DNA from: Synechococcales cyanobacterium S06
GTDB taxonomy: Bacteria > Cyanobacteriota > Cyanobacteriia > Cyanobacteriales > JAABRE01
NCBI GenBank assembly: GCA_011391125.1
Contig: JAABRE010000025.1
Span: forward strand, 1-59,114
Reading direction: 5' to 3'
Length of the DNA stretch: 59,114 bases
The notes below the pieces were generated by a model. That model worked only from the letters and a program-made list of their open reading frames with translations, had not been told where the DNA came from and did not search any database. Of the stretch, positions 1-59,114 are shown piece by piece. How positions within the stretch are numbered: position 1 is the first letter of the stretch; every line of letters begins with the position of its first letter. A program made the translations under genes and the position numbers.

Positions 1-435
1 AAAAAGAAAAAACATACAATTAAAATCCAACTTGTTGTTAATTTAAAAACAGGTTTAATTCTCTGTATTGCTTTAGATGCAGGCTCTGTACATGATTTTA
101 ATATCTTTAAAAAAAGTAATTTAATCATTCCCCCAAATGTTTTAGTTTTAGGAGATAAAGGGTATCAAGGAATTAATAAATATCATGCCAATAGCACCAC
201 ACCTCATAAAAAAACCAAAACTAAAAAATTAACACCTGAACAAAAACAAGAAAATAAAAATTTAGCTAAACAACGAATTATTGTGGAACATATTAATCGT
301 AAATTAAAAATATTTAAAATATTATCTTTAAGATATAGAAATCGAAAAAAAGGTTTTAGATTAAGATTTAATTTAATTTCAGGTATCTATAATTATGAAA
401 TTAATCACGAATATCAATTCATAAGAAAAAAATAG
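1..435 (+). CDS. IS5-family DDE transposase, C-terminal part
   Basis: This reading frame is open from the first base to a TAG stop, so the start lies outside the window. About 144 residues remain. A segment LGDKGYQG carries the second catalytic Asp of the DDE fold, and the later segment QRIIVEHINRKLK carries the catalytic Glu in the usual basic setting of IS5-group transposases. The tail is rich in Lys, Arg and Asn, as is common for these proteins in AT-rich cyanobacteria. The function is DNA cleavage and strand transfer at the element ends. The visible part has no frameshift, so the copy may be intact. The subgroup is not certain. Confidence 0.8.
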   Translation, partial: KKKKHTIKIQLVVNLKTGLILCIALDAGSVHDFNIFKKSNLIIPPNVLVLGDKGYQGINKYHANSTTPHKKTKTKKLTPEQKQENKNLAKQRIIVEHINRKLKIFKILSLRYRNRKKGFRLRFNLISGIYNYEINHEYQFIRKK

Positions 436-450
436 TTTCGCAAGAGGTCT
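1..450 (+). mobile_element. 3' part of an IS5-type insertion sequence
   Basis: The element runs off the left edge. Its right end is marked by a 16-base terminus, GTTTCGCAAGAGGTCT, that starts inside the transposase stop codon. The exact reverse complement of this terminus occurs at 27155-27170, which supports it as a true terminal inverted repeat. Just past the terminus an unrelated reading frame begins, so the element sits inside a gene. The target duplication cannot be read because the left end is outside the window. Confidence 0.75.
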
Positions 451-451
451 A

Positions 452-886
452 ATAAGCGAAGCTCGGCCAGGTGTAACCTCTGAACCTATTGAGTTTTTTG
501 ATTATACAGATATTGGTGAAAAATATCTTACCGCTCTTTATGTTGTTCCAGATCAAAATACTACTCGTAGTGCGGGTGGTGGTTTAAGAAAATACGATGT
601 ACATATAGCCAAAATGTTTGAAGTAACTGATTGGCAATGCCAAAATTGGGCTAATTCCCCTATTCCGTATAATGGAGAATCGGGAATTGTTTGGATATAT
701 CGTGCGGCCGGTGGTGATGTTCAAATGGGCTTTTTTACCATAGATTGTCAAAAAGCACGACAAGTTATGAATAGTTTTGAAGTAGCCGGTCCTGAAAAAA
801 CATCTATTTTTTATTTTGAAGCTAAACATGAAATGCAAATTCCCACTTTAAGATTAACCAGTTCTCAAGCTGAAATTAATCGTTAG
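452..886 (+). pseudogene. 5'-truncated gene interrupted by the IS
   Basis: The frame that ends at the TAG at 884-886 is open without a stop back into the IS terminus. About 144 residues of the original protein remain, starting near SEARPGVTSEPIEFFDY. An internal ATG at 614 would give only 90 residues, but the coding-like sequence upstream argues that this is not the natural start. I do not recognise the family. The fragment looks soluble, with several aromatic residues, two Cys and no membrane segment. It is most simply the 3' remnant of a gene split by the insertion; the 5' part would lie to the left of the IS. Confidence 0.6.
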
Positions 887-1313
887 TTAAAATTTGTACA
901 AACTGTTCAGCCTCAACAATCTCCCTAATTTTACTCTTTTTCGTTTGTAAACAATTATTAAAAAATATGTAAAAAATTATTACATAAATATCAATCTGGT
1001 TATTAGATAATAATTACTTTGTTAAAGTATCTTATGTCATAATTTTTTTTGTTCATATGTTAAATATAATGACAAGATTTCGCCATATTACAATAACAGT
1101 CACTATTATTTTCTTTTTTACCCCCGATAATGAAAACCCCCTGTTATTAAAGAGGTCAGCTACTTTTTTTTAATTGTCTTTGTGACTTGGCTATTCAACT
1201 TTTATTAAGATTATGCTAATTCTAAGAGTTGTTTAGTCAAATAGACTTTTTGACTCTCATTTTGTATCAGAATGATACATTTCACGAACCTAGATTCAGT
1301 CACCTACGCAACT

Positions 1314-1341
1314 GTAGGGGCGCACTGCGGTGCCCCCCTAC
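1314..1341. repeat. GC-rich hairpin repeat
   Basis: The 11-base arms GTAGGGGCGCA and TGCCCCCCTAC pair with one mismatch around a 6-base loop. Repeats of this look are scattered between genes in many cyanobacteria. It could fold in RNA, but no gene ends close by. Confidence 0.6.
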
Positions 1342-1457
1342 TCACCTCAGGGCTGTTTCAAAGTGAAATTTGCTATTTTTGAACCCCTTGCCTAATATGA
1401 GTTTAAATACCTTTTTCCTAATACTTAAAAAACAGGTTTTAAATATTAGGAAATATG

Positions 1458-1499
1458 CTCCCCCTCTCCCTTTGGGATGAGGGGTTGGGGGTGAGGGTC
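1458..1499. repeat. CCCCTCTCCC-type dispersed repeat
   Basis: The sequence contains CCCCTCTCCCTTTGGGATGA followed by a G-rich stretch ending in GGGTGAGGG. The same core is found at 12784-12874, 22174-22280, 41148-41254, 47138-47180 and 47403-47440. This copy lacks the TATAGCA ends seen at three of those sites. Confidence 0.65.
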
Positions 1500-1775
1500 T
1501 TCAAATTTGGCTCTCGACGCATGATTCAGCCCTGCTACTCACCTTGACCAGTCTTAAAGTGCGAACTCAAGGGTCTAATACCTTACTGGTTAAGGGTCTT
1601 GGCTTATAGATTGGTTTTATCCTCTCATTTACCCAAGAACGAATCGCACTTTACTCATTTTATCATCAATCAGAGAGAAAACGCTTGTATCAAGTATTGT
1701 AAAAAATATACTCGTAGGAGAAAATCCTGTCATCCCGATTAACATAATCGACCGTTGAACACTGTTTTAAAATTG

Positions 1776-2444
1776 TTAATTGCTCCTTGATTTAGTAGTA
1801 GAAATTGCGCCGATTCCGATGACCGAAAAGCCTTGGTTTTTCAAGGTTTTTTGCGCTTCTTTCGCTGTAGTTCCTGCGGTATAAATATCATCTATTAATA
1901 ATATTGGTGTGGTTTTATTTTTAACTGCTAAATGTTTGGTAATGGCAAAAGCTTGATCTAATTCTTTTTTTCTTTGTTCGGGGTTTAAGTTAAATAAGGC
2001 TTCGGTTTCCTTAATTCTAATTAATCCTTTATTATTAAGAGAATAACCGGTAAAACGACAAAATCCCCGGGCGATTAATTCCGCTTGATTGAAACCTCTT
2101 TGTTTTAATTTTTGGCTATGTAAAGGAATGGGAATTACGGTTAATTTAGGGTATTTTTGGGTTAATTTGGCTTCACTCCACTTTTGTCCTAGCCAAAATC
2201 CCATGATTTCGCCAATTTGCGGGTTTTTGTCATATTTTAAGGCGGCGATCGCCCTTTTGAGTGCCTGTTCATATTTGCCCCAAACCAATAAAGGTAAATC
2301 ACCTTGCCAAAAGTCGGTGGGATTAGCAAATTGACACTGGTTTAATTGACGTTGACAATCAAGACAAAAAACCTGGTCAGCCTTTCTTTGACACATTGGG
2401 CAATTATCCCGTAAAAATAAAGAAAGCAAAGATTTCCAGAACAT
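1776..2444 (-). CDS. comF: ComF family phosphoribosyltransferase-like protein
   Basis: The 222-residue protein has the ComF layout. An N-terminal zinc-binding cluster has Cys at 15, 18, 27 and 30. A type I phosphoribosyltransferase domain follows, with the PRPP-binding motif ILLIDDIYTAGTT at about 181-193. In naturally competent bacteria ComF (ComFC) takes part in DNA uptake and processing, and family members are linked to DNA metabolism more widely. The length is typical. The gene is divergent from ftrC, and the 75 bases between the two starts must hold both promoters. The family call is firm; the role in competence here is inferred from the family. Confidence 0.88.
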   Translation of the reverse strand: MFWKSLLSLFLRDNCPMCQRKADQVFCLDCQRQLNQCQFANPTDFWQGDLPLLVWGKYEQALKRAIAALKYDKNPQIGEIMGFWLGQKWSEAKLTQKYPKLTVIPIPLHSQKLKQRGFNQAELIARGFCRFTGYSLNNKGLIRIKETEALFNLNPEQRKKELDQAFAITKHLAVKNKTTPILLIDDIYTAGTTAKEAQKTLKNQGFSVIGIGAISTTKSRSN

Positions 2445-2519
2445 GACTTAGATACTCCCTTGAGAAAAACTCTTTCAACTATTATGGTAAAATAGATAAC
2501 ACTTATTAGTTGATTGAAT

Positions 2520-2876
2520 ATGAGCGCGAACACAGAAAGCGATAAAGTTTTAGAATCAATGAAAAATTTTGCCGAAAAGTACGCCAAACGTACCGGCACT
2601 TATTTTTGTGTTGATCCATCAGTAACAGCCGTTGTCATTGAAGGATTAGCCAGACACAAGGAAGAATTAGGCTCACCCCTTTGCCCCTGTCGTCACTACG
2701 AAGATAAAGTAGCAGAGGTGAAAAACAGTTTCTGGAATTGCCCCTGTGTTCCCATGAGAGAGCGTAATGACTGTCACTGTATGCTGTTTATCCCTTCTGA
2801 TAACGATTTTGCTGGGGAAGAACAGGATATTTCCTTGGATTTCATTAAAGAAGTGCGCGAAACTATGGCCGGATGA
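2520..2876 (+). CDS. ftrC: ferredoxin-thioredoxin reductase catalytic subunit
   Basis: FtrC carries the [4Fe-4S] cluster and redox disulfide that pass electrons from photosynthetic ferredoxin to thioredoxin. The protein is 118 residues from the chosen ATG. The signature CPC-x16-CPC-x8-CHC is complete, with Cys at 55/57, 74/76 and 85/87. A TTG six bases upstream is in frame, but the ATG gives the usual N-terminus MSANTESDKV. The stop overlaps the start of the next gene as ATGA, so the two are probably translated together. The variable subunit FtrV is not in the window. Confidence 0.96.
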   Translation: MSANTESDKVLESMKNFAEKYAKRTGTYFCVDPSVTAVVIEGLARHKEELGSPLCPCRHYEDKVAEVKNSFWNCPCVPMRERNDCHCMLFIPSDNDFAGEEQDISLDFIKEVRETMAG

Positions 2877-3253
2877 TACCTCCGCAATTTGGGCAGGGCG
2901 TAGATGAGTTTAACCAACAACAATTTTACGCCTGTCACGACACTTTAGAAGCTATTTGGCTCGAAGCGATGGAATCTGACAAAAGATTCTATCAGGGTGT
3001 GTTACAGATAGCTGTTGGTTGCTACCACCTCACTAATGTTAATTGGCGCGGTGGTGTAATTTTGCTTGGGGAAGGTTTAAGAAGATTGAGTGATTATCCC
3101 GAAGATTATCAGGACATTGATGTGAATAATTTAATGATTGAAACGGAAAAATTATTAGAAATTTTGCAAATAAATGGACCTGAAAAGTTAGCAAATTTAA
3201 TGTCTGAGGGGATTAATTTTCCCAAAATTCGGAACTTAAATTCTAATATCTAA
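2873..3253 (+). CDS. DUF309 domain protein
   Basis: This 126-residue protein shows the DUF309 pattern: a short helix with FNQQQFYACHDTLEAIW, then FYQGVLQIAVGCYH, then a Trp-Arg-Gly-Gly segment. The His residues and the adjacent acidic residues are the conserved features of the family, whose biochemical role is not established. The start codon overlaps the ftrC stop by four bases, so it is probably co-transcribed and translationally coupled with ftrC. Nothing in the sequence suggests a membrane segment or signal peptide. Confidence 0.85.
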   Translation: MIPPQFGQGVDEFNQQQFYACHDTLEAIWLEAMESDKRFYQGVLQIAVGCYHLTNVNWRGGVILLGEGLRRLSDYPEDYQDIDVNNLMIETEKLLEILQINGPEKLANLMSEGINFPKIRNLNSNI

Positions 3254-3261
3254 CACCAATT

Positions 3262-3319
3262 TTAGAAAATACTACACACACTCCCTTTAAAGGTCAGTTT
3301 TGTGCTTAGTATTCTCTAA
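3262..3319. terminator. inverted repeat after the DUF309 gene
   Basis: Two 13-base arms, TTAGAAAATACTA and TAGTATTCTCTAA, pair with one mismatch across a loop of about 32 bases. The hairpin lies just after the stop of the DUF309 gene and could end the ftrC transcript. There is no strong T-run. Confidence 0.4.
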
Positions 3320-3429
3320 GTTTGGCAATCGCTCAATTTTGTTCTCTAAAAAAAGAAACTTGTAAATTATAATTTTCGTCTTAATCCTTAAAGGTAAAAT
3401 AAATGATAACTAATAGGTAAGAATTGATT

Positions 3430-3861
3430 ATGTTAGCTAAATATGGAAAATTTTATTTAATTTTAATGGCCATGATGGGTGCGATCGCCCTAGCTCCTGT
3501 TACAGTAGAAAAAAACGTGTTAGCGCAAACGACTAAGCCGAATAGTTCCATTACCGTGCGTTCAGATGTCCAGGAAGCCAACTCGGAAACGGGAGTAATT
3601 ACCGCCAAAGGAAACGTACAAATCAACTATCCGAGCCAAAAATTGCAAGCAACGGCAACGCAAGCCCAATATTTCAGTAAAGAAAGACGTTTAGTCTTAA
3701 CAGGAAATGTCTATGTTTTACAGGATGGTAACAGTATTCGAGCGGAAAATTTAACCTATTTAATTGATGAAGGTCGCTTCATCGCCTCTCCCAGCACAAA
3801 TCGACAGGTAGAATCAACCTACATTGTTACCGATGAGCAAAAAACACCGAATAAGAAGTAA
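3430..3861 (+). CDS. LptA/OstA-like periplasmic protein
   Basis: The 143-residue protein has an N-terminal signal-like hydrophobic segment (about residues 7-24) and an Ala-Gln-type cleavage site near LAQT. The mature part matches the OstA/LptA beta-jellyroll pattern: SDVQEANSETGVITAKGNVQ and later LVLTGNVYVLQDGNSIRAEN, each a strand pair with a Gly-Asn-Val turn. LptA-type proteins form the periplasmic bridge that carries lipopolysaccharide to the outer membrane. A TTG six bases upstream is in frame, but ATG at 3430 is preferred. The lipid A genes at the other end of the window fit this role. Confidence 0.82.
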   Translation: MLAKYGKFYLILMAMMGAIALAPVTVEKNVLAQTTKPNSSITVRSDVQEANSETGVITAKGNVQINYPSQKLQATATQAQYFSKERRLVLTGNVYVLQDGNSIRAENLTYLIDEGRFIASPSTNRQVESTYIVTDEQKTPNKK

Positions 3862-3921
3862 GGAGTAAGAAGTAATTTATTACTTTTTGCTTGATAATTA
3901 ATAAATTAAAACTGATAAATT

Positions 3922-6804
3922 GTGAGTGAAATTTGGGCTTTTTTAGTAATATTAATAGGGTGTCCTCTCTTGGGAGGATTACCTTTAATTGACTGGATTT
4001 TTTCTGGTCTTAATGGAAGGCAATTAAACCAATTAGGTACAGGTAATATTTCGGTTTCTGCTGCTTTTTATCATGGTGGTCAACTTACGGGAATTTTAGC
4101 AGTTTTATCGGAGGCAAGTAAGGGTATTATTGCCGTATTATTAGCGCGTTATTTTTTCCCGAACAGTGATAGTTGGGAATTAGTTGCTTTAATTGGTTTG
4201 GTTATTGGCCGTTATTATGTTACTAAAGGTGCCGGTACAACTAATGTGGTTTGGGGAATTGTTGTCCATGATTTTGTGAGTTCGGTTTTAATTTTTGTGA
4301 TTTCAGGTATTAGTTTTACTATTATTCGTGAACGAAAAACAGGTAAATTTACTGCTTTATTTTTGTTAGGTTTAATCTTAATTTTACGACATCCTTATCA
4401 AGAAGAATATATTATTTTGACGCTACTTTTAGCTAGTTTAATTGCTTGGATTTATCAAAATATTCCCGATGATTTAGATTTATCAACCTCAGAAAGTAAG
4501 GAAAATTCACAAAAAATGTTTAAGTTTTTTCGAGGAAATAAAAATATTATTTCCTTAAATAATATCGTCTTAGAAAGTGAAAAAGTAGGGGAAAAAGCCG
4601 CTAATTTATCTCAGTTGAAACAGTGGGGTTATCATGTTCCTGAAGGTTGGGTCATTCCCCCCGGAGAGGATCCTCAACCTTTGATTGATTTTTTGCAACC
4701 TAGTCCCGATTTTCCTTTAGTGGTTCGTTCTTCAGCAATTGGCGAAGATGGGGAATTAGCTAGTAGTGCAGGACAATATTTAAGTATTCTAAATGTTACT
4801 AATAAGGAACTTTTAAAGTTAGCGATTGTCGATTGTTTAGCTTCTTATCAAAGAGGAAATGCGGCCAGCTATAGATTAGATCAATCGTTATCTGATAGAG
4901 GAATGGCGATTTTAATACAAAAACAGATTAAAGGTTTATTTTCAGGAGTTGCTTTTAGTCGTAATCCGGTTAATCAATTGGAAAATTGTATTTTCATTGA
5001 AGCTTTGCCAGGAGATGCTACTAAAGTTGTGAGCGGAAAATTTACACCACAACAATATAAGGTATTTCTAACAGAAACGGATGTTTTTATTGAAACTAAA
5101 GATAATAATGAATCCCAAAAACAAATTATTAGCGAAATTGCCAAAATAGCCCGGGAATTGGAACAACTTTACCAAGGAAAACCCCAAGATATTGAGTGGA
5201 GTTATGATGGGGAACACCTTTGGTTGTTGCAAACTCGGCCAATTACTAATTTACAACCAATTTGGACGAGAAAAATTGCGGCCGAAGTAATTCCGGGGTT
5301 TATTCGTCCACTTACTTGGTCAATTAATAAACCATTAACCTGTGGAATGTGGGGAGAACTTTTTAGCCTAGTTTTAGGTGAAAGAAGTGAGGGATTAAAC
5401 TTTGATGAAACTGCTACTTTACACTATCACAGAGCTTATTTTAATGCGACTTTATTGGGACAAATTTTTCTAAAAATGGGTTTACCTCCAGAGAGTTTGG
5501 AATTTTTGACTAGGGGCGCAAAATTTAGCAAACCTCCTTTTAAAACTACTTTAATTAATCTTAAAGGATTAATTAAACTATGGTTCAGAGAATTAAATTT
5601 AGAAAGGGATTTTACTAAAGATTATAAACAGAATTTTATTCCTCTGTTAAGAGATATTAAAGAACAACCTCCAGAAAAATTATCTACTGAACAACTGTTA
5701 GAAAGAGTGGAAAAGATATTATTAAGTTTAAGAAAAGGGACTTATTATAGTATTTTAGCACCCCTAAGTTTTGCCGTTCGACAAGCAATTTTTCAAATAC
5801 CAGATCAAGATTTAGATAATAGTCTTTTACCTGAAATAGAATCAATGAAAAGTTTAGGTAAAATCGCTAAAGAAACGAGAAATCTAGTACCAATTAACGA
5901 AATATATGATTATAATTGTGCTTCATTATTTACTTATTTGGCGGAAAATCCTGATGGAGAAAGTATTTTAAAACAGTTAGAAAACTGGTTAGATAAATAT
6001 GGTTATTTAGGAGATGTAGCGACAGATATTTCAATTCCAAGATGGAAGGATGATCCTCGTCATATTCGTCAAATTTTTACGGAATTTTTGTTAAGAGAAA
6101 TTACGGCATTTTCTAAGGTAAACAAACAAAATAACTTAAAAAATACATTAGTTCAAAGTAGATTAAGTTTAAAGGGTCGAGTTACTAAAATCTATTCCCA
6201 ATTATTAGCTAATTTACGTTGGACATTTTTAGCTTTAGAAAAACATTGGTTAGAAAAAAGACTTTTAAGCGAAACAGGAGACATCTTTTTCTTAGAATTA
6301 TCGGAAATTATTAATATTATCAAATATAACGATATTGGCTTACAAAATAACCTGGAAAATATCATTCAAACTCGTAAATTTGAATTACAACAAAGTCAAG
6401 AAATTCCGAATATTCCTTATTTAGTTTATGGTAATCCTTTATTATCTCCTGTTATCACCTCTGCGCCTTTCTCCTCTCAACAACGTTTCCAAGGAATCGG
6501 AGCCAGTGCCGGAATTGTGGAAGGACAGGTTAAAATATTGCCCAATCTCGATAATCTGGCCACAATTGACAAAAATACGATCTTAGTAGTAAATTATACT
6601 GATTCTGGTTGGTCTGTCGTCTTAAGTCGTGCTGGAGGAATAGTTGCTGAAGTCGGCGGGCGGTTGTCCCATGGAGCTATTATTGCCAGAGAATACCAGA
6701 TTCCAGCGGTTATGGATATTGAAAATGCCACCAATTTGTTAAAAGATGGTCAATGGGTCAGAATAGATGGCCAAACCGGTTTAGTCGAAATAATTGATAA
6801 ATAA
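3922..6804 (+). CDS. PlsY-like membrane domain fused to PEP-synthase/rifampin-phosphotransferase-like dikinase
   Basis: This 960-residue protein joins two unrelated parts. Residues 1 to about 190 are hydrophobic with several membrane segments and PlsY-like landmarks: GTGNIS in place of GSGNIG, a Ser-Lys-Gly segment like the LDxxKG motif, and GRYYVTKGAGTTN where PlsY has GHxFPVFLxFKGGKG. The usual His of the last motif is Arg. From about 215 a dikinase begins, with an ATP-grasp half (VGEKAANLSQLK; VVRSSAIGEDGELASSAGQY; DIEWSYDGEHLWLLQTRPIT), a divergent middle, and a C-terminal swivelling phospho-His domain (GGRLSHGAIIAREYQIPAV, His about 917). The PEP/pyruvate TIM barrel is missing, as in rifampin phosphotransferase. 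The start is GTG. The substrate is unknown. The arrangement suggests a membrane-tethered phosphotransferase. Confidence 0.75.
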   Translation: MSEIWAFLVILIGCPLLGGLPLIDWIFSGLNGRQLNQLGTGNISVSAAFYHGGQLTGILAVLSEASKGIIAVLLARYFFPNSDSWELVALIGLVIGRYYVTKGAGTTNVVWGIVVHDFVSSVLIFVISGISFTIIRERKTGKFTALFLLGLILILRHPYQEEYIILTLLLASLIAWIYQNIPDDLDLSTSESKENSQKMFKFFRGNKNIISLNNIVLESEKVGEKAANLSQLKQWGYHVPEGWVIPPGEDPQPLIDFLQPSPDFPLVVRSSAIGEDGELASSAGQYLSILNVTNKELLKLAIVDCLASYQRGNAASYRLDQSLSDRGMAILIQKQIKGLFSGVAFSRNPVNQLENCIFIEALPGDATKVVSGKFTPQQYKVFLTETDVFIETKDNNESQKQIISEIAKIARELEQLYQGKPQDIEWSYDGEHLWLLQTRPITNLQPIWTRKIAAEVIPGFIRPLTWSINKPLTCGMWGELFSLVLGERSEGLNFDETATLHYHRAYFNATLLGQIFLKMGLPPESLEFLTRGAKFSKPPFKTTLINLKGLIKLWFRELNLERDFTKDYKQNFIPLLRDIKEQPPEKLSTEQLLERVEKILLSLRKGTYYSILAPLSFAVRQAIFQIPDQDLDNSLLPEIESMKSLGKIAKETRNLVPINEIYDYNCASLFTYLAENPDGESILKQLENWLDKYGYLGDVATDISIPRWKDDPRHIRQIFTEFLLREITAFSKVNKQNNLKNTLVQSRLSLKGRVTKIYSQLLANLRWTFLALEKHWLEKRLLSETGDIFFLELSEIINIIKYNDIGLQNNLENIIQTRKFELQQSQEIPNIPYLVYGNPLLSPVITSAPFSSQQRFQGIGASAGIVEGQVKILPNLDNLATIDKNTILVVNYTDSGWSVVLSRAGGIVAEVGGRLSHGAIIAREYQIPAVMDIENATNLLKDGQWVRIDGQTGLVEIIDK

Positions 6805-6812
6805 TTTTAGAT

Positions 6813-8582
6813 ATGAAAAATTGGTTTTATAACTTTCAACAGTCCCCTAAAAACTGCTGGATATTCTCAATATTTTGGTTAATTACTGTTAGTTTTCTTG
6901 CTTTTATCTGGCATCTTGGTAACACCGGTTTAGTGGATGAAACTGAGCCTTTATTTGCGGAAGCTGCCCGACAAATGACGGTGACTGGTGATTGGATTAC
7001 TCCTTATTTTAACGGCGAAACTCGCTTTGATAAACCCCCTTTAATCTATTGGTTAATGGCTATTTGTTATCAGTTAATTGGGGTTAATGAATGGGGAGCT
7101 CGATTGCCTTCTGCTTTCGCTGCGATCGCCCTTGTTGCTTTATCTTTTTATACTCTTAGATATTTCGGTTTTACTACTCCGAATAATGCGCAAAAAAATG
7201 GGCAGAAATGCGATCGCCAATTATGGTTTTCTGCTTGGTTAGGTAGCGCAATAATGGCCTTTAATCCACAAACTTTAATTTGGGGAAGAACTGGGGTTTC
7301 TGATATGTTACTTACTGGGTGTATGGGGATAAGTTTATTATGTTTTTTCTGGGGTTATACTCGAAGTGAAACTAATACAAAGACTAACCTTTTTTACCCG
7401 AATAAATGGTATTTAGCTTTTTATATTTTTCTTAGTTTAGCTGTTTTAACAAAAGGACCGGTGGGGATAGTTTTACCCGGTCTTATTATCATTTCTTTTT
7501 TATTTTATGTGGGTAATTTTTGGCAGGTTGCTAAGGAAATTGGTTTAATTACTGGTATTATTTTATTTTTAATAATTACTGTACCTTGGTATGTGTTAGT
7601 TATCCTAAAAAATGGCGAAAATTATATTAATTCTTTCTTTGGTTATCACAATTTTGAACGTTTTACCGAGGTAGTTAATGGCCATTCTGCTCCGTGGTAT
7701 TTTTATTTTTTAGTCCTGTTAGTTGGTTTTGCTCCTTGGTCAGTTTATCTACCCCAAGCTTTTTACCGTTTAAAATTTTGGCAACGTCATCATTGGTCAC
7801 AACAACCCCGTTATTCTCAATTAAGTTTATTTGCGTTTTTCTGGTTTATTTGTATCTTTATTTTCTTTACCATTGCTGTTACTAAATTGCCCAGTTATGT
7901 GTTACCTTTACTTCCAGCTGGTTCGATTTTAGTCGCTATATTATGGAGTAAAGAATTAACTAATAATGAGGATAATTACCCGTTAAGTAAGGGGTTATCT
8001 TTTAGTATTGGCGCTAATTTAATCATAGTATTAGCATTAGTAATTGCTATGTTAATGTTACCTAAAATTGTCGGTTATGATCCGGCTGTTCCTAATTTAT
8101 CAGAGTTAATAGCAGATTCTAAGATACCTTTAAAAGGGGCGATCGCCTGGTTATTAACTGGTCTTTTTATTAGTACATTATTAACGATTAAAAAGCAATA
8201 CAAATGGATCGGATTTGCGAATTTAATGGGTTTGATCCTATTTTTTATCATCGCACTTACTCCCTCGATCTTCTTATTAGATAATGTTCGTCAATTACCC
8301 TTAAGGGAAATTGCCACAATGATTACTGAAATCAAACAACCAGAAACCGATCTAATCATGTTTGGTTTTAAAAAACCTACTTTGGTATTTTATACCCAAA
8401 ATAAAGTACATTATTTTCGTAATCCTAAAGAAATGGTGAATCAAATTAATAATAATGAAATACCAAAATTATCGAAAAATTTGTTAATAGTAACTGAGAG
8501 AAAATTTCTCAATAAAATTCCCTACGAAAATAAACAAATTTCCCACAAAGGTAATTATTATTTATTAAAAACTAATAAATAA
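6813..8582 (+). CDS. ArnT-like membrane glycosyltransferase (PMT superfamily)
   Basis: The 589-residue protein has many membrane segments and the N-terminal pattern of GT-C glycosyltransferases: an acidic first periplasmic loop (GLVDETEPLFAEAARQM), then ITPYFNGETRFDKPPLIYW, followed by repeated hydrophobic helices. ArnT and related enzymes move a sugar from a lipid-phosphate donor to lipid A or another acceptor at the outer face of the inner membrane. It begins eight bases after the PlsY-like/dikinase gene, so the two are probably one transcription unit. The donor and acceptor cannot be told from sequence. The C-terminal 70 residues look soluble and periplasmic. Confidence 0.82.
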   Translation: MKNWFYNFQQSPKNCWIFSIFWLITVSFLAFIWHLGNTGLVDETEPLFAEAARQMTVTGDWITPYFNGETRFDKPPLIYWLMAICYQLIGVNEWGARLPSAFAAIALVALSFYTLRYFGFTTPNNAQKNGQKCDRQLWFSAWLGSAIMAFNPQTLIWGRTGVSDMLLTGCMGISLLCFFWGYTRSETNTKTNLFYPNKWYLAFYIFLSLAVLTKGPVGIVLPGLIIISFLFYVGNFWQVAKEIGLITGIILFLIITVPWYVLVILKNGENYINSFFGYHNFERFTEVVNGHSAPWYFYFLVLLVGFAPWSVYLPQAFYRLKFWQRHHWSQQPRYSQLSLFAFFWFICIFIFFTIAVTKLPSYVLPLLPAGSILVAILWSKELTNNEDNYPLSKGLSFSIGANLIIVLALVIAMLMLPKIVGYDPAVPNLSELIADSKIPLKGAIAWLLTGLFISTLLTIKKQYKWIGFANLMGLILFFIIALTPSIFLLDNVRQLPLREIATMITEIKQPETDLIMFGFKKPTLVFYTQNKVHYFRNPKEMVNQINNNEIPKLSKNLLIVTERKFLNKIPYENKQISHKGNYYLLKTNK

Positions 8583-8613
8583 GGTGAGTAAGGGTAAAAA
8601 AAGTTTCCGTCTT

Positions 8614-8636
8614 ATAACTATCAACTATCAACTATT
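8614..8636. repeat. short heptamer repeat (AACTATC type)
   Basis: About three units of AACTATC lie directly before the start codon of the FMN-binding protein gene and leave no Shine-Dalgarno sequence. The same heptamer occurs before the TSUP gene at 25292-25324, and its reverse complement forms the GATAGTT arrays elsewhere in the window. Confidence 0.7.
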
Positions 8637-8639
8637 AAA

Positions 8640-9221
8640 ATGTTAGCACCTTGGCGAATACCCCTATCGAAAGCCCTTCATCTGAATCGTAGTCAACCCC
8701 ATTCCCGTTATTTTCAATTAGCAACTGTGAAAAAAAATGGTTGTCCCAGTAATCGAACAGTGGTATTTAGAGGATTTTTAGATAATACTAATGATCTGAA
8801 AATTATTACGGATATTCACAGTGAAAAAATCGAGGAATTAGCAACCAAATCTTGGGGTGAAATCTGCTGGTATTTTACCAAAACTAGGGAACAATTTAGA
8901 ATTAGTGGCACAATAACTGTGATCAAAGAGGAAGAAACTAATCCCATATTAGCAAAAGCACGTCAAGAAAGTTGGCAAAATTTATCAGATGCTGCGAAAA
9001 TACAATTTGCATGGCCAGAAACAGGAGCAGATAGAAATAATAATAAAGAGTTATTTTCTCCTTCTATTCCTGATCAGAATAAACCGTTATTTAACTTTTG
9101 TTTATTGTTATTAACTCCGCAAAAAGTGGATCATTTAGAGTTAAAAGGTGAGCCACAAAACCGTTATTTATATACGTTAAATGAGGAAGAAAATTGGGTA
9201 ATAAAAGAAATCAATCCTTAA
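8640..9221 (+). CDS. PPOX-class FMN-binding protein, Alr4036 family
   Basis: The 193-residue protein matches the pyridoxamine-5-phosphate-oxidase-like split-barrel family typified by Alr4036 of Nostoc. Landmarks are an N-terminal MLAPWRIPLSKALHLNRSQP, FQLATVKKNGCPSNRTVVFRGF and later CWYFTKTREQFRISG, which together form the FMN-binding barrel. The family is likely an FMN-dependent oxidoreductase of unknown substrate. The gene is on the same strand as the glycosyltransferase and starts after a short heptamer repeat. No Shine-Dalgarno sequence is visible. Confidence 0.85.
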   Translation: MLAPWRIPLSKALHLNRSQPHSRYFQLATVKKNGCPSNRTVVFRGFLDNTNDLKIITDIHSEKIEELATKSWGEICWYFTKTREQFRISGTITVIKEEETNPILAKARQESWQNLSDAAKIQFAWPETGADRNNNKELFSPSIPDQNKPLFNFCLLLLTPQKVDHLELKGEPQNRYLYTLNEEENWVIKEINP

Positions 9222-9238
9222 TCTGGATTGAGAGGAGG

Positions 9239-9272
9239 TTATTGATGATCAAGATTACTTGATTATCAATAA
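9239..9272 (+). terminator. hairpin after the FMN-binding protein gene
   Basis: The arms ATTGATGATCAAG and CTTGATTATCAAT pair with one mismatch around a four-base loop, 18 bases after the stop codon. The following sequence is T-rich but lacks a clean T-run, so it may be a terminator or an RNA-stabilising hairpin shared with convergent cysE. Confidence 0.5.
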
Positions 9273-9341
9273 TGGGCGGCTTTATTTATTGTTATTTCAG
9301 CTAAAATGCTAAACTAAATTAAGCCTACTTATTTTAATTAA

Positions 9342-10103
9342 TTAAATTCCTGCACCTTCTAAAAATTCTTGAATTACTTTATCTTTTATACGGCAACTTT
9401 CCTGAGAATTAAATTCAGAAGAAGGTGAATCGGAAGACATGGAAAACAGGAAAGTTGGCACTTTATTTTGTTGTTCTTGTAATTCTATTACTTGTTTTTC
9501 TAAAGATTCAATTCTGTCCACTAAAGTCCTAATAACATTGGCTTCTGAGTCCGGTAAGTTGCCATGTTCTAGGGGATTGACTTTTACTCCAGAGCGATAA
9601 ACAACTCTGCCGGGTACACCAACCACGGTACAATCACTAGGGACATCACGTAAGACGACAGATCCTGCACCAATACGGACACTGTTACCAATCTGAATAT
9701 TACCTAAAACCTTGCAGCCTGCGCCAACAACCACATTTTCCCCCAAAGTGGGGTGACGTTTGCCCGTTTCTTTGCCTGTACCGCCAAGAGTGACACCCTG
9801 ATAAATTAAACAATAATCGCCGAGAATAGCAGTTTCACCAATAACAACCCCCATACCATGATCAATAAAAACACTTTGCCCAATTTGTGCTCCGGGGTGG
9901 ATTTCAATTCCTGTTAAAAAACGACCAATATGAGACAAAAAACGGGGGATAAAAGGGATTCCGAGTTGGTATAACCAATGGGAAAAACGATGCAATAAAA
10001 TGGCTTGTAGACCGGGGTAACAGAAAAGAACTTCTAGCCAATTGCGAGCAGCAGGGTCTCTTTCAAAGATAATTTTAAAGTCAGCAATTAACGAAGAGAA
10101 CAT
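9342..10103 (-). CDS. cysE: serine O-acetyltransferase
   Basis: CysE makes O-acetylserine from serine and acetyl-CoA, the first committed step of cysteine synthesis. The 253-residue protein has the short helical N-terminal region of the cyanobacterial type (RDPAARNWLEVLFCYPG) and a left-handed beta-helix with hexapeptide repeats, including the catalytic region GAQIGQSVFIDHGMGVVIGE and GGTGKETGKRHPTLGENVVVG. The last 50 residues are a coiled-coil and Ser-rich extension beyond the catalytic fold. It stands alone on the minus strand. Confidence 0.95.
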   Translation of the reverse strand: MFSSLIADFKIIFERDPAARNWLEVLFCYPGLQAILLHRFSHWLYQLGIPFIPRFLSHIGRFLTGIEIHPGAQIGQSVFIDHGMGVVIGETAILGDYCLIYQGVTLGGTGKETGKRHPTLGENVVVGAGCKVLGNIQIGNSVRIGAGSVVLRDVPSDCTVVGVPGRVVYRSGVKVNPLEHGNLPDSEANVIRTLVDRIESLEKQVIELQEQQNKVPTFLFSMSSDSPSSEFNSQESCRIKDKVIQEFLEGAGI

Positions 10104-10185
10104 GGGTTAAAAATAATTTTTGCTTAAATACGTCACTAAATATTTTATCGTTTTTAGGGCGATTAATGTGGTTAGTTAAGTTTTA

Positions 10186-10677
10186 TTATTGTTGTGATAT
10201 CCCCCCACTGACTGACAAACTATAATCGGTGGGTTTTCCCTGGTCAATTGTACCAATCCAAACTTCATATCGGCCGTTTTTCCAATCAGTTCCCTCAAAG
10301 ACTGCATTCGGATTCTTGCTAGTACCAAATTCGCAGCGAATATCATCAGATTGTGGACCACGAATTACTATCGTAGTATCACTACCTTTGGCCTCAATTT
10401 GTAATTTTAATTGGGGTAGTTTATCCTTAAGCTCAATTATCTGATCTGGGGTAGGAGAACCATAACCAATACAGGGTTTTTTTTCGCCTTTACTGTTAGG
10501 AATTGTTGACATTATAGCGAGAGAAGATAGGGAAAAATTTCCGTTGGTTCTACCGGTAACGACGGCGGTATTTTGAGTATTATTACTGCCTAAAATTAGC
10601 TTATTTTCGGCTAAAACAGGCGTTGCTACTAGAGTCACAAACAAGGTTAGTAAACGGATATATTTATTAGTTAACAT
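10186..10677 (-). CDS. secreted hypothetical protein
   Basis: The 163-residue protein starts with a clear signal peptide (positive NKYIR, hydrophobic LLTLFVTLVATPV, cleavage near VLAEN). The mature part has two Cys (CIGYG and DIRCEFG) that could pair in the periplasm and a C-terminal stretch EGTDWKNGRYEVWIGTIDQG that resembles a small beta-sandwich. I do not recognise a named domain. It lies between cysE and a Uma2 gene on the same strand, with its own upstream gap. Confidence 0.75.
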   Translation of the reverse strand: MLTNKYIRLLTLFVTLVATPVLAENKLILGSNNTQNTAVVTGRTNGNFSLSSLAIMSTIPNSKGEKKPCIGYGSPTPDQIIELKDKLPQLKLQIEAKGSDTTIVIRGPQSDDIRCEFGTSKNPNAVFEGTDWKNGRYEVWIGTIDQGKPTDYSLSVSGGISQQ

Positions 10678-10842
10678 AAATTTTAAACTCCTTCAATTAG
10701 TAGATTGTTATAATTAATTAGATTGCTTATTATTATTCTACATCTTCTTTGACTTAAGTTCCTGAAAATTGCCAAAATTAAAGGACACTTTTAAAACTGT
10801 CACAACTTCGGGAACAATTTTCAGTTAACAAATGTCGGCCAT

Positions 10843-11409
10843 TTACATTTTTAGCCAAGAGAAAATTTCTCCTAAAGTTAAGGATAATTCGGGGATAAAT
10901 TCTGGTATTGGTAATAAATCTTTTTCTGCTTCAAAATAGGCAATTTTTTGGTTAGGAAAATAGGCAAAAATTGTCTTGTCTTCGGGATCAATTAACCATC
11001 CTAATTGACAACCCTGCTCCAGACAACGGAGGATTTTTTTGATTACTTTACTGTGATTTTGCTCCGGTGAAAGAATTTCGATCATCCAATCGGGAGCGGT
11101 GGAGATTAGATTAGAAATATCTCCATTTTCATCGCGAGGAATATGCTCATAACTTAACACTACGACATCAGGAACAATGGATTTTCCCGCAAATGTACAC
11201 CTTAACTCCGGTAAGGCCAGAGCAATTTTTTGATCTTCGGTTACGTTATTAATAACATTGGTTAATTTTCCTTGTATCCGACTATGTTTTCCTTGTGGCA
11301 TGGTTTTTTGTATAATTTGGTTATCAAAATATTCACTAGCTGGCTCGGTTTCTTCAAGCTTAAGAAATTCCTCTAAACCAAGTGGTTTTTCTGCTATTAA
11401 TATTGTCAT
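10843..11409 (-). CDS. Uma2 family (DUF820) restriction-endonuclease-fold protein
   Basis: The 188-residue protein has the Uma2 pattern: LGLEEFLKLEETEPASEYFDNQIIQK, HSRIQGKL, then SIVPDVVVL and APDWMIEILSPEQNHSKVIKK. The Asp of VPDVVVL and the Glu of IEILSP are the usual PD-(D/E)xK active-site residues. Uma2 genes are expanded in cyanobacteria and their function is not known; some appear linked to mobile DNA. The gene is divergent from a small membrane protein gene, with about 47 bases between them. Confidence 0.9.
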   Translation of the reverse strand: MTILIAEKPLGLEEFLKLEETEPASEYFDNQIIQKTMPQGKHSRIQGKLTNVINNVTEDQKIALALPELRCTFAGKSIVPDVVVLSYEHIPRDENGDISNLISTAPDWMIEILSPEQNHSKVIKKILRCLEQGCQLGWLIDPEDKTIFAYFPNQKIAYFEAEKDLLPIPEFIPELSLTLGEIFSWLKM

Positions 11410-11456
11410 TTTCGCAACTCTCCTTGGGTTTTTATTTGTATAAATTAGGGTAAAAA

Positions 11457-11627
11457 ATGATTATTGTTGTATTTTTTGTATTGGGACTAATTATTTTTAT
11501 CAACTGGTTTTCTTTTGAATTTTTGGCCGTAATTCCCTTGGATATTTTTGATTATTTGGCTAATATAGGTTGGTGGTTTTTAGGGAGTTTAATCTTACTT
11601 TTTATTGCTTGGTGTTTTGATGATTAA
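11457..11627 (+). CDS. 56-residue two-helix membrane protein
   Basis: A short open frame encodes MIIVVFFVLGLIIFINWFSF, then a polar-aromatic middle with a PLDIFDYLANIGWW segment, then a second hydrophobic helix ending AWCFDD. Both halves are long enough to cross the membrane. The frame is clean, starts with ATG and lies in a gap between divergent and convergent genes, with a weak AGGG upstream. The pattern resembles small conserved cyanobacterial membrane proteins, but I cannot name a family. Confidence 0.55.
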   Translation: MIIVVFFVLGLIIFINWFSFEFLAVIPLDIFDYLANIGWWFLGSLILLFIAWCFDD

Positions 11628-11672
11628 GTGAGTAGGATGGGCATTGCCCATCTTTTCATGGTAAGTAAAAAT

Positions 11673-11957
11673 TTAACTTTCCACTTTTACCCCTTTCCAA
11701 AAAGCAATATAACCTTGAATATTTTTGGCTTTTTCTTTGGTTTCGGGATAATACCAAGCAGCATCTTTATTTTGTTGTCCATTAACAGAAATAGTGTAAT
11801 AACTTGCTACTCCTTTCCAACCACAAGTAGTATGGGTATCACTGGTTTGAAAATATTGTTTATTAATTGTTTCGGGAGGAAAATAAAAATTTCCCTCGAC
11901 TATTTGACAATTATCGCTTTCCGCCAAAATAACACCATTCCAGATTGCTTTTGCCAT
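11673..11957 (-). CDS. DUF427 domain protein
   Basis: The 94-residue protein is a single DUF427 domain: NGVILAESDNCQIVEGNFYFPPE, then a TCGWKGVASYYT segment and DAAWYYPETKEKAKNIQGYIAFW. The family folds as a small beta-barrel and its activity is not established. It is convergent with the 56-residue membrane protein gene. Length and motif order are typical. Confidence 0.93.
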   Translation of the reverse strand: MAKAIWNGVILAESDNCQIVEGNFYFPPETINKQYFQTSDTHTTCGWKGVASYYTISVNGQQNKDAAWYYPETKEKAKNIQGYIAFWKGVKVES

Positions 11958-12080
11958 GTTTATTAATGATTAACTATGTATATATCAAGTATAAACTAAA
12001 AAGAAGCTAATCTGTAGTTCAAAAACTAAAAATTATGTTATTGTAATAAGAACATAGCTAAATTTATCCTTATAAATGAA

Positions 12081-12779
12081 ATGACTTATTTAACTTCTAC
12101 CATAACTAAATCAGTAGCAAAAAATACTTTTGCTCTCCAAGAAGTCTGGAAAAATATTGATGTTAATAGTTGTCCTTATGACTATAATTTTCATATACAT
12201 ACTAAATTTTCCGATGGTAAACTAACACCGGAAAACGTAATTGAACAAGCGATTAAAATCGGTTTAAAAGGTTTAGCAATTACGGATCATCATTCTGTTA
12301 ATGGTTATTATGTGGCTCAAACTTATCTGAAAAGTAGACAAGAAAAAAACCCTGATCTTCACTTACCTTTTCTCTGGACAGGAGTAGAAATAAACGCAAT
12401 TTTAGGGGATACAAATGTACATATTCTTGGTTATGATTTTGATCCAAAACACTCACTAATTACCAAATATTTACAAGGAAATATTCCTGAAAATAACCAA
12501 GCTTTAGCGATTAATGTAATTTCGGCAATCCATGAAGCTGGGGGTTTAGCAGTATTAGCACATCCCGCTCGTTATCGTCGCATTCCCCATGAATTAATCC
12601 CCATTGCTTATGAATTAGGAATAGATGGTATCGAAGTTTATTACGCTTATAATAATCCTAATCCATGGAAACCGAGCCTAGAAATTTGTCAAAATATTAA
12701 GCAAATTACGAAAAAATATCGTCTATTTGCTACTTGTGGTACAGATACCCATGGACCGAATTTATTACTCCGTGTTTAA
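12081..12779 (+). CDS. PHP domain metal-dependent phosphoesterase
   Basis: The 232-residue protein has the four PHP metal motifs in order: FHIHTKFSDG, ITDHHSVNG, a central Glu in WTGVEINAI, and AHPARYRR with CGTDTHG near the C-terminus. This is the pattern of stand-alone PHP phosphoesterases related to the RNase AM/YciV group, which act on nucleotides or RNA ends. The first 35 residues are an extra N-terminal segment. Exact substrate is not known. A TATAGCA-ended repeat follows the stop within a few bases. Confidence 0.85.
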   Translation: MTYLTSTITKSVAKNTFALQEVWKNIDVNSCPYDYNFHIHTKFSDGKLTPENVIEQAIKIGLKGLAITDHHSVNGYYVAQTYLKSRQEKNPDLHLPFLWTGVEINAILGDTNVHILGYDFDPKHSLITKYLQGNIPENNQALAINVISAIHEAGGLAVLAHPARYRRIPHELIPIAYELGIDGIEVYYAYNNPNPWKPSLEICQNIKQITKKYRLFATCGTDTHGPNLLLRV

Positions 12780-12783
12780 CAAT

Positions 12784-12874
12784 TATAGCAGTTTCAATTA
12801 CAAAATGTTGTCCCCCTCTCCCCTAGGTTGGTGGTGGGTGAGGGTTGTATCTCATTCAATTTGAAAATGCTATA
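12784..12874. repeat. MITE-like element with TATAGCA ends, copy 1
   Basis: The element is 91 bases long with TATAGCAGTTTCAATT at the left and AATTTGAAAATGCTATA at the right as an inverted repeat, and a central CCCCTCTCCCC core. The other full copies are 22174-22280 and 41148-41254. It lies between the PHP gene and the response regulator gene, which are convergent. Confidence 0.7.
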
Positions 12875-12899
12875 ACAAACAATGGTTATTATTAAAAAA

Positions 12900-13616
12900 T
12901 TAATTGGTTAAACCATGTTTTAAAGCAAAACGTACTAATTCTGTCCTACTACTTGTACCAGTTTTATTAAATAATCTGCTCACATATTTTTCCACATTTC
13001 TAACACTGGTTTCTAATTGACTCGCAATTTCTTTATTCATTAAACCAATCGCAACTAAATCTAAAACACTTTGTTCCCTGGGAGTTAACTCAAGATGAAG
13101 ATCAGGTGCTGTTTTAAGTAAAGGAGGATTATGACCTAATAAATATTTTATTTCCTGTATTTCTTGGCTAATTTTTGCCAAATCACCACCACCAGAATTA
13201 CTCGCAATTACTGTTTCTCTTCTCACTAATAAATTCATGACAATTGCTTCCAATTCTTCGGGATCAAATGGCTTGGATAAATAAGCATCGCAACCAGAAT
13301 GATAACCTTGAATGCGATCGCTGGTCATTCCCCTAGCAGTTAAAAACACCACCGGAACACTTTTAAATCTAGCATCATCTCGTAATTGTTGCAGAAATTG
13401 ATAACCATCAATTTGGGGCATCATAATATCAGAAATAATGAGATCAGGAGTTTGATTTTGCAGTAATTCCCATGCTTCTTTGGCATTACTAGCAACCATC
13501 ACAATTAACTCCTCATTATCTTCCAAATACATTTGTACAGACTCGCGCACTCCTGGTTCATCATCCACTAATAAAACAGTATATTGTTTTAAATCTTTTT
13601 CTTCAGTAACACTCAT
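12900..13616 (-). CDS. NarL/LuxR-type response regulator, Ycf29-like
   Basis: The 238-residue protein has an N-terminal receiver domain (acidic pocket D18/D19, phospho-acceptor D63 in ISDIMMP, Lys in YLSKPFDPEEL) and a C-terminal LuxR helix-turn-helix at about 170-235 (LTPREQSVLDLVAIGLMNKEIA). The receiver with VVFLTARGMTSDRIQGYHSGCDAYLSK resembles the Ycf29 group of cyanobacteria and red-algal plastids. Its gene follows a DUF1232 gene by 15 bases on the same strand, so both are probably co-transcribed. No sensor kinase is nearby. Confidence 0.9.
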   Translation of the reverse strand: MSVTEEKDLKQYTVLLVDDEPGVRESVQMYLEDNEELIVMVASNAKEAWELLQNQTPDLIISDIMMPQIDGYQFLQQLRDDARFKSVPVVFLTARGMTSDRIQGYHSGCDAYLSKPFDPEELEAIVMNLLVRRETVIASNSGGGDLAKISQEIQEIKYLLGHNPPLLKTAPDLHLELTPREQSVLDLVAIGLMNKEIASQLETSVRNVEKYVSRLFNKTGTSSRTELVRFALKHGLTN

Positions 13617-13631
13617 TTTTTTATCCTTTTT

Positions 13632-13925
13632 TTAATCTAAAGAAATGGAATCAATATCAATAGTTTTTCCCTGATTTTGTAAATTATCTTTTGGTAATTC
13701 CGTATTTTTCTTAAAAGAATTAAACACTAATTGGGAAACTTCACTAAACAGCATCGTTAAAATAATAGCATCATCAATTTGTCCACCAATCGGGATAAAA
13801 TCAGGAGAAATATCAAGGGGACTTAATAAATAAATTAACGAACCAATAATAATCCACCAACGATATTTGGGATTACGAATTGCTTGACCATAAAGATTAT
13901 AAATCGACTTCAATGAAAATTTCAT
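13632..13925 (-). CDS. DUF1232 (YkvA-like) membrane protein
   Basis: The 97-residue protein has one DUF1232 domain: YRWWIIIGSLIYLLSPLDISPDFIPIGGQIDDAIIL, where the LSPLDxxPDxIPxxGxxDD core is diagnostic. It is predicted to be membrane-associated by the hydrophobic helix around residues 23-36. The gene is upstream of the Ycf29-like regulator in the same direction. The role of the family is not known. Confidence 0.92.
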   Translation of the reverse strand: MKFSLKSIYNLYGQAIRNPKYRWWIIIGSLIYLLSPLDISPDFIPIGGQIDDAIILTMLFSEVSQLVFNSFKKNTELPKDNLQNQGKTIDIDSISLD

Positions 13926-14135
13926 AATTAATACCTAAATTTTAATTTAATTATCACAAATTATGACAATTTGCCTTAGTGTAGATAACCGAATCTTGTA
14001 ATGAAAATAAAATCATCGTGAAACAAAGAACAAAAAGAAAATGCCCTCTTAAAAATTTTACTTTATAATTGCGATCATGCTATTATCTTAAAAACAACTA
14101 ACCTAGAAATCCGATAACAATATTTTTTAATAAAG

Positions 14136-14906
14136 ATGAAAAATATAAACACGATCTTGAATCGGTTATGGCAATTATTTCAAAGAAGACAAAGAGCCAA
14201 AAAATTAGGCTTCAAGTTTAATCGAGTATCAGATTTTAATTTACCTGACACCATAGTTTGTCTCGGTAAACAAGATAAAATCAGTATACCTTCTGAACCA
14301 GGTATGATGGGGGAATTTATCGAGGTTATTCTTGATGATTGTTATAATATTGAAAAATTAGTAAAAAAATTAGCTCGGACAAATATCAAAATTTTAGATA
14401 TCGGTAGCAATGTCGGTTTGTTTGGTATCGCAGCACGTCAAGCTTTTCCCGATGCGATCATTCATAGCTATGAACCGAATCCTAACTTAGAAAAATATCT
14501 TAAAAATCAAGCTCAAATTGCTAACTTTAAATACTATTTAGAGGCTGTCGGTATCGAAAACGGTAAAATGAACCTGATTTTTGACGAAAAAGGGGCTTCT
14601 GCGAGAACTCGTTCTTTTGTAGATGACGAAGGTAGCATACAGATGACGGCTTTTCGTCAAGTAATTGAGCGACTTGGCGGTGAAGTAGATTTCGCCAAAA
14701 TAGATTGTGAAGGGGCTGAATGGTTACTGTTTCAAGATACTCAGCCTTGGCAATCTATTAAAAATCTGGCTATGGAATATCATTTGCGCAAAAAAGATCA
14801 AACTTTAGCCAAAGTACGAGAGAATCTTCAAAATCTAGGTTTTAAAATTGATGCTGAATTAGAATATGATCAATATTATGGACTAATTTTTGCTTCCCGA
14901 AATTAA
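14136..14906 (+). CDS. FkbM family methyltransferase
   Basis: The 256-residue protein has the SAM-binding motif ILDIGSNVGLFGIAARQAFP at about 88-107, the acidic YEPNP after strand 2, and the FkbM hallmark FAKIDCEGAEWLLF near residue 190. FkbM proteins methylate hydroxyl groups of sugars or other small molecules, often for surface glycans. The N-terminal 70 residues are a basic helical extension. No glycan gene cluster surrounds it, so the substrate is open. Confidence 0.9.
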   Translation: MKNINTILNRLWQLFQRRQRAKKLGFKFNRVSDFNLPDTIVCLGKQDKISIPSEPGMMGEFIEVILDDCYNIEKLVKKLARTNIKILDIGSNVGLFGIAARQAFPDAIIHSYEPNPNLEKYLKNQAQIANFKYYLEAVGIENGKMNLIFDEKGASARTRSFVDDEGSIQMTAFRQVIERLGGEVDFAKIDCEGAEWLLFQDTQPWQSIKNLAMEYHLRKKDQTLAKVRENLQNLGFKIDAELEYDQYYGLIFASRN

Positions 14907-15029
14907 AATATCTTATTTAAAAACAATTTTATTTAAGTAAGTTATAGTAATGTAAAGAATTTAGGTTTAAATTGAGTAGCATTTGCTATGATTAGCTGTG
15001 ATTTTTGAATGGGTATATAAATTAAGATT

Positions 15030-16838
15030 ATGGCGCTAATTGTCCAAAAATTCGGTGGTACGTCCGTTGGCACTGTGGAACGAATCAAAGCAGTAGCTGA
15101 AAGGGTAAAGAAAACTGTTGCTGAAAATAATTCTGTGGTCGTTGTCGTTTCAGCCATGGGCAAAACCACTGATGGCTTGGTCAAGTTGGCACAGGAAATT
15201 TCAGCAACTCCCTGTCGTCGCGAAATGGATATGTTATTGGCCACCGGAGAGCAGGTGACCATCGCTTTGTTAAGTTTGGCGTTACAGGAAATTGACCAGC
15301 CAGCCATTTCTCTCACGGGAGCTCAGGTGGGAATTGTCACGGAAGCAGAACATAGCCGAGCGCGCATTTTAGAAATAAAAACAGATCGCCTCAATAGTCA
15401 TCTCAACGAGGGTAAAGTCGTTGTGGTGGCAGGTTTTCAGGGAATTAGTAGCCTCGATAATTTAGAAATTACCACCTTGGGACGGGGAGGTTCGGATACT
15501 TCCGCAGTTGCGTTAGCAGTGGCTTTAGGTGCTAGTAAATGCGAAATTTATACCGATGTTCCCGGAATTTTAACAACAGATCCAAGATTAGTTGAAGATG
15601 CACAATTAATGTCAGAAATCACCTCGGATGAGATGTTAGAATTAGCAAGTTTAGGGGCTAAAGTTTTGCATCCAAGAGCGGTAGAAATTGCGCGAAATTA
15701 TGGAATGCCCTTAGTGGTTTTATCCAGTTGGAGTGACGCTCAGGGTACTACTGTAGTGTCACCTACGCCTAAACCTCGTTCTTTAGTGGGATTAGAAATT
15801 ACTAAGGCTGTCGATGCTGTAGAATTTGATCTCGATCAGGCAAAAATCGCTTTATTAAGAGTACCTGATAAGCCCGGTGTAGCTGCAAGTTTATTCGGAG
15901 AAATTGCCCGTCAAAATGTCGATGTTGATCTTATTATTCAGTCGATTCATGAAGGTAATAGTAACGATATTGCTTTCACTGTCGTTAAAGGAATGTTAAA
16001 TCAAGCGGAGTCGGTTGCTGAGGCGATCGCCCCAGTTTTACGTTCAGAAAAGGCCTCCGCTCCAGAAGAAGCTGAAGTCGTTATTGAGAAAAAAGTCGCT
16101 AAAGTGGCGATCGCCGGAGCGGGAATGATTGGCCGGCCAGGGATTGCGGCTAAAATGTTTCAAACTTTGGCTAATGTTGGGGTTAATTTAGAAATGATTT
16201 CCACTTCAGAAGTGAAAGTAAGTTGTGTAATTGCCGAAACAGACTGTCAAAAGGCGATCGCTGCACTATGTGAAGCCTTTGAAATCGATTGTTCCCCCGT
16301 GCAGAATGCTCATACTGGGGTCAATGAGGGACCTCCCGTGAGGGGGGTAGCTTTAGACAAAAATCAGGCACGTTTTGCCATTAAAAACATTCCTGATCAA
16401 CCTGGTATGGCGGCTAAAATCTTCACGCAGTTGGCGGCTCAAAACATTAGCATTGACATGATCATCCAGTCGCAAAGATGCCGTTTAGTGAAGGGAGTAG
16501 CCACCCGTGACATCGCCTTCACTGTAGCACAGGGAGACGCTGGGGCAGCCCGTCAAGTATTAGAAGATTTGGCCAGCGTCATCGGTTTTGAAGAGATACT
16601 CGAAAATAGGGCAATTTCCAAAGTGAGCATTGTCGGTTCAGGAATGATCGGTCAACCAGGTGTGGCGGCTCGTTTATTTGCCGCACTTTCCGAGGAAAAA
16701 ATTAACATTCAAATGATTGCCACCTCTGAGATTAAAATTAGTTGCGTCGTGGCTGAAGATGAGGGAATTAGGGCGTTACAAGCAGTTCATAAAGCCTTCA
16801 ACTTGGCCGGTAGCGAAAAAATTGTCGTCCCCGCCTAA
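15030..16838 (+). CDS. lysC: aspartate kinase
   Basis: Aspartate kinase starts lysine, threonine and methionine synthesis by phosphorylating aspartate. The 602-residue protein has the catalytic N-terminus (VQKFGGTSVG; VVVVSAMGKTTDGL; TLGRGGSDTSAVALA) followed by four ACT domains arranged as two pairs, about 275-425 and 445-600. The two pairs resemble each other in ISTSEVKVSCVI and IATSEIKISCVV. This long four-ACT form is typical of cyanobacteria and points to feedback control by pathway amino acids. A stem-loop follows the stop. Confidence 0.97.
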   Translation: MALIVQKFGGTSVGTVERIKAVAERVKKTVAENNSVVVVVSAMGKTTDGLVKLAQEISATPCRREMDMLLATGEQVTIALLSLALQEIDQPAISLTGAQVGIVTEAEHSRARILEIKTDRLNSHLNEGKVVVVAGFQGISSLDNLEITTLGRGGSDTSAVALAVALGASKCEIYTDVPGILTTDPRLVEDAQLMSEITSDEMLELASLGAKVLHPRAVEIARNYGMPLVVLSSWSDAQGTTVVSPTPKPRSLVGLEITKAVDAVEFDLDQAKIALLRVPDKPGVAASLFGEIARQNVDVDLIIQSIHEGNSNDIAFTVVKGMLNQAESVAEAIAPVLRSEKASAPEEAEVVIEKKVAKVAIAGAGMIGRPGIAAKMFQTLANVGVNLEMISTSEVKVSCVIAETDCQKAIAALCEAFEIDCSPVQNAHTGVNEGPPVRGVALDKNQARFAIKNIPDQPGMAAKIFTQLAAQNISIDMIIQSQRCRLVKGVATRDIAFTVAQGDAGAARQVLEDLASVIGFEEILENRAISKVSIVGSGMIGQPGVAARLFAALSEEKINIQMIATSEIKISCVVAEDEGIRALQAVHKAFNLAGSEKIVVPA

Positions 16839-16858
16839 CAGGTTCGTTGTCGATAATC

Positions 16859-16891
16859 TCAGCCACAAAAAGTCTTGGATTTCGTGGCTGA
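16859..16891 (+). terminator. stem-loop after lysC
   Basis: Perfect 8-base arms TCAGCCAC and GTGGCTGA flank a 17-base loop, and outer bases (CGATAA / ATCGATAA region) extend the fold. It begins about 20 bases past the lysC stop. There is no long T-run, so termination is inferred from position. Confidence 0.5.
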
Positions 16892-16921
16892 AAGCATCGA
16901 TAACAGACGAATAACTACTAT

Positions 16922-17137
16922 TTAAGCGACTTGTAAGCGATAATTTGGCTCTAGCCAACAAAGGGGCAGAGGTTCTCCAGAAGGAAACATCAATTCAGCT
17001 TTGGGATAATCTTCGGGGTCTTGCATTTCTTCGCCACAGTGCGATCGCCCTGGGATTACTTTCAAACAAGGATCAAAGAGAACACTAGGGTTGAGAACTT
17101 CAATTAAAGCTCCACTGGGTTTGTGTTGTAAAAACAT
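16922..17137 (-). CDS. conserved cyanobacterial small protein of unknown function
   Basis: The 71-residue protein begins MFLQHKPSGALIEVLNP and ends with PLCWLEPNYRLQVA. The start at 17137 is chosen because a strong GGAGGG lies six bases upstream; an in-frame ATG 51 bases further up has no such signal. Proteins of this pattern (LIEVL..LFDPC...GR.HCGEEMQDPE) are widespread in cyanobacteria and are sometimes labelled acetyltransferase without support. I see no known catalytic motif. It is convergent with lysC. Confidence 0.75.
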   Translation of the reverse strand: MFLQHKPSGALIEVLNPSVLFDPCLKVIPGRSHCGEEMQDPEDYPKAELMFPSGEPLPLCWLEPNYRLQVA

Positions 17138-17276
17138 ACTGAACCCTCCATAGATCAATCTACTTTTGGTATAGCACAAATTAGTCATTGTGAATGTTAA
17201 ATATTGTTAAGAGAATTGGGTAGCATAATGTTAAATTATGTTAAGAATAAAACATAGTTAATGATGATTTGTAAAA

Positions 17277-18098
17277 ATGTTAAAAATACTCGGTTTATTT
17301 GGCTTGGTAAATGGTGCAACTTATCCCTTGAGAGCAGTGGGAATATTTTTGAGAAATCGAGAATTATTACCCTATTTAATAATGCCAATTGTGATAAATT
17401 TCCTAGTCGGAATTATTTTATATATTAGCTTATTATTATTTGGTTTTGACTTAATCAAAGACATAGTAGCAATTTTGACAATACAAATAGATAAAGTAAT
17501 TAATGATTTACCAACTTGGTTAGGATTTTTAGAATATTTAGCCGTAATTTTAGGCTGGTTATTAAAATTATTCTTAAGTGTAGCATTATTAATAGTTAAT
17601 GGCTTTTTAATGTTGCAATTTGGCGTAATATTAGGAGCACCTTGGTATGGTCAATTATCGGAAAAATTAGAAGAAATAAGAAGGGGAAAAGTAACTAATA
17701 TAGAAATAGGAATAGTCAGAGATATTAGTAGAGCAATTTTATATGAAATCAAGAAATTACTATTAGGAATAGTGGTAGGAATTGGGTTATTTTTAATTAA
17801 TTTTGTCCCCATTATTGGCACATTAATTACGAGTATTGGTGGTATTACACTTACAGCAACAATAATTTGTTTAGATTTTTTTGACTCAGTCTTAGAAAGA
17901 AGAAAATTTACCTTTAGGGATAAGTTAAAAATAGTATTTTCTAGTCTTCCGGCCAGTGGAAGTTTCAGCTTAATTGCGTTAGGATTAATTAGCATACCCT
18001 TACTCAATCTTGTCACAATTCCCATTTGTGTAGCTTCGGGTACATTATTTGTATGTGACAGAGTATTAGACAAATTAGAATTAAATAATTTTGAGTAA
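17277..18098 (+). CDS. EI24 domain (CysZ-like) membrane protein
   Basis: The 273-residue protein has at least five hydrophobic helices and the EI24 pattern: an N-terminal short helix with GLVNGATYPLRAVGIFLRN, then MPIVINFLVGIIL, a middle LGAPWYGQLSEKLEEI and GLFLINFVPIIGTL. The family includes CysZ, a sulfate permease of other bacteria, but sequence alone does not prove sulfate transport here. It lies downstream of a divergent small gene and upstream of a secreted small protein. Confidence 0.85.
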   Translation: MLKILGLFGLVNGATYPLRAVGIFLRNRELLPYLIMPIVINFLVGIILYISLLLFGFDLIKDIVAILTIQIDKVINDLPTWLGFLEYLAVILGWLLKLFLSVALLIVNGFLMLQFGVILGAPWYGQLSEKLEEIRRGKVTNIEIGIVRDISRAILYEIKKLLLGIVVGIGLFLINFVPIIGTLITSIGGITLTATIICLDFFDSVLERRKFTFRDKLKIVFSSLPASGSFSLIALGLISIPLLNLVTIPICVASGTLFVCDRVLDKLELNNFE

Positions 18099-18146
18099 AA
18101 GTTAGAATAAATTTATTAAACCAATAGTAAAGAAAGGAGCATAATT

Positions 18147-18449
18147 ATGTCACCTAAATTAGTTTTCTTGTTAACAATTATTCTAGTCTTAAGTTTCCCT
18201 TTTAAAACAGTAGCACAAAAAAATATGAAAGGTGCTGCCGAATTACAAAATATTTCTTCTCCCAATGGATTAGAAGGAATAGTGACAGAAACAGAGGAAA
18301 CCAGAGAAGAAAATGAAACCATTTATCAGATACAAACAAAACCGAAAGAGTCAGATAATTTAACTGAAAATAGTACAGAAAATGAAGAGCAAAATCGTGA
18401 TGACTGGGAAAATGAAAGCGAAAGTGGACTTTTTCGGATTAAATTATAA
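18147..18449 (+). CDS. small secreted acidic protein
   Basis: The 100-residue protein starts with a signal peptide (SPKLVFLLTIILVLSFPF, cleavage near TVAQ). The mature part is highly acidic and Asn/Glu-rich with no Cys and no recognised domain. It has AAGGAG in the leader, which supports the start. Same strand as the EI24 gene, 48 bases downstream. Confidence 0.65.
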   Translation: MSPKLVFLLTIILVLSFPFKTVAQKNMKGAAELQNISSPNGLEGIVTETEETREENETIYQIQTKPKESDNLTENSTENEEQNRDDWENESESGLFRIKL

Positions 18450-18450
18450 A

Positions 18451-18981
18451 CTATTTCGTATTATAATTTAATCTCAACCATTCTAACAAAAGTGAACGAC
18501 ATTGAAGACAGATTAAATCATTTAATAAACTTGCAATTCCCGAATCATTAATTGGATATTTGTCACCTGAATTTATCTGGGTGTGAGGATTAATTTCTGT
18601 TAAGAAACCTAACAAACATTGATTAGAAAAAGAGCTATTAATCGCCCAAGGTTGAGCATTAATAGGGTTAATTGATATTACATCTAATTGCTTAATATTT
18701 AACTCCCTTGCCAAAATATTTAAGATTACTTGATCTGTCTTTTCATTTAAGTTTAATCTACCTCCAGCAAAATCGAGTGTTACCTTACCTAAACCGTGAC
18801 GATATATAGGTTTAGGTAGGATAAAATTATTATTTTGAATGACCATAATTATCACAGAATCTGGCTTTTCAACTCGCCAATAATCCAACAAATTACAATT
18901 TTCGTCGACAACTTTTTCCCCAATTAAGGTTAGCCAACGAGATTTAATTTCCACCAACTTCTCAATAACTTGCCAAACCAT
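18451..18981 (-). CDS. Nudix-fold protein with degenerate Nudix box
   Basis: The 176-residue protein looks like ADP-ribose pyrophosphatase-type Nudix proteins: WLTLIGEKVVDENCNLLDYWRVEKPDSV, then GKVTLDFAGGRLN where the Gly-Gly-Arg start of the Nudix box is kept. The REUxEExGU core that binds metal is not preserved: after LDFAGGRL the sequence continues NLNEKTDQVILNILARELN. It is therefore probably inactive as a classic Nudix hydrolase or has another role. The gene follows a small membrane-protein gene by seven bases on the same strand. Confidence 0.7.
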   Translation of the reverse strand: MVWQVIEKLVEIKSRWLTLIGEKVVDENCNLLDYWRVEKPDSVIIMVIQNNNFILPKPIYRHGLGKVTLDFAGGRLNLNEKTDQVILNILARELNIKQLDVISINPINAQPWAINSSFSNQCLLGFLTEINPHTQINSGDKYPINDSGIASLLNDLICLQCRSLLLEWLRLNYNTK

Positions 18982-18988
18982 AAAAAAA

Positions 18989-19273
18989 TCACAAATAATA
19001 ACTTAAATCCCGAAAAAAATAAACACTAACCAGAAGTAAAAACAGCGCAATAACTTGAGTTAAAGTAGGTTTAGGAATCGGAAGAAAAGACTCCCGAATT
19101 AAAGTTGACAAAGAAGAACCAATAATATAACTTAAACTTAAAACAAGATAAGGCCATTGTTTGTTATAATCCCAAACTAATAATAAAATAGTAGCTAATA
19201 ATAACATCAAAACTTCAATAAAACGGGGAGGATTATCTTGAATTAGATTAAACCAAAATGGCCAAATTCTCAT
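18989..19273 (-). CDS. small hydrophobic membrane protein
   Basis: The 94-residue protein has three hydrophobic stretches (IEVLMLLLATILLLVW; YLVLSLSYIIGSSL; VIALFLLLVSVYFF) and would span the membrane three times. No family was recognised. It is the first gene of a probable two-gene unit with the Nudix-like gene and is divergent from the ycf20-like gene by 28 bases. Confidence 0.65.
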   Translation of the reverse strand: MRIWPFWFNLIQDNPPRFIEVLMLLLATILLLVWDYNKQWPYLVLSLSYIIGSSLSTLIRESFLPIPKPTLTQVIALFLLLVSVYFFRDLSYYL

Positions 19274-19301
19274 AACTTATTCTTAAATATTAAATACCAT
19301 T

Positions 19302-19628
19302 ATGCAACAAACTCGTTTATTTAATTTATTTTCTTCTTTTGGTAGTCAGTTTACCATATTTTTTACTAATCCTTGGAGACGTTTATCTTTAATTATAATT
19401 AGTTTTTTCTTTGGTTATTTAGGAGTAACAGGTATTATTACAACTGCTGGACAAGTTGCTCAATGGGATATAATAGTAAGTGTTATTTTATTGTTATTTA
19501 CCGAATTAATTAGTATATTTGTTTATCGTCGTCAGGTAAATAAATCTCTTTGGATTCAGGTTTTAAATTCATTTAAACTTGGTATGGCCTATAGTTTATA
19601 TCTACAAGCTTTGCAACTTAATACTTAA
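19302..19628 (+). CDS. Ycf20-like (DUF565) membrane protein
   Basis: The 108-residue protein follows the Ycf20 pattern: short basic N-terminus, NPWRRLSLIIISFFFGYLG, TTAGQVAQWDIIVS and TELISIFVYRRQ. It has two to three membrane helices. Ycf20 homologues occur in cyanobacteria and plastids; the algal protein has been linked to non-photochemical quenching. It precedes the glycerate kinase gene by 15 bases and is probably co-transcribed with it. Confidence 0.88.
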   Translation: MQQTRLFNLFSSFGSQFTIFFTNPWRRLSLIIISFFFGYLGVTGIITTAGQVAQWDIIVSVILLLFTELISIFVYRRQVNKSLWIQVLNSFKLGMAYSLYLQALQLNT

Positions 19629-19643
19629 TAAAATAACTTATTT

Positions 19644-20729
19644 ATGCTAGAAATTCTCAAAAAATGGCTTAATAACAAGCAATTTCAGCTCGCAGAAATA
19701 GAACAATTATTAACAGAGATATTAGCACAACCACAGTTAGCAAAAGCTTTTAATATTACCAGAGAAAATGGCTTAAATGAACTGAAAAAACGAGCTGATT
19801 TATTCTGTATAGTGTCTCAAGATATCCTCACCATTTGTAATCAATTAAAATTAGATAATTGTGAGCAGAACTTAACTAATTTGTGGCATCTTTGGCTACC
19901 TTTAGCCTTACAATTATCCTCAGAACAAGATAAATTAGGACGTACTTTAATCCAAGGAATCTTAGGAGGTCAAGGTACAGGTAAAACTACCCTAACATCA
20001 ATTCTTACCCTTATTCTTAAATATTTAGGCAAAACTATCCTTGATCTTTCTCTTGATGATTTATATAAAACATATCAAGAAAGGAAAAAATTACAGCAAG
20101 AAAATCCATTTTTAATTTGGCGTGGTCCACCGGGTACTCATGATGTTACCCTAGGAATAGATATTATTAATAAATTGCTTCAAAAAGATTTTTCTGGAGA
20201 AATTTTAATTCCCCGTTTTGATAAATCTCTTTACCAGGGAGCCGGAGATAGAATTACACCACAAGTAGTTCCCAAACCGGATATTTTATTATTTGAAGGA
20301 TGGTTCGTAGGTGTGATTCCCGTGGATAATTCCCGATTTGCTAATCCTCCTTGGCCAATTATGACACCAGAAGATAAACAATTTGCTCTTGAAAGTAATA
20401 AAAATTTGCAGGAATATTTACCTCTCTGGGAAAAATTAGACCGTTTAATAATACTTTATCCTGACAATTATCATCATAGTAAAAAATGGCGTTTAGACGC
20501 TGAACAAAAAATGATTGCATCAGGAAAAACGGGCATGACTGATACAGAAATTAACCAATTTGTCGAATATTTTTGGAAAGCCCTGCATCCTGAATTATTC
20601 ATCATGCCATTAATAAATAATCCCAATTTAACCGATTTAGTCATTGAAATTAAGGGCGATCGCACTCTGGGAACTATTTATCAACCTGCCTCAATTACAC
20701 AACTTGATTACTATATGGTCATTAATTAA
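19644..20729 (+). CDS. D-glycerate 3-kinase (plant/cyanobacterial type)
   Basis: This enzyme phosphorylates glycerate to 3-phosphoglycerate, the last step of photorespiration. The 361-residue protein has a helical N-terminal region, a Walker A motif GGQGTGKTT at about 109-117, LDLSLDDLYKTYQER, the RGPPGTHDVTLG segment and DILLFEGWFVGV, all typical of the GLYK family of the P-loop kinase fold. It lies just after the ycf20-like gene. Confidence 0.93.
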   Translation: MLEILKKWLNNKQFQLAEIEQLLTEILAQPQLAKAFNITRENGLNELKKRADLFCIVSQDILTICNQLKLDNCEQNLTNLWHLWLPLALQLSSEQDKLGRTLIQGILGGQGTGKTTLTSILTLILKYLGKTILDLSLDDLYKTYQERKKLQQENPFLIWRGPPGTHDVTLGIDIINKLLQKDFSGEILIPRFDKSLYQGAGDRITPQVVPKPDILLFEGWFVGVIPVDNSRFANPPWPIMTPEDKQFALESNKNLQEYLPLWEKLDRLIILYPDNYHHSKKWRLDAEQKMIASGKTGMTDTEINQFVEYFWKALHPELFIMPLINNPNLTDLVIEIKGDRTLGTIYQPASITQLDYYMVIN

Positions 20730-20817
20730 TTGTCTTAATAATTAATAAGTTTATTGACAAAAACAGATTGAAAACAATAAAATAATCTTGATAATCACCT
20801 AAATCTAATTATTAATT

Positions 20818-21669
20818 ATGAGTAACTCTAAAAATAATTTTTGTGTTCGTCAGATGACAAAAGATGATTTAAAAATAGCCTTAAGTTGGGCAGAAACTGA
20901 AGGCTGGAATCCTGGTATTAATGATGTTGATAACTTTTATATTGCTGATGAAGATGGTTTTTTAATTGGGGAATTAAATGGCATTCCTATTAGTTGTATA
21001 TCGGTGGTAAGATACAAGGAAAATTTTAATTTTATTGGGATTTATATTGTTAAACCAGAATATCGAAAACAAGGATACGGTATAAAAACATGGGAGGAAG
21101 CTTTTAAATTAATTCCCCATCAAGGAGCAGCTTTAGACGCTGTTTTACAACAAGTTAGTAATTACGAAAAATACGGTTTTAAAGCTACTCATTCTCACCT
21201 CCGTTATCGAGGTGTAATTGAAGGGAAAATAGCGGAAGATGTGGTAGATATAAAAACAGTTAATTTTGAAAAGATTTGTCATTATGATAGCCAATATTTT
21301 CCTTCTTATCGTCCCAATTTTCTCCATCAATGGATTAATCAACCTAACGGAAAAGGTTACGCTGTCATAGATAATAATGGGAAATTATTGGGTTATGGAG
21401 TAATCAGAAAAGCTAGTGAGGGTTTTAAAATTGCGCCGTTATTTGCGGAAGATAAAATAACAGCAGAAAAGCTATTTTTAGCCTTATCAAGTTATGCTGA
21501 AGGTGCTAATATTTATCTAGATATTCCTGATGTTAATAAGGAAGCAATTTCCCTAGTTGAAAGTTATCAAATGCAGTCTATGTTCGAGTGTGTCAGGATG
21601 TACACATCAGTGAAACCTGATCTTAATTGGGGACATATTTTTGCGGTGACAAGTTTGGAAATTGGTTAA
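20818..21669 (+). CDS. GNAT acetyltransferase with second C-terminal GNAT-like domain
   Basis: The 283-residue protein has a full N-terminal GNAT fold (residues 1-135): RQMTKDDLKIALSWAETEGWNPG, then IGIYIVKPEYRKQGYGIKTWEEAF with the acetyl-CoA loop RKQGYG. A second, weaker GNAT-like half follows (about 150-283) with GYAVIDNNGKLLGYGVIRKA and IYLDIPDVNKEA. This YitH/Acetyltransf_18 layout is known in bacteria; the substrate is not. It stands alone. Confidence 0.88.
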   Translation: MSNSKNNFCVRQMTKDDLKIALSWAETEGWNPGINDVDNFYIADEDGFLIGELNGIPISCISVVRYKENFNFIGIYIVKPEYRKQGYGIKTWEEAFKLIPHQGAALDAVLQQVSNYEKYGFKATHSHLRYRGVIEGKIAEDVVDIKTVNFEKICHYDSQYFPSYRPNFLHQWINQPNGKGYAVIDNNGKLLGYGVIRKASEGFKIAPLFAEDKITAEKLFLALSSYAEGANIYLDIPDVNKEAISLVESYQMQSMFECVRMYTSVKPDLNWGHIFAVTSLEIG

Positions 21670-21742
21670 TTTTTTGACTCTTAATTGAATTAATTTGTTA
21701 TGCCCGATTCAAAAGAGCCTAAAAAATATCAAGTAATTTAAG

Positions 21743-22069
21743 TTACCAAGATTCCGTTTCAAACTCTTCCCAATCTTCAATGGGATCATATTCTCGTTGA
21801 TATTCTAAAACTTCTTCAGGTTGAGATTCTCGAGGTCTAAATTTCTTCCTTTTCGACTTATTTTTACTCAAAAAAAGAGGTAAAAATGCACCAATAATTA
21901 AACCGAAACAAACAGCAAAAGCTAATAATACTCCTAAGGGAAAAGAAATAGATTGAAACCAGAGAAATTGCAAAGATATGGCCGTAATATTTTGAATAGA
22001 AACCACGGCAATCAAACCAATCCAAAAAGTAAGTATTAAAGAAGTTAATAAATTAGTTAAAATTTTCAT
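21743..22069 (-). CDS. LapA domain membrane protein
   Basis: The protein from the ATG at 22069 is 108 residues. Two membrane helices (LTSLILTFWIGLIAVVSIQN and PLGVLLAFAVCFGLIIGAFL) flank the short loop expected of LapA/DUF1049 proteins, followed by a basic stretch (KNKSKRKKFRPRE) and an acidic tail. An upstream in-frame ATG at 22099 adds ten residues and cannot be excluded. In E. coli LapA helps control LpxC turnover, which may be relevant to the lipid A genes far downstream, but that link is inference. Confidence 0.8.
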   Translation of the reverse strand: MKILTNLLTSLILTFWIGLIAVVSIQNITAISLQFLWFQSISFPLGVLLAFAVCFGLIIGAFLPLFLSKNKSKRKKFRPRESQPEEVLEYQREYDPIEDWEEFETESW

Positions 22070-22416
22070 CGGTAAATAAATGTTAAATGTACTTGTCAAA
22101 ATTACTTAAATATGGTAAATTATCAGCTATTAGTTTTAATTTGTTCAAAGCCTTGCTAAAAGTTAATTACTAATATAGCATTTTTAGTTGATATTTTGCC
22201 TCTTTTTCCCCCTCTCCCTTTGGGATGAGGGGGGGTAGGGGGGTGAGGGAGTATATAACACTTAATCATAAAATGCTATAGTATAATATCTCAAAAGCGT
22301 TAATTAAGAAAATCGCACCAAATGTAAGTAATAAAAAATCGTTAAAATCAAAGCTATTAGTGGATTTACTTTTTAAAAACCAAGGCTAATAATTAACCAT
22401 AAAAACGGAAACGCAC
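22070..22416. other. intergenic region with one MITE-like repeat
   Basis: About 347 bases separate divergent genes lapA-like and the coiled-coil gene. The stretch is occupied mostly by the TATAGCA-ended repeat at 22174-22280. The remainder is AT-rich and must hold both promoters; no clear site was recognised. Confidence 0.6.
22174..22280. repeat. MITE-like element with TATAGCA ends, copy 2
   Basis: The element is 107 bases with perfect 11-base ends TATAGCATTTT and AAAATGCTATA. The core has CCCCCTCTCCCTTTGGGATG followed by a G-run. It is the same length as the copy at 41148-41254, whose core is in the opposite orientation. Confidence 0.75.
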
Positions 22417-22944
22417 ATGGAAAGTGAACTAAACAACGATTTTAATCAGGGAGAAAACTTGCGACTTTTAGCGGAACTAGAGTTAAAAGACCAACTAATC
22501 GAACAACTATCCCAAGAGATATTTCATCTAGTTAAAATTAACCTAAAATTGCAAACAGAAACTGCGATTTCCGACTCCTCACCATCTCCTGAAAGAGAAA
22601 AAACCACTCAAAATTTCCTCAAAGAAGAACAACAAGCTAATTTATATCAAGAGGAAATTATTAAATTACAAGAAACGATTATCAGTTTAACAGAACGTAA
22701 TCAAACCTTGAGTAAATTATTAGAAGACTTACCCAAAGTTTACCGCGAGAAATTTTCTGCTAAAATGACTACGGTAAAAGAAAAAATTGAAATTTTGCAG
22801 AGGGAAAATAAGCAATTGTACGCTGAATTACAAAGTGTGAGTTATCGGTTAGCGGTTAGAAACCGTGGTCAATCCCCGGTAAGTTTACCCCAATTTGTCA
22901 ACAAAAAAGGTTCTAGTTCAATTCCTACTTTTGGTAATGTCTAA
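22417..22944 (+). CDS. coiled-coil protein of unknown function
   Basis: The 175-residue protein is almost wholly helical, with heptad-rich stretches at about 15-50 and 65-145 (QEEIIKLQETIISLTERNQ; EKIEILQRENKQLYAELQSV). The C-terminal 30 residues are basic and Pro/Ser-rich. No catalytic motif is seen. Its stop overlaps the next gene by eight bases, so the two are translationally coupled and probably work together. Confidence 0.75.
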   Translation: MESELNNDFNQGENLRLLAELELKDQLIEQLSQEIFHLVKINLKLQTETAISDSSPSPEREKTTQNFLKEEQQANLYQEEIIKLQETIISLTERNQTLSKLLEDLPKVYREKFSAKMTTVKEKIEILQRENKQLYAELQSVSYRLAVRNRGQSPVSLPQFVNKKGSSSIPTFGNV

Positions 22945-23641
22945 CGTTGTTATTATAATTAATGCTGAAGTGACCGGCGATGGTATGATTTCTACTTCAC
23001 CAGTTACTGAGAAAATGATCAAAGCTTTTAAAAAAGCCATTTCTATTCATGCTCCCCAACCTCTGTCTGTGGAAGTTTTGCCCGGAACTTCCCTGTGGTC
23101 CAAAGGAGTCATTGCCCGCTTATCTGAAGACTCGATCTACTGTCCTTTGACCATTCAATTACCAGAATATTGGAATTTTCCCCAGCAAAAAATTTATCAA
23201 ACTTGTCAAAATCTTGACTCTCTAAGGCAATTAGTCCAAGTCAAGTTGGGTTATCAAACCAGTATGGGTAATTCGGGGTTAGGACATTTATGGTTACCCA
23301 TAGTTTTAACCGCCAAAGGACCTCTTTATGGAGAAGTGATTGGCGAAACAGAAATTCCCAACTCCTATCTTCAACCCATTGACATTCCCGACTATCAACG
23401 TCAGGGACTTTACCATTTAGCCTATCAGTTACTGGAATGTGTCAAAGCTCCTTCCTCTGTTTACCTGTTACAGTTTTCCTTCCTTGACAACAAAATTGTG
23501 TTCGATCGCCTTTGGCCTTTTCCAGCAGCACCGGCCTTGGCCAGTGTTGGCAAACAAACCCCTGATTTATTCGCTTGTCATTGGTCTTGTTTAAATAGCC
23601 AGCCCGTTAAGGAGTTAGCTATTTTAGGTTTAAGCCGCTAA
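22937..23641 (+). CDS. conserved hypothetical protein coupled to the coiled-coil gene
   Basis: The 234-residue protein starts at ATG 22937 inside the end of the upstream gene; an earlier in-frame start would only extend it into that gene. The sequence has no membrane segment. It shows a beta-rich N-terminus (VVIIINAEVTGDGMIS), then LWSKGVIARLSEDSIYCPLTIQLPEYW and GNSGLGHLWLPIVLTAKGPLYGEVIG. I do not recognise a family, but the gene pair looks conserved in style with cyanobacterial operons. Function is unknown. Confidence 0.75.
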   Translation: MSNVVIIINAEVTGDGMISTSPVTEKMIKAFKKAISIHAPQPLSVEVLPGTSLWSKGVIARLSEDSIYCPLTIQLPEYWNFPQQKIYQTCQNLDSLRQLVQVKLGYQTSMGNSGLGHLWLPIVLTAKGPLYGEVIGETEIPNSYLQPIDIPDYQRQGLYHLAYQLLECVKAPSSVYLLQFSFLDNKIVFDRLWPFPAAPALASVGKQTPDLFACHWSCLNSQPVKELAILGLSR

Positions 23642-23674
23642 AATAAAGAATAATTAGCTAAATTATTTTTTTCC

Positions 23675-23703
23675 TTGACTTTGATATTACTACTTGGTAG
23701 TAT
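23675..23703 (+). promoter_or_regulatory. promoter with palindromic operator before the persulfide dioxygenase gene
   Basis: A -35-like TTGACT (23675-23680) and a -10-like TAGTAT (23698-23703) are 17 bases apart. The perfect palindrome TACTAC-TTG-GTAGTA (23688-23702) overlaps the spacer and the -10, as expected for a repressor site. ArsR-type sulfur sensors often act on such operators. No regulator gene lies next to it, so the binding protein is unknown. Confidence 0.5.
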
Positions 23704-23735
23704 AGCAATATTAAAACTAAAAATTAGATTAAACC

Positions 23736-24437
23736 ATGTTATTTCGTCAATTATTTGATGCTCAAACCAGTACCTATACCTACTTAATCGCTGATCTGGA
23801 AACCCAAGAAGCGGTTTTAGTAGATCCTGTATTAGAAAAAGTAGAAAGAGATTTACAATTAATGGAGGAATTGGGATTAAAACTACGCTATTGCATGGAA
23901 ACCCACATTCACGCCGATCATATCACCGGAACTGGCAAATTACGGGAAAAAACCGGCTGTTTAGGGGTTGTTCCCGATAATGCCAACATAGCTTGCGCAG
24001 ATCAATTTGTCAAAGATGGTGATTTAATTGAAATAGGCAATATTATCATCGAAACCATTACCACTCTTGGTCACACCGACAGTCACGCCGCTTTTTTGGT
24101 AAACAAAACCCATTTATTAACCGGAGATGCGTTATTCATCAGAGGTTGTGGTAGAACTGATTTTCAAGGTGGCGATTCGGGATTAATGTACGAGTCTGTT
24201 ACCGAAAAATTGTTCACCTTACCTGATGAAACTTTAGTTTACCCATGCCATGACTACCGAGGAAACACAGTCTCCACCATTGGCGAGGAAAAACAATTTA
24301 ATCCTCGTTTTGTGGGCCGAGATAAAGCCAATTTTATTGAATTTATGGCAAATCTTAACCTACCGAACCCAGAAAAAATCATGGAAGCTGTTCCTGCCAA
24401 CCAACAATGTGGAAAACAGTTGACAGTTGACAGTTGA
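23736..24437 (+). CDS. persulfide dioxygenase (ETHE1-like), MBL fold
   Basis: The 233-residue protein has the metallo-beta-lactamase core THIHADHITG (His57, His59, Asp61, His62), GHTDSHAAF, and the ETHE1-type signature GDALFIRGCGRTDFQGGD with YPCHDYRG. These point to an iron persulfide dioxygenase that oxidises glutathione persulfide to sulfite and glutathione. A rhodanese and a TSUP exporter follow on the same strand. The last residues QLTVDS and the stop are encoded by a heptamer repeat array, so the natural C-terminus has been remodelled. Confidence 0.9.
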   Translation: MLFRQLFDAQTSTYTYLIADLETQEAVLVDPVLEKVERDLQLMEELGLKLRYCMETHIHADHITGTGKLREKTGCLGVVPDNANIACADQFVKDGDLIEIGNIIIETITTLGHTDSHAAFLVNKTHLLTGDALFIRGCGRTDFQGGDSGLMYESVTEKLFTLPDETLVYPCHDYRGNTVSTIGEEKQFNPRFVGRDKANFIEFMANLNLPNPEKIMEAVPANQQCGKQLTVDS

Positions 24438-24515
24438 CAGTTGATAGTTGACAGTTGATAGTTGACAGTTGATAGTTGACAGTTGACAGTTGATAGTTGA
24501 CAGTTGCTAGTTGAC
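24418..24515. repeat. STRR array, heptamers TTGACAG/TTGATAG
   Basis: About 13 heptamers alternate between TTGACAG and TTGATAG. The array begins inside the persulfide dioxygenase reading frame and provides its stop. A larger array of the same units is at 33235-33391. Confidence 0.9.
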
Positions 24516-24613
24516 AAAAGGATATAGCTTGGTGGTTTCCTCCTCCTTGAAGAGGAAAAAATAAGAAGCATAAATCGTTTAATCAAGTTTTCTCTGGCTT
24601 CAAACGGAGGAAA

Positions 24614-24653
24614 ACTGATAACTGATAACTGATAACTGATAACTGATAACTGA
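24614..24653. repeat. STRR array, heptamer CTGATAA
   Basis: Five to six units of CTGATAA run up to AACTGAAATGA. The same terminal sequence, AACTGAAATGA, closes repeats at 48146-48156 (reverse strand) and 55151-55161. A small hairpin with TTCCTC/GAGGAA arms lies between this array and the previous one. Confidence 0.85.
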
Positions 24654-24709
24654 AATGACAATTCATTTTTAAAAATATTTCGGTTACATAAATAAGGAGA
24701 GAAAATAAG

Positions 24710-25252
24710 ATGACTACTGTTAATAATAGCCAAAAAGTGAATGTAATTGATGCACAAACCTTGCAAGAATTAGTGAACCAAAATGAAGTTATTTTGATAG
24801 ATGTAAGAGAACCTTCTGAATATTCAGGGGAACATATTGAGGGAGCAAAATTAGTTCCTTTATCTACTTTTACTGCTGATAAAATTCCTCAAAATAGCGC
24901 TAAACCCGTTATTCTTTATTGTCAATCAAGCAATCGTTCCGGTCAAGCTGCGCAAAAATTATTGCAAGCAGGTTTTCAAGAAGTTACCCATTTAGAAGGT
25001 GGTTTAAATAACTGGAAACAGCAAGGATTACCCACTAAAGTTAACAAAAATGCTCCCATTTCCATCATGCGTCAAGTGCAAATTGTCGCCGGAACTTTAA
25101 TCTTGACAGGAACATTATTAGGTGCTTTTGTTTCCCCTAAATGGTTATTTTTAAGCGGTTTTGTGGGCAGTGGTTTACTTTTTGCTGGTGTGTCTAACAA
25201 TTGTATGATGGCAAATTTGCTCGCCAAACTTCCTTACAATCAAAAAATGTAA
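24710..25252 (+). CDS. rhodanese with C-terminal membrane hairpin (YgaP-like)
   Basis: The 180-residue protein has an N-terminal rhodanese domain (VILIDVREPSEYSGEHIEGA; active-site loop LYCQSSNRSGQAA with Cys71) and a C-terminal pair of hydrophobic helices at about 118-165 (LILTGTLLGAFVSPKWLFLSG), as in E. coli YgaP with its DUF2892 region. It moves sulfane sulfur near the membrane. A GGAGAG leader supports the start. It sits between the persulfide dioxygenase and a TSUP exporter. Confidence 0.92.
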   Translation: MTTVNNSQKVNVIDAQTLQELVNQNEVILIDVREPSEYSGEHIEGAKLVPLSTFTADKIPQNSAKPVILYCQSSNRSGQAAQKLLQAGFQEVTHLEGGLNNWKQQGLPTKVNKNAPISIMRQVQIVAGTLILTGTLLGAFVSPKWLFLSGFVGSGLLFAGVSNNCMMANLLAKLPYNQKM

Positions 25253-25291
25253 ACAATAATTAATAATGGATAATTGATAATTAAAAAGGAA

Positions 25292-25324
25292 TAACTATCA
25301 ACTATCAACTATCAACTATCAACT
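25292..25324. repeat. STRR array, heptamer AACTATC, in the TSUP leader
   Basis: Four to five AACTATC units end seven bases before the TSUP start codon. The array takes the place where a ribosome-binding site would be expected. Confidence 0.85.
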
Positions 25325-25330
25325 AAAAAA

Positions 25331-26188
25331 ATGTTAACTCAAATAATAGGTCATATTTTAGCCGGTTGTATTGGCCTTAGTTTAGGTTTAATTGGCGGAG
25401 GAGGATCGGTTTTAGCTGTACCTATTTTAGTTTATGTTATGGGTATTGAACCAAAACCGGCGATCGCCATGACTTTAGTCATCGTTGGTGTAGTTAGTCT
25501 AGTCGGTTTAATTCCCCATGGTCAACAGGGAAATATTAATCTGAAAAAAGCTTTCATGTTTGGTTCAGCAACTATGTTAGGAGCTTTTTTAGGTGCAAAA
25601 ATTGCCTCCCTTCCCTTCATTACCGGTGCAATTCAGATGACATTATTTGCTGTAATGATGTTTTTAGCAGCCATTTTTATGATAAAAAAAAGTGGCAAAA
25701 CCAAGGATGAAACTGAACTTGATCTTTACATTCCACCTGTCTGTAAATATTGTTGGCTATGGATGCTTACTGAAGGTTTAGGCATTGGTGTTTTAACGGG
25801 TTTAGTCGGTGTTGGTGGAGGTTTCGCCATTGTTCCCGCTTTAGTTTTATTGGGGCAAACACCAATTAAAGAAGCGATCGGGACATCCTTGGTTATTATT
25901 GCCATGAACTCATTGGCCGGTTTTTTAGGTTATTTTGGCCAGGTAGAATTAAACTGGTTACTGATGTTATCTTTTACTTTTGTAGCGAGTTTAGGGATAA
26001 TTTCTGGTGCTTATTTATCTAAATTTGTATCAGGAAATAAATTACAAAAAGGATTTGGTTACTTTTTAATAGCAGTTTCTGCTTTCGTTTTATTCCAACA
26101 AAGAGACAGTTTTCGTCCAAAACAAACACCTCAAGCCAATGTCTTCCAACAAACAATTAATAAATCTAACCGAACAAGTAAATATTAA
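25331..26188 (+). CDS. TSUP family anion exporter (TauE/SafE-like)
   Basis: The 285-residue protein has eight hydrophobic helices in two halves, each with the family motif: GLSLGLIGGGGSVLAVPILVY near the N-terminus and GVLTGLVGVGGGFAIVPALVLL in the second half. Members export or import sulfite, sulfoacetate or related sulfur anions. Placement behind the dioxygenase and rhodanese suggests release of sulfite formed by persulfide oxidation. A Cys-containing loop (PPVCKYCWLW) lies between the halves. Confidence 0.9.
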   Translation: MLTQIIGHILAGCIGLSLGLIGGGGSVLAVPILVYVMGIEPKPAIAMTLVIVGVVSLVGLIPHGQQGNINLKKAFMFGSATMLGAFLGAKIASLPFITGAIQMTLFAVMMFLAAIFMIKKSGKTKDETELDLYIPPVCKYCWLWMLTEGLGIGVLTGLVGVGGGFAIVPALVLLGQTPIKEAIGTSLVIIAMNSLAGFLGYFGQVELNWLLMLSFTFVASLGIISGAYLSKFVSGNKLQKGFGYFLIAVSAFVLFQQRDSFRPKQTPQANVFQQTINKSNRTSKY

Positions 26189-26210
26189 TGATAATTTCTC
26201 AGGTTATTTA

Positions 26211-27146
26211 TTACTCATTAGCTATATCTTCAATCATTATTTGACTCAGTAGGTCAGGAGTAATATTAAGAGAACTATTAATTAATCTATTAGCTTGTTT
26301 TTCAATTGTTTTTTCAAAAATATTTCTAACTAATCTTCCATTACCAAAACTTTGATTCCTCTGGGAATAAAGCTTTTCAAATGTATTCAATAAAAACTGT
26401 TGAACATCATTGTTTAAACTAAAATGATGTTCAACACATAATTTTTCAAAAATTGCTAATAATTCATTTGCTTGGTAATCTTGAAAATTAAAATAACGAT
26501 TAAATCTTGATTTTAAGCCGGGGTTAGCATCAATAAAGCTTGTCATTTCATCTCCATAACCCGCTACAATTACAACCAATCTGTTTCGATAATCTTCCAT
26601 TCTTTTAAGTAAAGTATCAATCGCTTCTTTACCAAAATCATTAGGAGAATTATTAGAAGATAAGGTATAAGCTTCATCAATAAAAAGCACACCATCTAAA
26701 GCAGATTCCACAATATTATTAACTTTAATTGCAGTCTGTCCCACATATCCAGCAACCATTCCAGCTCGATCTATTTCTACTAAATGTCCTTTATTTAAAA
26801 TACCTAATTTATGATATATTTTCCCCATAATACGAGCGATTGTGGTTTTTCCTGTACCCGGTGAACCCAAAAAAACTGAATGTAAATTAATTGAAATTGA
26901 ACCAATTCCTTGCTCTTGACGCAATTTTTGTATTTTGATAAAATTAGTTAAACTTTGAATTTCATTTTTAATGTTTTCCATTCCAATAAAATTATTAAGT
27001 TCTTGACTAATTTCATCCGATGTAGATAGATCACCTTGAGATGTTGATATATTAGCTCTGGTATTCTTATTTTGTTCTTCTAATTTAATTTTTAATTTTA
27101 ATAATTCAATTTCTTTATCAAGCCAATAATTATGATAATCGGTCAT
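26211..27146 (-). CDS. CbxX/CfxQ-type AAA+ ATPase
   Basis: The 311-residue protein has an N-terminal coiled-coil (about 10-30), then a single AAA+ module: Walker A GSPGTGKT at 94-101, pore loop AGYVGQTA near 130, Walker B GVLFIDEAYTL near 150, and an Arg-finger region LKSRFNRYF. The fold is that of CbbX/SpoVK. It is convergent with the TSUP gene. No RuBisCO or secretion gene is close, so the remodelling target is unknown. A small IS-derived element ends nine bases upstream of the start. Confidence 0.88.
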   Translation of the reverse strand: MTDYHNYWLDKEIELLKLKIKLEEQNKNTRANISTSQGDLSTSDEISQELNNFIGMENIKNEIQSLTNFIKIQKLRQEQGIGSISINLHSVFLGSPGTGKTTIARIMGKIYHKLGILNKGHLVEIDRAGMVAGYVGQTAIKVNNIVESALDGVLFIDEAYTLSSNNSPNDFGKEAIDTLLKRMEDYRNRLVVIVAGYGDEMTSFIDANPGLKSRFNRYFNFQDYQANELLAIFEKLCVEHHFSLNNDVQQFLLNTFEKLYSQRNQSFGNGRLVRNIFEKTIEKQANRLINSSLNITPDLLSQIMIEDIANE

Positions 27147-27154
27147 TACTAATT

Positions 27155-27263
27155 AGACCTCTTGCGAAACTAAGAATAAAATCAATTTTCCTCTCATAAG
27201 CGTCAATTTCTTTACCTATTACCTATTACTTATTACCTATTACCTGACTTCTGCAAGAAGTCT
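27155..27263. mobile_element. MITE-like element with ends matching the left-edge IS
   Basis: The left end AGACCTCTTGCGAAAC (27155-27170) is identical in reverse complement to the right terminus of the IS at 1-450. The right end GCAAGAAGTCT differs from that terminus by one base over its last eleven. The 109 bases have no coding capacity and include a short heptamer run. It is probably a non-autonomous derivative that the IS transposase could move, placed in the leader of the AAA+ gene. Confidence 0.6.
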
Positions 27264-27302
27264 ATTGATCCTTTTTTTTGATAAGTTCCCTCAAAACAAC
27301 AA

Positions 27303-27350
27303 ATTAACAATTATTAATTGTTAATTGTTAATTATTAATTGTTAATTACT
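27303..27350. repeat. heptamer repeat, TTAATTG type
   Basis: Runs of TTAATTG and TTAATTA fill the space just after aroQ and reach into its stop codon region. It looks like another STRR variant. Confidence 0.6.
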
Positions 27351-27801
27351 TTGCTTCTAATTTTCTGAGATAATGAACCAAAGCTAATAATCCTAAACGG
27401 TAACTTTCTGCACCAAAACCACTAATTTGACCAATGGCTACCGGTGCAATATATGAGTGATGACGAAAAGACTCACGCTGATAAATATTGCTTAAATGTA
27501 CTTCAACCGTGGGAATTTTCACACCCGATAAAGCATCGCGAATAGCTACACTGGTGTGAGTATAAGCTCCAGCATTAATTAAAATACCGTCATACTTGCC
27601 TAAAGCTTGGTGAATAGTGTCAACCAAAGCTCCTTCGTGATTAGATTGAAAACAAAATAGCTCAGAATGCAACATTTTACCCTCCTCAGAGAGGAGAGTA
27701 TTAATGTCATCAAGGGTTAAAGAGCCATAAATTTGTGGTTCTCGCAGTCCCAAAAGATTTAAATTGGGACCATGGAGAACTAGAATATTTAACTGACGCA
27801 C
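27346..27801 (-). CDS. aroQ: 3-dehydroquinate dehydratase, type II
   Basis: AroQ dehydrates 3-dehydroquinate in the shikimate pathway. The 151-residue protein has the type II signatures [20 protein letters not shown] (catalytic Tyr), [17 protein letters not shown] and [17 protein letters not shown] (catalytic His). Length is standard. A short conserved protein gene lies immediately upstream on the same strand, 25 bases away. Confidence 0.96.
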
Positions 27802-27826
27802 GTTGGTTAAACAGTGTATAAATTAA

Positions 27827-27967
27827 TTAATAGCGACGGTGATGGCGATCATCAACAGGAATAGGAATTAATTCCGCTTCCGGTTCAATTTCTGGACCTA
27901 AAAGAGTCTCAATAATTTTATCTGCCCATTCCCCGATTTTTTCCAACACTTTATCTAAATAACTCAT
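27827..27967 (-). CDS. 46-residue small protein
   Basis: The frame encodes MSYLDKVLEKIGEWADKIIE, an amphipathic helix, then GPEIEPEAELIPIPVDDRHH and a basic end. An AGGAG lies upstream at a somewhat long distance. The mixed helix and Pro-rich tail look like a real protein rather than chance, and the gene is just upstream of aroQ on the same strand. No function is known to me. Confidence 0.6.
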   Translation of the reverse strand: MSYLDKVLEKIGEWADKIIETLLGPEIEPEAELIPIPVDDRHHRRY

Positions 27968-28119
27968 TTATTAGACCGCTCCTGCTAAAATTTTGAGCTT
28001 CTGTACAATTGTCAAAAATAATAACTAGATAGTTTCTAGCGTTCCGTCTGACGAAAAATTTAAGTTTGTTTACTTATATTAAGATTAACACAAATTTTTA
28101 TCAGAGTTACCTATTTCTG

Positions 28120-29385
28120 TTATATTTTAGTTTTATTTAATTTTCGCCGCAGTAGGTCAAGGGCATTACAAGCGCTTAAATGCTGTATTTGTGAGCGATT
28201 GCGCTCTTTACCGAGATAATATTTATAACTGCTAACGTGGCCTTCAGGTGTTGCTAAACCCAGATAAACGAGACCAATGGGTTTTAAATCAGTACCTCCG
28301 TCAGGACCCGCCAGACCTGTTATACTAATTCCCCAATCACTGCCCAATTTTTGCTTCACTCCGAATGCCATTTCTTGTGCTACCGTGTCGCTAACTGCGC
28401 CAAATTCTTCTAAACTAGCTTGTTTTACCCCTAAAAGGGACATTTTTACTTGATTTGAGTAGGCGATCGCACCTCCGAGAAAATAAGCTGAACTTCCTGG
28501 TACTTCCGTTAACATCGCACCTAAGCCTCCTCCGGTGCAGGATTCTGCGACAGCAAGGGTTTCGCCGTTATTTTTTAGTAATTCTCCAACTACGGACGCG
28601 AGGGTTTGCTCATCACTACCAAAGTAGTCTAAACCAGCGATTTCTTTAATTTCCTTTGCTACGGGGTTGATTAGGGCGATCGCCTCCTGTTCCGTAGCCG
28701 CCTTGGCCGAAATGCGCAATCTAACCTCACCTAGGGAAGCGTAGGGGGCAACAGTGGGATTAGTCAAAGCAAACAAATGATTAACCTTTTCGGCCAAGTC
28801 CGATTCGCCAATGCCACGAAAGCGCAGCATTTGGCTATAAATGATCGATTTGCCCCAGCCTTGGTTTTCAAGGTAAGGAACGGCAGTTTCTCGCCACATT
28901 CTGTGCATTTCCGAAGGCACTCCGGGGAAAGTCAAAATCGTTAAATTTGGCCGAGGTTGCCAAATGATCCCGGGGGCTGTTCCAGTGGAATTCCACAAAA
29001 TTTCCGCACCTTGGGGAATTAGTGCTTGTTTGCGATTACTAGCCGTCATAACTCGGCCTCGACTGGCAAATTTGGCTTCAATGTCGGCGATAATGTCTGG
29101 TTGTTCCACTAGAGGAGTGTTAAAAAATTCGGCGATGGTTTCCGTGGTTAAATCATCAGGTGTTGGTCCTAAACCACCAGTAAAAATCAAAATTGAGGAC
29201 CGTTTAATTGCGATGTCAATAACTTCTTTTAAACGTTCAATATTATCACCCACCACGGTTTGATAATAATGGGGAATACCTAAACTTGCTAATTCCAAAG
29301 CTAAATAATTAGCATTAGTATTAACAATATCTCCTAATAATAATTCAGTACCAACGCAAATTATTTCTGAGCTTATTTTGGCCAT
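28120..29385 (-). CDS. cinA: CinA: MoCF-like domain plus nicotinamide-nucleotide amidase
   Basis: The 421-residue protein has an N-terminal molybdopterin-binding-like domain (ICVGTELLLGDIVNTNANYLA; FTGGLGPTPDDLT) that acts as a pyrophosphatase in homologues, and a C-terminal PncC domain from about 255 (LAVAESCTGGGLGAMLTEVPG; GLAGPDGGT) that deamidates nicotinamide mononucleotide. The full-length form is common in cyanobacteria. It is a single gene with its own promoter. Confidence 0.95.
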   Translation of the reverse strand: MAKISSEIICVGTELLLGDIVNTNANYLALELASLGIPHYYQTVVGDNIERLKEVIDIAIKRSSILIFTGGLGPTPDDLTTETIAEFFNTPLVEQPDIIADIEAKFASRGRVMTASNRKQALIPQGAEILWNSTGTAPGIIWQPRPNLTILTFPGVPSEMHRMWRETAVPYLENQGWGKSIIYSQMLRFRGIGESDLAEKVNHLFALTNPTVAPYASLGEVRLRISAKAATEQEAIALINPVAKEIKEIAGLDYFGSDEQTLASVVGELLKNNGETLAVAESCTGGGLGAMLTEVPGSSAYFLGGAIAYSNQVKMSLLGVKQASLEEFGAVSDTVAQEMAFGVKQKLGSDWGISITGLAGPDGGTDLKPIGLVYLGLATPEGHVSSYKYYLGKERNRSQIQHLSACNALDLLRRKLNKTKI

Positions 29386-29475
29386 GTTTTTATTTTTGGT
29401 CGTTATTGTTTATTAGATTTTATTATATAATAAATTCGATTTTTTGTGATTTTGTTATTTAAGATTTTCTGATTA

Positions 29476-29512
29476 AAAACTGATAGTTAAATGTTCATTA
29501 ACTATCAGTTTT
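29476..29512 (-). terminator. terminator of the 56-residue acidic protein gene
   Basis: Perfect 15-base arms (AAAACTGATAGTTAA and its complement) surround a seven-base loop. Read on the minus strand the hairpin is followed by a T-run. It lies about 80 bases after the stop of the gene at 29590-29760 and before the cinA promoter. Confidence 0.7.
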
Positions 29513-29589
29513 CCCCTTTTGAGGTCTAATTTTTTACTCACTAAATGATTAAGAATATATTTTACTATCGATAAAATCTTAAACAGTTA

Positions 29590-29760
29590 TTAAAAAATCA
29601 TCCAAGCTTCGTCTGTAAAAGATTCATCTTCTTCCTCTACATTTGACACTAAATTATATTCAAGGAAAAGAGTATCGATATCTTCTTCCCATATTTCCTC
29701 AAAGGTTCTTTTTTTAGCGTTAGTTTCATTTGATTTTTTTTCGAGCTCTTGTTGAAACAT
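29590..29760 (-). CDS. 56-residue acidic protein
   Basis: The frame begins MFQQELEKKSNETNAKKRTF, with a basic start, and continues into an acidic half with EEIWEEDIDTLFLEY and EEEDESFTDEAWMIF. AGGA is placed seven bases before the ATG, and a strong terminator follows. No homologue was recognised. Its general design, a short acidic protein with an aromatic tail, resembles the 45-residue protein at 37157-37294. Confidence 0.6.
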   Translation of the reverse strand: MFQQELEKKSNETNAKKRTFEEIWEEDIDTLFLEYNLVSNVEEEDESFTDEAWMIF

Positions 29761-30100
29761 ACTGTTATCCTAAATGCTTGCTAATTCTATTAAATACTAA
29801 AACACAAAAAAATGTGATAACTATCACAAACTTTACTGATTCTTTACATATGCTAAATATACGGATATTTAATTACTTACGTCTGATTAAATTATTTAGT
29901 TTTTTCTTGGTTTTGATGCTTTTTAATCAGAAAAAATACGGACTTTTTATGTTTATCTCTGAGATTAATTTAAGTGAAAATAATGAATTAACCTACTTTT
30001 TAATAACAAGGATTATTACAACAGCACCTAGCTACATTATTATTTATTATGAGAACTTGTTTTTAGATAAGAAATTTGTATACATTGTAAATAATCAATT

Positions 30101-30129
30101 AAAAAAAAGGGTAATTCCTTCATTACCCT
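30101..30129 (-). terminator. rho-independent terminator of thf1
   Basis: Perfect arms GGGTAAT and ATTACCC flank a six-base loop, and on the minus strand eight T residues follow. It starts 25 bases after the thf1 stop. Confidence 0.88.
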
Positions 30130-30153
30130 GAGTAAAATATAAATTGGCGAAAA

Positions 30154-30843
30154 TTAGCTTTGTTCTTGATTTTCTTGTAAAGCCCGTTTTTCCCGTTGTT
30201 TACGATCTGCGGCGATCGCATCTTCGAGGACTTTCAAGATTTGCGTCATTTTTTCGAGGTTACTACGGTAAAGGTCTAAATCCTTTTGGATTTTACCTTC
30301 AAGAAGACTAAATCCTTGGGAAATTTGTTGAAAAATTTGATTTCGTTTTTCTTGGTTTTCAAAAATTTCAAAATCCGCCGTTTCTAATAGAGTATATAAA
30401 CCGATGGCAAAAAGACGACTATATTTGAATTTGGGATTGGAGGCGATCGCCGGCAATATATCGGGTAAAAATTCAGCACCCGCTCCCGAAGGATCACTTA
30501 AGTATTGAATGACTTTTTCACCAGAACAAGAGCGAGCAGCATTGAGACAATTTTCAGCATCCTGACGATAAGTTTGTGCGTTACCACCAATGGAGTGACA
30601 AAGAGCATTAAAAATAGACACCTTATCCTTTTCAGGTTGATAACCTTGCATAAAACGGTCAAAAGAGGTGACTACTCCCAAAGCATAAATAGGATCATAA
30701 TTAAAGTCAACATTCACCGAAAGTAGGTGCATTTCCACCATTAATTCTTCGACAACACGACGATAAATCGAATTAATCGGCCGTGTATGTTGGGAGTAAA
30801 AATCTCTTTTGGTATCTGAGACGGTACGAGTGGTATTTAACAC
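30154..30843 (-). CDS. thf1: Thf1/Psb29 photosystem II biogenesis protein
   Basis: Thf1 (Psb29) is a thylakoid-associated helical protein needed for photosystem II repair and FtsH control. The 229-residue sequence has the family N-terminus TVSDTKRDFYSQHTRPINSI, the core ALGVVTSFDRFMQGYQPE and a long C-terminal coiled coil (ISQGFSLLEGKIQKDLDLY). Divergent from the cpcT-like gene by 71 bases, which suggests a shared control region for photosynthesis genes. Confidence 0.95.
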   Translation of the reverse strand: MLNTTRTVSDTKRDFYSQHTRPINSIYRRVVEELMVEMHLLSVNVDFNYDPIYALGVVTSFDRFMQGYQPEKDKVSIFNALCHSIGGNAQTYRQDAENCLNAARSCSGEKVIQYLSDPSGAGAEFLPDILPAIASNPKFKYSRLFAIGLYTLLETADFEIFENQEKRNQIFQQISQGFSLLEGKIQKDLDLYRSNLEKMTQILKVLEDAIAADRKQREKRALQENQEQS

Positions 30844-30914
30844 AGAATTATTACAAAATATTACGAGGACATAATCCTATTTTCTCTCTATAGGACCAGT
30901 TTGCCAAGAAAAAA

Positions 30915-31511
30915 ATGAATCAACTTAAAACTCTAGCGCAATACTTAGCAGGTGAATTTACCAACAACGACCAAGCTTTAAGCCAACCTGCTTGGTTTGT
31001 TAATTTAAGGTTATGGTTAAGGCCAGTTCATATTTTTGCGGATCAAAGTATTAGTTTATTTGCGGAACAAGCAAATATAATTAACATAAATCTGCCTTAT
31101 CGACAACGACTTTTAAGATTAAAATATAGGGAAAACGAGCCGAACAATTTAGAAGTGGAACACTATAAATTTAAGGAGATTAACTATGTTAAAGGAGGGG
31201 GAAGTAATCCCGAAATTTTAACAAGAATTACCCTTGATCAGCTCGAATTTTTACCAACTTGTACCTTAAAAGTAGAGCTAGAAAATAGGGAATCTGGGTC
31301 TCATTTTAAGGCTTTACCGACTAGCGAAAAACCTTGTAGTTTTAGTTATGAAAATCAGGAATATCAGGTTAAATTAGGGTTTGAAGTGAACGAAAAAGAG
31401 TTATTTACCTTTGATAAAGGGATAGATAAAGACACCGGTAAAGCAATTTGGGGAGCTTTACTGGGACCTTATATTTATCATAAAATTACCGATTTTTCCT
31501 CGGAAATATAA
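30915..31511 (+). CDS. CpcT/CpeT-type phycobiliprotein lyase
   Basis: The 198-residue protein matches the CpcT/CpeT family that attaches bilins to Cys of phycocyanin or phycoerythrin beta subunits. Landmarks are the N-terminal LAQYLAGEFTNNDQALSQPAWF, LPYRQRLLRLK, and the segment KGIDKDTGKAIWGALLGPYIY. The set with NQ.QA near residue 18 and the tyrosine-rich end are typical. Which phycobiliprotein it serves cannot be told; none is in the window. Confidence 0.9.
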   Translation: MNQLKTLAQYLAGEFTNNDQALSQPAWFVNLRLWLRPVHIFADQSISLFAEQANIININLPYRQRLLRLKYRENEPNNLEVEHYKFKEINYVKGGGSNPEILTRITLDQLEFLPTCTLKVELENRESGSHFKALPTSEKPCSFSYENQEYQVKLGFEVNEKELFTFDKGIDKDTGKAIWGALLGPYIYHKITDFSSEI

Positions 31512-31534
31512 TATCTTGTAGAGTGGATCAAACT

Positions 31535-31570
31535 ACTCTTCCGTACTTATTTCCGTAAGTATGGGAGAGT
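31535..31570. terminator. inverted repeat between convergent genes
   Basis: Fifteen-base arms from ACTCTTCC to GGGAGAGT pair with two G-U or mismatch positions around a short loop. The hairpin lies between the cpcT-like gene and the GIY-YIG gene and could end both transcripts. Confidence 0.5.
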
Positions 31571-31574
31571 CAAA

Positions 31575-32138
31575 TTACTTAGTAAATGGTTGTCCCCAAT
31601 ATTGCCAAGATTCCTTATTAAATGGTGGTTTCCATTTATAAATTAAGTCGGTTTCCCATTGTCTTAATAATTTTTTTTCTGGTGGTAAATCATAGAAAAA
31701 AACTGCACATTGATGCACTGGTAATTTATATTGTCGATTTAATCCGATATATTTCATTAAATAGGATTTACAATCATGGACACCTAACCACCTTTTTTTT
31801 GCAGTTAATTTTGTTTCACCAATGTATAAAATTAAAGGCAAATATTTATCTAAAATAAAATATAAATAACCATTATTATTCGGATCAGATAATTCTGGAT
31901 ATTGATAAAAATCCGCCGGAAAAGTTTTTAAAATAAATGGGTCAATATCATCAGAATTATACCAAGTAGTTTGAGGTAAATTAAACAAAGTTTCTTGTTT
32001 TGATTTATTTCTCCGATAAAATTCTTGATAATTACTAATTTTCAACTTCCACTGAATCAACTCCTCCTGATTCATTATTAAGTTATTTAATTTACTTTTG
32101 GGATAAATATTCGAGTCAAATAAGGTTAATTGTTCCAT
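31575..32138 (-). CDS. GIY-YIG nuclease family protein
   Basis: From the ATG at 32138 the protein is 187 residues. The GIY-YIG core appears as GYLYFILDKYLPLILYIGET, followed by the Arg-containing KKRWLGVHDCKSYL and a Glu in RQWETDLIYKWKPPFNK. The N-terminal 90 residues are a separate basic region. An in-frame start 39 bases upstream is possible. Stand-alone GIY-YIG proteins of this size are known in cyanobacteria; the target is not known. Confidence 0.82.
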   Translation of the reverse strand: MEQLTLFDSNIYPKSKLNNLIMNQEELIQWKLKISNYQEFYRRNKSKQETLFNLPQTTWYNSDDIDPFILKTFPADFYQYPELSDPNNNGYLYFILDKYLPLILYIGETKLTAKKRWLGVHDCKSYLMKYIGLNRQYKLPVHQCAVFFYDLPPEKKLLRQWETDLIYKWKPPFNKESWQYWGQPFTK

Positions 32139-32426
32139 AAAATTAGCTAGTTTAATGATTAATAAAAAACTTTTCAATTATACATTAATTAGGTTAAAAA
32201 TTAGCCTTATTTTTGCTGTTTAAAACTCAAATTTTGCCGGTGACTTGTCAAATTTTACTGAGGAGAAGAAATCGGATTTTTAATCCTCTGATAAAAAATA
32301 ATTATAAAATTGATAATCTTAAGATGTATAATCAAAATTCACCCTAGTTTTTTCAGAAAAAAACAGTTATGCTCTCAACTAAGCTATAAACTAGATAAAA
32401 TTTATTATTTATTATCATTGCCTTTT

Positions 32427-33251
32427 ATGAGTGCATCTTCTAATCGTCCGATTGGCATTTTTGATAGTGGTGTGGGTGGTGTAACTGTTCTTAAACAACT
32501 TTATCGACAACTACCAAATGAATCAATTGTGTATTTCGCCGACACCGCCCGACTTCCCTACGGTACTCGCTCACCTGAAGAAATACTGCAATTTGTCCGC
32601 GAAATCATGGTTTGGCTGGAACAGCAAAACGTCAAAATGGTTTTAATGGCTTGTAATACAAGCTCCGCTTTGACCTTAGATATAGTAAGATCAGAATTTA
32701 ATCTACCCATCTTAGGCTTGATTTTTCCCGGCGCTAAAGCCGCAGCGCAGAAAGGCCGTCGTATTGGCGTAATTTCCACCCCAGCAACCGCTAAAAGTAA
32801 CGCTTACCTCAATGCGATCGCCGAAATTGAACCATCAGCCCAAGTTTGGCAAATCGGATGTCCCGAATTTGTGCCTTTAATTGAGCAAAATCGTATTTAT
32901 GATCCTCATACCAGAAAAGTAGTCACTGAGTATCTTTCCCCCCTCATAGAAAATCAAATTGACACCCTCATTTATGGTTGTACCCATTACCCCCATTTAG
33001 AGCCCATCATTAAAGAAATTCTCCCTTCTGGGGTAAATTTGATTGATCCGGCTAAATCGCTAGTTCAATCAACGGAACAAGAACTGGAATTAATGGGGTT
33101 AAAAAATCATACTAATCCCGTAGCAACTCGTTTTTGCGTAAGTGGAATGCCCGATCAATTCGCTCGAATTTCTCAACGTTGGTTAGGTTATCCCCCAAAA
33201 GTAGAAAAAGTAAACTTGGCTGTACCATCACTACTGACAGTTGATAGTTGA
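32427..33251 (+). CDS. murI: glutamate racemase
   Basis: MurI makes D-glutamate for peptidoglycan. The 274-residue protein starts at ATG 32427 with MSASSNRPIGIFDSGVGG; upstream in-frame codons give a non-conserved extension. Both catalytic Cys are present in MACNTSSA and YGCTHYPH. The C-terminal residues SLLTVDS and the stop are provided by the first units of a heptamer array, so the true C-terminus has been cut or extended by the repeat. Confidence 0.95.
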   Translation: MSASSNRPIGIFDSGVGGVTVLKQLYRQLPNESIVYFADTARLPYGTRSPEEILQFVREIMVWLEQQNVKMVLMACNTSSALTLDIVRSEFNLPILGLIFPGAKAAAQKGRRIGVISTPATAKSNAYLNAIAEIEPSAQVWQIGCPEFVPLIEQNRIYDPHTRKVVTEYLSPLIENQIDTLIYGCTHYPHLEPIIKEILPSGVNLIDPAKSLVQSTEQELELMGLKNHTNPVATRFCVSGMPDQFARISQRWLGYPPKVEKVNLAVPSLLTVDS

Positions 33252-33391
33252 CAGTTGATAGTTGACAGTTGACAGTTGATAGTTGACAGTTGATAGTTGA
33301 CAGTTGATAGTTGACAGTTGATAGTTGACAGTTGATAGTTGACAGTTGATAGTTGACAGTTGATAGTTGACAGTTGACAGTTGATAGTTGT
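33235..33391. repeat. STRR array, heptamers TTGACAG/TTGATAG, at the murI 3' end
   Basis: More than 20 heptamers of two alternating types run without interruption. The first units are inside murI and contain its TGA stop. The array ends just before the convergent DUF3146 gene. Confidence 0.92.
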
Positions 33392-33404
33392 TAATTGTCA
33401 ATTA

Positions 33405-33662
33405 TTAAAAATCAGATCTAACCGTAAACTCATAATTGCCACCGGGTTCAAGTTGGTAATCAGAACGCTCCAGAAAACGGGTTAAAGGTTCAACTATTAA
33501 AGATCGCCCCAAACTCGGTTTAACTAACAACTTTCCCTGACGAAAACGCCACTCAAAACACCATTCATAAGTTGAAGCTCTAACTTCTCCGGCAATTTTC
33601 CCGTGCTGCCAAGATTGTTGAGTAATACTAAGATAAGCCGTCGTTTCGGGTAAATTTTTCAT
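33405..33662 (-). CDS. DUF3146 family protein
   Basis: The 85-residue protein matches the cyanobacterial DUF3146 pattern: LPETTAYLSITQQSWQHGKI, then EWRFRQGKLLVKPSLGRSLI and a C-terminal DYQLEPGGNYEFTVRSDF. No membrane segment or catalytic motif is seen. It is divergent from the GTPase gene by 49 bases and convergent with murI. Confidence 0.88.
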   Translation of the reverse strand: MKNLPETTAYLSITQQSWQHGKIAGEVRASTYEWCFEWRFRQGKLLVKPSLGRSLIVEPLTRFLERSDYQLEPGGNYEFTVRSDF

Positions 33663-33711
33663 AAAATGATTTATAGGATAGTTTCATTAAATAATTAAAA
33701 TAGCAGATTGT

Positions 33712-35133
33712 ATGGCAAATGTTAGAGATGAATTAGATCAAGTTATCCTAACTTTCAAGGATATTCAAACAGAAATTAATTATAAACAATCTCAAAAATT
33801 ATTGAGAAATTTAATAAGTAATTTAGATTTAACAGCCGAAGAACAAAAGGGATTAGAAACAGAAATAGAACGTTTAACGGGAATGTTAGATAAATTAGAA
33901 CAATCCGTTATTTCTATTGCCGCATTTGGGATGGTAGGCCGAGGAAAATCGTCAGTTTTAAACGCACTTTTGGGGGATAATGTATTTTTAACCGGACCAT
34001 TACATGGAGTTACTCGTACCATTGAAACAGCGAACTGGACCCTTAATCAGGAAAATATTGGCCGACAAGAAGCCTCCTTTTTTAAAGTAAGTTTACCCAT
34101 CTTTAATCAGGGTAAAATTGAGTTAATTGATACCCCCGGAATCGACGAAATTGATGGCGAAACCAGGGCAATTATGGCCCAACAAATTGCCCAACAATCT
34201 GACTTAATCTTGTTTGTTATTTCCGGTGATATTACCAAAGTAGAATTTGAGGCCCTTTCCCAGTTACGGGAATTTGGCAAACCGATGATCTTAGTTTTCA
34301 ATAAAATTGATCAATATCCCGAAACCGATCGCCAATTAATCTATGATAAAATTACCAACGAACGAGTAAAAGAATTAATTTCACCAGATGAAATTATCAT
34401 GGTGGCTGCCGCACCCTTGAAAAAACAAGCCCATAAAGAAGTTAATGGTAAAATTAGCATAAAATACGAAAAAAGTCAAGCAGAAATCACTAATTTAAAA
34501 TTAAAAATATTGGAAATATTAGAGAGAGAAGGTAAAGCTTTGTTAGCCTTAAATAGTATGTTATTTGCTGATAATATTAACGAAGAAATAATTAAACGTA
34601 AACTTAAAATTAGGGCAAAATTAGCAGATAAACTGATTCAAAAAAGTGTCATGACAAAAGCAGTTGCAATTGCCTTAAACCCTGTCACCGTAATGGATAT
34701 ATTTTCAGGAGCTATTATTGACGTATCCATGATTGTAACATTATCTCGTCTTTATAACCTGCCAATTACGAATCAAGGAGCCGTCAACTTATTAAAACAA
34801 ATTGCCCTTAGTATGGGCGGAATTAGCGCCAGTGAATTGTTAGCAACCCTCGGATTAAGTGGGATTAAAAGTATCTTGGGAATGACCACTCCCCTAACAG
34901 GAGGATTATCCTTAGCTCCCTATTTGGCGATCGCCATTACGCAAGGATCAATAGCAGGAGTTTCCAGTTTTATAATTGGTGAAATTACTAAAAGTTACTT
35001 AGCAAATGGTGCATCTTGGGGGGAAGAAAGTCCCAAATTAGTGGTAAAAAAAATTATTGCTAGTTTAGATGAAAAATCGATTTTAAATCGAATTAAATAC
35101 GAATTAACTAGCAAACTTAGAGCAGAATTATAA
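33712..35133 (+). CDS. GTPase with C-terminal membrane-associated DUF697-like domain
   Basis: The 473-residue protein has a helical N-terminal region, a G domain with G1 GMVGRGKSS at about 73-81, a G3 DTPGI segment and G4 NKID, and a C-terminal domain from about 310 rich in Gly and hydrophobic helices (LATLGLSGIKSILGMTTPLT; YLAIAITQGSIAGVSSFIIG), as in DUF697-type GTPases. Such proteins act at membranes in other bacteria; the role is unknown here. Confidence 0.87.
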   Translation: MANVRDELDQVILTFKDIQTEINYKQSQKLLRNLISNLDLTAEEQKGLETEIERLTGMLDKLEQSVISIAAFGMVGRGKSSVLNALLGDNVFLTGPLHGVTRTIETANWTLNQENIGRQEASFFKVSLPIFNQGKIELIDTPGIDEIDGETRAIMAQQIAQQSDLILFVISGDITKVEFEALSQLREFGKPMILVFNKIDQYPETDRQLIYDKITNERVKELISPDEIIMVAAAPLKKQAHKEVNGKISIKYEKSQAEITNLKLKILEILEREGKALLALNSMLFADNINEEIIKRKLKIRAKLADKLIQKSVMTKAVAIALNPVTVMDIFSGAIIDVSMIVTLSRLYNLPITNQGAVNLLKQIALSMGGISASELLATLGLSGIKSILGMTTPLTGGLSLAPYLAIAITQGSIAGVSSFIIGEITKSYLANGASWGEESPKLVVKKIIASLDEKSILNRIKYELTSKLRAEL

Positions 35134-35187
35134 TAATTTTGGGAATGACAAGATTATTGATCTAATAATTTTGTCATTCTGGTTAAT

Positions 35188-35316
35188 TTAATCTTGTAAA
35201 CCGCTAAATCTTGATAATCCTGATCGAGAAGGAGAAGTAAACTTAATTAGTTTAGGAACAAAAATTAATAGTAGATAAATTGCGAGTAAATAAACAGCGG
35301 CTAAAAAGATAATCAT
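35188..35316 (-). CDS. 42-residue single-pass membrane protein
   Basis: The frame encodes MIIFLAAVYLLAIYLLLIFV, a clear membrane helix, then a basic, Ser-rich tail ending in GLQD. AAGGAT lies upstream. A GTG three bases before the ATG is an alternative start. It resembles many small thylakoid or inner-membrane proteins but has no family I can name. Confidence 0.5.
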   Translation of the reverse strand: MIIFLAAVYLLAIYLLLIFVPKLIKFTSPSRSGLSRFSGLQD

Positions 35317-35903
35317 CACGATAAGATATCCTTTATGGTAGGGTGAATAGAGAACTAAAAAGGTTAACTACAAATACTAATTTGTGTTTTTATAGACAGA
35401 AAAACACAGCCAGAATTTTGTCAACAAAACAAATCACTAACTTGTCAGCTATTCAAAAAAACTTACGTTTCATTTTTAGCCGATATTGAATTTTCTTGAT
35501 TTTTCTTAACCACTACCCTTTAAATGATGAGATCATGAAACTGATTTGTCTGACTATAACAACACTTATCAAAGTAATTGCTCAATTACCTCGACAATAT
35601 TTTTGACCGTCACAGCAAACTAACCAGAGTCATCACAACCAGACAAGACAGGAAGTCCGAAACCTCAAGCTTTGCTGATCAGTTTCCGAGTAAGGTCAAA
35701 TATTAAATCCCTAATTTTAAGAATAACATAAACAGCACTTTGCCTAAGAAATTTTTTGCGATTTTTTTTCAGTCAGGGTATGGGTTTTTAGCGTTTTTTT
35801 GGGAAAAAATCAAAACAAGATTTAGATCTGCGGAAAGGTTAGCTTAAAATAAAGATAAAGATATGTAAATTTTTGTAAATATCTCGCCTAATTTGGCTAA
35901 CCA
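35317..35903. other. long upstream region of sds
   Basis: About 587 bases without a gene precede sds. The middle part (about 35520-35720) is less AT-biased than the rest and could encode a small RNA or long leader, but I see no known RNA motif. The 3' part has T-rich and A-rich tracts and the likely sds promoter. Confidence 0.5.
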
Positions 35904-36875
35904 ATGATCCCAGTAAAATCACTTTTTGCCCCCGTAGATGCTGACCTCAAGCAACTGACGGATAATCTGAAAAATTTAATTAGTGCTCGTCATCCCATTT
36001 TAGGAGCAGCTGCTGAACATTTGTTCGGCGCTGGTGGCAAACGCATCCGACCGGCGATCGTTTTATTGGTGGCTCGTGCAACCATGACCGATCAAGATAT
36101 TACTCCCCGTCACCGTCGTTTGGCGGAAATTACGGAGATGATTCATACTGCGAGTTTAGTCCATGATGATGTGGTGGATGAAGCTGAACTACGTCGCCAA
36201 GTACCTACGGTTAACAATATTTTTGGGAACCGAATTGCGGTTTTAGCTGGCGATTTTCTGTTTGCACAATCTTCTTGGTATTTGGCAAATTTGGATAATT
36301 TACAGGTGGTTAAATTACTTTCTGAAGTTATTCGTGACTTTGCCGAAGGTGAAATTCTCCAAGGAATTAATCGTTTTGATACCAGTTTGTCTCAATCTGC
36401 TTATTTAGAAAAAAGTTATTACAAAACAGCGTCTTTAATTGCTAATAGTGCAAAATCGGCCGCTATTTTAAGTAATGAATCCTCTGAATTGGCAGAACAT
36501 CTCTATAATTATGGCAAAAACCTCGGTTTGGCTTTCCAAATAGTCGATGATATTTTAGATTTTACCGCTTCCACTGAAGTTTTAGGTAAACCTGCTGGTT
36601 CGGATTTAATTAGTGGCAATTTAACCATACCTGTTTTATATGCCATGGAAGAAAACCCCTATTTAATTAAATTAATTGAAAGGGAATTTAATCAGGAAGG
36701 AGACATCGAGGAGGCTTTAACAATTGTACGTGAAGGTAACGCCATTGAACGCTCTCGTAGTTTAGCTTTAACACATTCTAAATTAGCGGCGGAAAGTTTA
36801 ACTTGCGTGAAAGAGTCAGCTTCGGCGATCGCCTTAAGGGAGTTAACTGAATATGTACTCAGTCGTTTATATTAG
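35904..36875 (+). CDS. sds: all-trans polyprenyl (solanesyl) diphosphate synthase
   Basis: The enzyme elongates isoprenoid chains for the plastoquinone tail. The 323-residue protein has the first Asp-rich motif LVHDDVVDEAELRR, the second FQIVDDILDFT, the GGKRIRP substrate-binding segment and an N-terminus MIPVKSLFAPVDADL typical of cyanobacterial solanesyl diphosphate synthases. A very strong terminator follows. Confidence 0.94.
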   Translation: MIPVKSLFAPVDADLKQLTDNLKNLISARHPILGAAAEHLFGAGGKRIRPAIVLLVARATMTDQDITPRHRRLAEITEMIHTASLVHDDVVDEAELRRQVPTVNNIFGNRIAVLAGDFLFAQSSWYLANLDNLQVVKLLSEVIRDFAEGEILQGINRFDTSLSQSAYLEKSYYKTASLIANSAKSAAILSNESSELAEHLYNYGKNLGLAFQIVDDILDFTASTEVLGKPAGSDLISGNLTIPVLYAMEENPYLIKLIEREFNQEGDIEEALTIVREGNAIERSRSLALTHSKLAAESLTCVKESASAIALRELTEYVLSRLY

Positions 36876-37001
36876 GACCGTTAACTGTTTTAACTAGATA
36901 CCGCTTTTACTGGTAATTTCTGGTAAAAAGGGTCATTCAACGCAAAGATTAAAGGACAGCTAATTACCAATATCCAGTCCGCCTTATGTATTGGTAGTTG
37001 T

Positions 37002-37050
37002 TATAAAAATAATAGTACCAAAGCAAAGCCTCGGTACTATTATTTTTATA
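37002..37050 (+). terminator. strong hairpin terminator after sds
   Basis: The arms at 37002-37019 and 37033-37050 match perfectly over 18 bases with a 13-base loop. The right arm contains a TATTTTTAT tract. Its distance from the sds stop is about 125 bases, so an earlier site may exist. Confidence 0.75.
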
Positions 37051-37087
37051 GTAATTCCAAATAAAAATTAAACAAAAGTTTTTAGTT

Positions 37088-37134
37088 TGTTGTTGGACTT
37101 TAGTCCTAAGAAGCGCTAAAGCGCAACTACGAAC
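37088..37134. repeat. dispersed repeat with AAGCGCTAAAGCGC palindrome
   Basis: The stretch contains GGACTTTAGTCC and GCGCTAAAGCGC palindromes in a GTTGTTGG...CAACTACGAAC context. A shorter relative (AGCTAAAGCCCCAACAACGAG) lies at 47462-47480, and 58606-58640 has a similar GGGCTAAAGCTCGTAGG segment. Confidence 0.55.
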
Positions 37135-37156
37135 CTATTTTTCAACTGTTTTAATC

Positions 37157-37294
37157 TTAATTGGAATCACTATAATCAAAAATAGAATCACTATCATCTT
37201 CCTCAGAAAAAAATTGTTCCATCGCAATTCTTGACCAATATTTATTTTCTTCAGATTCTGTCTCTATGGTTTCTTTAAATTCATTATTGTTCAT
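37157..37294 (-). CDS. 45-residue acidic protein
   Basis: The frame starts MNNNEFKETIETESEENKYW and ends in an acidic FFSEEDDSDSIFDYSDSN. AGAGGT lies six bases upstream of ATG. It resembles in style the 56-residue acidic protein at 29590-29760. No function is known to me. Confidence 0.55.
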   Translation of the reverse strand: MNNNEFKETIETESEENKYWSRIAMEQFFSEEDDSDSIFDYSDSN

Positions 37295-37373
37295 AAATAC
37301 CTCTTTAATTAAATGTTTGTAATTGCGAAAAGCGCGCTAATATCTTGGTAGTCTAAAAATTGAATAAAAACAT

Positions 37374-37643
37374 TTAAAATTGAGCGATTACTTCATCAGA
37401 TTCACTATTAGAACCAATCCAAAACCAAATTACAGTGTCACCATCTTTAATACCAACTGCTCTATAATTTAAACCAATTCTAACAGAATAAATGGGTTTT
37501 ATTGAGTGAATTTGTTTAAATTTTAAACTAGGATTATAGGGGTCTTTTTGGCAAATTTGGTAAGCTTTTTTCGCTACTTCTTGAATAGATTGAGGTAATT
37601 TATCGTAATATTTCCAAAATTTAGGAGTCGTTTCTGATGTCAT
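37374..37643 (-). CDS. RelE/ParE-like toxin
   Basis: The 89-residue protein has the RelE-fold pattern: a basic N-terminal helix pair (PKFWKYYDKLPQSIQEVAKKA), then LKFKQIHSIKPIYSVRIGLNYRAVGIKDGD and VIWFWIGSNSESDE. In this family the protein is an mRNA interferase or a gyrase poison. It overlaps the antitoxin gene by one base and lies downstream of it, the usual order. The pair follows hypB directly on the same strand. Confidence 0.85.
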   Translation of the reverse strand: MTSETTPKFWKYYDKLPQSIQEVAKKAYQICQKDPYNPSLKFKQIHSIKPIYSVRIGLNYRAVGIKDGDTVIWFWIGSNSESDEVIAQF

Positions 37644-37852
37644 TAGAATTTGAGGGGTTGAGTTTTTCCTAGTTTAAATTCGGCTAATGCTTCATCCGCC
37701 AAGTTTGCTAGTTGATCTTGTGACCCGCTAAATTGTTCATCCCACTGAATTTCGTCTTCTATTTCTGCTAAAATCAAAGCTGCGATGCACTCTTGTTCAG
37801 ATTCTGGTAATTCTGATAATTTAGTTAAGGCTTTTTCTAGTTGTTGAATCAT
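37643..37852 (-). CDS. antitoxin partner of the RelE-like toxin
   Basis: This 69-residue acidic protein has a helical N-terminus (IQQLEKALTKLSELPESEQE) and a C-terminal segment with DEALAEFKLGKTQPLKF, as in small cyanobacterial antitoxins placed before RelE genes. It lacks a clear DNA-binding motif of the classic RelB type. One-base overlap with the toxin supports coupled translation. Confidence 0.8.
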   Translation of the reverse strand: MIQQLEKALTKLSELPESEQECIAALILAEIEDEIQWDEQFSGSQDQLANLADEALAEFKLGKTQPLKF

Positions 37853-37891
37853 TTTTTTATATCCAGTTTAAATTATTTTTTCTCTAAAAAA

Positions 37892-38656
37892 CTAAGTAAG
37901 TAATAAATTGCGACTACGAACATTAAGATAATTATACCAATTTTCCATTCCTAAACCTTTGCGGGCCGAAACTTCAAAAATTGTCGCTTGGGGTGCTACT
38001 TTTTTAATATTAAGTAATGCTTTGTCCCGATCAAATTCGACTGCTTCGGCAATGTCCATTTTATTAACAATAACTACATCCGCAGATTTAAACATAGTCG
38101 GATATTTCAAAGGTTTATCTTCTCCTTCAGTTACTGATAGTAATACTACCCGAAAATTCTCACCCAAATCATAAGCTGCGGGACAAACTAAATTACCGAC
38201 ATTTTCAATAATTAATAAATTAATGTCTTTTAAATTAAGTTTTTGAGCTGCTTTTAAGACCATTTCTGCTTCTAAATGACAGACTGTTCCTGTGGTAATT
38301 TGGATTGCTTGGGTGTCATTAATTCTAAGTCTTTGAGCGTCATTATCTGTTTCTAAATCCCCGACAATTACGCCACATTTTAACTCATTTTGCCGGTCAG
38401 TAATTGTCCGTTGTAAAAAGGTTGTTTTTCCTGAACCCGGCGAAGATAAAACATTGACAACTAGCAGATTATGTGCTAAGAAAAAGCCCCTATTTCTCTC
38501 TGCTAAACGATCATTTTTAGCTAAAATGGATTGTCCAATTTCTATTTTTTGATGGTGATGATCATGGTCTTGATTGTGAGGATGTTCATGGTCATGATGT
38601 TCATGGGTATGAAATTTAACCTCATTTACTTCGCTACAACCGCAATTTCCACACAT
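37892..38656 (-). CDS. hypB: hydrogenase nickel-insertion GTPase HypB
   Basis: HypB uses GTP to help HypA insert nickel into the hydrogenase large subunit. The 254-residue protein has MCGNCGC at the N-terminus, a His-rich stretch (residues about 16-40) that can store nickel, the P-loop [12 protein letters not shown], and NKMDIAEAV. It follows hypA by two bases. The toxin-antitoxin pair comes next on the same strand. Confidence 0.96.
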
Positions 38657-38658
38657 AA

Positions 38659-38994
38659 TTAAGATACCTCCAATGATGTTAATTCGATTTCTTTTCCTGT
38701 AATAATTTTGGTGTGTAAATTACCACAATTTGGACATTCATAACACAAGTCTAATGGTTTAAATTCTAACTCACATTTTTGACAATAACAATTAACTGGT
38801 ACAGTTTCAATTTCTAGTGTAGCACCTTCTGCAATGGTATCTTTGGTAACTACATCAAAGGCAAAATGTAACGCTTCGGGAACTACTCCAGAAATTTCGC
38901 CAATTCTCATTTTTAACCAGTGTATTTTCCCAGCATTTTTAGCATTTTCAAGGGCAATTTCTAGGGTATTTTCAATAATACTTAGTTCGTGCAT
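38659..38994 (-). CDS. hypA: hydrogenase nickel-insertion protein HypA
   Basis: The 111-residue protein has the N-terminal nickel ligand MHELSI (His2) and the zinc site CQKCELEF and CPNCGNLH. Length is standard. It sits between hoxW and hypB and is probably part of the same transcript, giving a full set of late maturation functions for HoxH except the HypCDEF factors. Confidence 0.96.
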
Positions 38995-39072
38995 AATTTA
39001 CTTATTTTTGTCAAATGGTCATTTTTTCATTAACTTTTTAATTTCGCTAAAATTTTGTCAAATTTGCCTACT

Positions 39073-39528
39073 TTATAACGTTAAAATCATTTCCTTAATT
39101 TTTTCAAGGGCTTTTTCTTGCCCATTTTCAGTAATTTCTGAAAAATTCTCGCCAAATTCAAAGTTAATTGCGGGTATTAAAATCCAGTAACTTGTCGGTT
39201 TTTTCTCATATAATTTTTCGGTTAAATATAACAGAAATTCAGGGGAACTTGTATGACCTAAACTGTTTTTTGTGGGGTCATTTTCTAGGGTTTTAATCAT
39301 AATTTGATCCCCTCCAACCTCCCTTGATAAGGGGGGAGAAGCTGCATCAATAAAGATCACGGTGTCAAATTGAGCCATATCGTCAGCTAATTCGGGAGTA
39401 AGTTGATGAACAGGGAGCGATCGCACTCCCTGAAGTTCCCAACCAGCAACAATTTCAGCGACTTTTTGGCCTACGCCATCATCACTGCGCAATGTGTTTC
39501 CGTAACCAATAATTAGGGTCGTTTTCAT
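39073..39528 (-). CDS. hoxW: HoxW hydrogenase maturation endopeptidase
   Basis: HoxW removes a C-terminal peptide from HoxH after nickel insertion. The 151-residue protein starts at ATG 39528 with MKTTLIIGYGNTLRSDDGVGQ, the metal-binding Asp motif of the HybD/HoxW fold; upstream in-frame codons give a non-conserved extension that overlaps an inverted repeat. Further motifs are FIDAASPP and LGHTSSPEFLL. It lies between hoxH and hypA. Confidence 0.92.
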   Translation of the reverse strand: MKTTLIIGYGNTLRSDDGVGQKVAEIVAGWELQGVRSLPVHQLTPELADDMAQFDTVIFIDAASPPLSREVGGDQIMIKTLENDPTKNSLGHTSSPEFLLYLTEKLYEKKPTSYWILIPAINFEFGENFSEITENGQEKALEKIKEMILTL

Positions 39529-39543
39529 AAAAAGTTGAAGAGT

Positions 39544-39562
39544 GCGAGCAATCTGCGCTCGC
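39544..39562. repeat. small hairpin in the hoxH-hoxW gap
   Basis: The arms GCGAGC and GCTCGC flank a short loop. It is one of two inverted repeats in this gap. Confidence 0.5.
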
Positions 39563-39581
39563 TTCAAAAAAGTTATGGTTA

Positions 39582-39638
39582 GGTGCGTCAAATAGCCAAG
39601 ATTAAGTTAGAATCAGCAATTAATCGCTTTGACGCACC
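39582..39638. repeat. inverted repeat with GGTGCGTCAAA ends
   Basis: Perfect 11-base arms GGTGCGTCAAA (39582-39592) and TTTGACGCACC (39628-39638) enclose 35 bases. The element lies just downstream of hoxH and upstream of hoxW. Ends of this type are common in dispersed cyanobacterial repeats. In RNA it may form a processing or stability hairpin within the operon. Confidence 0.7.
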
Positions 39639-39645
39639 CTACTTT

Positions 39646-41079
39646 TTAACGGCGTTTTTCGTCAAGCAAAGTGCCATCGGGGGCAAAAAGTTGAAGTTGC
39701 AAGGGCATTTGACCGGCTGCATGGGTTGAACAACTTAAGCAAGGGTCATAACACCGAATACCAGCTTCCACCCGATTTAAAAGGCCTTCGGGAATTTCTG
39801 GCCCTTTAATATAAGATTTGGCGATTTGCGCCACAGTCTTATTCATGGCCAAATTATTGTTACCCGTTGCCACGATTAAATTAACCTTTTTAATCAAACC
39901 GTCCTTATCAACCTGGTAATGATGGAACAAAGTGCCGCGAGGAGCTTCACTAACGCCAATGCCTTCTAATTGGTTAATTCCAGCAATGGCGCGAGTTTCG
40001 CCGGTAATTAGCTCTGGTTCATCAATCATGGCTTCAATATGTTCGATCGCCGCCAGAATTTCAATCAACCGGGCATAATGATAAAAGAAAGAAGAAGTCG
40101 CCACACCACCGGCCAAATAGCGAAATTCACGCAATTCCCGATCTGCTGCGGGTGAGCCCATACTAGAACAAATATTCAGTCGTGCCAAGGGACCGACGCG
40201 ATAGATACCATCAGGATAGCCCAAAGGCTTATAATAAGGGAATTTCAGGTAAGTCCATGGCTCGACTGCTTCGCCAATATAGTCGCGGTAATTGTCTTCT
40301 TTGAGGTTATCTGCAATTATTTTGCCATTGCTATCAACAAAGCGAATGTGGCCGTCATAATGTTCCCATTCGCCATTTTCGCCAACCAAGCCCATAAATA
40401 AAGAGGGAAACTGGCCAAAAGTTTCGATTTCCCGAGAAAGCTTAAGTAAAAGCCCCTTAAACAGCTTCAAAGCAAGATTAATGGCTTCTTTTGACTCAGG
40501 AAGGCGGGATTTAATCCAATCTCGGCCTTCGATGGTTAAAGGAGAGCGAACTCCACCGGGCACAGCCCAAGCGGAGTGAATTTTGCGAGCGCCCAAAACT
40601 TCAAGAATTTGTTGGCCAAATTGTCTTAATCTAATACCAGTTCTAGCCAAATCTGGGTCTGCGGCCATTAACCCGAAAACGTTACGGGTAGCGGGATCGC
40701 TGTCCCAACCCAACAACCAATCTGGACTACTCAAGTGGAAAAATGAGAGCGCGTGGGATTGGGTAATTTGCGCCAAATTCATCATCCGGCGCAATTTTAC
40801 GGCCACCGGTGGGGGTTGCACTGCGAGGATTTTATCGCCTGTTTTTGCTGATGCCAACAAGTGACTAACAGGGCAAATTCCACAAATACGGCTGGTAATG
40901 CCGGCCATTTCATACATGGGGCGACCTTCGCAGAATTTTTCAAAACCACGAAATTCAACTACATGAAAACGGGCGTCGGATACTTCGTTATTTTCATCTA
41001 AAAAGATCGATATTTTTGCGTGACCCTCAATACGCGTTACAGGGTCGATTACTATGGTTTTTCCTTTATTTTCACTCAT
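39646..41079 (-). CDS. hoxH: bidirectional NiFe hydrogenase large subunit HoxH
   Basis: HoxH holds the NiFe active site of the NAD-linked bidirectional hydrogenase. The 477-residue protein has [10 protein letters not shown] (Cys66, Cys69) and the C-terminal DPCLSCSTH (Cys447, Cys450, His453). After His453 a 24-residue peptide remains, the part that HoxW removes. It stands after the CBS-CP12 gene, with a MITE-like element between, and before hoxW. Confidence 0.98.
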
Positions 41080-41147
41080 TTTTACTTCATTCTCCTTTTT
41101 TATTAATAATAGGAAATCGACTGTTTTTAGTTCATTAGTAATGGTAA

Positions 41148-41254
41148 TATAGCACTTTCCGATTAAATGTTATCTGGCCCCTCACCCCCCTTCCCCCCTC
41201 ATCCCAAAGGGAGAGGGGGAAAAGAGAGGTAAAATGTCAAATGAAAATGCTATA
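41148..41254. repeat. MITE-like element with TATAGCA ends, copy 3, inside the hox cluster
   Basis: The element is 107 bases with TATAGCACTTT and GAAAATGCTATA as inverted ends and a core GGGAGAGGGG/CCCCTCATCCC. It separates the CBS-CP12 gene from hoxH, which are otherwise in line. It would be transcribed with the operon and form a long hairpin. Confidence 0.75.
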
Positions 41255-41285
41255 AATAACTTATTACTTCTTACTTTTTACTTCC

Positions 41286-41906
41286 CTAACCGCTGCACCA
41301 GTTTTCTAACATCAACGCATCCGTTGCTTCGGGATTGTCTTCGCAGTATTCTTCAAGGGCTGTTTTTTCCAGTTTTTCCCCTTGTTGGTGTGCTATCTCA
41401 ACCTGCAAGTCTTCTACAGCTTGCCAAGCTAAACGACATTCCTCGGTGAAACCCTGTTCTTGACACAATTTGATGGCATGGGCGACAGCTTTTTCGATTT
41501 CTGCTTCAAATAAACTGGTTTTGTCTATCTGTTCAAAATCACTTTTTTCTAGCAGATCTCGAGCCGAAATAATGCCGAGTAATTCTTTGTTAATCACGGG
41601 AGCGCTACGAATATCGGTGTTGGCAAACAATCTGGCCACATATTCCACACCCAAGTCGGGATTAATCGTGATACAGGGCTTGGTCATTATTTCATAAACC
41701 CTGACTTCTTTGGGGTTTTGCCCAAAAGCGAGGACTTTATTGATAATGTCGCCATCGGTGAGGATTCCGTAAGGGTCTTCGGAGTGGCGACGTTCCACAA
41801 TCAGGGTACTGAGTTTTTGTTCCTTCATAATTTTGATCGCTGTCGCCACGGGGGCTGAACCCCTGATCATAACTACGTTTTTGGTCATTATCTCGGCTGC
41901 TTTCAT
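41286..41906 (-). CDS. CBS-CP12 fusion protein in the hox cluster
   Basis: The 206-residue protein has two CBS domains (about 1-62 and 68-124; VRVYEIMTKPCITINPD, APVINKELLGIISARD), which usually bind AMP, ADP or ATP. The C-terminal 70 residues match CP12: a Cys pair at 148 and 157, AWQAVEDLQVEIAHQ in place of AWDxVEELQAExxHQ, and EEYCEDNPEA with Cys188. The final ECRVYD-type end of CP12 is replaced by DALMLENWCSG, with Cys204 at a changed distance, so the second disulfide may be lost or altered. CP12 binds GAPDH and PRK in the dark. CBS-CP12 fusions are a known cyanobacterial family. The gene starts six bases after hoxY. Confidence 0.88.
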   Translation of the reverse strand: MKAAEIMTKNVVMIRGSAPVATAIKIMKEQKLSTLIVERRHSEDPYGILTDGDIINKVLAFGQNPKEVRVYEIMTKPCITINPDLGVEYVARLFANTDIRSAPVINKELLGIISARDLLEKSDFEQIDKTSLFEAEIEKAVAHAIKLCQEQGFTEECRLAWQAVEDLQVEIAHQQGEKLEKTALEEYCEDNPEATDALMLENWCSG

Positions 41907-41912
41907 CGTTTT

Positions 41913-42458
41913 TTAACCAAATTTAATCATTTCTCTGCCTTCCATCACCGGTTTTTCCCCTTGTACCAAAGGGGCGATCGCCTCTTTGATCCTTTGGGCA
42001 GATGGCGGACATCCGGGGATGTACATATCAATATCGATCACTTCGTGGAGAGGGGTAACTCGATCTAATAACACTGGTACGATACCAGGTTCGTAGGGCA
42101 ATTGGGGATTTACTTCACCTAACTCCAAATAAGCTCGTTTTAACACCGAATCCGCTTTCCCCAACATATTGCGCATGGCGGGAACGTTGGCGGTTATGGC
42201 ACAATCCCCGAAAGAAATGACAAATTTGGTTTTTTTCCTTACATTTAAGGCTATTTCGAGGTTTTCCTCATTGGCGATCGCCCCTTCAATTAAGCACACA
42301 TCCACGTTGTCTGGATATTCTTTAACATCGGCGATGGGACTGTGGACGACATCGACAAATGTGGCTAAATCAAACAGCCATTCATCTAAATCTAAAAACG
42401 ACATATGACAACCAGAACACCCCGCCAACCAAACCGTAGCCAATCTAATTTTGCTCAT
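41913..42458 (-). CDS. hoxY: bidirectional NiFe hydrogenase small subunit HoxY
   Basis: HoxY carries the proximal [4Fe-4S] cluster next to the HoxH active site. The 181-residue protein has WLAGCSGCHMSFLD (Cys14, Cys17), FGDCAIT and the final cluster ligand in IPGCPPSAQRI. This is the short form typical of NAD-linked hydrogenases. It is separated from hoxU by about 280 bases of heptamer repeats and followed closely by the CBS-CP12 gene. Confidence 0.97.
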   Translation of the reverse strand: MSKIRLATVWLAGCSGCHMSFLDLDEWLFDLATFVDVVHSPIADVKEYPDNVDVCLIEGAIANEENLEIALNVRKKTKFVISFGDCAITANVPAMRNMLGKADSVLKRAYLELGEVNPQLPYEPGIVPVLLDRVTPLHEVIDIDMYIPGCPPSAQRIKEAIAPLVQGEKPVMEGREMIKFG

Positions 42459-42479
42459 AATAAAACACCTTAATTTTTT

Positions 42480-42580
42480 GTTGATAGTTGATAGTTGATA
42501 GTTGATAGTTGATAGTTGATAGTTGATAGTTGATAGTTGATAGTTGATAGTTGATAGTTGATAGTTGATAGTTGATAGTT
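42480..42580. repeat. STRR array, heptamer TTGATAG, between hoxU and hoxY
   Basis: About 14 uniform TTGATAG units run in a row, beginning some 20 bases from the hoxY start. The array does not contain the TTGACAG variant seen elsewhere. Confidence 0.92.
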
Positions 42581-42589
42581 ATGCTTATC

Positions 42590-42745
42590 AGTTATTACTT
42601 ATTACCTAAAAACCTATTACCTATTACCTATTACCTATTACCTATTACCTATTACCTATTACCTATTACCTATTACTTAAAAACCTATTACCTATTACCT
42701 ATTACCTATTACTTAAAAACCCATTACCTAAAAACCTATTACCTT
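42590..42745. repeat. STRR array, heptamer CCTATTA, reaching into hoxU
   Basis: Many units of CCTATTA are interrupted by AAAAACC and CTTAAAAA variants. The final TTACCT unit supplies the stop codon TAA and the last Arg codon of hoxU on the minus strand. It joins the TTGATAG array with about ten bases between. Confidence 0.9.
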
Positions 42746-43461
42746 GTCCATTCATGTTTATCCCTAGCTTGAACCAAAAATTCTAACTTACCACTATCTC
42801 GTTGCATTTCACTGACGGCCGAACCTTTGAAGAATAATGAACCAGTGGGGCAAGATTCCACACATTTTCCGCACTTGGTACAAGCATCCACATTACCCCA
42901 AGGTTGTTTTAAACCGGAAACAATCTGTAAATTATGCCCTCTTCCAGCCACATCCCAGACATGAGCTCCCTCGATTTCGTCACAAACTCGCACGCATCTT
43001 GTACAAAAAATGCAACGACCTTGATCTTTGCCAAAGATTTGGTGGGTTAAATCTACTTCTCGAACGGGGAAACGATACTCAAACCGAGAATGGTCCATAC
43101 CCACTTCAATTGCTAGGTCTTGCAGTTCGCAGTTACCGTTGACTACACAAACTGCACACACATGATTACCTTCTGCGAATAATAATTCAATAATCATGCG
43201 GCGATACTCATTGATTTTTTCATTGTGAGTATTTACCGTCATGCCTTCTTCCACGGGTGTTGCACAAGCCGGCACAAGGCGACTGCCTCTGTCGGTTTCC
43301 AATTCGACTAGGCACAAACGACAAGCTGCAACGTCTGAAACTCCCTCCAGATGGCACAAACGGGGAATGTGAATATTGGCATCTTTAGCAGCATCAAGGA
43401 TGGTTTCCCCTGCTCTTGCGCTGATCATTTTACCGTTAACTCTAATATATTTTACTGCCAC
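42739..43461 (-). CDS. hoxU: diaphorase subunit HoxU of the bidirectional hydrogenase
   Basis: HoxU passes electrons between the hydrogenase and the HoxEF part. The 240-residue protein has a [2Fe-2S] domain with Cys36, 47, 50 and 66, a HxxxCxxC-type site (HVCAVCVVNGNCELQ) and two [4Fe-4S] motifs (CIFCTRCVRVC; CTKCGKCVESC). The start is GTG with AAAGGAG eight bases upstream. Its stop codon is furnished by the repeat array. HoxE and HoxF, expected upstream, are absent. Confidence 0.96.
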   Translation of the reverse strand: MAVKYIRVNGKMISARAGETILDAAKDANIHIPRLCHLEGVSDVAACRLCLVELETDRGSRLVPACATPVEEGMTVNTHNEKINEYRRMIIELLFAEGNHVCAVCVVNGNCELQDLAIEVGMDHSRFEYRFPVREVDLTHQIFGKDQGRCIFCTRCVRVCDEIEGAHVWDVAGRGHNLQIVSGLKQPWGNVDACTKCGKCVESCPTGSLFFKGSAVSEMQRDSGKLEFLVQARDKHEWTR

Positions 43462-43842
43462 GGCATTGACTCCTTTTTTAGATTTTCTTAATAATTTGTA
43501 TTCATTTACAAACTAATTTATTAATATTTTGCGAATGAGAAAATCTCAAGTAATTTTCCTTCTTAAAAAGATAATACCCTAAAATATCAGTGATTTTAAT
43601 TAAGATATATTTAAGATTTTCAGAAGAACATAATTAAGGTTAAATGGCTTATAAAGCTTGCCAGACAAGAGTTTTACCACCCAAATAACTGAATTAACTG
43701 TAACATTTTTTTGCGAATTGTTACAAAAATTTATATTTAGAAAATTCCTGAGATTTTAACAATAAAAAAGTTGTTTAAGTCTATTTTTTATTGTTAAAAT
43801 GATTTTTTCAGGATTTTAGTTCTCAGGTGGAAGAGCATCTGT
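43462..43842. other. region between the restriction enzyme gene and hoxU
   Basis: This 381-base AT-rich region holds the presumed hox promoter on the minus strand and the 3' end signal of the restriction enzyme gene lies upstream of it. A large palindrome is at 43754-43799. Another short one, GTAACA...TGTTAC, is near 43698-43722. No gene is visible. Confidence 0.55.
43754..43799 (-). terminator. 16-base perfect hairpin after the restriction enzyme gene
   Basis: TTTTAACAATAAAAAA and its exact complement flank a 14-base loop, and outer TCCTGA/TCAGGA arms extend an imperfect palindrome to about 70 bases. On the minus strand the left arm gives a T-run, so it can end the restriction enzyme transcript. 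The outer arms make an inserted element also possible. Confidence 0.6.
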
Positions 43843-46800
43843 CTACTGATTATTATCTTTAATAAGTTGGTAATTACTATTTAATTGATGTTGTAATAAA
43901 ATAATAGTACAAATGCGTTTTATTATGTTATAAACCTCTTTAACCTCCTCAATTTGTAACGGTCTTCCTAATAGTTTTTCCTCCCGATAACTCAGCCATT
44001 TTTTTATTACTTGATAACCACCAATGGTATAATTCCATACATTAATTGGCACATTACTCCAGTAGGCAACTTCATTCAGATAAATGTCACAGGTTGTCTT
44101 ACCTAATTGTGCTAAGATGTCCTCTTCACTTAATTTTAATTCGCCACTACTTTGGGCGATCGCCTCTAATTCCTTGTCCGTATAATGGCGATCGATTAAT
44201 TTACCTTTACCCGGCATTGTCACATTATTCTTACCACCATGACCCCAACCGACAGTAATAGCTAATTCGCCATTTTCGGGGTTTAATTGACCACCATTAA
44301 CACGGGAAATAAGGCCGAATTTGGGCAGTTTTATGGGCAGTTCCTGACTGTTTTCTAAATTTAATAAATTAGCGATTTCTTGTCCTAATTTAGCCGAATT
44401 TACCAGTAATTCTTGGCTATTTGGTAGGGGGATGCGGGGAAAATCTTGACGAATACCATCAGCATTTTCCGTTAAATAGTCGGGAGAATAACCAACAGCT
44501 AAAGCATGATACCAAATTAGGCACGCAGTTTCTGCATTTTCATCCGGGTTTTTGAGTCCAATTTTTGTTAAATATTGTCGCGCTTTTGCTGATAAATTTG
44601 CCCTTATTTCTGTGTTAGAAAATTCCTCAGTGTTAAATAATTCTTGATGGTTTTTCTGCGATTTTTTAGGGATTTTGTGAGTAATTAAAATGGGAAAATG
44701 TCTCGCGTGACCGGACATTGAATCATAATCGCAAACTAAATTTGACCAATAAAACGGTGGACCTTCCGAATATTTATCGGCCGTATCACGAGAAATTAAA
44801 AAACAATTATGAGGAATTTTAGCTAATTGTAATAATTCCGGACTAGGCCTAGAAAACAATGGTTGAATTTCAGCATCTAAATAAGCTAAACGTAAATCAA
44901 AAGGTTTAAATGGATAAAGTTTAATCTTATTGACATCATATTTAACCTTATTTGATAATAAATTACGTCGCGTTTTCTCGGCTTTAAATTCACCCGAACT
45001 TTTCAACCAACGAGGATTAATTACAGATATTTCTAAATCATCTTTATTGGGATCAAAATAGGAAGAAAGTAATTCTAAATTTGCTTGATCTGATTTCATA
45101 ACAATTAAACTATTTCCTCTCCTTTCAATTGGTCCATTTAAAGGAGATATTTCAGATAAATCTGTTAATTTTAGCCATTCCAAATAACAAGTTGCTACCT
45201 TAGATGGTTTCAATAAATATTTATTATTTGCTTGGGGATTAATTATTTCATAACTACTTTTTAGGTCATTTTTAGCTAAACTTGCTAACAATTTTTGCTT
45301 TTTATTTACTCCCCAAAAATCCTGATAATAAATCTCTTTATGGTCAGATTTTAACTCTTTTTTGACCATTAAATTAATCGCAGTACCAACTTTAATTCCC
45401 GCACTATAGAAAGTAGTAAAAACACTAGGGTCTTTTTGACCATCAGGAGTTAAATAACCTGTTTGTCTTAAATCACCATTGAGAGAATCAATCCACATTT
45501 GATCAAAATTATTAATTAAGTATTGTCTCATAACAACAAAAGATGGACTACTTAAATAGGAAAAATTAGAGATATAACAAACAATACCTTTACCCGTACT
45601 TTCAGAAATACATCTTTCTGCTAACCTAAAAAACCTCACATATAAATCATCTAAATTGTATTTTTTTATTCCCCAATCTGTGGTTAAACCTTGCTTATAA
45701 ACCTCCACTAAACCGTCTTCTTCCGTGGGTGAAGTTTCCGCATAAGCGTTGTAGGGCGGATTTCCTAGGATTACTAAAATGGGTTTTCCCTGTTTAATTT
45801 CGTCGGCGGCTTCCCGCTCCTTATTTAACTCTGGAAACTGTAACTCTAACTGCTTAATTTTCCTTTTTGCTTCTTCATTCGGTGGCAACCAACCTGTTAA
45901 CGCATTGGTTAAATATACGCCGACTCGTTCATTTTCTTCCCGTAAAGGGACTCCTAAATCAGATAAAATTAACCCTAATTGTAGGTGAGCAATAATATAA
46001 GGAGCGGTCAAGATTTCAAAACCAAATACTCTATTTTTAGCGGCTTCTTTGACTTGACAAAGACTTAATGCACCTTCACCATTTTCCTCTAAAGTATTAG
46101 CAATATGTTGTAATACTTCGACTAAATATGCACCTGTACCACAACAAGGATCAAGAATATAAACATTTTCATTTGCTAAACCATCAGGAATTTTTAACTC
46201 CTCTTTTAAGACAGTATCGACACGATTGACCATATATTTAATAATTTCTGGAGGAGTGTACCAAACTCCCAATTCTTTGCGCAAAATTGGATCAAATGCT
46301 TCCAAAAATGGCTCATAAAAATATTGGACGGCTTCCCCTTCATTAAATTTAGTGAAAAATTCCTCTCTGTTTACTCGATTTAATGCAGCTCCTGTCCAGT
46401 CTAATACTTCAATCAAGTCTAATTGTTTAAGTTTTGATGGTCTGGCTATCTGTTCAAATAATATTTGAATCATGGGAACATGAAGATAAAAAGCGGCAGT
46501 TTTCCAGTCGAATAATCCCCCTGTAGAGACGTTGTCATTTGTAGAGACGTACCATTGTACGTCTCTACAAACAGGGGCAAGCGTCTGTTTATGCCATAAA
46601 ACCCAAGCCGAAAAAATGCCATAAAAAAGGGTTTGAATCAGGGTAGATTGAAAGAATTGATCGCCTTTTTCTCCTTCAAATTTAACTCCCAAAGCGTCTT
46701 CTAAAGCACTACGAATCTGATACAATGCTGTTAAATCTGTTTGTTGTTCTAAACGCGATTTTGCATCACGAGCATAAGAAGCTAAAAACCAGGCTAAATC

Positions 46801-47397
46801 TTGGGGTGACGCGATAAAAGCTGATTGTAACATTACCCGTTTTAAGTATTCTAAAAAACGGTTATTATCCTCCTTGACAAATGCTCTTGGATGTGCTACT
46901 TTTTGCCAAAATTCTGTCTCATTTTCGGCTAATTGATAACGTTCTAATTCAATTTTGTTACCGTTGCTATCCTGTCCAATTAAGATAAATTCCCTGTAAT
47001 TAGTAACTAGAACTTGGCGATATTTTGCCCAATATTTATTAACTTGATCACTATTTATAATCTTATTAATATCTTCTTTGGTACTTTTAATTTCAATGAC
47101 ACCACGCTCCGGAAAAATTCCTTGAAAAGGGGTATTTCCCTCACCCCCTTTCCCCCTCTCCCTAGGGGTGAGGGGGAGAGAAGAGTTAACAAATTGATTG
47201 GCCGAAAATAAACCACCGTCAGGAATTCCTGCACCTTGATTTTTCAGATTTATTACACAGCGTATTTTCGGTTTTAAAGTGTTTCCCACTTCGTTTAAAA
47301 GGGTTTCTAAACTACCATAATAAGACGTTTCTTTAACACCGGCTCCGGTGCTGTAAATTTGGTATAAATTGTTAAAATATGTCTCTAAAGGATTCAT
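43843..47397 (-). CDS. single-polypeptide restriction-modification enzyme
   Basis: From the ATG at 47397 the protein is 1184 residues. The N-terminal part has a PD-(D/E)xK-like nuclease (GIPDGGLF, then VIEIKSTKED). Next come an N6-adenine methyltransferase with DPCCGTGAYL and NPPYNAYAE, and a long C-terminal recognition part similar to type ISP/LlaBIII-like enzymes. No helicase domain is seen, so a type IIG-like system is likely. The reading frame upstream of 47397 runs into a dispersed repeat and is not used as start. Two dispersed repeats, 46517-46577 and 47138-47180, lie in frame within the gene, so they add peptide insertions but do not break it. Confidence 0.9.
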   Translation of the reverse strand: MNPLETYFNNLYQIYSTGAGVKETSYYGSLETLLNEVGNTLKPKIRCVINLKNQGAGIPDGGLFSANQFVNSSLPLTPRERGKGGEGNTPFQGIFPERGVIEIKSTKEDINKIINSDQVNKYWAKYRQVLVTNYREFILIGQDSNGNKIELERYQLAENETEFWQKVAHPRAFVKEDNNRFLEYLKRVMLQSAFIASPQDLAWFLASYARDAKSRLEQQTDLTALYQIRSALEDALGVKFEGEKGDQFFQSTLIQTLFYGIFSAWVLWHKQTLAPVCRDVQWYVSTNDNVSTGGLFDWKTAAFYLHVPMIQILFEQIARPSKLKQLDLIEVLDWTGAALNRVNREEFFTKFNEGEAVQYFYEPFLEAFDPILRKELGVWYTPPEIIKYMVNRVDTVLKEELKIPDGLANENVYILDPCCGTGAYLVEVLQHIANTLEENGEGALSLCQVKEAAKNRVFGFEILTAPYIIAHLQLGLILSDLGVPLREENERVGVYLTNALTGWLPPNEEAKRKIKQLELQFPELNKEREAADEIKQGKPILVILGNPPYNAYAETSPTEEDGLVEVYKQGLTTDWGIKKYNLDDLYVRFFRLAERCISESTGKGIVCYISNFSYLSSPSFVVMRQYLINNFDQMWIDSLNGDLRQTGYLTPDGQKDPSVFTTFYSAGIKVGTAINLMVKKELKSDHKEIYYQDFWGVNKKQKLLASLAKNDLKSSYEIINPQANNKYLLKPSKVATCYLEWLKLTDLSEISPLNGPIERRGNSLIVMKSDQANLELLSSYFDPNKDDLEISVINPRWLKSSGEFKAEKTRRNLLSNKVKYDVNKIKLYPFKPFDLRLAYLDAEIQPLFSRPSPELLQLAKIPHNCFLISRDTADKYSEGPPFYWSNLVCDYDSMSGHARHFPILITHKIPKKSQKNHQELFNTEEFSNTEIRANLSAKARQYLTKIGLKNPDENAETACLIWYHALAVGYSPDYLTENADGIRQDFPRIPLPNSQELLVNSAKLGQEIANLLNLENSQELPIKLPKFGLISRVNGGQLNPENGELAITVGWGHGGKNNVTMPGKGKLIDRHYTDKELEAIAQSSGELKLSEEDILAQLGKTTCDIYLNEVAYWSNVPINVWNYTIGGYQVIKKWLSYREEKLLGRPLQIEEVKEVYNIIKRICTIILLQHQLNSNYQLIKDNNQ
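46517..46577. repeat. GTAGAGACG-type dispersed repeat inside the restriction enzyme gene
   Basis: The stretch has CCCCTGTAGAGACG and CGTCTCTACAAACAGGGG as inverted ends with an inner GTAGAGACGTAC/GTACGTCTCTAC palindrome. It keeps the reading frame and encodes a polar segment near VCRDVQWYVSTNDNVSTGG between two conserved blocks. Confidence 0.75.
47138..47180. repeat. CCCCTCTCCC-type repeat inside the restriction enzyme gene
   Basis: The core of the dispersed repeat lies between the two nuclease motifs. On the coding strand it reads in frame as SSLPLTPRERGKGGEGN. The same repeat core occurs in intergenic sites of the window. Confidence 0.8.
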
Positions 47398-47402
47398 GAA
47401 TG

Positions 47403-47440
47403 CCCTCACCCCCAACCCCTCTCCCTCTGGGAGAGGGGAG
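47403..47440. repeat. CCCCTCTCCC-type repeat at the restriction enzyme start
   Basis: CCCTCACCCCCAACCCCTCT and GGGAGAGGGG lie immediately upstream of the start codon and take up the leader. A few codons of the longer open frame (GVRAF) are derived from this repeat, which is why the start at 47397 is preferred. Confidence 0.75.
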
Positions 47441-47483
47441 TATATTAATTATTTATTTTAGAGCTAAAGCCCCAACAACGAGC

Positions 47484-48149
47484 CTAATTAATTATTAATT
47501 GCTTTGTCATTTCGGCTAATTTTTGTAATTGGGTATTCAATTCTTCTGCTTGTTTCTGATAGTTTAATTTTCGTTTTAAGGCCTCCCTTGCTAAATCTTC
47601 GCGGTCATTTTCTAAGGCTTTTTTAGCGACTTTTTGCCAAGTATTTATCTCTTCTAAAGTTTGTTTATATTGGGGTTGTAATTGATCCCAAACTACTTTT
47701 ATATCACCTAAAGCTTGAGTAACAAGATTTTGAGAATTAGAGGAATCCGTAGCATTTAAAGAGGTTTTAATTTCTTGGAATAAATTAGGAATTTTAAATT
47801 TACTAAGATTAGGAACAAATTGACTAATCTGTTTACTATAACTAATACCAGTTTTACACCAAGTAGCAAAATGCTCACAATTATTAAACAATAAATTATA
47901 TTTTTGTTCCCCTAATCTATTTTCGGCTCTTTCCACAACATGATCAGATAAAAAGGAAAATCCATCGGAATATTCCCGAATATAAACAAGATTACCACGG
48001 GCAAAAACAGTTAAAGAAGTACGTTCAATTATTTCGCTAGGTTTACGATAATGAATCACCGAATTATCACCACAATCTATTCCGTGATGTTCATATAAAC
48101 CCTCTAAATTTCCCCACTCTCGATAGACGTAAATTTGATCACCTTTCAT
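47484..48149 (-). CDS. LRAT-domain protein with PspA-like helical tail
   Basis: The 221-residue protein has an LRAT-type permuted papain fold in residues 1-105: a catalytic His at about 22 (LYEHHGIDCGDNSVIHY) and catalytic Cys91 in FNNCEHFATWCKTG. The tail from about 145 is helical and matches the central PspA/Vipp1 helix (LEEINTWQKVAKKALENDRE; DLAREALKRKLNYQKQAEEL). LRAT enzymes act on acyl groups of membrane lipids, and PspA-type proteins bind stressed membranes, so a membrane-damage or defence-like role is possible. The start codon overlaps the end of a heptamer array and no Shine-Dalgarno sequence is present. Confidence 0.78.
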   Translation of the reverse strand: MKGDQIYVYREWGNLEGLYEHHGIDCGDNSVIHYRKPSEIIERTSLTVFARGNLVYIREYSDGFSFLSDHVVERAENRLGEQKYNLLFNNCEHFATWCKTGISYSKQISQFVPNLSKFKIPNLFQEIKTSLNATDSSNSQNLVTQALGDIKVVWDQLQPQYKQTLEEINTWQKVAKKALENDREDLAREALKRKLNYQKQAEELNTQLQKLAEMTKQLIIN

Positions 48150-48178
48150 TTCAGTTATCAGTTATCAGTTAACAGTTA
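48150..48178. repeat. STRR array, heptamer CAGTTAT, in the LRAT-gene leader
   Basis: A few CAGTTAT/CAGTTAA units lie immediately next to the start codon of the LRAT-domain gene. Read on its strand, the closing sequence AACTGAAATGA contains the ATG. Confidence 0.8.
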
Positions 48179-48218
48179 ATAAATAATAACTGATGATTAT
48201 TATTTATTATTTATTTAT

Positions 48219-49244
48219 TTAATAGCGAATACGAGGATCAATCCAAGCATTAATTAAGTCTATTAATATACTAGTAAAAACTACGATCGCCCCGAAAAAA
48301 ACCATAATTCCTTGTACTGTAGGATAATCCCGCAACGAAATGGCTTGATAAAGACGATTTCCTAAACCTGGCCAAGAAAATGTAACTTCAGTCAAAACCG
48401 CCCCCCCGAGTAACGCTGCAAAAGTCAAACCGAGTACCGTAATCACGGGAATCAGAGCATTTTTGAAGGCATGGGCAATCAAAATACGACCTTCAGGAAT
48501 CCCCCTAGCCCTTGCAGCTTCAACATATTCCGATCGCCAAGTTTGTTTCAGATTTACTCTAACAATTCGTTCAAAAATGCCACTGAGCAACACTCCCAAA
48601 GTCACACAGGGCAGTGTTAAATAGTGCAGGGCAGTGAAAAACATCCCCGGATTGCCGCTTAAAATGCTGTCTAAGGTGTATAAACCGGTAATTTGGCTTG
48701 GAATTTCATTTCCGATGGGAAAACGCGTGCCAAGGGGAAACCAACGCAGTTGAACTGCGAAGATTAGTTGCATAATCATGCCCATCCAAAACAGGGGTAG
48801 GGAGTAGGTGATAATGCCAAATAGCCGGCCTCCCACGTCAAAAATCGTTCCGGGGCGAGATGCTGATAAAATCCCAATGCCGACACCCACAACTACCGCT
48901 ACTATCATGGCGAAAAAAGAAAGTTCCACCGTAGCGGGAAAATGTTGGCTAATAATCTCCCAAACTGGTTGACCACGACTGGTGAGGGAAGTACCGAAAT
49001 CTAATTTGAATAAATCAGTCAAATAGTGGACATATTGCAACCACAGGGAATCAGTGAGGCCAAGTTGTTCCCGTAACGCTTGTTTGGCCGATTCGGGCGC
49101 GCGAGATCCTAAAATAGCATCAGCAGGATCTCCCGGTGTTGCTCTTAATAACAAAAATACTAAGGTTGTAATAGTAAATAACATTAAAGGAGCAAGCAAT
49201 AAACGGGCAAAAATGTAGTATTGTAAAGCTTTAGATCGAGACAT
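48219..49244 (-). CDS. ABC transporter permease, DppB/OppB type
   Basis: The 341-residue protein is a binding-protein-dependent permease: an N-terminal helix, FLLLRATPGDPADAILGSRAP, about six helices, and the EAA-type loop EYVEAARARGIPEGRILIAHAFKNALIP. This is the first permease of a peptide/nickel-type importer. The partner permease, ATPases and binding protein are not next to it, as is common in cyanobacteria, so the substrate is unknown. Confidence 0.9.
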   Translation of the reverse strand: MSRSKALQYYIFARLLLAPLMLFTITTLVFLLLRATPGDPADAILGSRAPESAKQALREQLGLTDSLWLQYVHYLTDLFKLDFGTSLTSRGQPVWEIISQHFPATVELSFFAMIVAVVVGVGIGILSASRPGTIFDVGGRLFGIITYSLPLFWMGMIMQLIFAVQLRWFPLGTRFPIGNEIPSQITGLYTLDSILSGNPGMFFTALHYLTLPCVTLGVLLSGIFERIVRVNLKQTWRSEYVEAARARGIPEGRILIAHAFKNALIPVITVLGLTFAALLGGAVLTEVTFSWPGLGNRLYQAISLRDYPTVQGIMVFFGAIVVFTSILIDLINAWIDPRIRY

Positions 49245-49249
49245 TTTTC

Positions 49250-49290
49250 AGTTATCAGTTAACAGTGAACAGTTATCAATTAACAGTGAT
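49250..49290. repeat. STRR array, heptamer CAGTTAT/CAGTTAA, in the permease leader
   Basis: A degenerate run of CAGTTAT, CAGTTAA and CAGTGAA lies directly upstream of the permease start. Confidence 0.7.
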
Positions 49291-49337
49291 CAGCTTTGGT
49301 TTTTAGCTGTTATCCGTTAACAAGCAATAATTATTAA

Positions 49338-49607
49338 TTATTCGGGATCAGAATTGGGGTCAATTTGTAAGTTTTCCTTACTGGTTTGAAGTTCTTGCCA
49401 TAGGTGTTTTATTTGGGTATAAGCATCAACTGGTTTAACTTTGCCATTGGTTTCTAAACTACAAATATAATTGACCTTTTGGGCAAACTCCTGTAAATTC
49501 GCATTAAAAAGGAGGTTTTCTGGCTTAACTTCGCCATAATAGGAACTATGGGGATAAAGAAACTGATTAAGTTGTTTATTATGATTGTTGTCTTGAATTT
49601 CGCTCAT
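49338..49607 (-). CDS. small conserved cyanobacterial protein
   Basis: The 89-residue protein has FLYPHSSYYGEVKPENLLFN and LQEFAQKVNYICSLETNGK, a pattern I associate with conserved cyanobacterial proteins of unknown function (possibly the DUF7219 group). It has no membrane segment. It is divergent from purC by about 80 bases. Confidence 0.7.
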   Translation of the reverse strand: MSEIQDNNHNKQLNQFLYPHSSYYGEVKPENLLFNANLQEFAQKVNYICSLETNGKVKPVDAYTQIKHLWQELQTSKENLQIDPNSDPE

Positions 49608-49688
49608 TTTTCAGACCCTCCAAAGGTTTAATGGTAACAGTAAGGTTTACACTATATTTTCAGACAATTTATTTTTGAGGTTAAATTT

Positions 49689-50417
49689 ATGTCCACAAAA
49701 GAAAAGTTATACGAAGGTAAAGCGAAAATTCTTTATCCGACGGATAATCCGGAGATTCTCTTGACTTATTTTAAAGATGATGCTACCGCTTTCAACGCCC
49801 TTAAACGCGGGCAAATTCGAGGTAAAGGTGAAGTTAATTGTACCGTATCCGTCGCTTTGTTATCTTATTTAGAAAATAAAGGTATTCCTACCCATTTAAT
49901 CGAAAAAATTTCTCCTTTAGAAATGCTCGTCAAAGCGGTGCAAATTATTCCCGTGGAAGTTGTCGTCAGAAATATTGCAGCTGGTAGTCTTTGTAAGCAA
50001 ACTGGCCTCCCCGAAGGGCAAATTTTACCTCAACCTCTAGTGGAATTTTACCTTAAAAACGATGATTTGGGTGATCCTTTATTGACTTATGATCGTTTAA
50101 TGTTACTGGAACTTGTCACCGATTCACAATTAACAGAACTTAAAAATTTAACCTTAAAAATTAACCAACTTTTACAAACATTTTTCCTGGAATGTGACAT
50201 TACTTTGGTGGATTTTAAATTAGAATTTGGTTTTGATGGTGAAGGAAAAATTATTTTAGCGGATGAAATTAGTCCTGATACCTGTCGTTTATGGGATAAT
50301 AAAATAAGCGATCCTCAAGCTAGAATTATGGATAAAGATCGTTTTAGAAGGGATTTAGGAGAGGTGGAAAATGCCTATCAAAAAGTACAAGAAAGAATCT
50401 TAGCAAAAATAAATTAG
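49689..50417 (+). CDS. purC: SAICAR synthetase
   Basis: PurC makes SAICAR in purine synthesis. The 242-residue protein has KEKLYEGKAKILY at the N-terminus, LEMLVKAVQIIPVEVVVRNIAAGS, and DEISPDTCRLWD near the C-terminus, all typical. A terminator-like inverted repeat follows. The purC-Omp85 neighbourhood is known in other cyanobacteria; here a channel gene sits between the two. Confidence 0.97.
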   Translation: MSTKEKLYEGKAKILYPTDNPEILLTYFKDDATAFNALKRGQIRGKGEVNCTVSVALLSYLENKGIPTHLIEKISPLEMLVKAVQIIPVEVVVRNIAAGSLCKQTGLPEGQILPQPLVEFYLKNDDLGDPLLTYDRLMLLELVTDSQLTELKNLTLKINQLLQTFFLECDITLVDFKLEFGFDGEGKIILADEISPDTCRLWDNKISDPQARIMDKDRFRRDLGEVENAYQKVQERILAKIN

Positions 50418-50425
50418 TAGTTATG

Positions 50426-50490
50426 GTAAGGTGGCAATTAAATATGAATTATCATTTTGAGTCATAATTTGATATAATTGCCCACCCTAC
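50426..50490. terminator. inverted repeat between purC and the channel gene
   Basis: GGTAAGGTGGCAATTA and AATTGCCCACCCTAC pair as long imperfect arms with an AT-rich centre. It lies between convergent gene ends and may end both transcripts. Confidence 0.55.
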
Positions 50491-50494
50491 AAAT

Positions 50495-52387
50495 CTAGGA
50501 TTCAGCAATGACAATTATTTGATCTTCATCGGTGAATTTAATTAAATTAGATTTAGGAGGATTAAGGGTAATACCATAATTTTTAGCCTTATTATTAACA
50601 TCAGCTTTAATACGATAACCAATCACTGATTCACCTTGTCGGTTTCCTGATTCAACTATAGTATAAAAGTTAACAGATTCACCAGTAATTATATAATTAG
50701 TAACTGGTTTTAAATAAATTTCCGCACCTTCGGGATCAAATAATTCTTGAAAAATCTGATTTAAAAGTTTATTTTCGGCAATTTGTGCCATGATTAAACT
50801 TATAATGCGCTCACTAATGACGAAATCATCTGGCTTTGCTACGGCTGCCAAATCTTGATTTTGAGCGTCTAACATTTCAGTAATAATTGCTTGATTGCCC
50901 TTATTTTTTTTGATTAAATGACGTAATTGTAACAAACTTACTAAAGTTTGAGCATCAGCTAATTCTGGTTCAACTTGATCAGAAGAAGTGATTAAAATTT
51001 GGTTATATTGGGCTAAATTTAAGCTTTCTAAAACGCTTTTTTCAGTAGGTTCTCCTTGAACATAATTAACTTTTTGCTTAACTAAATTTGGGCAATTTTC
51101 CTCTAAAAGTGTTTCTTCTTTGGATAAATTAGCAACCACCGTTACTCCCGAATTAGGACAAACATATTCTTCTAACATTTTAATCATGGAAGGAACTCTA
51201 ATATTCCAGCCTAAAATAAGAGTATTTTCTGGTTGAAATTCCTTGGTAATTTCACTAACAATTAAGTTTTCATTAATATCAGGAATTAGAGCTGAAACTG
51301 TACTAATATCATCATCTTCCGCTAACACAATCAACTTTTCACCACTTTGTAAAACCCTATTTTTAGGAGGATTTAGTTCAGGTTTACTCTCTTGATTGCT
51401 AATACCAATTACCGAAGATTCATGATAATAATTAAGTATTTCGCGATAGGTTTTACCCACTAAACTTGGTTCGGAAATTAGATAAATTTCATTACCACTA
51501 AAATCAAATAAATCCATATAAACAGTGGCCAAACCGCGATTGCGACAAGTTTGAACACTGATACGAGAAATAATATCATTTTTCAATAAAGTTTCTACTT
51601 GATTACCAGCAATTAATTTAATTATATCTAAACTTTTTTCTTCTTGAACTTCCGCAACAATATGATAAGATTTCTGGTCATTTCTCGGAATATTAGTAAT
51701 TGCTAATAAAGTTTTAATTAAATTAATATCCCCCGATTCTGACGGAGGATTAAGAATAATAATTGAACGAGAATTTTGAATATTAACTAATCCTAAATCC
51801 CCCAAATCGCTACAATTTCCAGTACGACAAACAATACGAGTACGATACTTGAATTTTAACCATTTATTAATTGTTTCCTCCATCTCGACTTTATCTTCAT
51901 TGCTAAGAATAACCATGGCCCGTTGAGGATGATTTGCATTAGCGATGATTAATTCTGATAAAAGTGTCGAAATTTGAAATGACCAACCTAAAATTATTAT
52001 GTGATCTTCTTCAATTACCCTCGATCGCCCCTTGCGTAATTCTTCTAACTTGCTCTCAATACCACTGGTTAATAAACCAATCAAGGTACTAATAATGAAA
52101 ATACCGCCAAAAGTAACAAATAACATAAATAGGCGAAAAATCCAACCAGTATCACCGCCAACAGTACCAGTATCCAGAGTACGCATTAAGGTACTCCACA
52201 CCGCTTCTGGTAAACTTAAAGGGGGATTATCCGGTGATTTAATTCCCGTAATGACGAGGAAAATGGCCGTGGTCAGGATAAACAAGGCCGAAACCAAGGC
52301 TAATCCAGCAACCAAGGAAATTGTCCCTTTAGCCATGAAATTATCAAAAGCATACTTAAGACGATCTGTCAAGGTAATTTTTTTCAT
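50495..52387 (-). CDS. CASTOR/POLLUX-like ion channel protein
   Basis: The 630-residue protein has two to three membrane helices at the N-terminus (about 20-45 and 84-110), a pore region LPEAVWSTLMRTLDTGTVGG, and two cytoplasmic TrkA-N/RCK-like halves (IIILGWSFQISTLLSELI; LILGWNIRVPSMIKMLEEY). This matches the CASTOR/POLLUX family of cation channels. Ion selectivity is not clear. Confidence 0.87.
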   Translation of the reverse strand: MKKITLTDRLKYAFDNFMAKGTISLVAGLALVSALFILTTAIFLVITGIKSPDNPPLSLPEAVWSTLMRTLDTGTVGGDTGWIFRLFMLFVTFGGIFIISTLIGLLTSGIESKLEELRKGRSRVIEEDHIIILGWSFQISTLLSELIIANANHPQRAMVILSNEDKVEMEETINKWLKFKYRTRIVCRTGNCSDLGDLGLVNIQNSRSIIILNPPSESGDINLIKTLLAITNIPRNDQKSYHIVAEVQEEKSLDIIKLIAGNQVETLLKNDIISRISVQTCRNRGLATVYMDLFDFSGNEIYLISEPSLVGKTYREILNYYHESSVIGISNQESKPELNPPKNRVLQSGEKLIVLAEDDDISTVSALIPDINENLIVSEITKEFQPENTLILGWNIRVPSMIKMLEEYVCPNSGVTVVANLSKEETLLEENCPNLVKQKVNYVQGEPTEKSVLESLNLAQYNQILITSSDQVEPELADAQTLVSLLQLRHLIKKNKGNQAIITEMLDAQNQDLAAVAKPDDFVISERIISLIMAQIAENKLLNQIFQELFDPEGAEIYLKPVTNYIITGESVNFYTIVESGNRQGESVIGYRIKADVNNKAKNYGITLNPPKSNLIKFTDEDQIIVIAES

Positions 52388-52659
52388 GTTTTAATCCAGA
52401 TATTTAGTGAAGCTTTCAGAATTTCTATCATATAATAGGCGGGGTGTGCTAAAAAGAAATATCCTGATCAAGATTCACTGTATGGCATCATCACAGAATA
52501 ATGATAAAATAAGACCGATTATTTTAAAAGGCCCATAGGTTTCGCCAATCGCAAAAAACCGTTTAATTTAAGGAACTTTTATCCTTGGGATAAAATCAAG
52601 TAAATTAAGTCATAATAAACAGCAGACTAAAGTTCATATTTATTTTTTGGTGTGATTCA

Positions 52660-55074
52660 GTGAGCAAATATCTTAAAACATACTGTTTATCTTCTCTAGT
52701 GTTAACCCTTGTAACAGCAATCAATCCGGTGCTGGCTAATACGATTATTAGTAATCAAAACGAGTTAGAAAAATCTCAGGTTTCTGATCTTGAATTTAAG
52801 GAAAAAAATTCGGATTTGTCCTCTAATTATTCCTTAAATAAAACTCAGGAAATCCTCGAAAAAGACGCAGAACAAGCGCAAATTTCTGAGTCAGAATTAA
52901 GGGAAAATGCGTCGGATATTTCCTTAAATTTAGAGAATAAAACTCAGGAAATCCTCGAAAAAGACGCAGAACAATCTCAAATTTCTGAGTCAGAATTAAG
53001 GGAAAATGCGTCGGATATTTCCTTAAATTTAGAGAATAAAACTCAGGAAATCCTCGAAAAAACAACAGAACAATTGCCAATTTCTGAGTCAGAATTAAAG
53101 GAAAATGCTTCCAATAATTCCTTAAATTTAGAGAATAAAACTCAGGAAATCCTCGAAAAAACAACAGAAAATATTCCAGAAACTACCTTAGATTCCTCTT
53201 CCTTATTATTAGTTCAAGAACAACCCAGCGAAACAAATTCCACTCCCAATCCAGAACAACCCAGCGAAACAAATTCGCCGCCAACTTCCACCACACCCGA
53301 ACCTAGAGTATTGGTTGCGGAAGTATTAATCACTGGCGTAGAAAACGAATTAAAAGATTTAGTATATAAAGAAATTACGACCAAACCAGGAAGAACTACC
53401 ACCCGAACTTTATTACAAGAAGATGTTAATTCAATTTATGCCACTGGGTTTTTTAGTAATGTTAAAGTAACTCCAGAAGATACCCCATTGGGAGTCAGAA
53501 TTACCTTTGCTGTCGTCGCTAATCCCGTGTTAAAACAAGTAGTTGTGGAAACAGTTCCCGAAGGAGATAAAAAGCAAGTTTTACCTCCAGAAGTGATAGA
53601 AAATATCTTTAGTAAGAACTACGGCCAGATTTTAAATCTTCAAGAATTACAGGAAGATATTAAGGTTTTAAATACTTGGTATAAAGATAATGGTTATGAT
53701 TTAGCCCAAGTAGTTGGCGTACCTCAATTATCAGAAGATGGAATAGTCACCCTCATCGTAGCTGAAGGACTTATTGAAAATATTAAAGTGCGTTATTTCG
53801 ATGAAGAAAATGCCGAAACTACCAAAATAAAAACCAGAGAATTTATTATTACAAGGGAAGTAGAATTAAAAGCAGGAGATATTTTTAATCGCAATACCGC
53901 CCAAAAAGACCTTCAGAGAGTCTTTGGTTTAGGACTTTTTAAAGATGTTAAATTATCTTTTAGTCCGGGTGAAGATCCTAGCAAAGTAGTAGTTAACGTT
54001 GATGTAGTAGAAGGTCAAACTGGCTCCATCGCAGCTGGAGCTGGTATTAGTTCCGCCAACGGTTTATTCGGTACTGTTAGTTATCAACAACAGAATTTTG
54101 GGGGTAATAATCAAACGATCGCCACCGAATTACAAATAGATAATCGCACCTTCTTATTTGACTTAAGTTTTACGGATCCTTGGATTGGGGGTGATCCTTA
54201 CCGAACTTCCTACACCGTTAATGCTTTTAGACGACGTTCCGTGTCCCTGATTTTTGATGGTGGTGATCCAGAAGTCAACTTGCCCAATGGCGATAGTCCT
54301 CGTATTGTCAGAACAGGCGGAGGAGTCAACTTTTCCCGTCCCATCGCCGAAAACGTCTTTAGTCCCCCCAAATGGCGTTTAGCGACCGGTTTTCAATATC
54401 AACACGTGGAAGCAACGGATGATGAAGGCGACATCAGCCCTCAAGATGAATTGGGCAATAACATAGCTTTTAGTGACAGTGGTCAAGATGACCTCTTTAC
54501 CTTACAGTTTACCGCTTCCCAAGATCGTAGAAATAATACCCAAACTCCGACAGCAGGTTCCATTGTTCGTTTAGGAATAGACCAAACAATTCCTCTTGGT
54601 TCAGGAAACATCCTGTTCAGTCGTCTGAGGGCCAGTTACAACTATTACATTCCCATAAGTTTAATCAATTTTAGCGACGGACCGCAAACCATTGCCCTGA
54701 GTGTACAAGGAGGAACAGTCATCGGTGATTTGCCACCTTATGAAGCATTTTCCATCGGTGGTATGAACTCCGTTCGCGGTTATGACGAGGGAGAAGTCGG
54801 CAGTGGTCGAAGTTATGCTCAAGCTACCGCAGAATACCGTTTCCCTATCTTTTCCATCGTTGGCGGTGTGTTATTCCTCGATTATGGTACGGATTTAGGT
54901 ACTGGTAGTTCCGTTCCAGGAGACCCAGCTGGAGTTAGGGGTAAACCAGGTAGTGGCTTCGGTTATGGTATTGGTGTTCGTGTCAAATCACCCATTGGCC
55001 CGATCCGCGTCGATTGGGGTTTCAATGATCAAGGAGATAATCGCATTCAATTTGGTGTCGGCGAAAGGTTTTAA
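52660..55074 (+). CDS. Omp85 outer-membrane assembly protein (BamA/Toc75 type)
   Basis: This protein inserts beta-barrels in the outer membrane. The 804 residues consist of a signal peptide (1-27), an acidic tandem-repeat region (about 61-170), a Pro/Ser linker, POTRA domains (about 220-450: VLITGVENELKDLVYKEI; KQVVVETVPEGDK; LIENIKVRYFDEEN) and a barrel (470-804) with SIGGMNSVRGYDEGEVG and an end in GERF, a C-terminal Phe. The start is GTG. The lpxC cluster follows. Confidence 0.93.
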   Translation: MSKYLKTYCLSSLVLTLVTAINPVLANTIISNQNELEKSQVSDLEFKEKNSDLSSNYSLNKTQEILEKDAEQAQISESELRENASDISLNLENKTQEILEKDAEQSQISESELRENASDISLNLENKTQEILEKTTEQLPISESELKENASNNSLNLENKTQEILEKTTENIPETTLDSSSLLLVQEQPSETNSTPNPEQPSETNSPPTSTTPEPRVLVAEVLITGVENELKDLVYKEITTKPGRTTTRTLLQEDVNSIYATGFFSNVKVTPEDTPLGVRITFAVVANPVLKQVVVETVPEGDKKQVLPPEVIENIFSKNYGQILNLQELQEDIKVLNTWYKDNGYDLAQVVGVPQLSEDGIVTLIVAEGLIENIKVRYFDEENAETTKIKTREFIITREVELKAGDIFNRNTAQKDLQRVFGLGLFKDVKLSFSPGEDPSKVVVNVDVVEGQTGSIAAGAGISSANGLFGTVSYQQQNFGGNNQTIATELQIDNRTFLFDLSFTDPWIGGDPYRTSYTVNAFRRRSVSLIFDGGDPEVNLPNGDSPRIVRTGGGVNFSRPIAENVFSPPKWRLATGFQYQHVEATDDEGDISPQDELGNNIAFSDSGQDDLFTLQFTASQDRRNNTQTPTAGSIVRLGIDQTIPLGSGNILFSRLRASYNYYIPISLINFSDGPQTIALSVQGGTVIGDLPPYEAFSIGGMNSVRGYDEGEVGSGRSYAQATAEYRFPIFSIVGGVLFLDYGTDLGTGSSVPGDPAGVRGKPGSGFGYGIGVRVKSPIGPIRVDWGFNDQGDNRIQFGVGERF
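52840..53165 (+). repeat. 99-base in-frame tandem repeat in the Omp85 gene
   Basis: The sequence AAAACTCAGGAAATCCTCGA recurs at 52840, 52939, 53038 and 53137, an exact 99-base period. Each unit encodes 33 residues with KTQEILEK, ISESELREN and SLNLEN. The first two full units are nearly identical, which shows recent duplication. The region is outside the POTRA and barrel domains. Confidence 0.95.
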
Positions 55075-55083
55075 TTAATAATT

Positions 55084-55104
55084 GACCCTTAATCAGGGTT
55101 TTTT
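55084..55104 (+). terminator. terminator after Omp85
   Basis: ACCCT and AGGGT enclose a five-base loop and are followed by a run of six T. It lies about ten bases after the stop. Transcription of lpxC may partly depend on read-through or on its own promoter. Confidence 0.7.
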
Positions 55105-55111
55105 GTTGCTG

Positions 55112-55139
55112 GTAGGAGCGAACAGCCGTTCGCCCTTAC
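55112..55139. repeat. GCGAACGGCCGTTCGC-type hairpin repeat
   Basis: GTAGGAGCGAAC and GTTCGCCCTTAC are near-complementary arms around AGCC. This palindrome is of a common dispersed type in cyanobacteria. A short GTTAACT heptamer repeat follows up to 55154. Confidence 0.6.
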
Positions 55140-55182
55140 TGTTAACTGTTAACTGAAATGACCTCCTACCTATCAATTATTT

Positions 55183-56028
55183 ATGAATAATGAACAACAG
55201 ATAACGATCGCTCAAAGTGTTACAGTAACAGGGATTGGCCTACATACAGGAACAGAAACTACGGTGAAACTTTGGCCTGCTCCTCCGGGGAAAGGCCGTT
55301 ATTTTGTGCGGGTTGACTTGGAAGATCGCCCCATCATTCCCGCTTCCGTCAAAAAAGTTTCTCAAACTACTCTCTCCACCGAATTGGAACAAGGAGAAGC
55401 CAAAGTTAGAACCGTGGAACATCTGTTAGCCGCTTTGGTTGGTTTAGAAGTCGATAATGTGGCGATCGAAATTGACGGTCCAGAAATTCCCCTTTTAGAT
55501 GGTTCGGCCCAAAATTGGGTAGAGGCGATTTTAGCGGGAGGTTTAAGGCATGAGGCGATTTCACACCAAAAGCTCAAAAGAGAGGTCAATACACCCATTT
55601 TTGTGCAGGATGGAGACGCATTTGTGGCCGCATTCCCATCCTCTGAATTGCGTTTTACCTACGGCATAGATTTTGATTATGAGGCGATCGGCAATCAGTG
55701 GTATAGCTGGAATCCCATGACCGAAAGTTTTGTTGAGGCGATCGCCCCGGCGCGAACATTTGGTTTAGCAGAACAGATCGAAACGTTGCGTCAAGCTGGT
55801 TTAATAAAAGGTGGTAGTTTAGAAAATGCCCTAGTTTGTAGTCACTCAGGTTGGTTGAATCCTCCCTTGAGATTTGACAATGAGCCAGTGCGTCATAAAC
55901 TGTTAGACTTATTGGGTGATTTGAGTTTATTGGGAACAATTCCGGTAGCTCATTTTGTGGCCTATAAAGCTAGTCATAAACTGCATATTCAATTAGCAAA
56001 CTTATTAAATTCACTTAAAAAATCATGA
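55183..56028 (+). CDS. lpxC: UDP-3-O-acyl-N-acetylglucosamine deacetylase
   Basis: LpxC performs the committed step of lipid A synthesis. The 281-residue protein has [19 protein letters not shown] at the N-terminus, [12 protein letters not shown] with a zinc His, [10 protein letters not shown], and [11 protein letters not shown] with the other metal ligands. It overlaps fabZ by four bases (ATGA), so the two are coupled. Confidence 0.96.
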
Positions 56029-56531
56029 CTATCCTAACAGAAATTCATCTTATGCAAGAGACTAATTTAACTGAGGAAACCCCAATAAAAACCACCTTTA
56101 ATATTAAGGAAATTCATAAATTATTGCCTCACCGTTATCCTTTTGCCATGGTTGATCGCATTATCGATTATGTACCGGGAAAAAAAGCAGTTGGTCTCAA
56201 AAATATTACCTTTAATGAACCACAATTTCAGGGACATATTCCCAAAATGCCCATTATGCCAGGGGTTTTGATTGTGGAAGCAATGGCTCAAGTGGGAGGT
56301 GTAGTTTTAGTGCAAATGCAGGGAATGCAAGACAGTTTCTTTGCCTTTGCTGGAATAGACAAGCTGCGTTTTAGAAGACCAGTTGTTCCGGGAGATCAGT
56401 TAATTATGACTGTGGAATTATTATCATTTAAAATGAATAGAATCGCCAAAATGCACGGTAAATGTACAGTGGATGGTCAATTAGCAGTGGAAGGAGACAT
56501 GATGTTTTCTCTTTTTGAAAACAACGACTAA
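56025..56531 (+). CDS. fabZ: 3-hydroxyacyl-ACP dehydratase
   Basis: FabZ dehydrates 3-hydroxyacyl-ACP in fatty acid synthesis and competes with lipid A synthesis for substrate. The 168-residue protein has [14 protein letters not shown] with catalytic His and [17 protein letters not shown] with catalytic Glu. The ATGA overlap with lpxC supports the start, although a second ATG 27 bases further in is possible. A heptamer array begins at its stop codon. Confidence 0.95.
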
Positions 56532-56562
56532 TTGATAGTTGATAGTTGATAGTTGATAGTTA
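56531..56562. repeat. STRR array, heptamer TTGATAG, after fabZ
   Basis: Four TTGATAG units start directly after the fabZ stop codon and lie between fabZ and lpxA. Confidence 0.85.
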
Positions 56563-56623
56563 GTAATCAATTGTTAATTATCAATTACTTATTTTTTACT
56601 TATTATTAATTGGAGAACTATTT

Positions 56624-57439
56624 TTGAGTACATTAATTCATCCTACTGCGATAATTCATCCCAAAGCAGAATTACATTCCACCGTAAAAGTTGGCCCTTT
56701 TTGTGTGATTGAAAATCAGGTTAAAATCGGAGCAAATACGGAAATTTTAGCCCATGTAACCATTTCTGGACCAACAGAAATAGGCGAAAATAATCGCATT
56801 TTCCCCGGAGCAGTAATCGGTTTAGAACCCCAAGATTTAAAATATAAAGGAGCAGCTTCGGGTTTGAAAATTGGTAATCATAATACCATTCGCGAATGTG
56901 TTACGATTAATCGCGCGACATCCGAGGGAGAAAACACCGAAATTGGCGATCAGAATTTATTAATGGCCTATACCCATGTCGCACATAATTGTATTATTGA
57001 AAATGGCGTAATTATTGCTAATAATGTCGCCTTAGCTGGTCATGTGAAAATAGAATCAAGAGCCGTAATTGGTGGTGTTTTAGGAGTACATCAATTTGTC
57101 CAGATTGGCAAAATGGCCATGTTAGGAGGAATGAGTAGAATTGATCGAGATGTCCCTCCTTTTATGTTAGTGGAAGGTAATCCTTCTCAAGTGCGATCGC
57201 TCAATTTAGTCGGTTTAAAAAGAGCAGGTTTAACTACAGAAGAAATTAGATTATTAAAAAATGCTTTTCATACGCTTTATCACGATGAAATTCCCTTTAC
57301 AAAAGCCGTAGAACAACTTAAATTATTATTAGATAATCCCTATATTTTCCATTTATATAACTTCCTGTTTGAATCAATTACAAATACTCAAAGAAGGGGA
57401 GTAATTCCGGGGAAAACTTTATCAAAAGGAGTCCTCTAA
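56624..57439 (+). CDS. lpxA: UDP-N-acetylglucosamine acyltransferase
   Basis: LpxA starts lipid A synthesis by acylating UDP-GlcNAc. The 271-residue protein is a left-handed beta-helix with hexapeptide repeats (IIHPKAELHSTVKVGPFCVI; NNTIRECVTINRATSEG equivalent near 95), the catalytic His in AYTHVAHNCIIE, and a helical C-terminus. The start is TTG with GGAGAAC upstream. It ends one base before lpxB. Confidence 0.96.
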   Translation: MSTLIHPTAIIHPKAELHSTVKVGPFCVIENQVKIGANTEILAHVTISGPTEIGENNRIFPGAVIGLEPQDLKYKGAASGLKIGNHNTIRECVTINRATSEGENTEIGDQNLLMAYTHVAHNCIIENGVIIANNVALAGHVKIESRAVIGGVLGVHQFVQIGKMAMLGGMSRIDRDVPPFMLVEGNPSQVRSLNLVGLKRAGLTTEEIRLLKNAFHTLYHDEIPFTKAVEQLKLLLDNPYIFHLYNFLFESITNTQRRGVIPGKTLSKGVL

Positions 57440-58597
57440 ATGCGGATATTTATTAGCACTGGTGAAGTTTCCGGCGATCTGCAAGCTGCCCTATTAATTA
57501 CCGCATTAAAAAAGCAGGCTGAACTAAGGGGAATTGACTTAGACATGGTTGGTTTGGGGGGCGATCGCATGAAAAAGGCAGGAGCTACCATTTTAGCAGA
57601 TACCACAACCATTGGTTCAGTGGGATTATGGGAGTCAATTCCCTTTATCTTACCGACGATAAAAATACAGAAAATAGCGAAAAAATACCTGAAAGAAAAT
57701 CAGGTAGATTTAATTATTTTGATCGATTATTCTGGACCGAATCTTGGTATAGGAACTTACCTAAAAAAAGAGCTTCCTAACTTACCAATAATCTATTATA
57801 TTGCTCCGCAAAATTGGGTTTGGACACCCACAGAAAGCACAACCAAACAAGTAGTTAAAATCAGTGACAAAATCCTCGCCATATTTGAAGAAGAAGCCCG
57901 TTATTTTACGGAAAAAGGAGCAAATGTCACTTGGGTTGGTCATCCCTTATTAGACAGAATGAAAAATGCGGCCAATAAACAAGAAGCAAGGCAAAAATTA
58001 GGGATTAAACCAGAGGAAAAAATCGTGACAATTTTACCCGCATCCCGACAACAAGAGATCAAATATCTGTTACCAATCATGTTAGAAACTGCCCAAAAAA
58101 TACAGCAGCAAATACCAGATATTCGGTTTTATATTCCCCTTTCCTTACCCATTTATCGCAGTGCAATTAACGAACAACTTAAACAATATAATATCCCAGC
58201 AATTATAATCGAAAATGCTCCCTTAGAGGCGATCGCAGCTGCGGATTTATGTCTCACCAAATCGGGAACAGTTAACCTCGAAATCGCTTTATTAAAAGTA
58301 CCACAAATAGTAATTTATAAAGTAACACCATTTACCATATTTATTGCGAGAAAAATATTCAATTTTAAAATACCATTTATGTCACCCGTAAACTTAGTAA
58401 TGAAACAAGAAATTGTACCTGAATTTTTACAAGAAAACGCCACAGTTGAAAACATTTCTCAAAAAGCACTTGAGCTATTAACTAATAATAAAAAACGGCA
58501 AAAAATCGAAGCAAACTATCAAGAAATGCGGCAAAAATTAGGACAAGAAAACGTAAGCGATCGCACCGCCAACGAAATCTTAAACTATATTAATTAG
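57440..58597 (+). CDS. lpxB: lipid A disaccharide synthase
   Basis: LpxB joins two acylated sugars to form the lipid A disaccharide. The 385-residue protein has RIFISTGEVSGDLQAALL, VDLIILIDYSGPNLGI, YIAPQNWVWTPT and KSGTVNLEIALLKVPQIVIYK, the family hallmarks. It directly follows lpxA and is the last gene of the cluster. lpxD and the later genes are not in the window. Confidence 0.96.
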   Translation: MRIFISTGEVSGDLQAALLITALKKQAELRGIDLDMVGLGGDRMKKAGATILADTTTIGSVGLWESIPFILPTIKIQKIAKKYLKENQVDLIILIDYSGPNLGIGTYLKKELPNLPIIYYIAPQNWVWTPTESTTKQVVKISDKILAIFEEEARYFTEKGANVTWVGHPLLDRMKNAANKQEARQKLGIKPEEKIVTILPASRQQEIKYLLPIMLETAQKIQQQIPDIRFYIPLSLPIYRSAINEQLKQYNIPAIIIENAPLEAIAAADLCLTKSGTVNLEIALLKVPQIVIYKVTPFTIFIARKIFNFKIPFMSPVNLVMKQEIVPEFLQENATVENISQKALELLTNNKKRQKIEANYQEMRQKLGQENVSDRTANEILNYIN

Positions 58598-58983
58598 TTT
58601 GAGCCTCTCCCAGGGCTAAAGCTCGTAGGAGAGACTCAAAAAGATTTTTAGAAAAAATTAGGGAAATTTTTAAAAATTTCCCCGTTTTTTTCTTAATTTG
58701 CCAGTGATGAATAAAAGTGTCATTTTGTCAAGCAAAAAGAAATCCGATTTCTGGACAAAGCGATCGCCCCGTTATAACTTGTTCGATTCTGCAATCAATA
58801 AACAAAGACAATCGTTGTCTACAGAATCAATATAAAGGTAAATTACCAAGCAAATTAGCTAATTAGGGCTTGCTGAAAGATAGTCAAAAGCCTTACTAAT
58901 CAAAGAGTTACGGTTCAAAAATTTTTCAAAAAATGCTAGGATTGGCCCTTAAAATAGAAAAAAACCTTACATTCAAATCAAAA
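58598..58983. other. region between lpxB and the right-edge IS transposase
   Basis: About 386 bases hold a terminator for lpxB (58661-58691), a GGGCTAAAGCTCGTAGGAGAG hairpin before it, a HIP1-related GCGATCGCC, and the left end of the IS from about 58866. No gene is seen in the first 270 bases. Confidence 0.55.
58661..58691 (+). terminator. rho-independent terminator after lpxB
   Basis: GGGAAATTTTT and AAAAATTTCCC form a perfect 11-base palindrome and are followed by CG and a run of seven T. It ends the lipid A gene cluster. Confidence 0.88.
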
Positions 58984-59114
58984 TGGTTTATAAAAAAAAT
59001 AAACAATGTGTAGTGGAAGGAGAGGAATTAGGTTTCAAAATTGAAGCCAACCTTTCAGCTGACAATGATTGGGTAAAAATGGCCAAATTAGTACCTTGGT
59101 CAGAATTTGAAGCT
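58866..59114 (+). mobile_element. left part of a second insertion sequence
   Basis: The likely left terminus is near GGGCTTGCTGAAAGATAG, about 118 bases before the transposase start. The right end is outside the window, so the exact boundary and target duplication cannot be tested. Confidence 0.5.
58984..59114 (+). CDS. transposase N-terminus, IS1182-like, partial
   Basis: The first 43 residues are visible. They begin MVYKKNKQCVVEGEELGFKI and contain DWVKMAKLVPWSEFEA. The pattern of a short basic start, then a Trp-Val-Lys-Leu-Ala segment and a Pro-Trp motif, is found in transposases of the IS1182/IS5-related group (DUF772 N-terminus). The rest lies to the right of the window. Confidence 0.6.

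Follow-up and report, generated by a model that had tools for sequence, protein, structure and literature searches.

Canonical CP12 uses the N-terminal half of the protein for phosphoribulokinase (PRK) (PMC9514657). Among proteins in which CP12 is fused to CBS domains, only that of Microcystis aeruginosa is reported as having been assayed for a hexamer and for an AMP-dependent effect on PRK; it binds AMP, inhibits PRK activation and forms no ternary complex (review, PMC9406205). The CBS-CP12 of Synechococcus PCC 7002 fails to replace CP12 in Synechocystis (PMC9514657). A CP12-N-CBS class (Stanley et al. 2013), as far as its description in PMC3906501 goes, is defined by cysteine pairs together with the core motif. 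The coupling of the cyanobacterial bidirectional hydrogenase with carbon fixation and energy charge is a question of biotechnological weight. Genes for CBS-CP12 reportedly lie in distinct neighbourhoods, several of them unrelated to photosynthesis, an account attributed to Hackenberg 2018, and their bare linkage to hydrogenase (hox) genes may already have been published there. In the open literature searched, which was without Hackenberg 2018 and Stanley 2013, no prior publication of the hox neighbourhood was found, nor any description of the C-terminal WCSG tail, of the CP12-less forms or of the stand-alone CP12 proteins reported below.

A CBS-CP12 gene was identified inside a hox cluster in the window (the whole stretch of DNA analysed, 59,114 nucleotides), with the following features:

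37892..38656, minus strand, hypB-like GTPase (sequence reading; gene order kept in relatives)
38659..38994, minus strand, hypA-like nickel metallochaperone (sequence reading; hoxW-hypA-hypB order kept in relatives)
39073..39525, minus strand, hoxW, hydrogenase maturation protease (TIGR00072, above cut-off)
39646..41079, minus strand, hoxH, large subunit of the hydrogenase, following the CBS-CP12 gene after 206 bp (PF00374)
41286..41906, minus strand, CBS-CP12 gene, 206 aa (open reading frame; Pfam; best solved relative 5nmu; predicted fold)
41289..41303, minus strand, C-terminal tail NWCSG, residues 202-206 (alignment of tail-bearing relatives; pLDDT)
41307..41507, minus strand, CP12 domain, residues 134-200, with N-terminal cysteine pair C148/C157 and core AWQAVEDL (PF02672)
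41544..41906, minus strand, tandem CBS domains, approximately residues 1-121 (PF00571)
41913..42458, minus strand, hoxY, small subunit of the hydrogenase, separated by 6 bp from the CBS-CP12 gene that follows (PF01058)
42739..43461, minus strand, hoxU, diaphorase subunit (NCBIfam NF005745, above cut-off)

The original prediction, made from the sequence, was of a gene between hoxY and hoxH encoding two CBS domains and a CP12-like domain, and this was borne out using Pfam. The CBS profile matched in two stretches (89.6 bits), and the CP12 profile, failure of which had been named as grounds for abandoning the idea, matched residues 134-200 strongly, with 70.1 bits where the cut-off is 22.7. The closest solved relative was the Microcystis CBS-CP12 5nmu (E 1.6e-65), and a monomer model (AlphaFold, pLDDT 88) gave the CBS-CP12 hexamer entries 5nvd, 5npl and 5nmu as its top Foldseek matches, with E 3.6e-22 to 5nvd for the monomer model. 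Both nucleotide motifs of the CBS pair were found to be intact (GxxTxxD, G47 to D53, and GxxSxxD, G111 to D117), with G47, D53, G111 and D117 invariant across 62 aligned relatives. With its CBS pair, CP12 domain and fold, the window protein is a member of the CBS-CP12 fusion family. Elsewhere, the same genome encodes a canonical CP12 of 74 aa and a second CBS-CP12 unlinked to hox.

The 6-bp gap to hoxY suggests that the two genes are co-transcribed. HoxH of the window is 83% identical to that of a Prochloron sp. (G394), and hoxF of the same genome was located on a different contig. The spacer between hoxU and hoxY is 280 bp long and rich in repeats, being filled by heptamer tandem repeats (window 42480-42580 and 42593-42744) with 14 exact copies of GTTGATA followed by TATTACC units. 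A type ISP restriction-modification protein is encoded upstream of hoxU (window 43843-47415, minus strand), and a ParE-like toxin gene lies downstream of hypB (window 37374-37643, minus strand).

Recurrence of this arrangement was examined in 244 genomes sampled evenly from the order to which the source genome belongs, among which 130 were positive for HoxH and 165 for the window protein, and 128 hox loci were read. A CBS or CBS-CP12 gene was found directly upstream of hoxH on the same strand (hereafter the slot) at 29 of these loci, spread over nine families (sixteen in f6, four in f12, three in f10 and one each in f1, f5, f11, f17, f51 and f52), against a chance expectation of approximately 0.05. 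The adjacency, which the original prediction allowed might be confined to this genome, thus recurs in many. In 26 of the 29 loci the gene lies between hoxY and hoxH, with no adjoining hoxY found at the other three (L185, L195, L210). At L210 (G533), HoxH is broken by stops and the CBS gene directly upstream is intact. Five further loci (f49, f55) carry a CBS or CBS-CP12 gene after hoxW or hypAB. As the majority of hox clusters in the sample are without a slot gene, such a gene is not required for the hydrogenase in general.

Named genomes with an occupied slot include Prochloron, Picosynechococcus PCC 7117 and Nostoc linckia, and Roseofilum carries a CBS-CP12 gene in a downstream position. Searches gave no confirmation of SYNPCC7002_A0199 as a slot gene. 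In Anabaena 7120, alr0765 is numbered directly after hoxY (alr0764) and listed only as a hypothetical protein (PMC4915528); judged from the Nostocaceae type of slot, it would be a CBS-CP12 gene. Other orders yielded seven loci with a CBS-type slot protein (f18, f22, f24, f26, f56) and three with CP12 alone, in genomes that were chosen for a profile match and so give no rate. In Acaryochloris 'Moss Beach', an annotated plasmid has the order hoxE-hoxF-(x-x)-hoxU-hoxY-CBS-x-x-CBS-CP12-hoxH-hypC, its CBS-CP12 terminating in WCSG. A tree of HoxH from 141 loci required 10 changes in slot occupancy, at least five of them forced by supported branches, and the arrangement is therefore either ancient with frequent loss or repeatedly gained. 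Altogether, the hox linkage of CBS-CP12 is co-directional and recurs in at least 14 families, and because it is real, co-directional and recurrent, a functional tie between CBS-CP12 and the hydrogenase genes is well supported.

The occupants of the slot were found to be of several types. CBS-CP12 proteins occur with the WCSG tail and, in the 16 members of f6, without it. CBS proteins with an invariant WCSG tail and no CP12 were identified in G415, G498, G530 and G533, with one CBS-CP12 gene intervening before hoxH in G498. CBS proteins with a degenerate CP12 and the ending LCSG were seen in G669 (21.3 bits, under the Pfam cut-off) and G657 (by sequence), and tail-less proteins with half of a CP12 in G680 (21.7 bits) and G656 (by sequence), as well as in an extra protein of G684 (22.2 bits); CBS scores remain at 82-96 bits in these slot proteins. 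Stand-alone CP12 lies between hoxY and hoxH in G675, G659 and G163 (L308, L309, L312; families f26 and f18), in each case with the N-terminal cysteine pair present and the C-terminal pair absent. Two further genomes have a PRK-family gene in this position (L098:8467-9498 in G475 and L111:8546-9538 in G434), whose solved relatives include archaeal and cyanobacterial PRKs and a 'cyanobacteria specific phosphoribulokinase'; in one of the two, a CBS-CP12 gene adjoins hoxW.

Other genes were also noted at these sites. A staphylococcal-nuclease-like protein recurs in the gap between hoxY and hoxH (L090, L091, L092, L093, L096, L138) and stands beside an unlinked WCSG CBS-CP12 at L217. An ORF of 573 aa, read from its sequence as group II intron maturase-like, separates hoxY from CBS-CP12 at L242:2502-4223 (G446) and at L071.

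The cysteines of CP12 were compared across the family. The N-terminal pair was present in all 18 slot members with an intact CP12 and in all 20 tail-bearing members with CP12. The second C-terminal cysteine was found in none of 25 hox-linked proteins versus 14 of 58 other CBS-CP12 proteins; in the window protein C188 is present, its partner position 197 is Ala, and there is accordingly no C-terminal, GAPDH-side pair. With one pair kept and the other absent, the hox type has the PRK half of CP12 and is without the GAPDH half. An altered C-terminal GAPDH loop had been proposed in the original prediction on the grounds that the last CP12 cysteine, Cys204, was displaced. The effect stood and the explanation did not, since Cys204 belongs to the separate WCSG tail. 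Fifteen residues lie between Cys188 and Cys204, and the two are no shifted pair, because the tail cysteine is invariant in tail-bearing relatives, of which only 7 of 20 keep Cys188. The core motif differs as well: 61 of 63 tail-less members retain the Asp of AWD_VEEL, versus 5 of 20 tail-bearing ones, and in the window protein, whose core reads AWQAVEDL, Gln takes its place. Its loss in 15 of 20 tail-bearing members may weaken PRK binding.

The reading tentatively preferred here is that the hox-operon branch of CBS-CP12 senses adenylates and thiols, is made along with the hydrogenase and restrains PRK. What is observed is the domain content, the intact nucleotide motifs, the PRK-side cysteine pair kept with the GAPDH-side pair absent, and the recurrent slot. 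From the motifs, the two CBS domains are predicted to sense adenylates (AMP versus ATP), and the N-terminal half of CP12 would sense thiol redox state through its cysteine pair. Placement inside hox would have the protein made together with the hydrogenase, under dark, micro-oxic and fermentative conditions. At high AMP and with oxidised thiols, PRK, the probable target, would be restrained, and carbon fixation would be kept from competing with the fermentative disposal of NAD(P)H via hydrogenase; no classical GAPDH-CP12-PRK scaffold would be formed. Co-expression, AMP binding, the PRK target and the physiological role of the hox-linked protein are all inferred, as is the originally proposed coupling of Calvin-cycle control to hydrogenase activity or the use of NAD(P)H. 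The recurrent slot before hoxH, the cysteine pattern, the PRK inhibition described for the Microcystis homologue, the PRK-family gene in the slot of two genomes and the stand-alone slot CP12 in three argue for PRK restraint. Against it count the loss of the AWD Asp, the hoxU-hoxY spacer, the origin of the assayed biochemistry in the Microcystis protein, and the loss of all or half of CP12 in slot proteins of several lineages, which makes CP12 dispensable there.

This last observation fits better with direct action on the hydrogenase, in which a CBS sensor contacts HoxYH or the diaphorase through the flexible WCSG tail or a CBS surface and gates activity or maturation by energy charge, with CP12 as an optional add-on. 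The reading is unlikely on present evidence, though it ranks next. The tailed CBS-only proteins upstream of hoxH and the proteins whose CP12 is degenerate or halved while CBS scores hold are consistent with it, whereas filling of the same slot by stand-alone CP12 in three genomes, and the want of a tail in the 16 f6 members, are not. A second hoxU copy also points this way: in Hydrococcus rivularis (L042:5259-6624) an isolated hoxU is followed directly by a WCSG CBS-CP12. The complete hoxU-Y-H cluster, on a different contig, has none.

The tail itself was examined further. All 19 aligned tail-bearing relatives share an unchanged WCSG, and residues 201-206 of the window protein are predicted to be disordered (pLDDT <50). 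Endings outside the order vary (WCAG, ACSG, LCGG). Among ORFs longer than 42 aa at approximately 240 loci, all those ending in WCSG were CBS or CBS-CP12 proteins; a whole-genome search for the DNA pattern gave many matches, but the extra ones fetched were not real ORF ends, and WCSG as a tag common to unrelated proteins was rejected. When the tail columns were left out of tree building, the window protein fell in a supported set (97/88) whose 16 rows all bear the tail. A single clade of all tail-bearing proteins was rejected (AU p 5e-8), while one clade of tail-bearing proteins, Nostocaceae slot members and L070 was not (AU p 0.28).

Within the order sample and among the matches listed, 19 of 20 tail-bearing genomes had HoxH, compared with 111 of the 224 remaining ones (p 7e-5 with no correction for kinship), which favours direct action. 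Set against this are tail-bearing proteins in G497 and in HoxH-less Nostocales genomes (Calothrix, Dulcicalothrix, Richelia). Nor did the tail hold up as a marker of hox linkage in its own right: the raw Fisher p for the slot was 0.0005, but the four independent tree pairs usable after kinship correction gave no signal. The tail thus tracks hox by clade and not as independent events, a clade trait travelling with hox that is no proof of hydrogenase contact. A broader proposal, that the tailed CBS sensors form a new class of hydrogenase regulator, binding the NiFe hydrogenase or a maturation form of it and gating it by energy charge while a detachable CP12 simultaneously throttles PRK, is considered less likely than direct action alone.

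Shared expression only, whereby the gene belongs to a dark or micro-oxic regulon and its product works on something else, such as targets of thioredoxin or further enzymes under adenylate control, is improbable and ranks third, after PRK restraint tied to hydrogenase expression and direct action. Many CBS-CP12 genes are distant from hox, and the neighbours of some tailed proteins, named by reading their sequences, would suit such a regulon: hcp beside the non-linked tail-bearing L008, and universal stress proteins near the tail-bearing L067 and L073 and the close relative L070. Against this, the site immediately before hoxH is favoured over the rest of the region, time and again and across many families. 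A thioredoxin gene within 3 kb accompanies 11 of 48 tail-less unlinked CBS-CP12 genes versus none of 38 hox-linked or tail-bearing ones, so that a TrxA neighbourhood was rejected for the hox-linked members, and TrxA-linked members form a clade separate from the hox kind. The assayed Microcystis protein is presumably of the TrxA-linked kind, and carrying its biochemistry over to the hox kind is hence an extrapolation. An ordinary CP12 scaffold joining GAPDH and PRK and lying in hox by chance is, despite the strong CP12 profile match, highly improbable, given the absent C-terminal cysteine pair, the canonical CP12 and unlinked CBS-CP12 already carried by the genome, the failure of the PCC 7002 protein to substitute for CP12 in Synechocystis (PMC9514657) and the recurrence of the slot, which excludes chance placement.

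Since a sensor of Calvin-cycle ancestry is repeatedly held before hoxH, a link between carbon fixation and hydrogen metabolism becomes directly testable, and the modularity of the slot (CBS-CP12, CBS alone, CP12 alone) makes the role of each part separable in natural variants.

Comparison with known systems places the window protein as follows. Adenylate sensors with two CBS domains (AcuB, hypoxic response protein 1 and similar) share the fold of the CBS pair (Foldseek) but have no CP12 and no link to hox; AcuB carries an ACT domain. Canonical CP12, such as the 74-aa protein of this genome, shares the N-terminal cysteine pair, the AW..VE core and PF02672, whereas the window protein differs in its CBS fusion, its want of a C-terminal cysteine pair and the change of the AWD Asp to Gln. 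The CP12-N-CBS class, as far as PMC3906501 describes it, likewise combines a CBS fusion with a CP12 bearing only the N-terminal cysteine pair, and the WCSG tail and hox slot set the window protein apart from that description. Closest is the Microcystis aeruginosa CBS-CP12 (5nmu/5npl/5nvd), with 59-60% identity over the aligned structure, two CBS domains and a CP12, equal length and AMP motifs kept. The aligned Microcystis sequence has an ordinary C-terminal CP12 end with no WCSG tail; the window protein, by contrast, lies in hox, is tailed, has the core AWQAVEDL and belongs to a supported tail-bearing clade.
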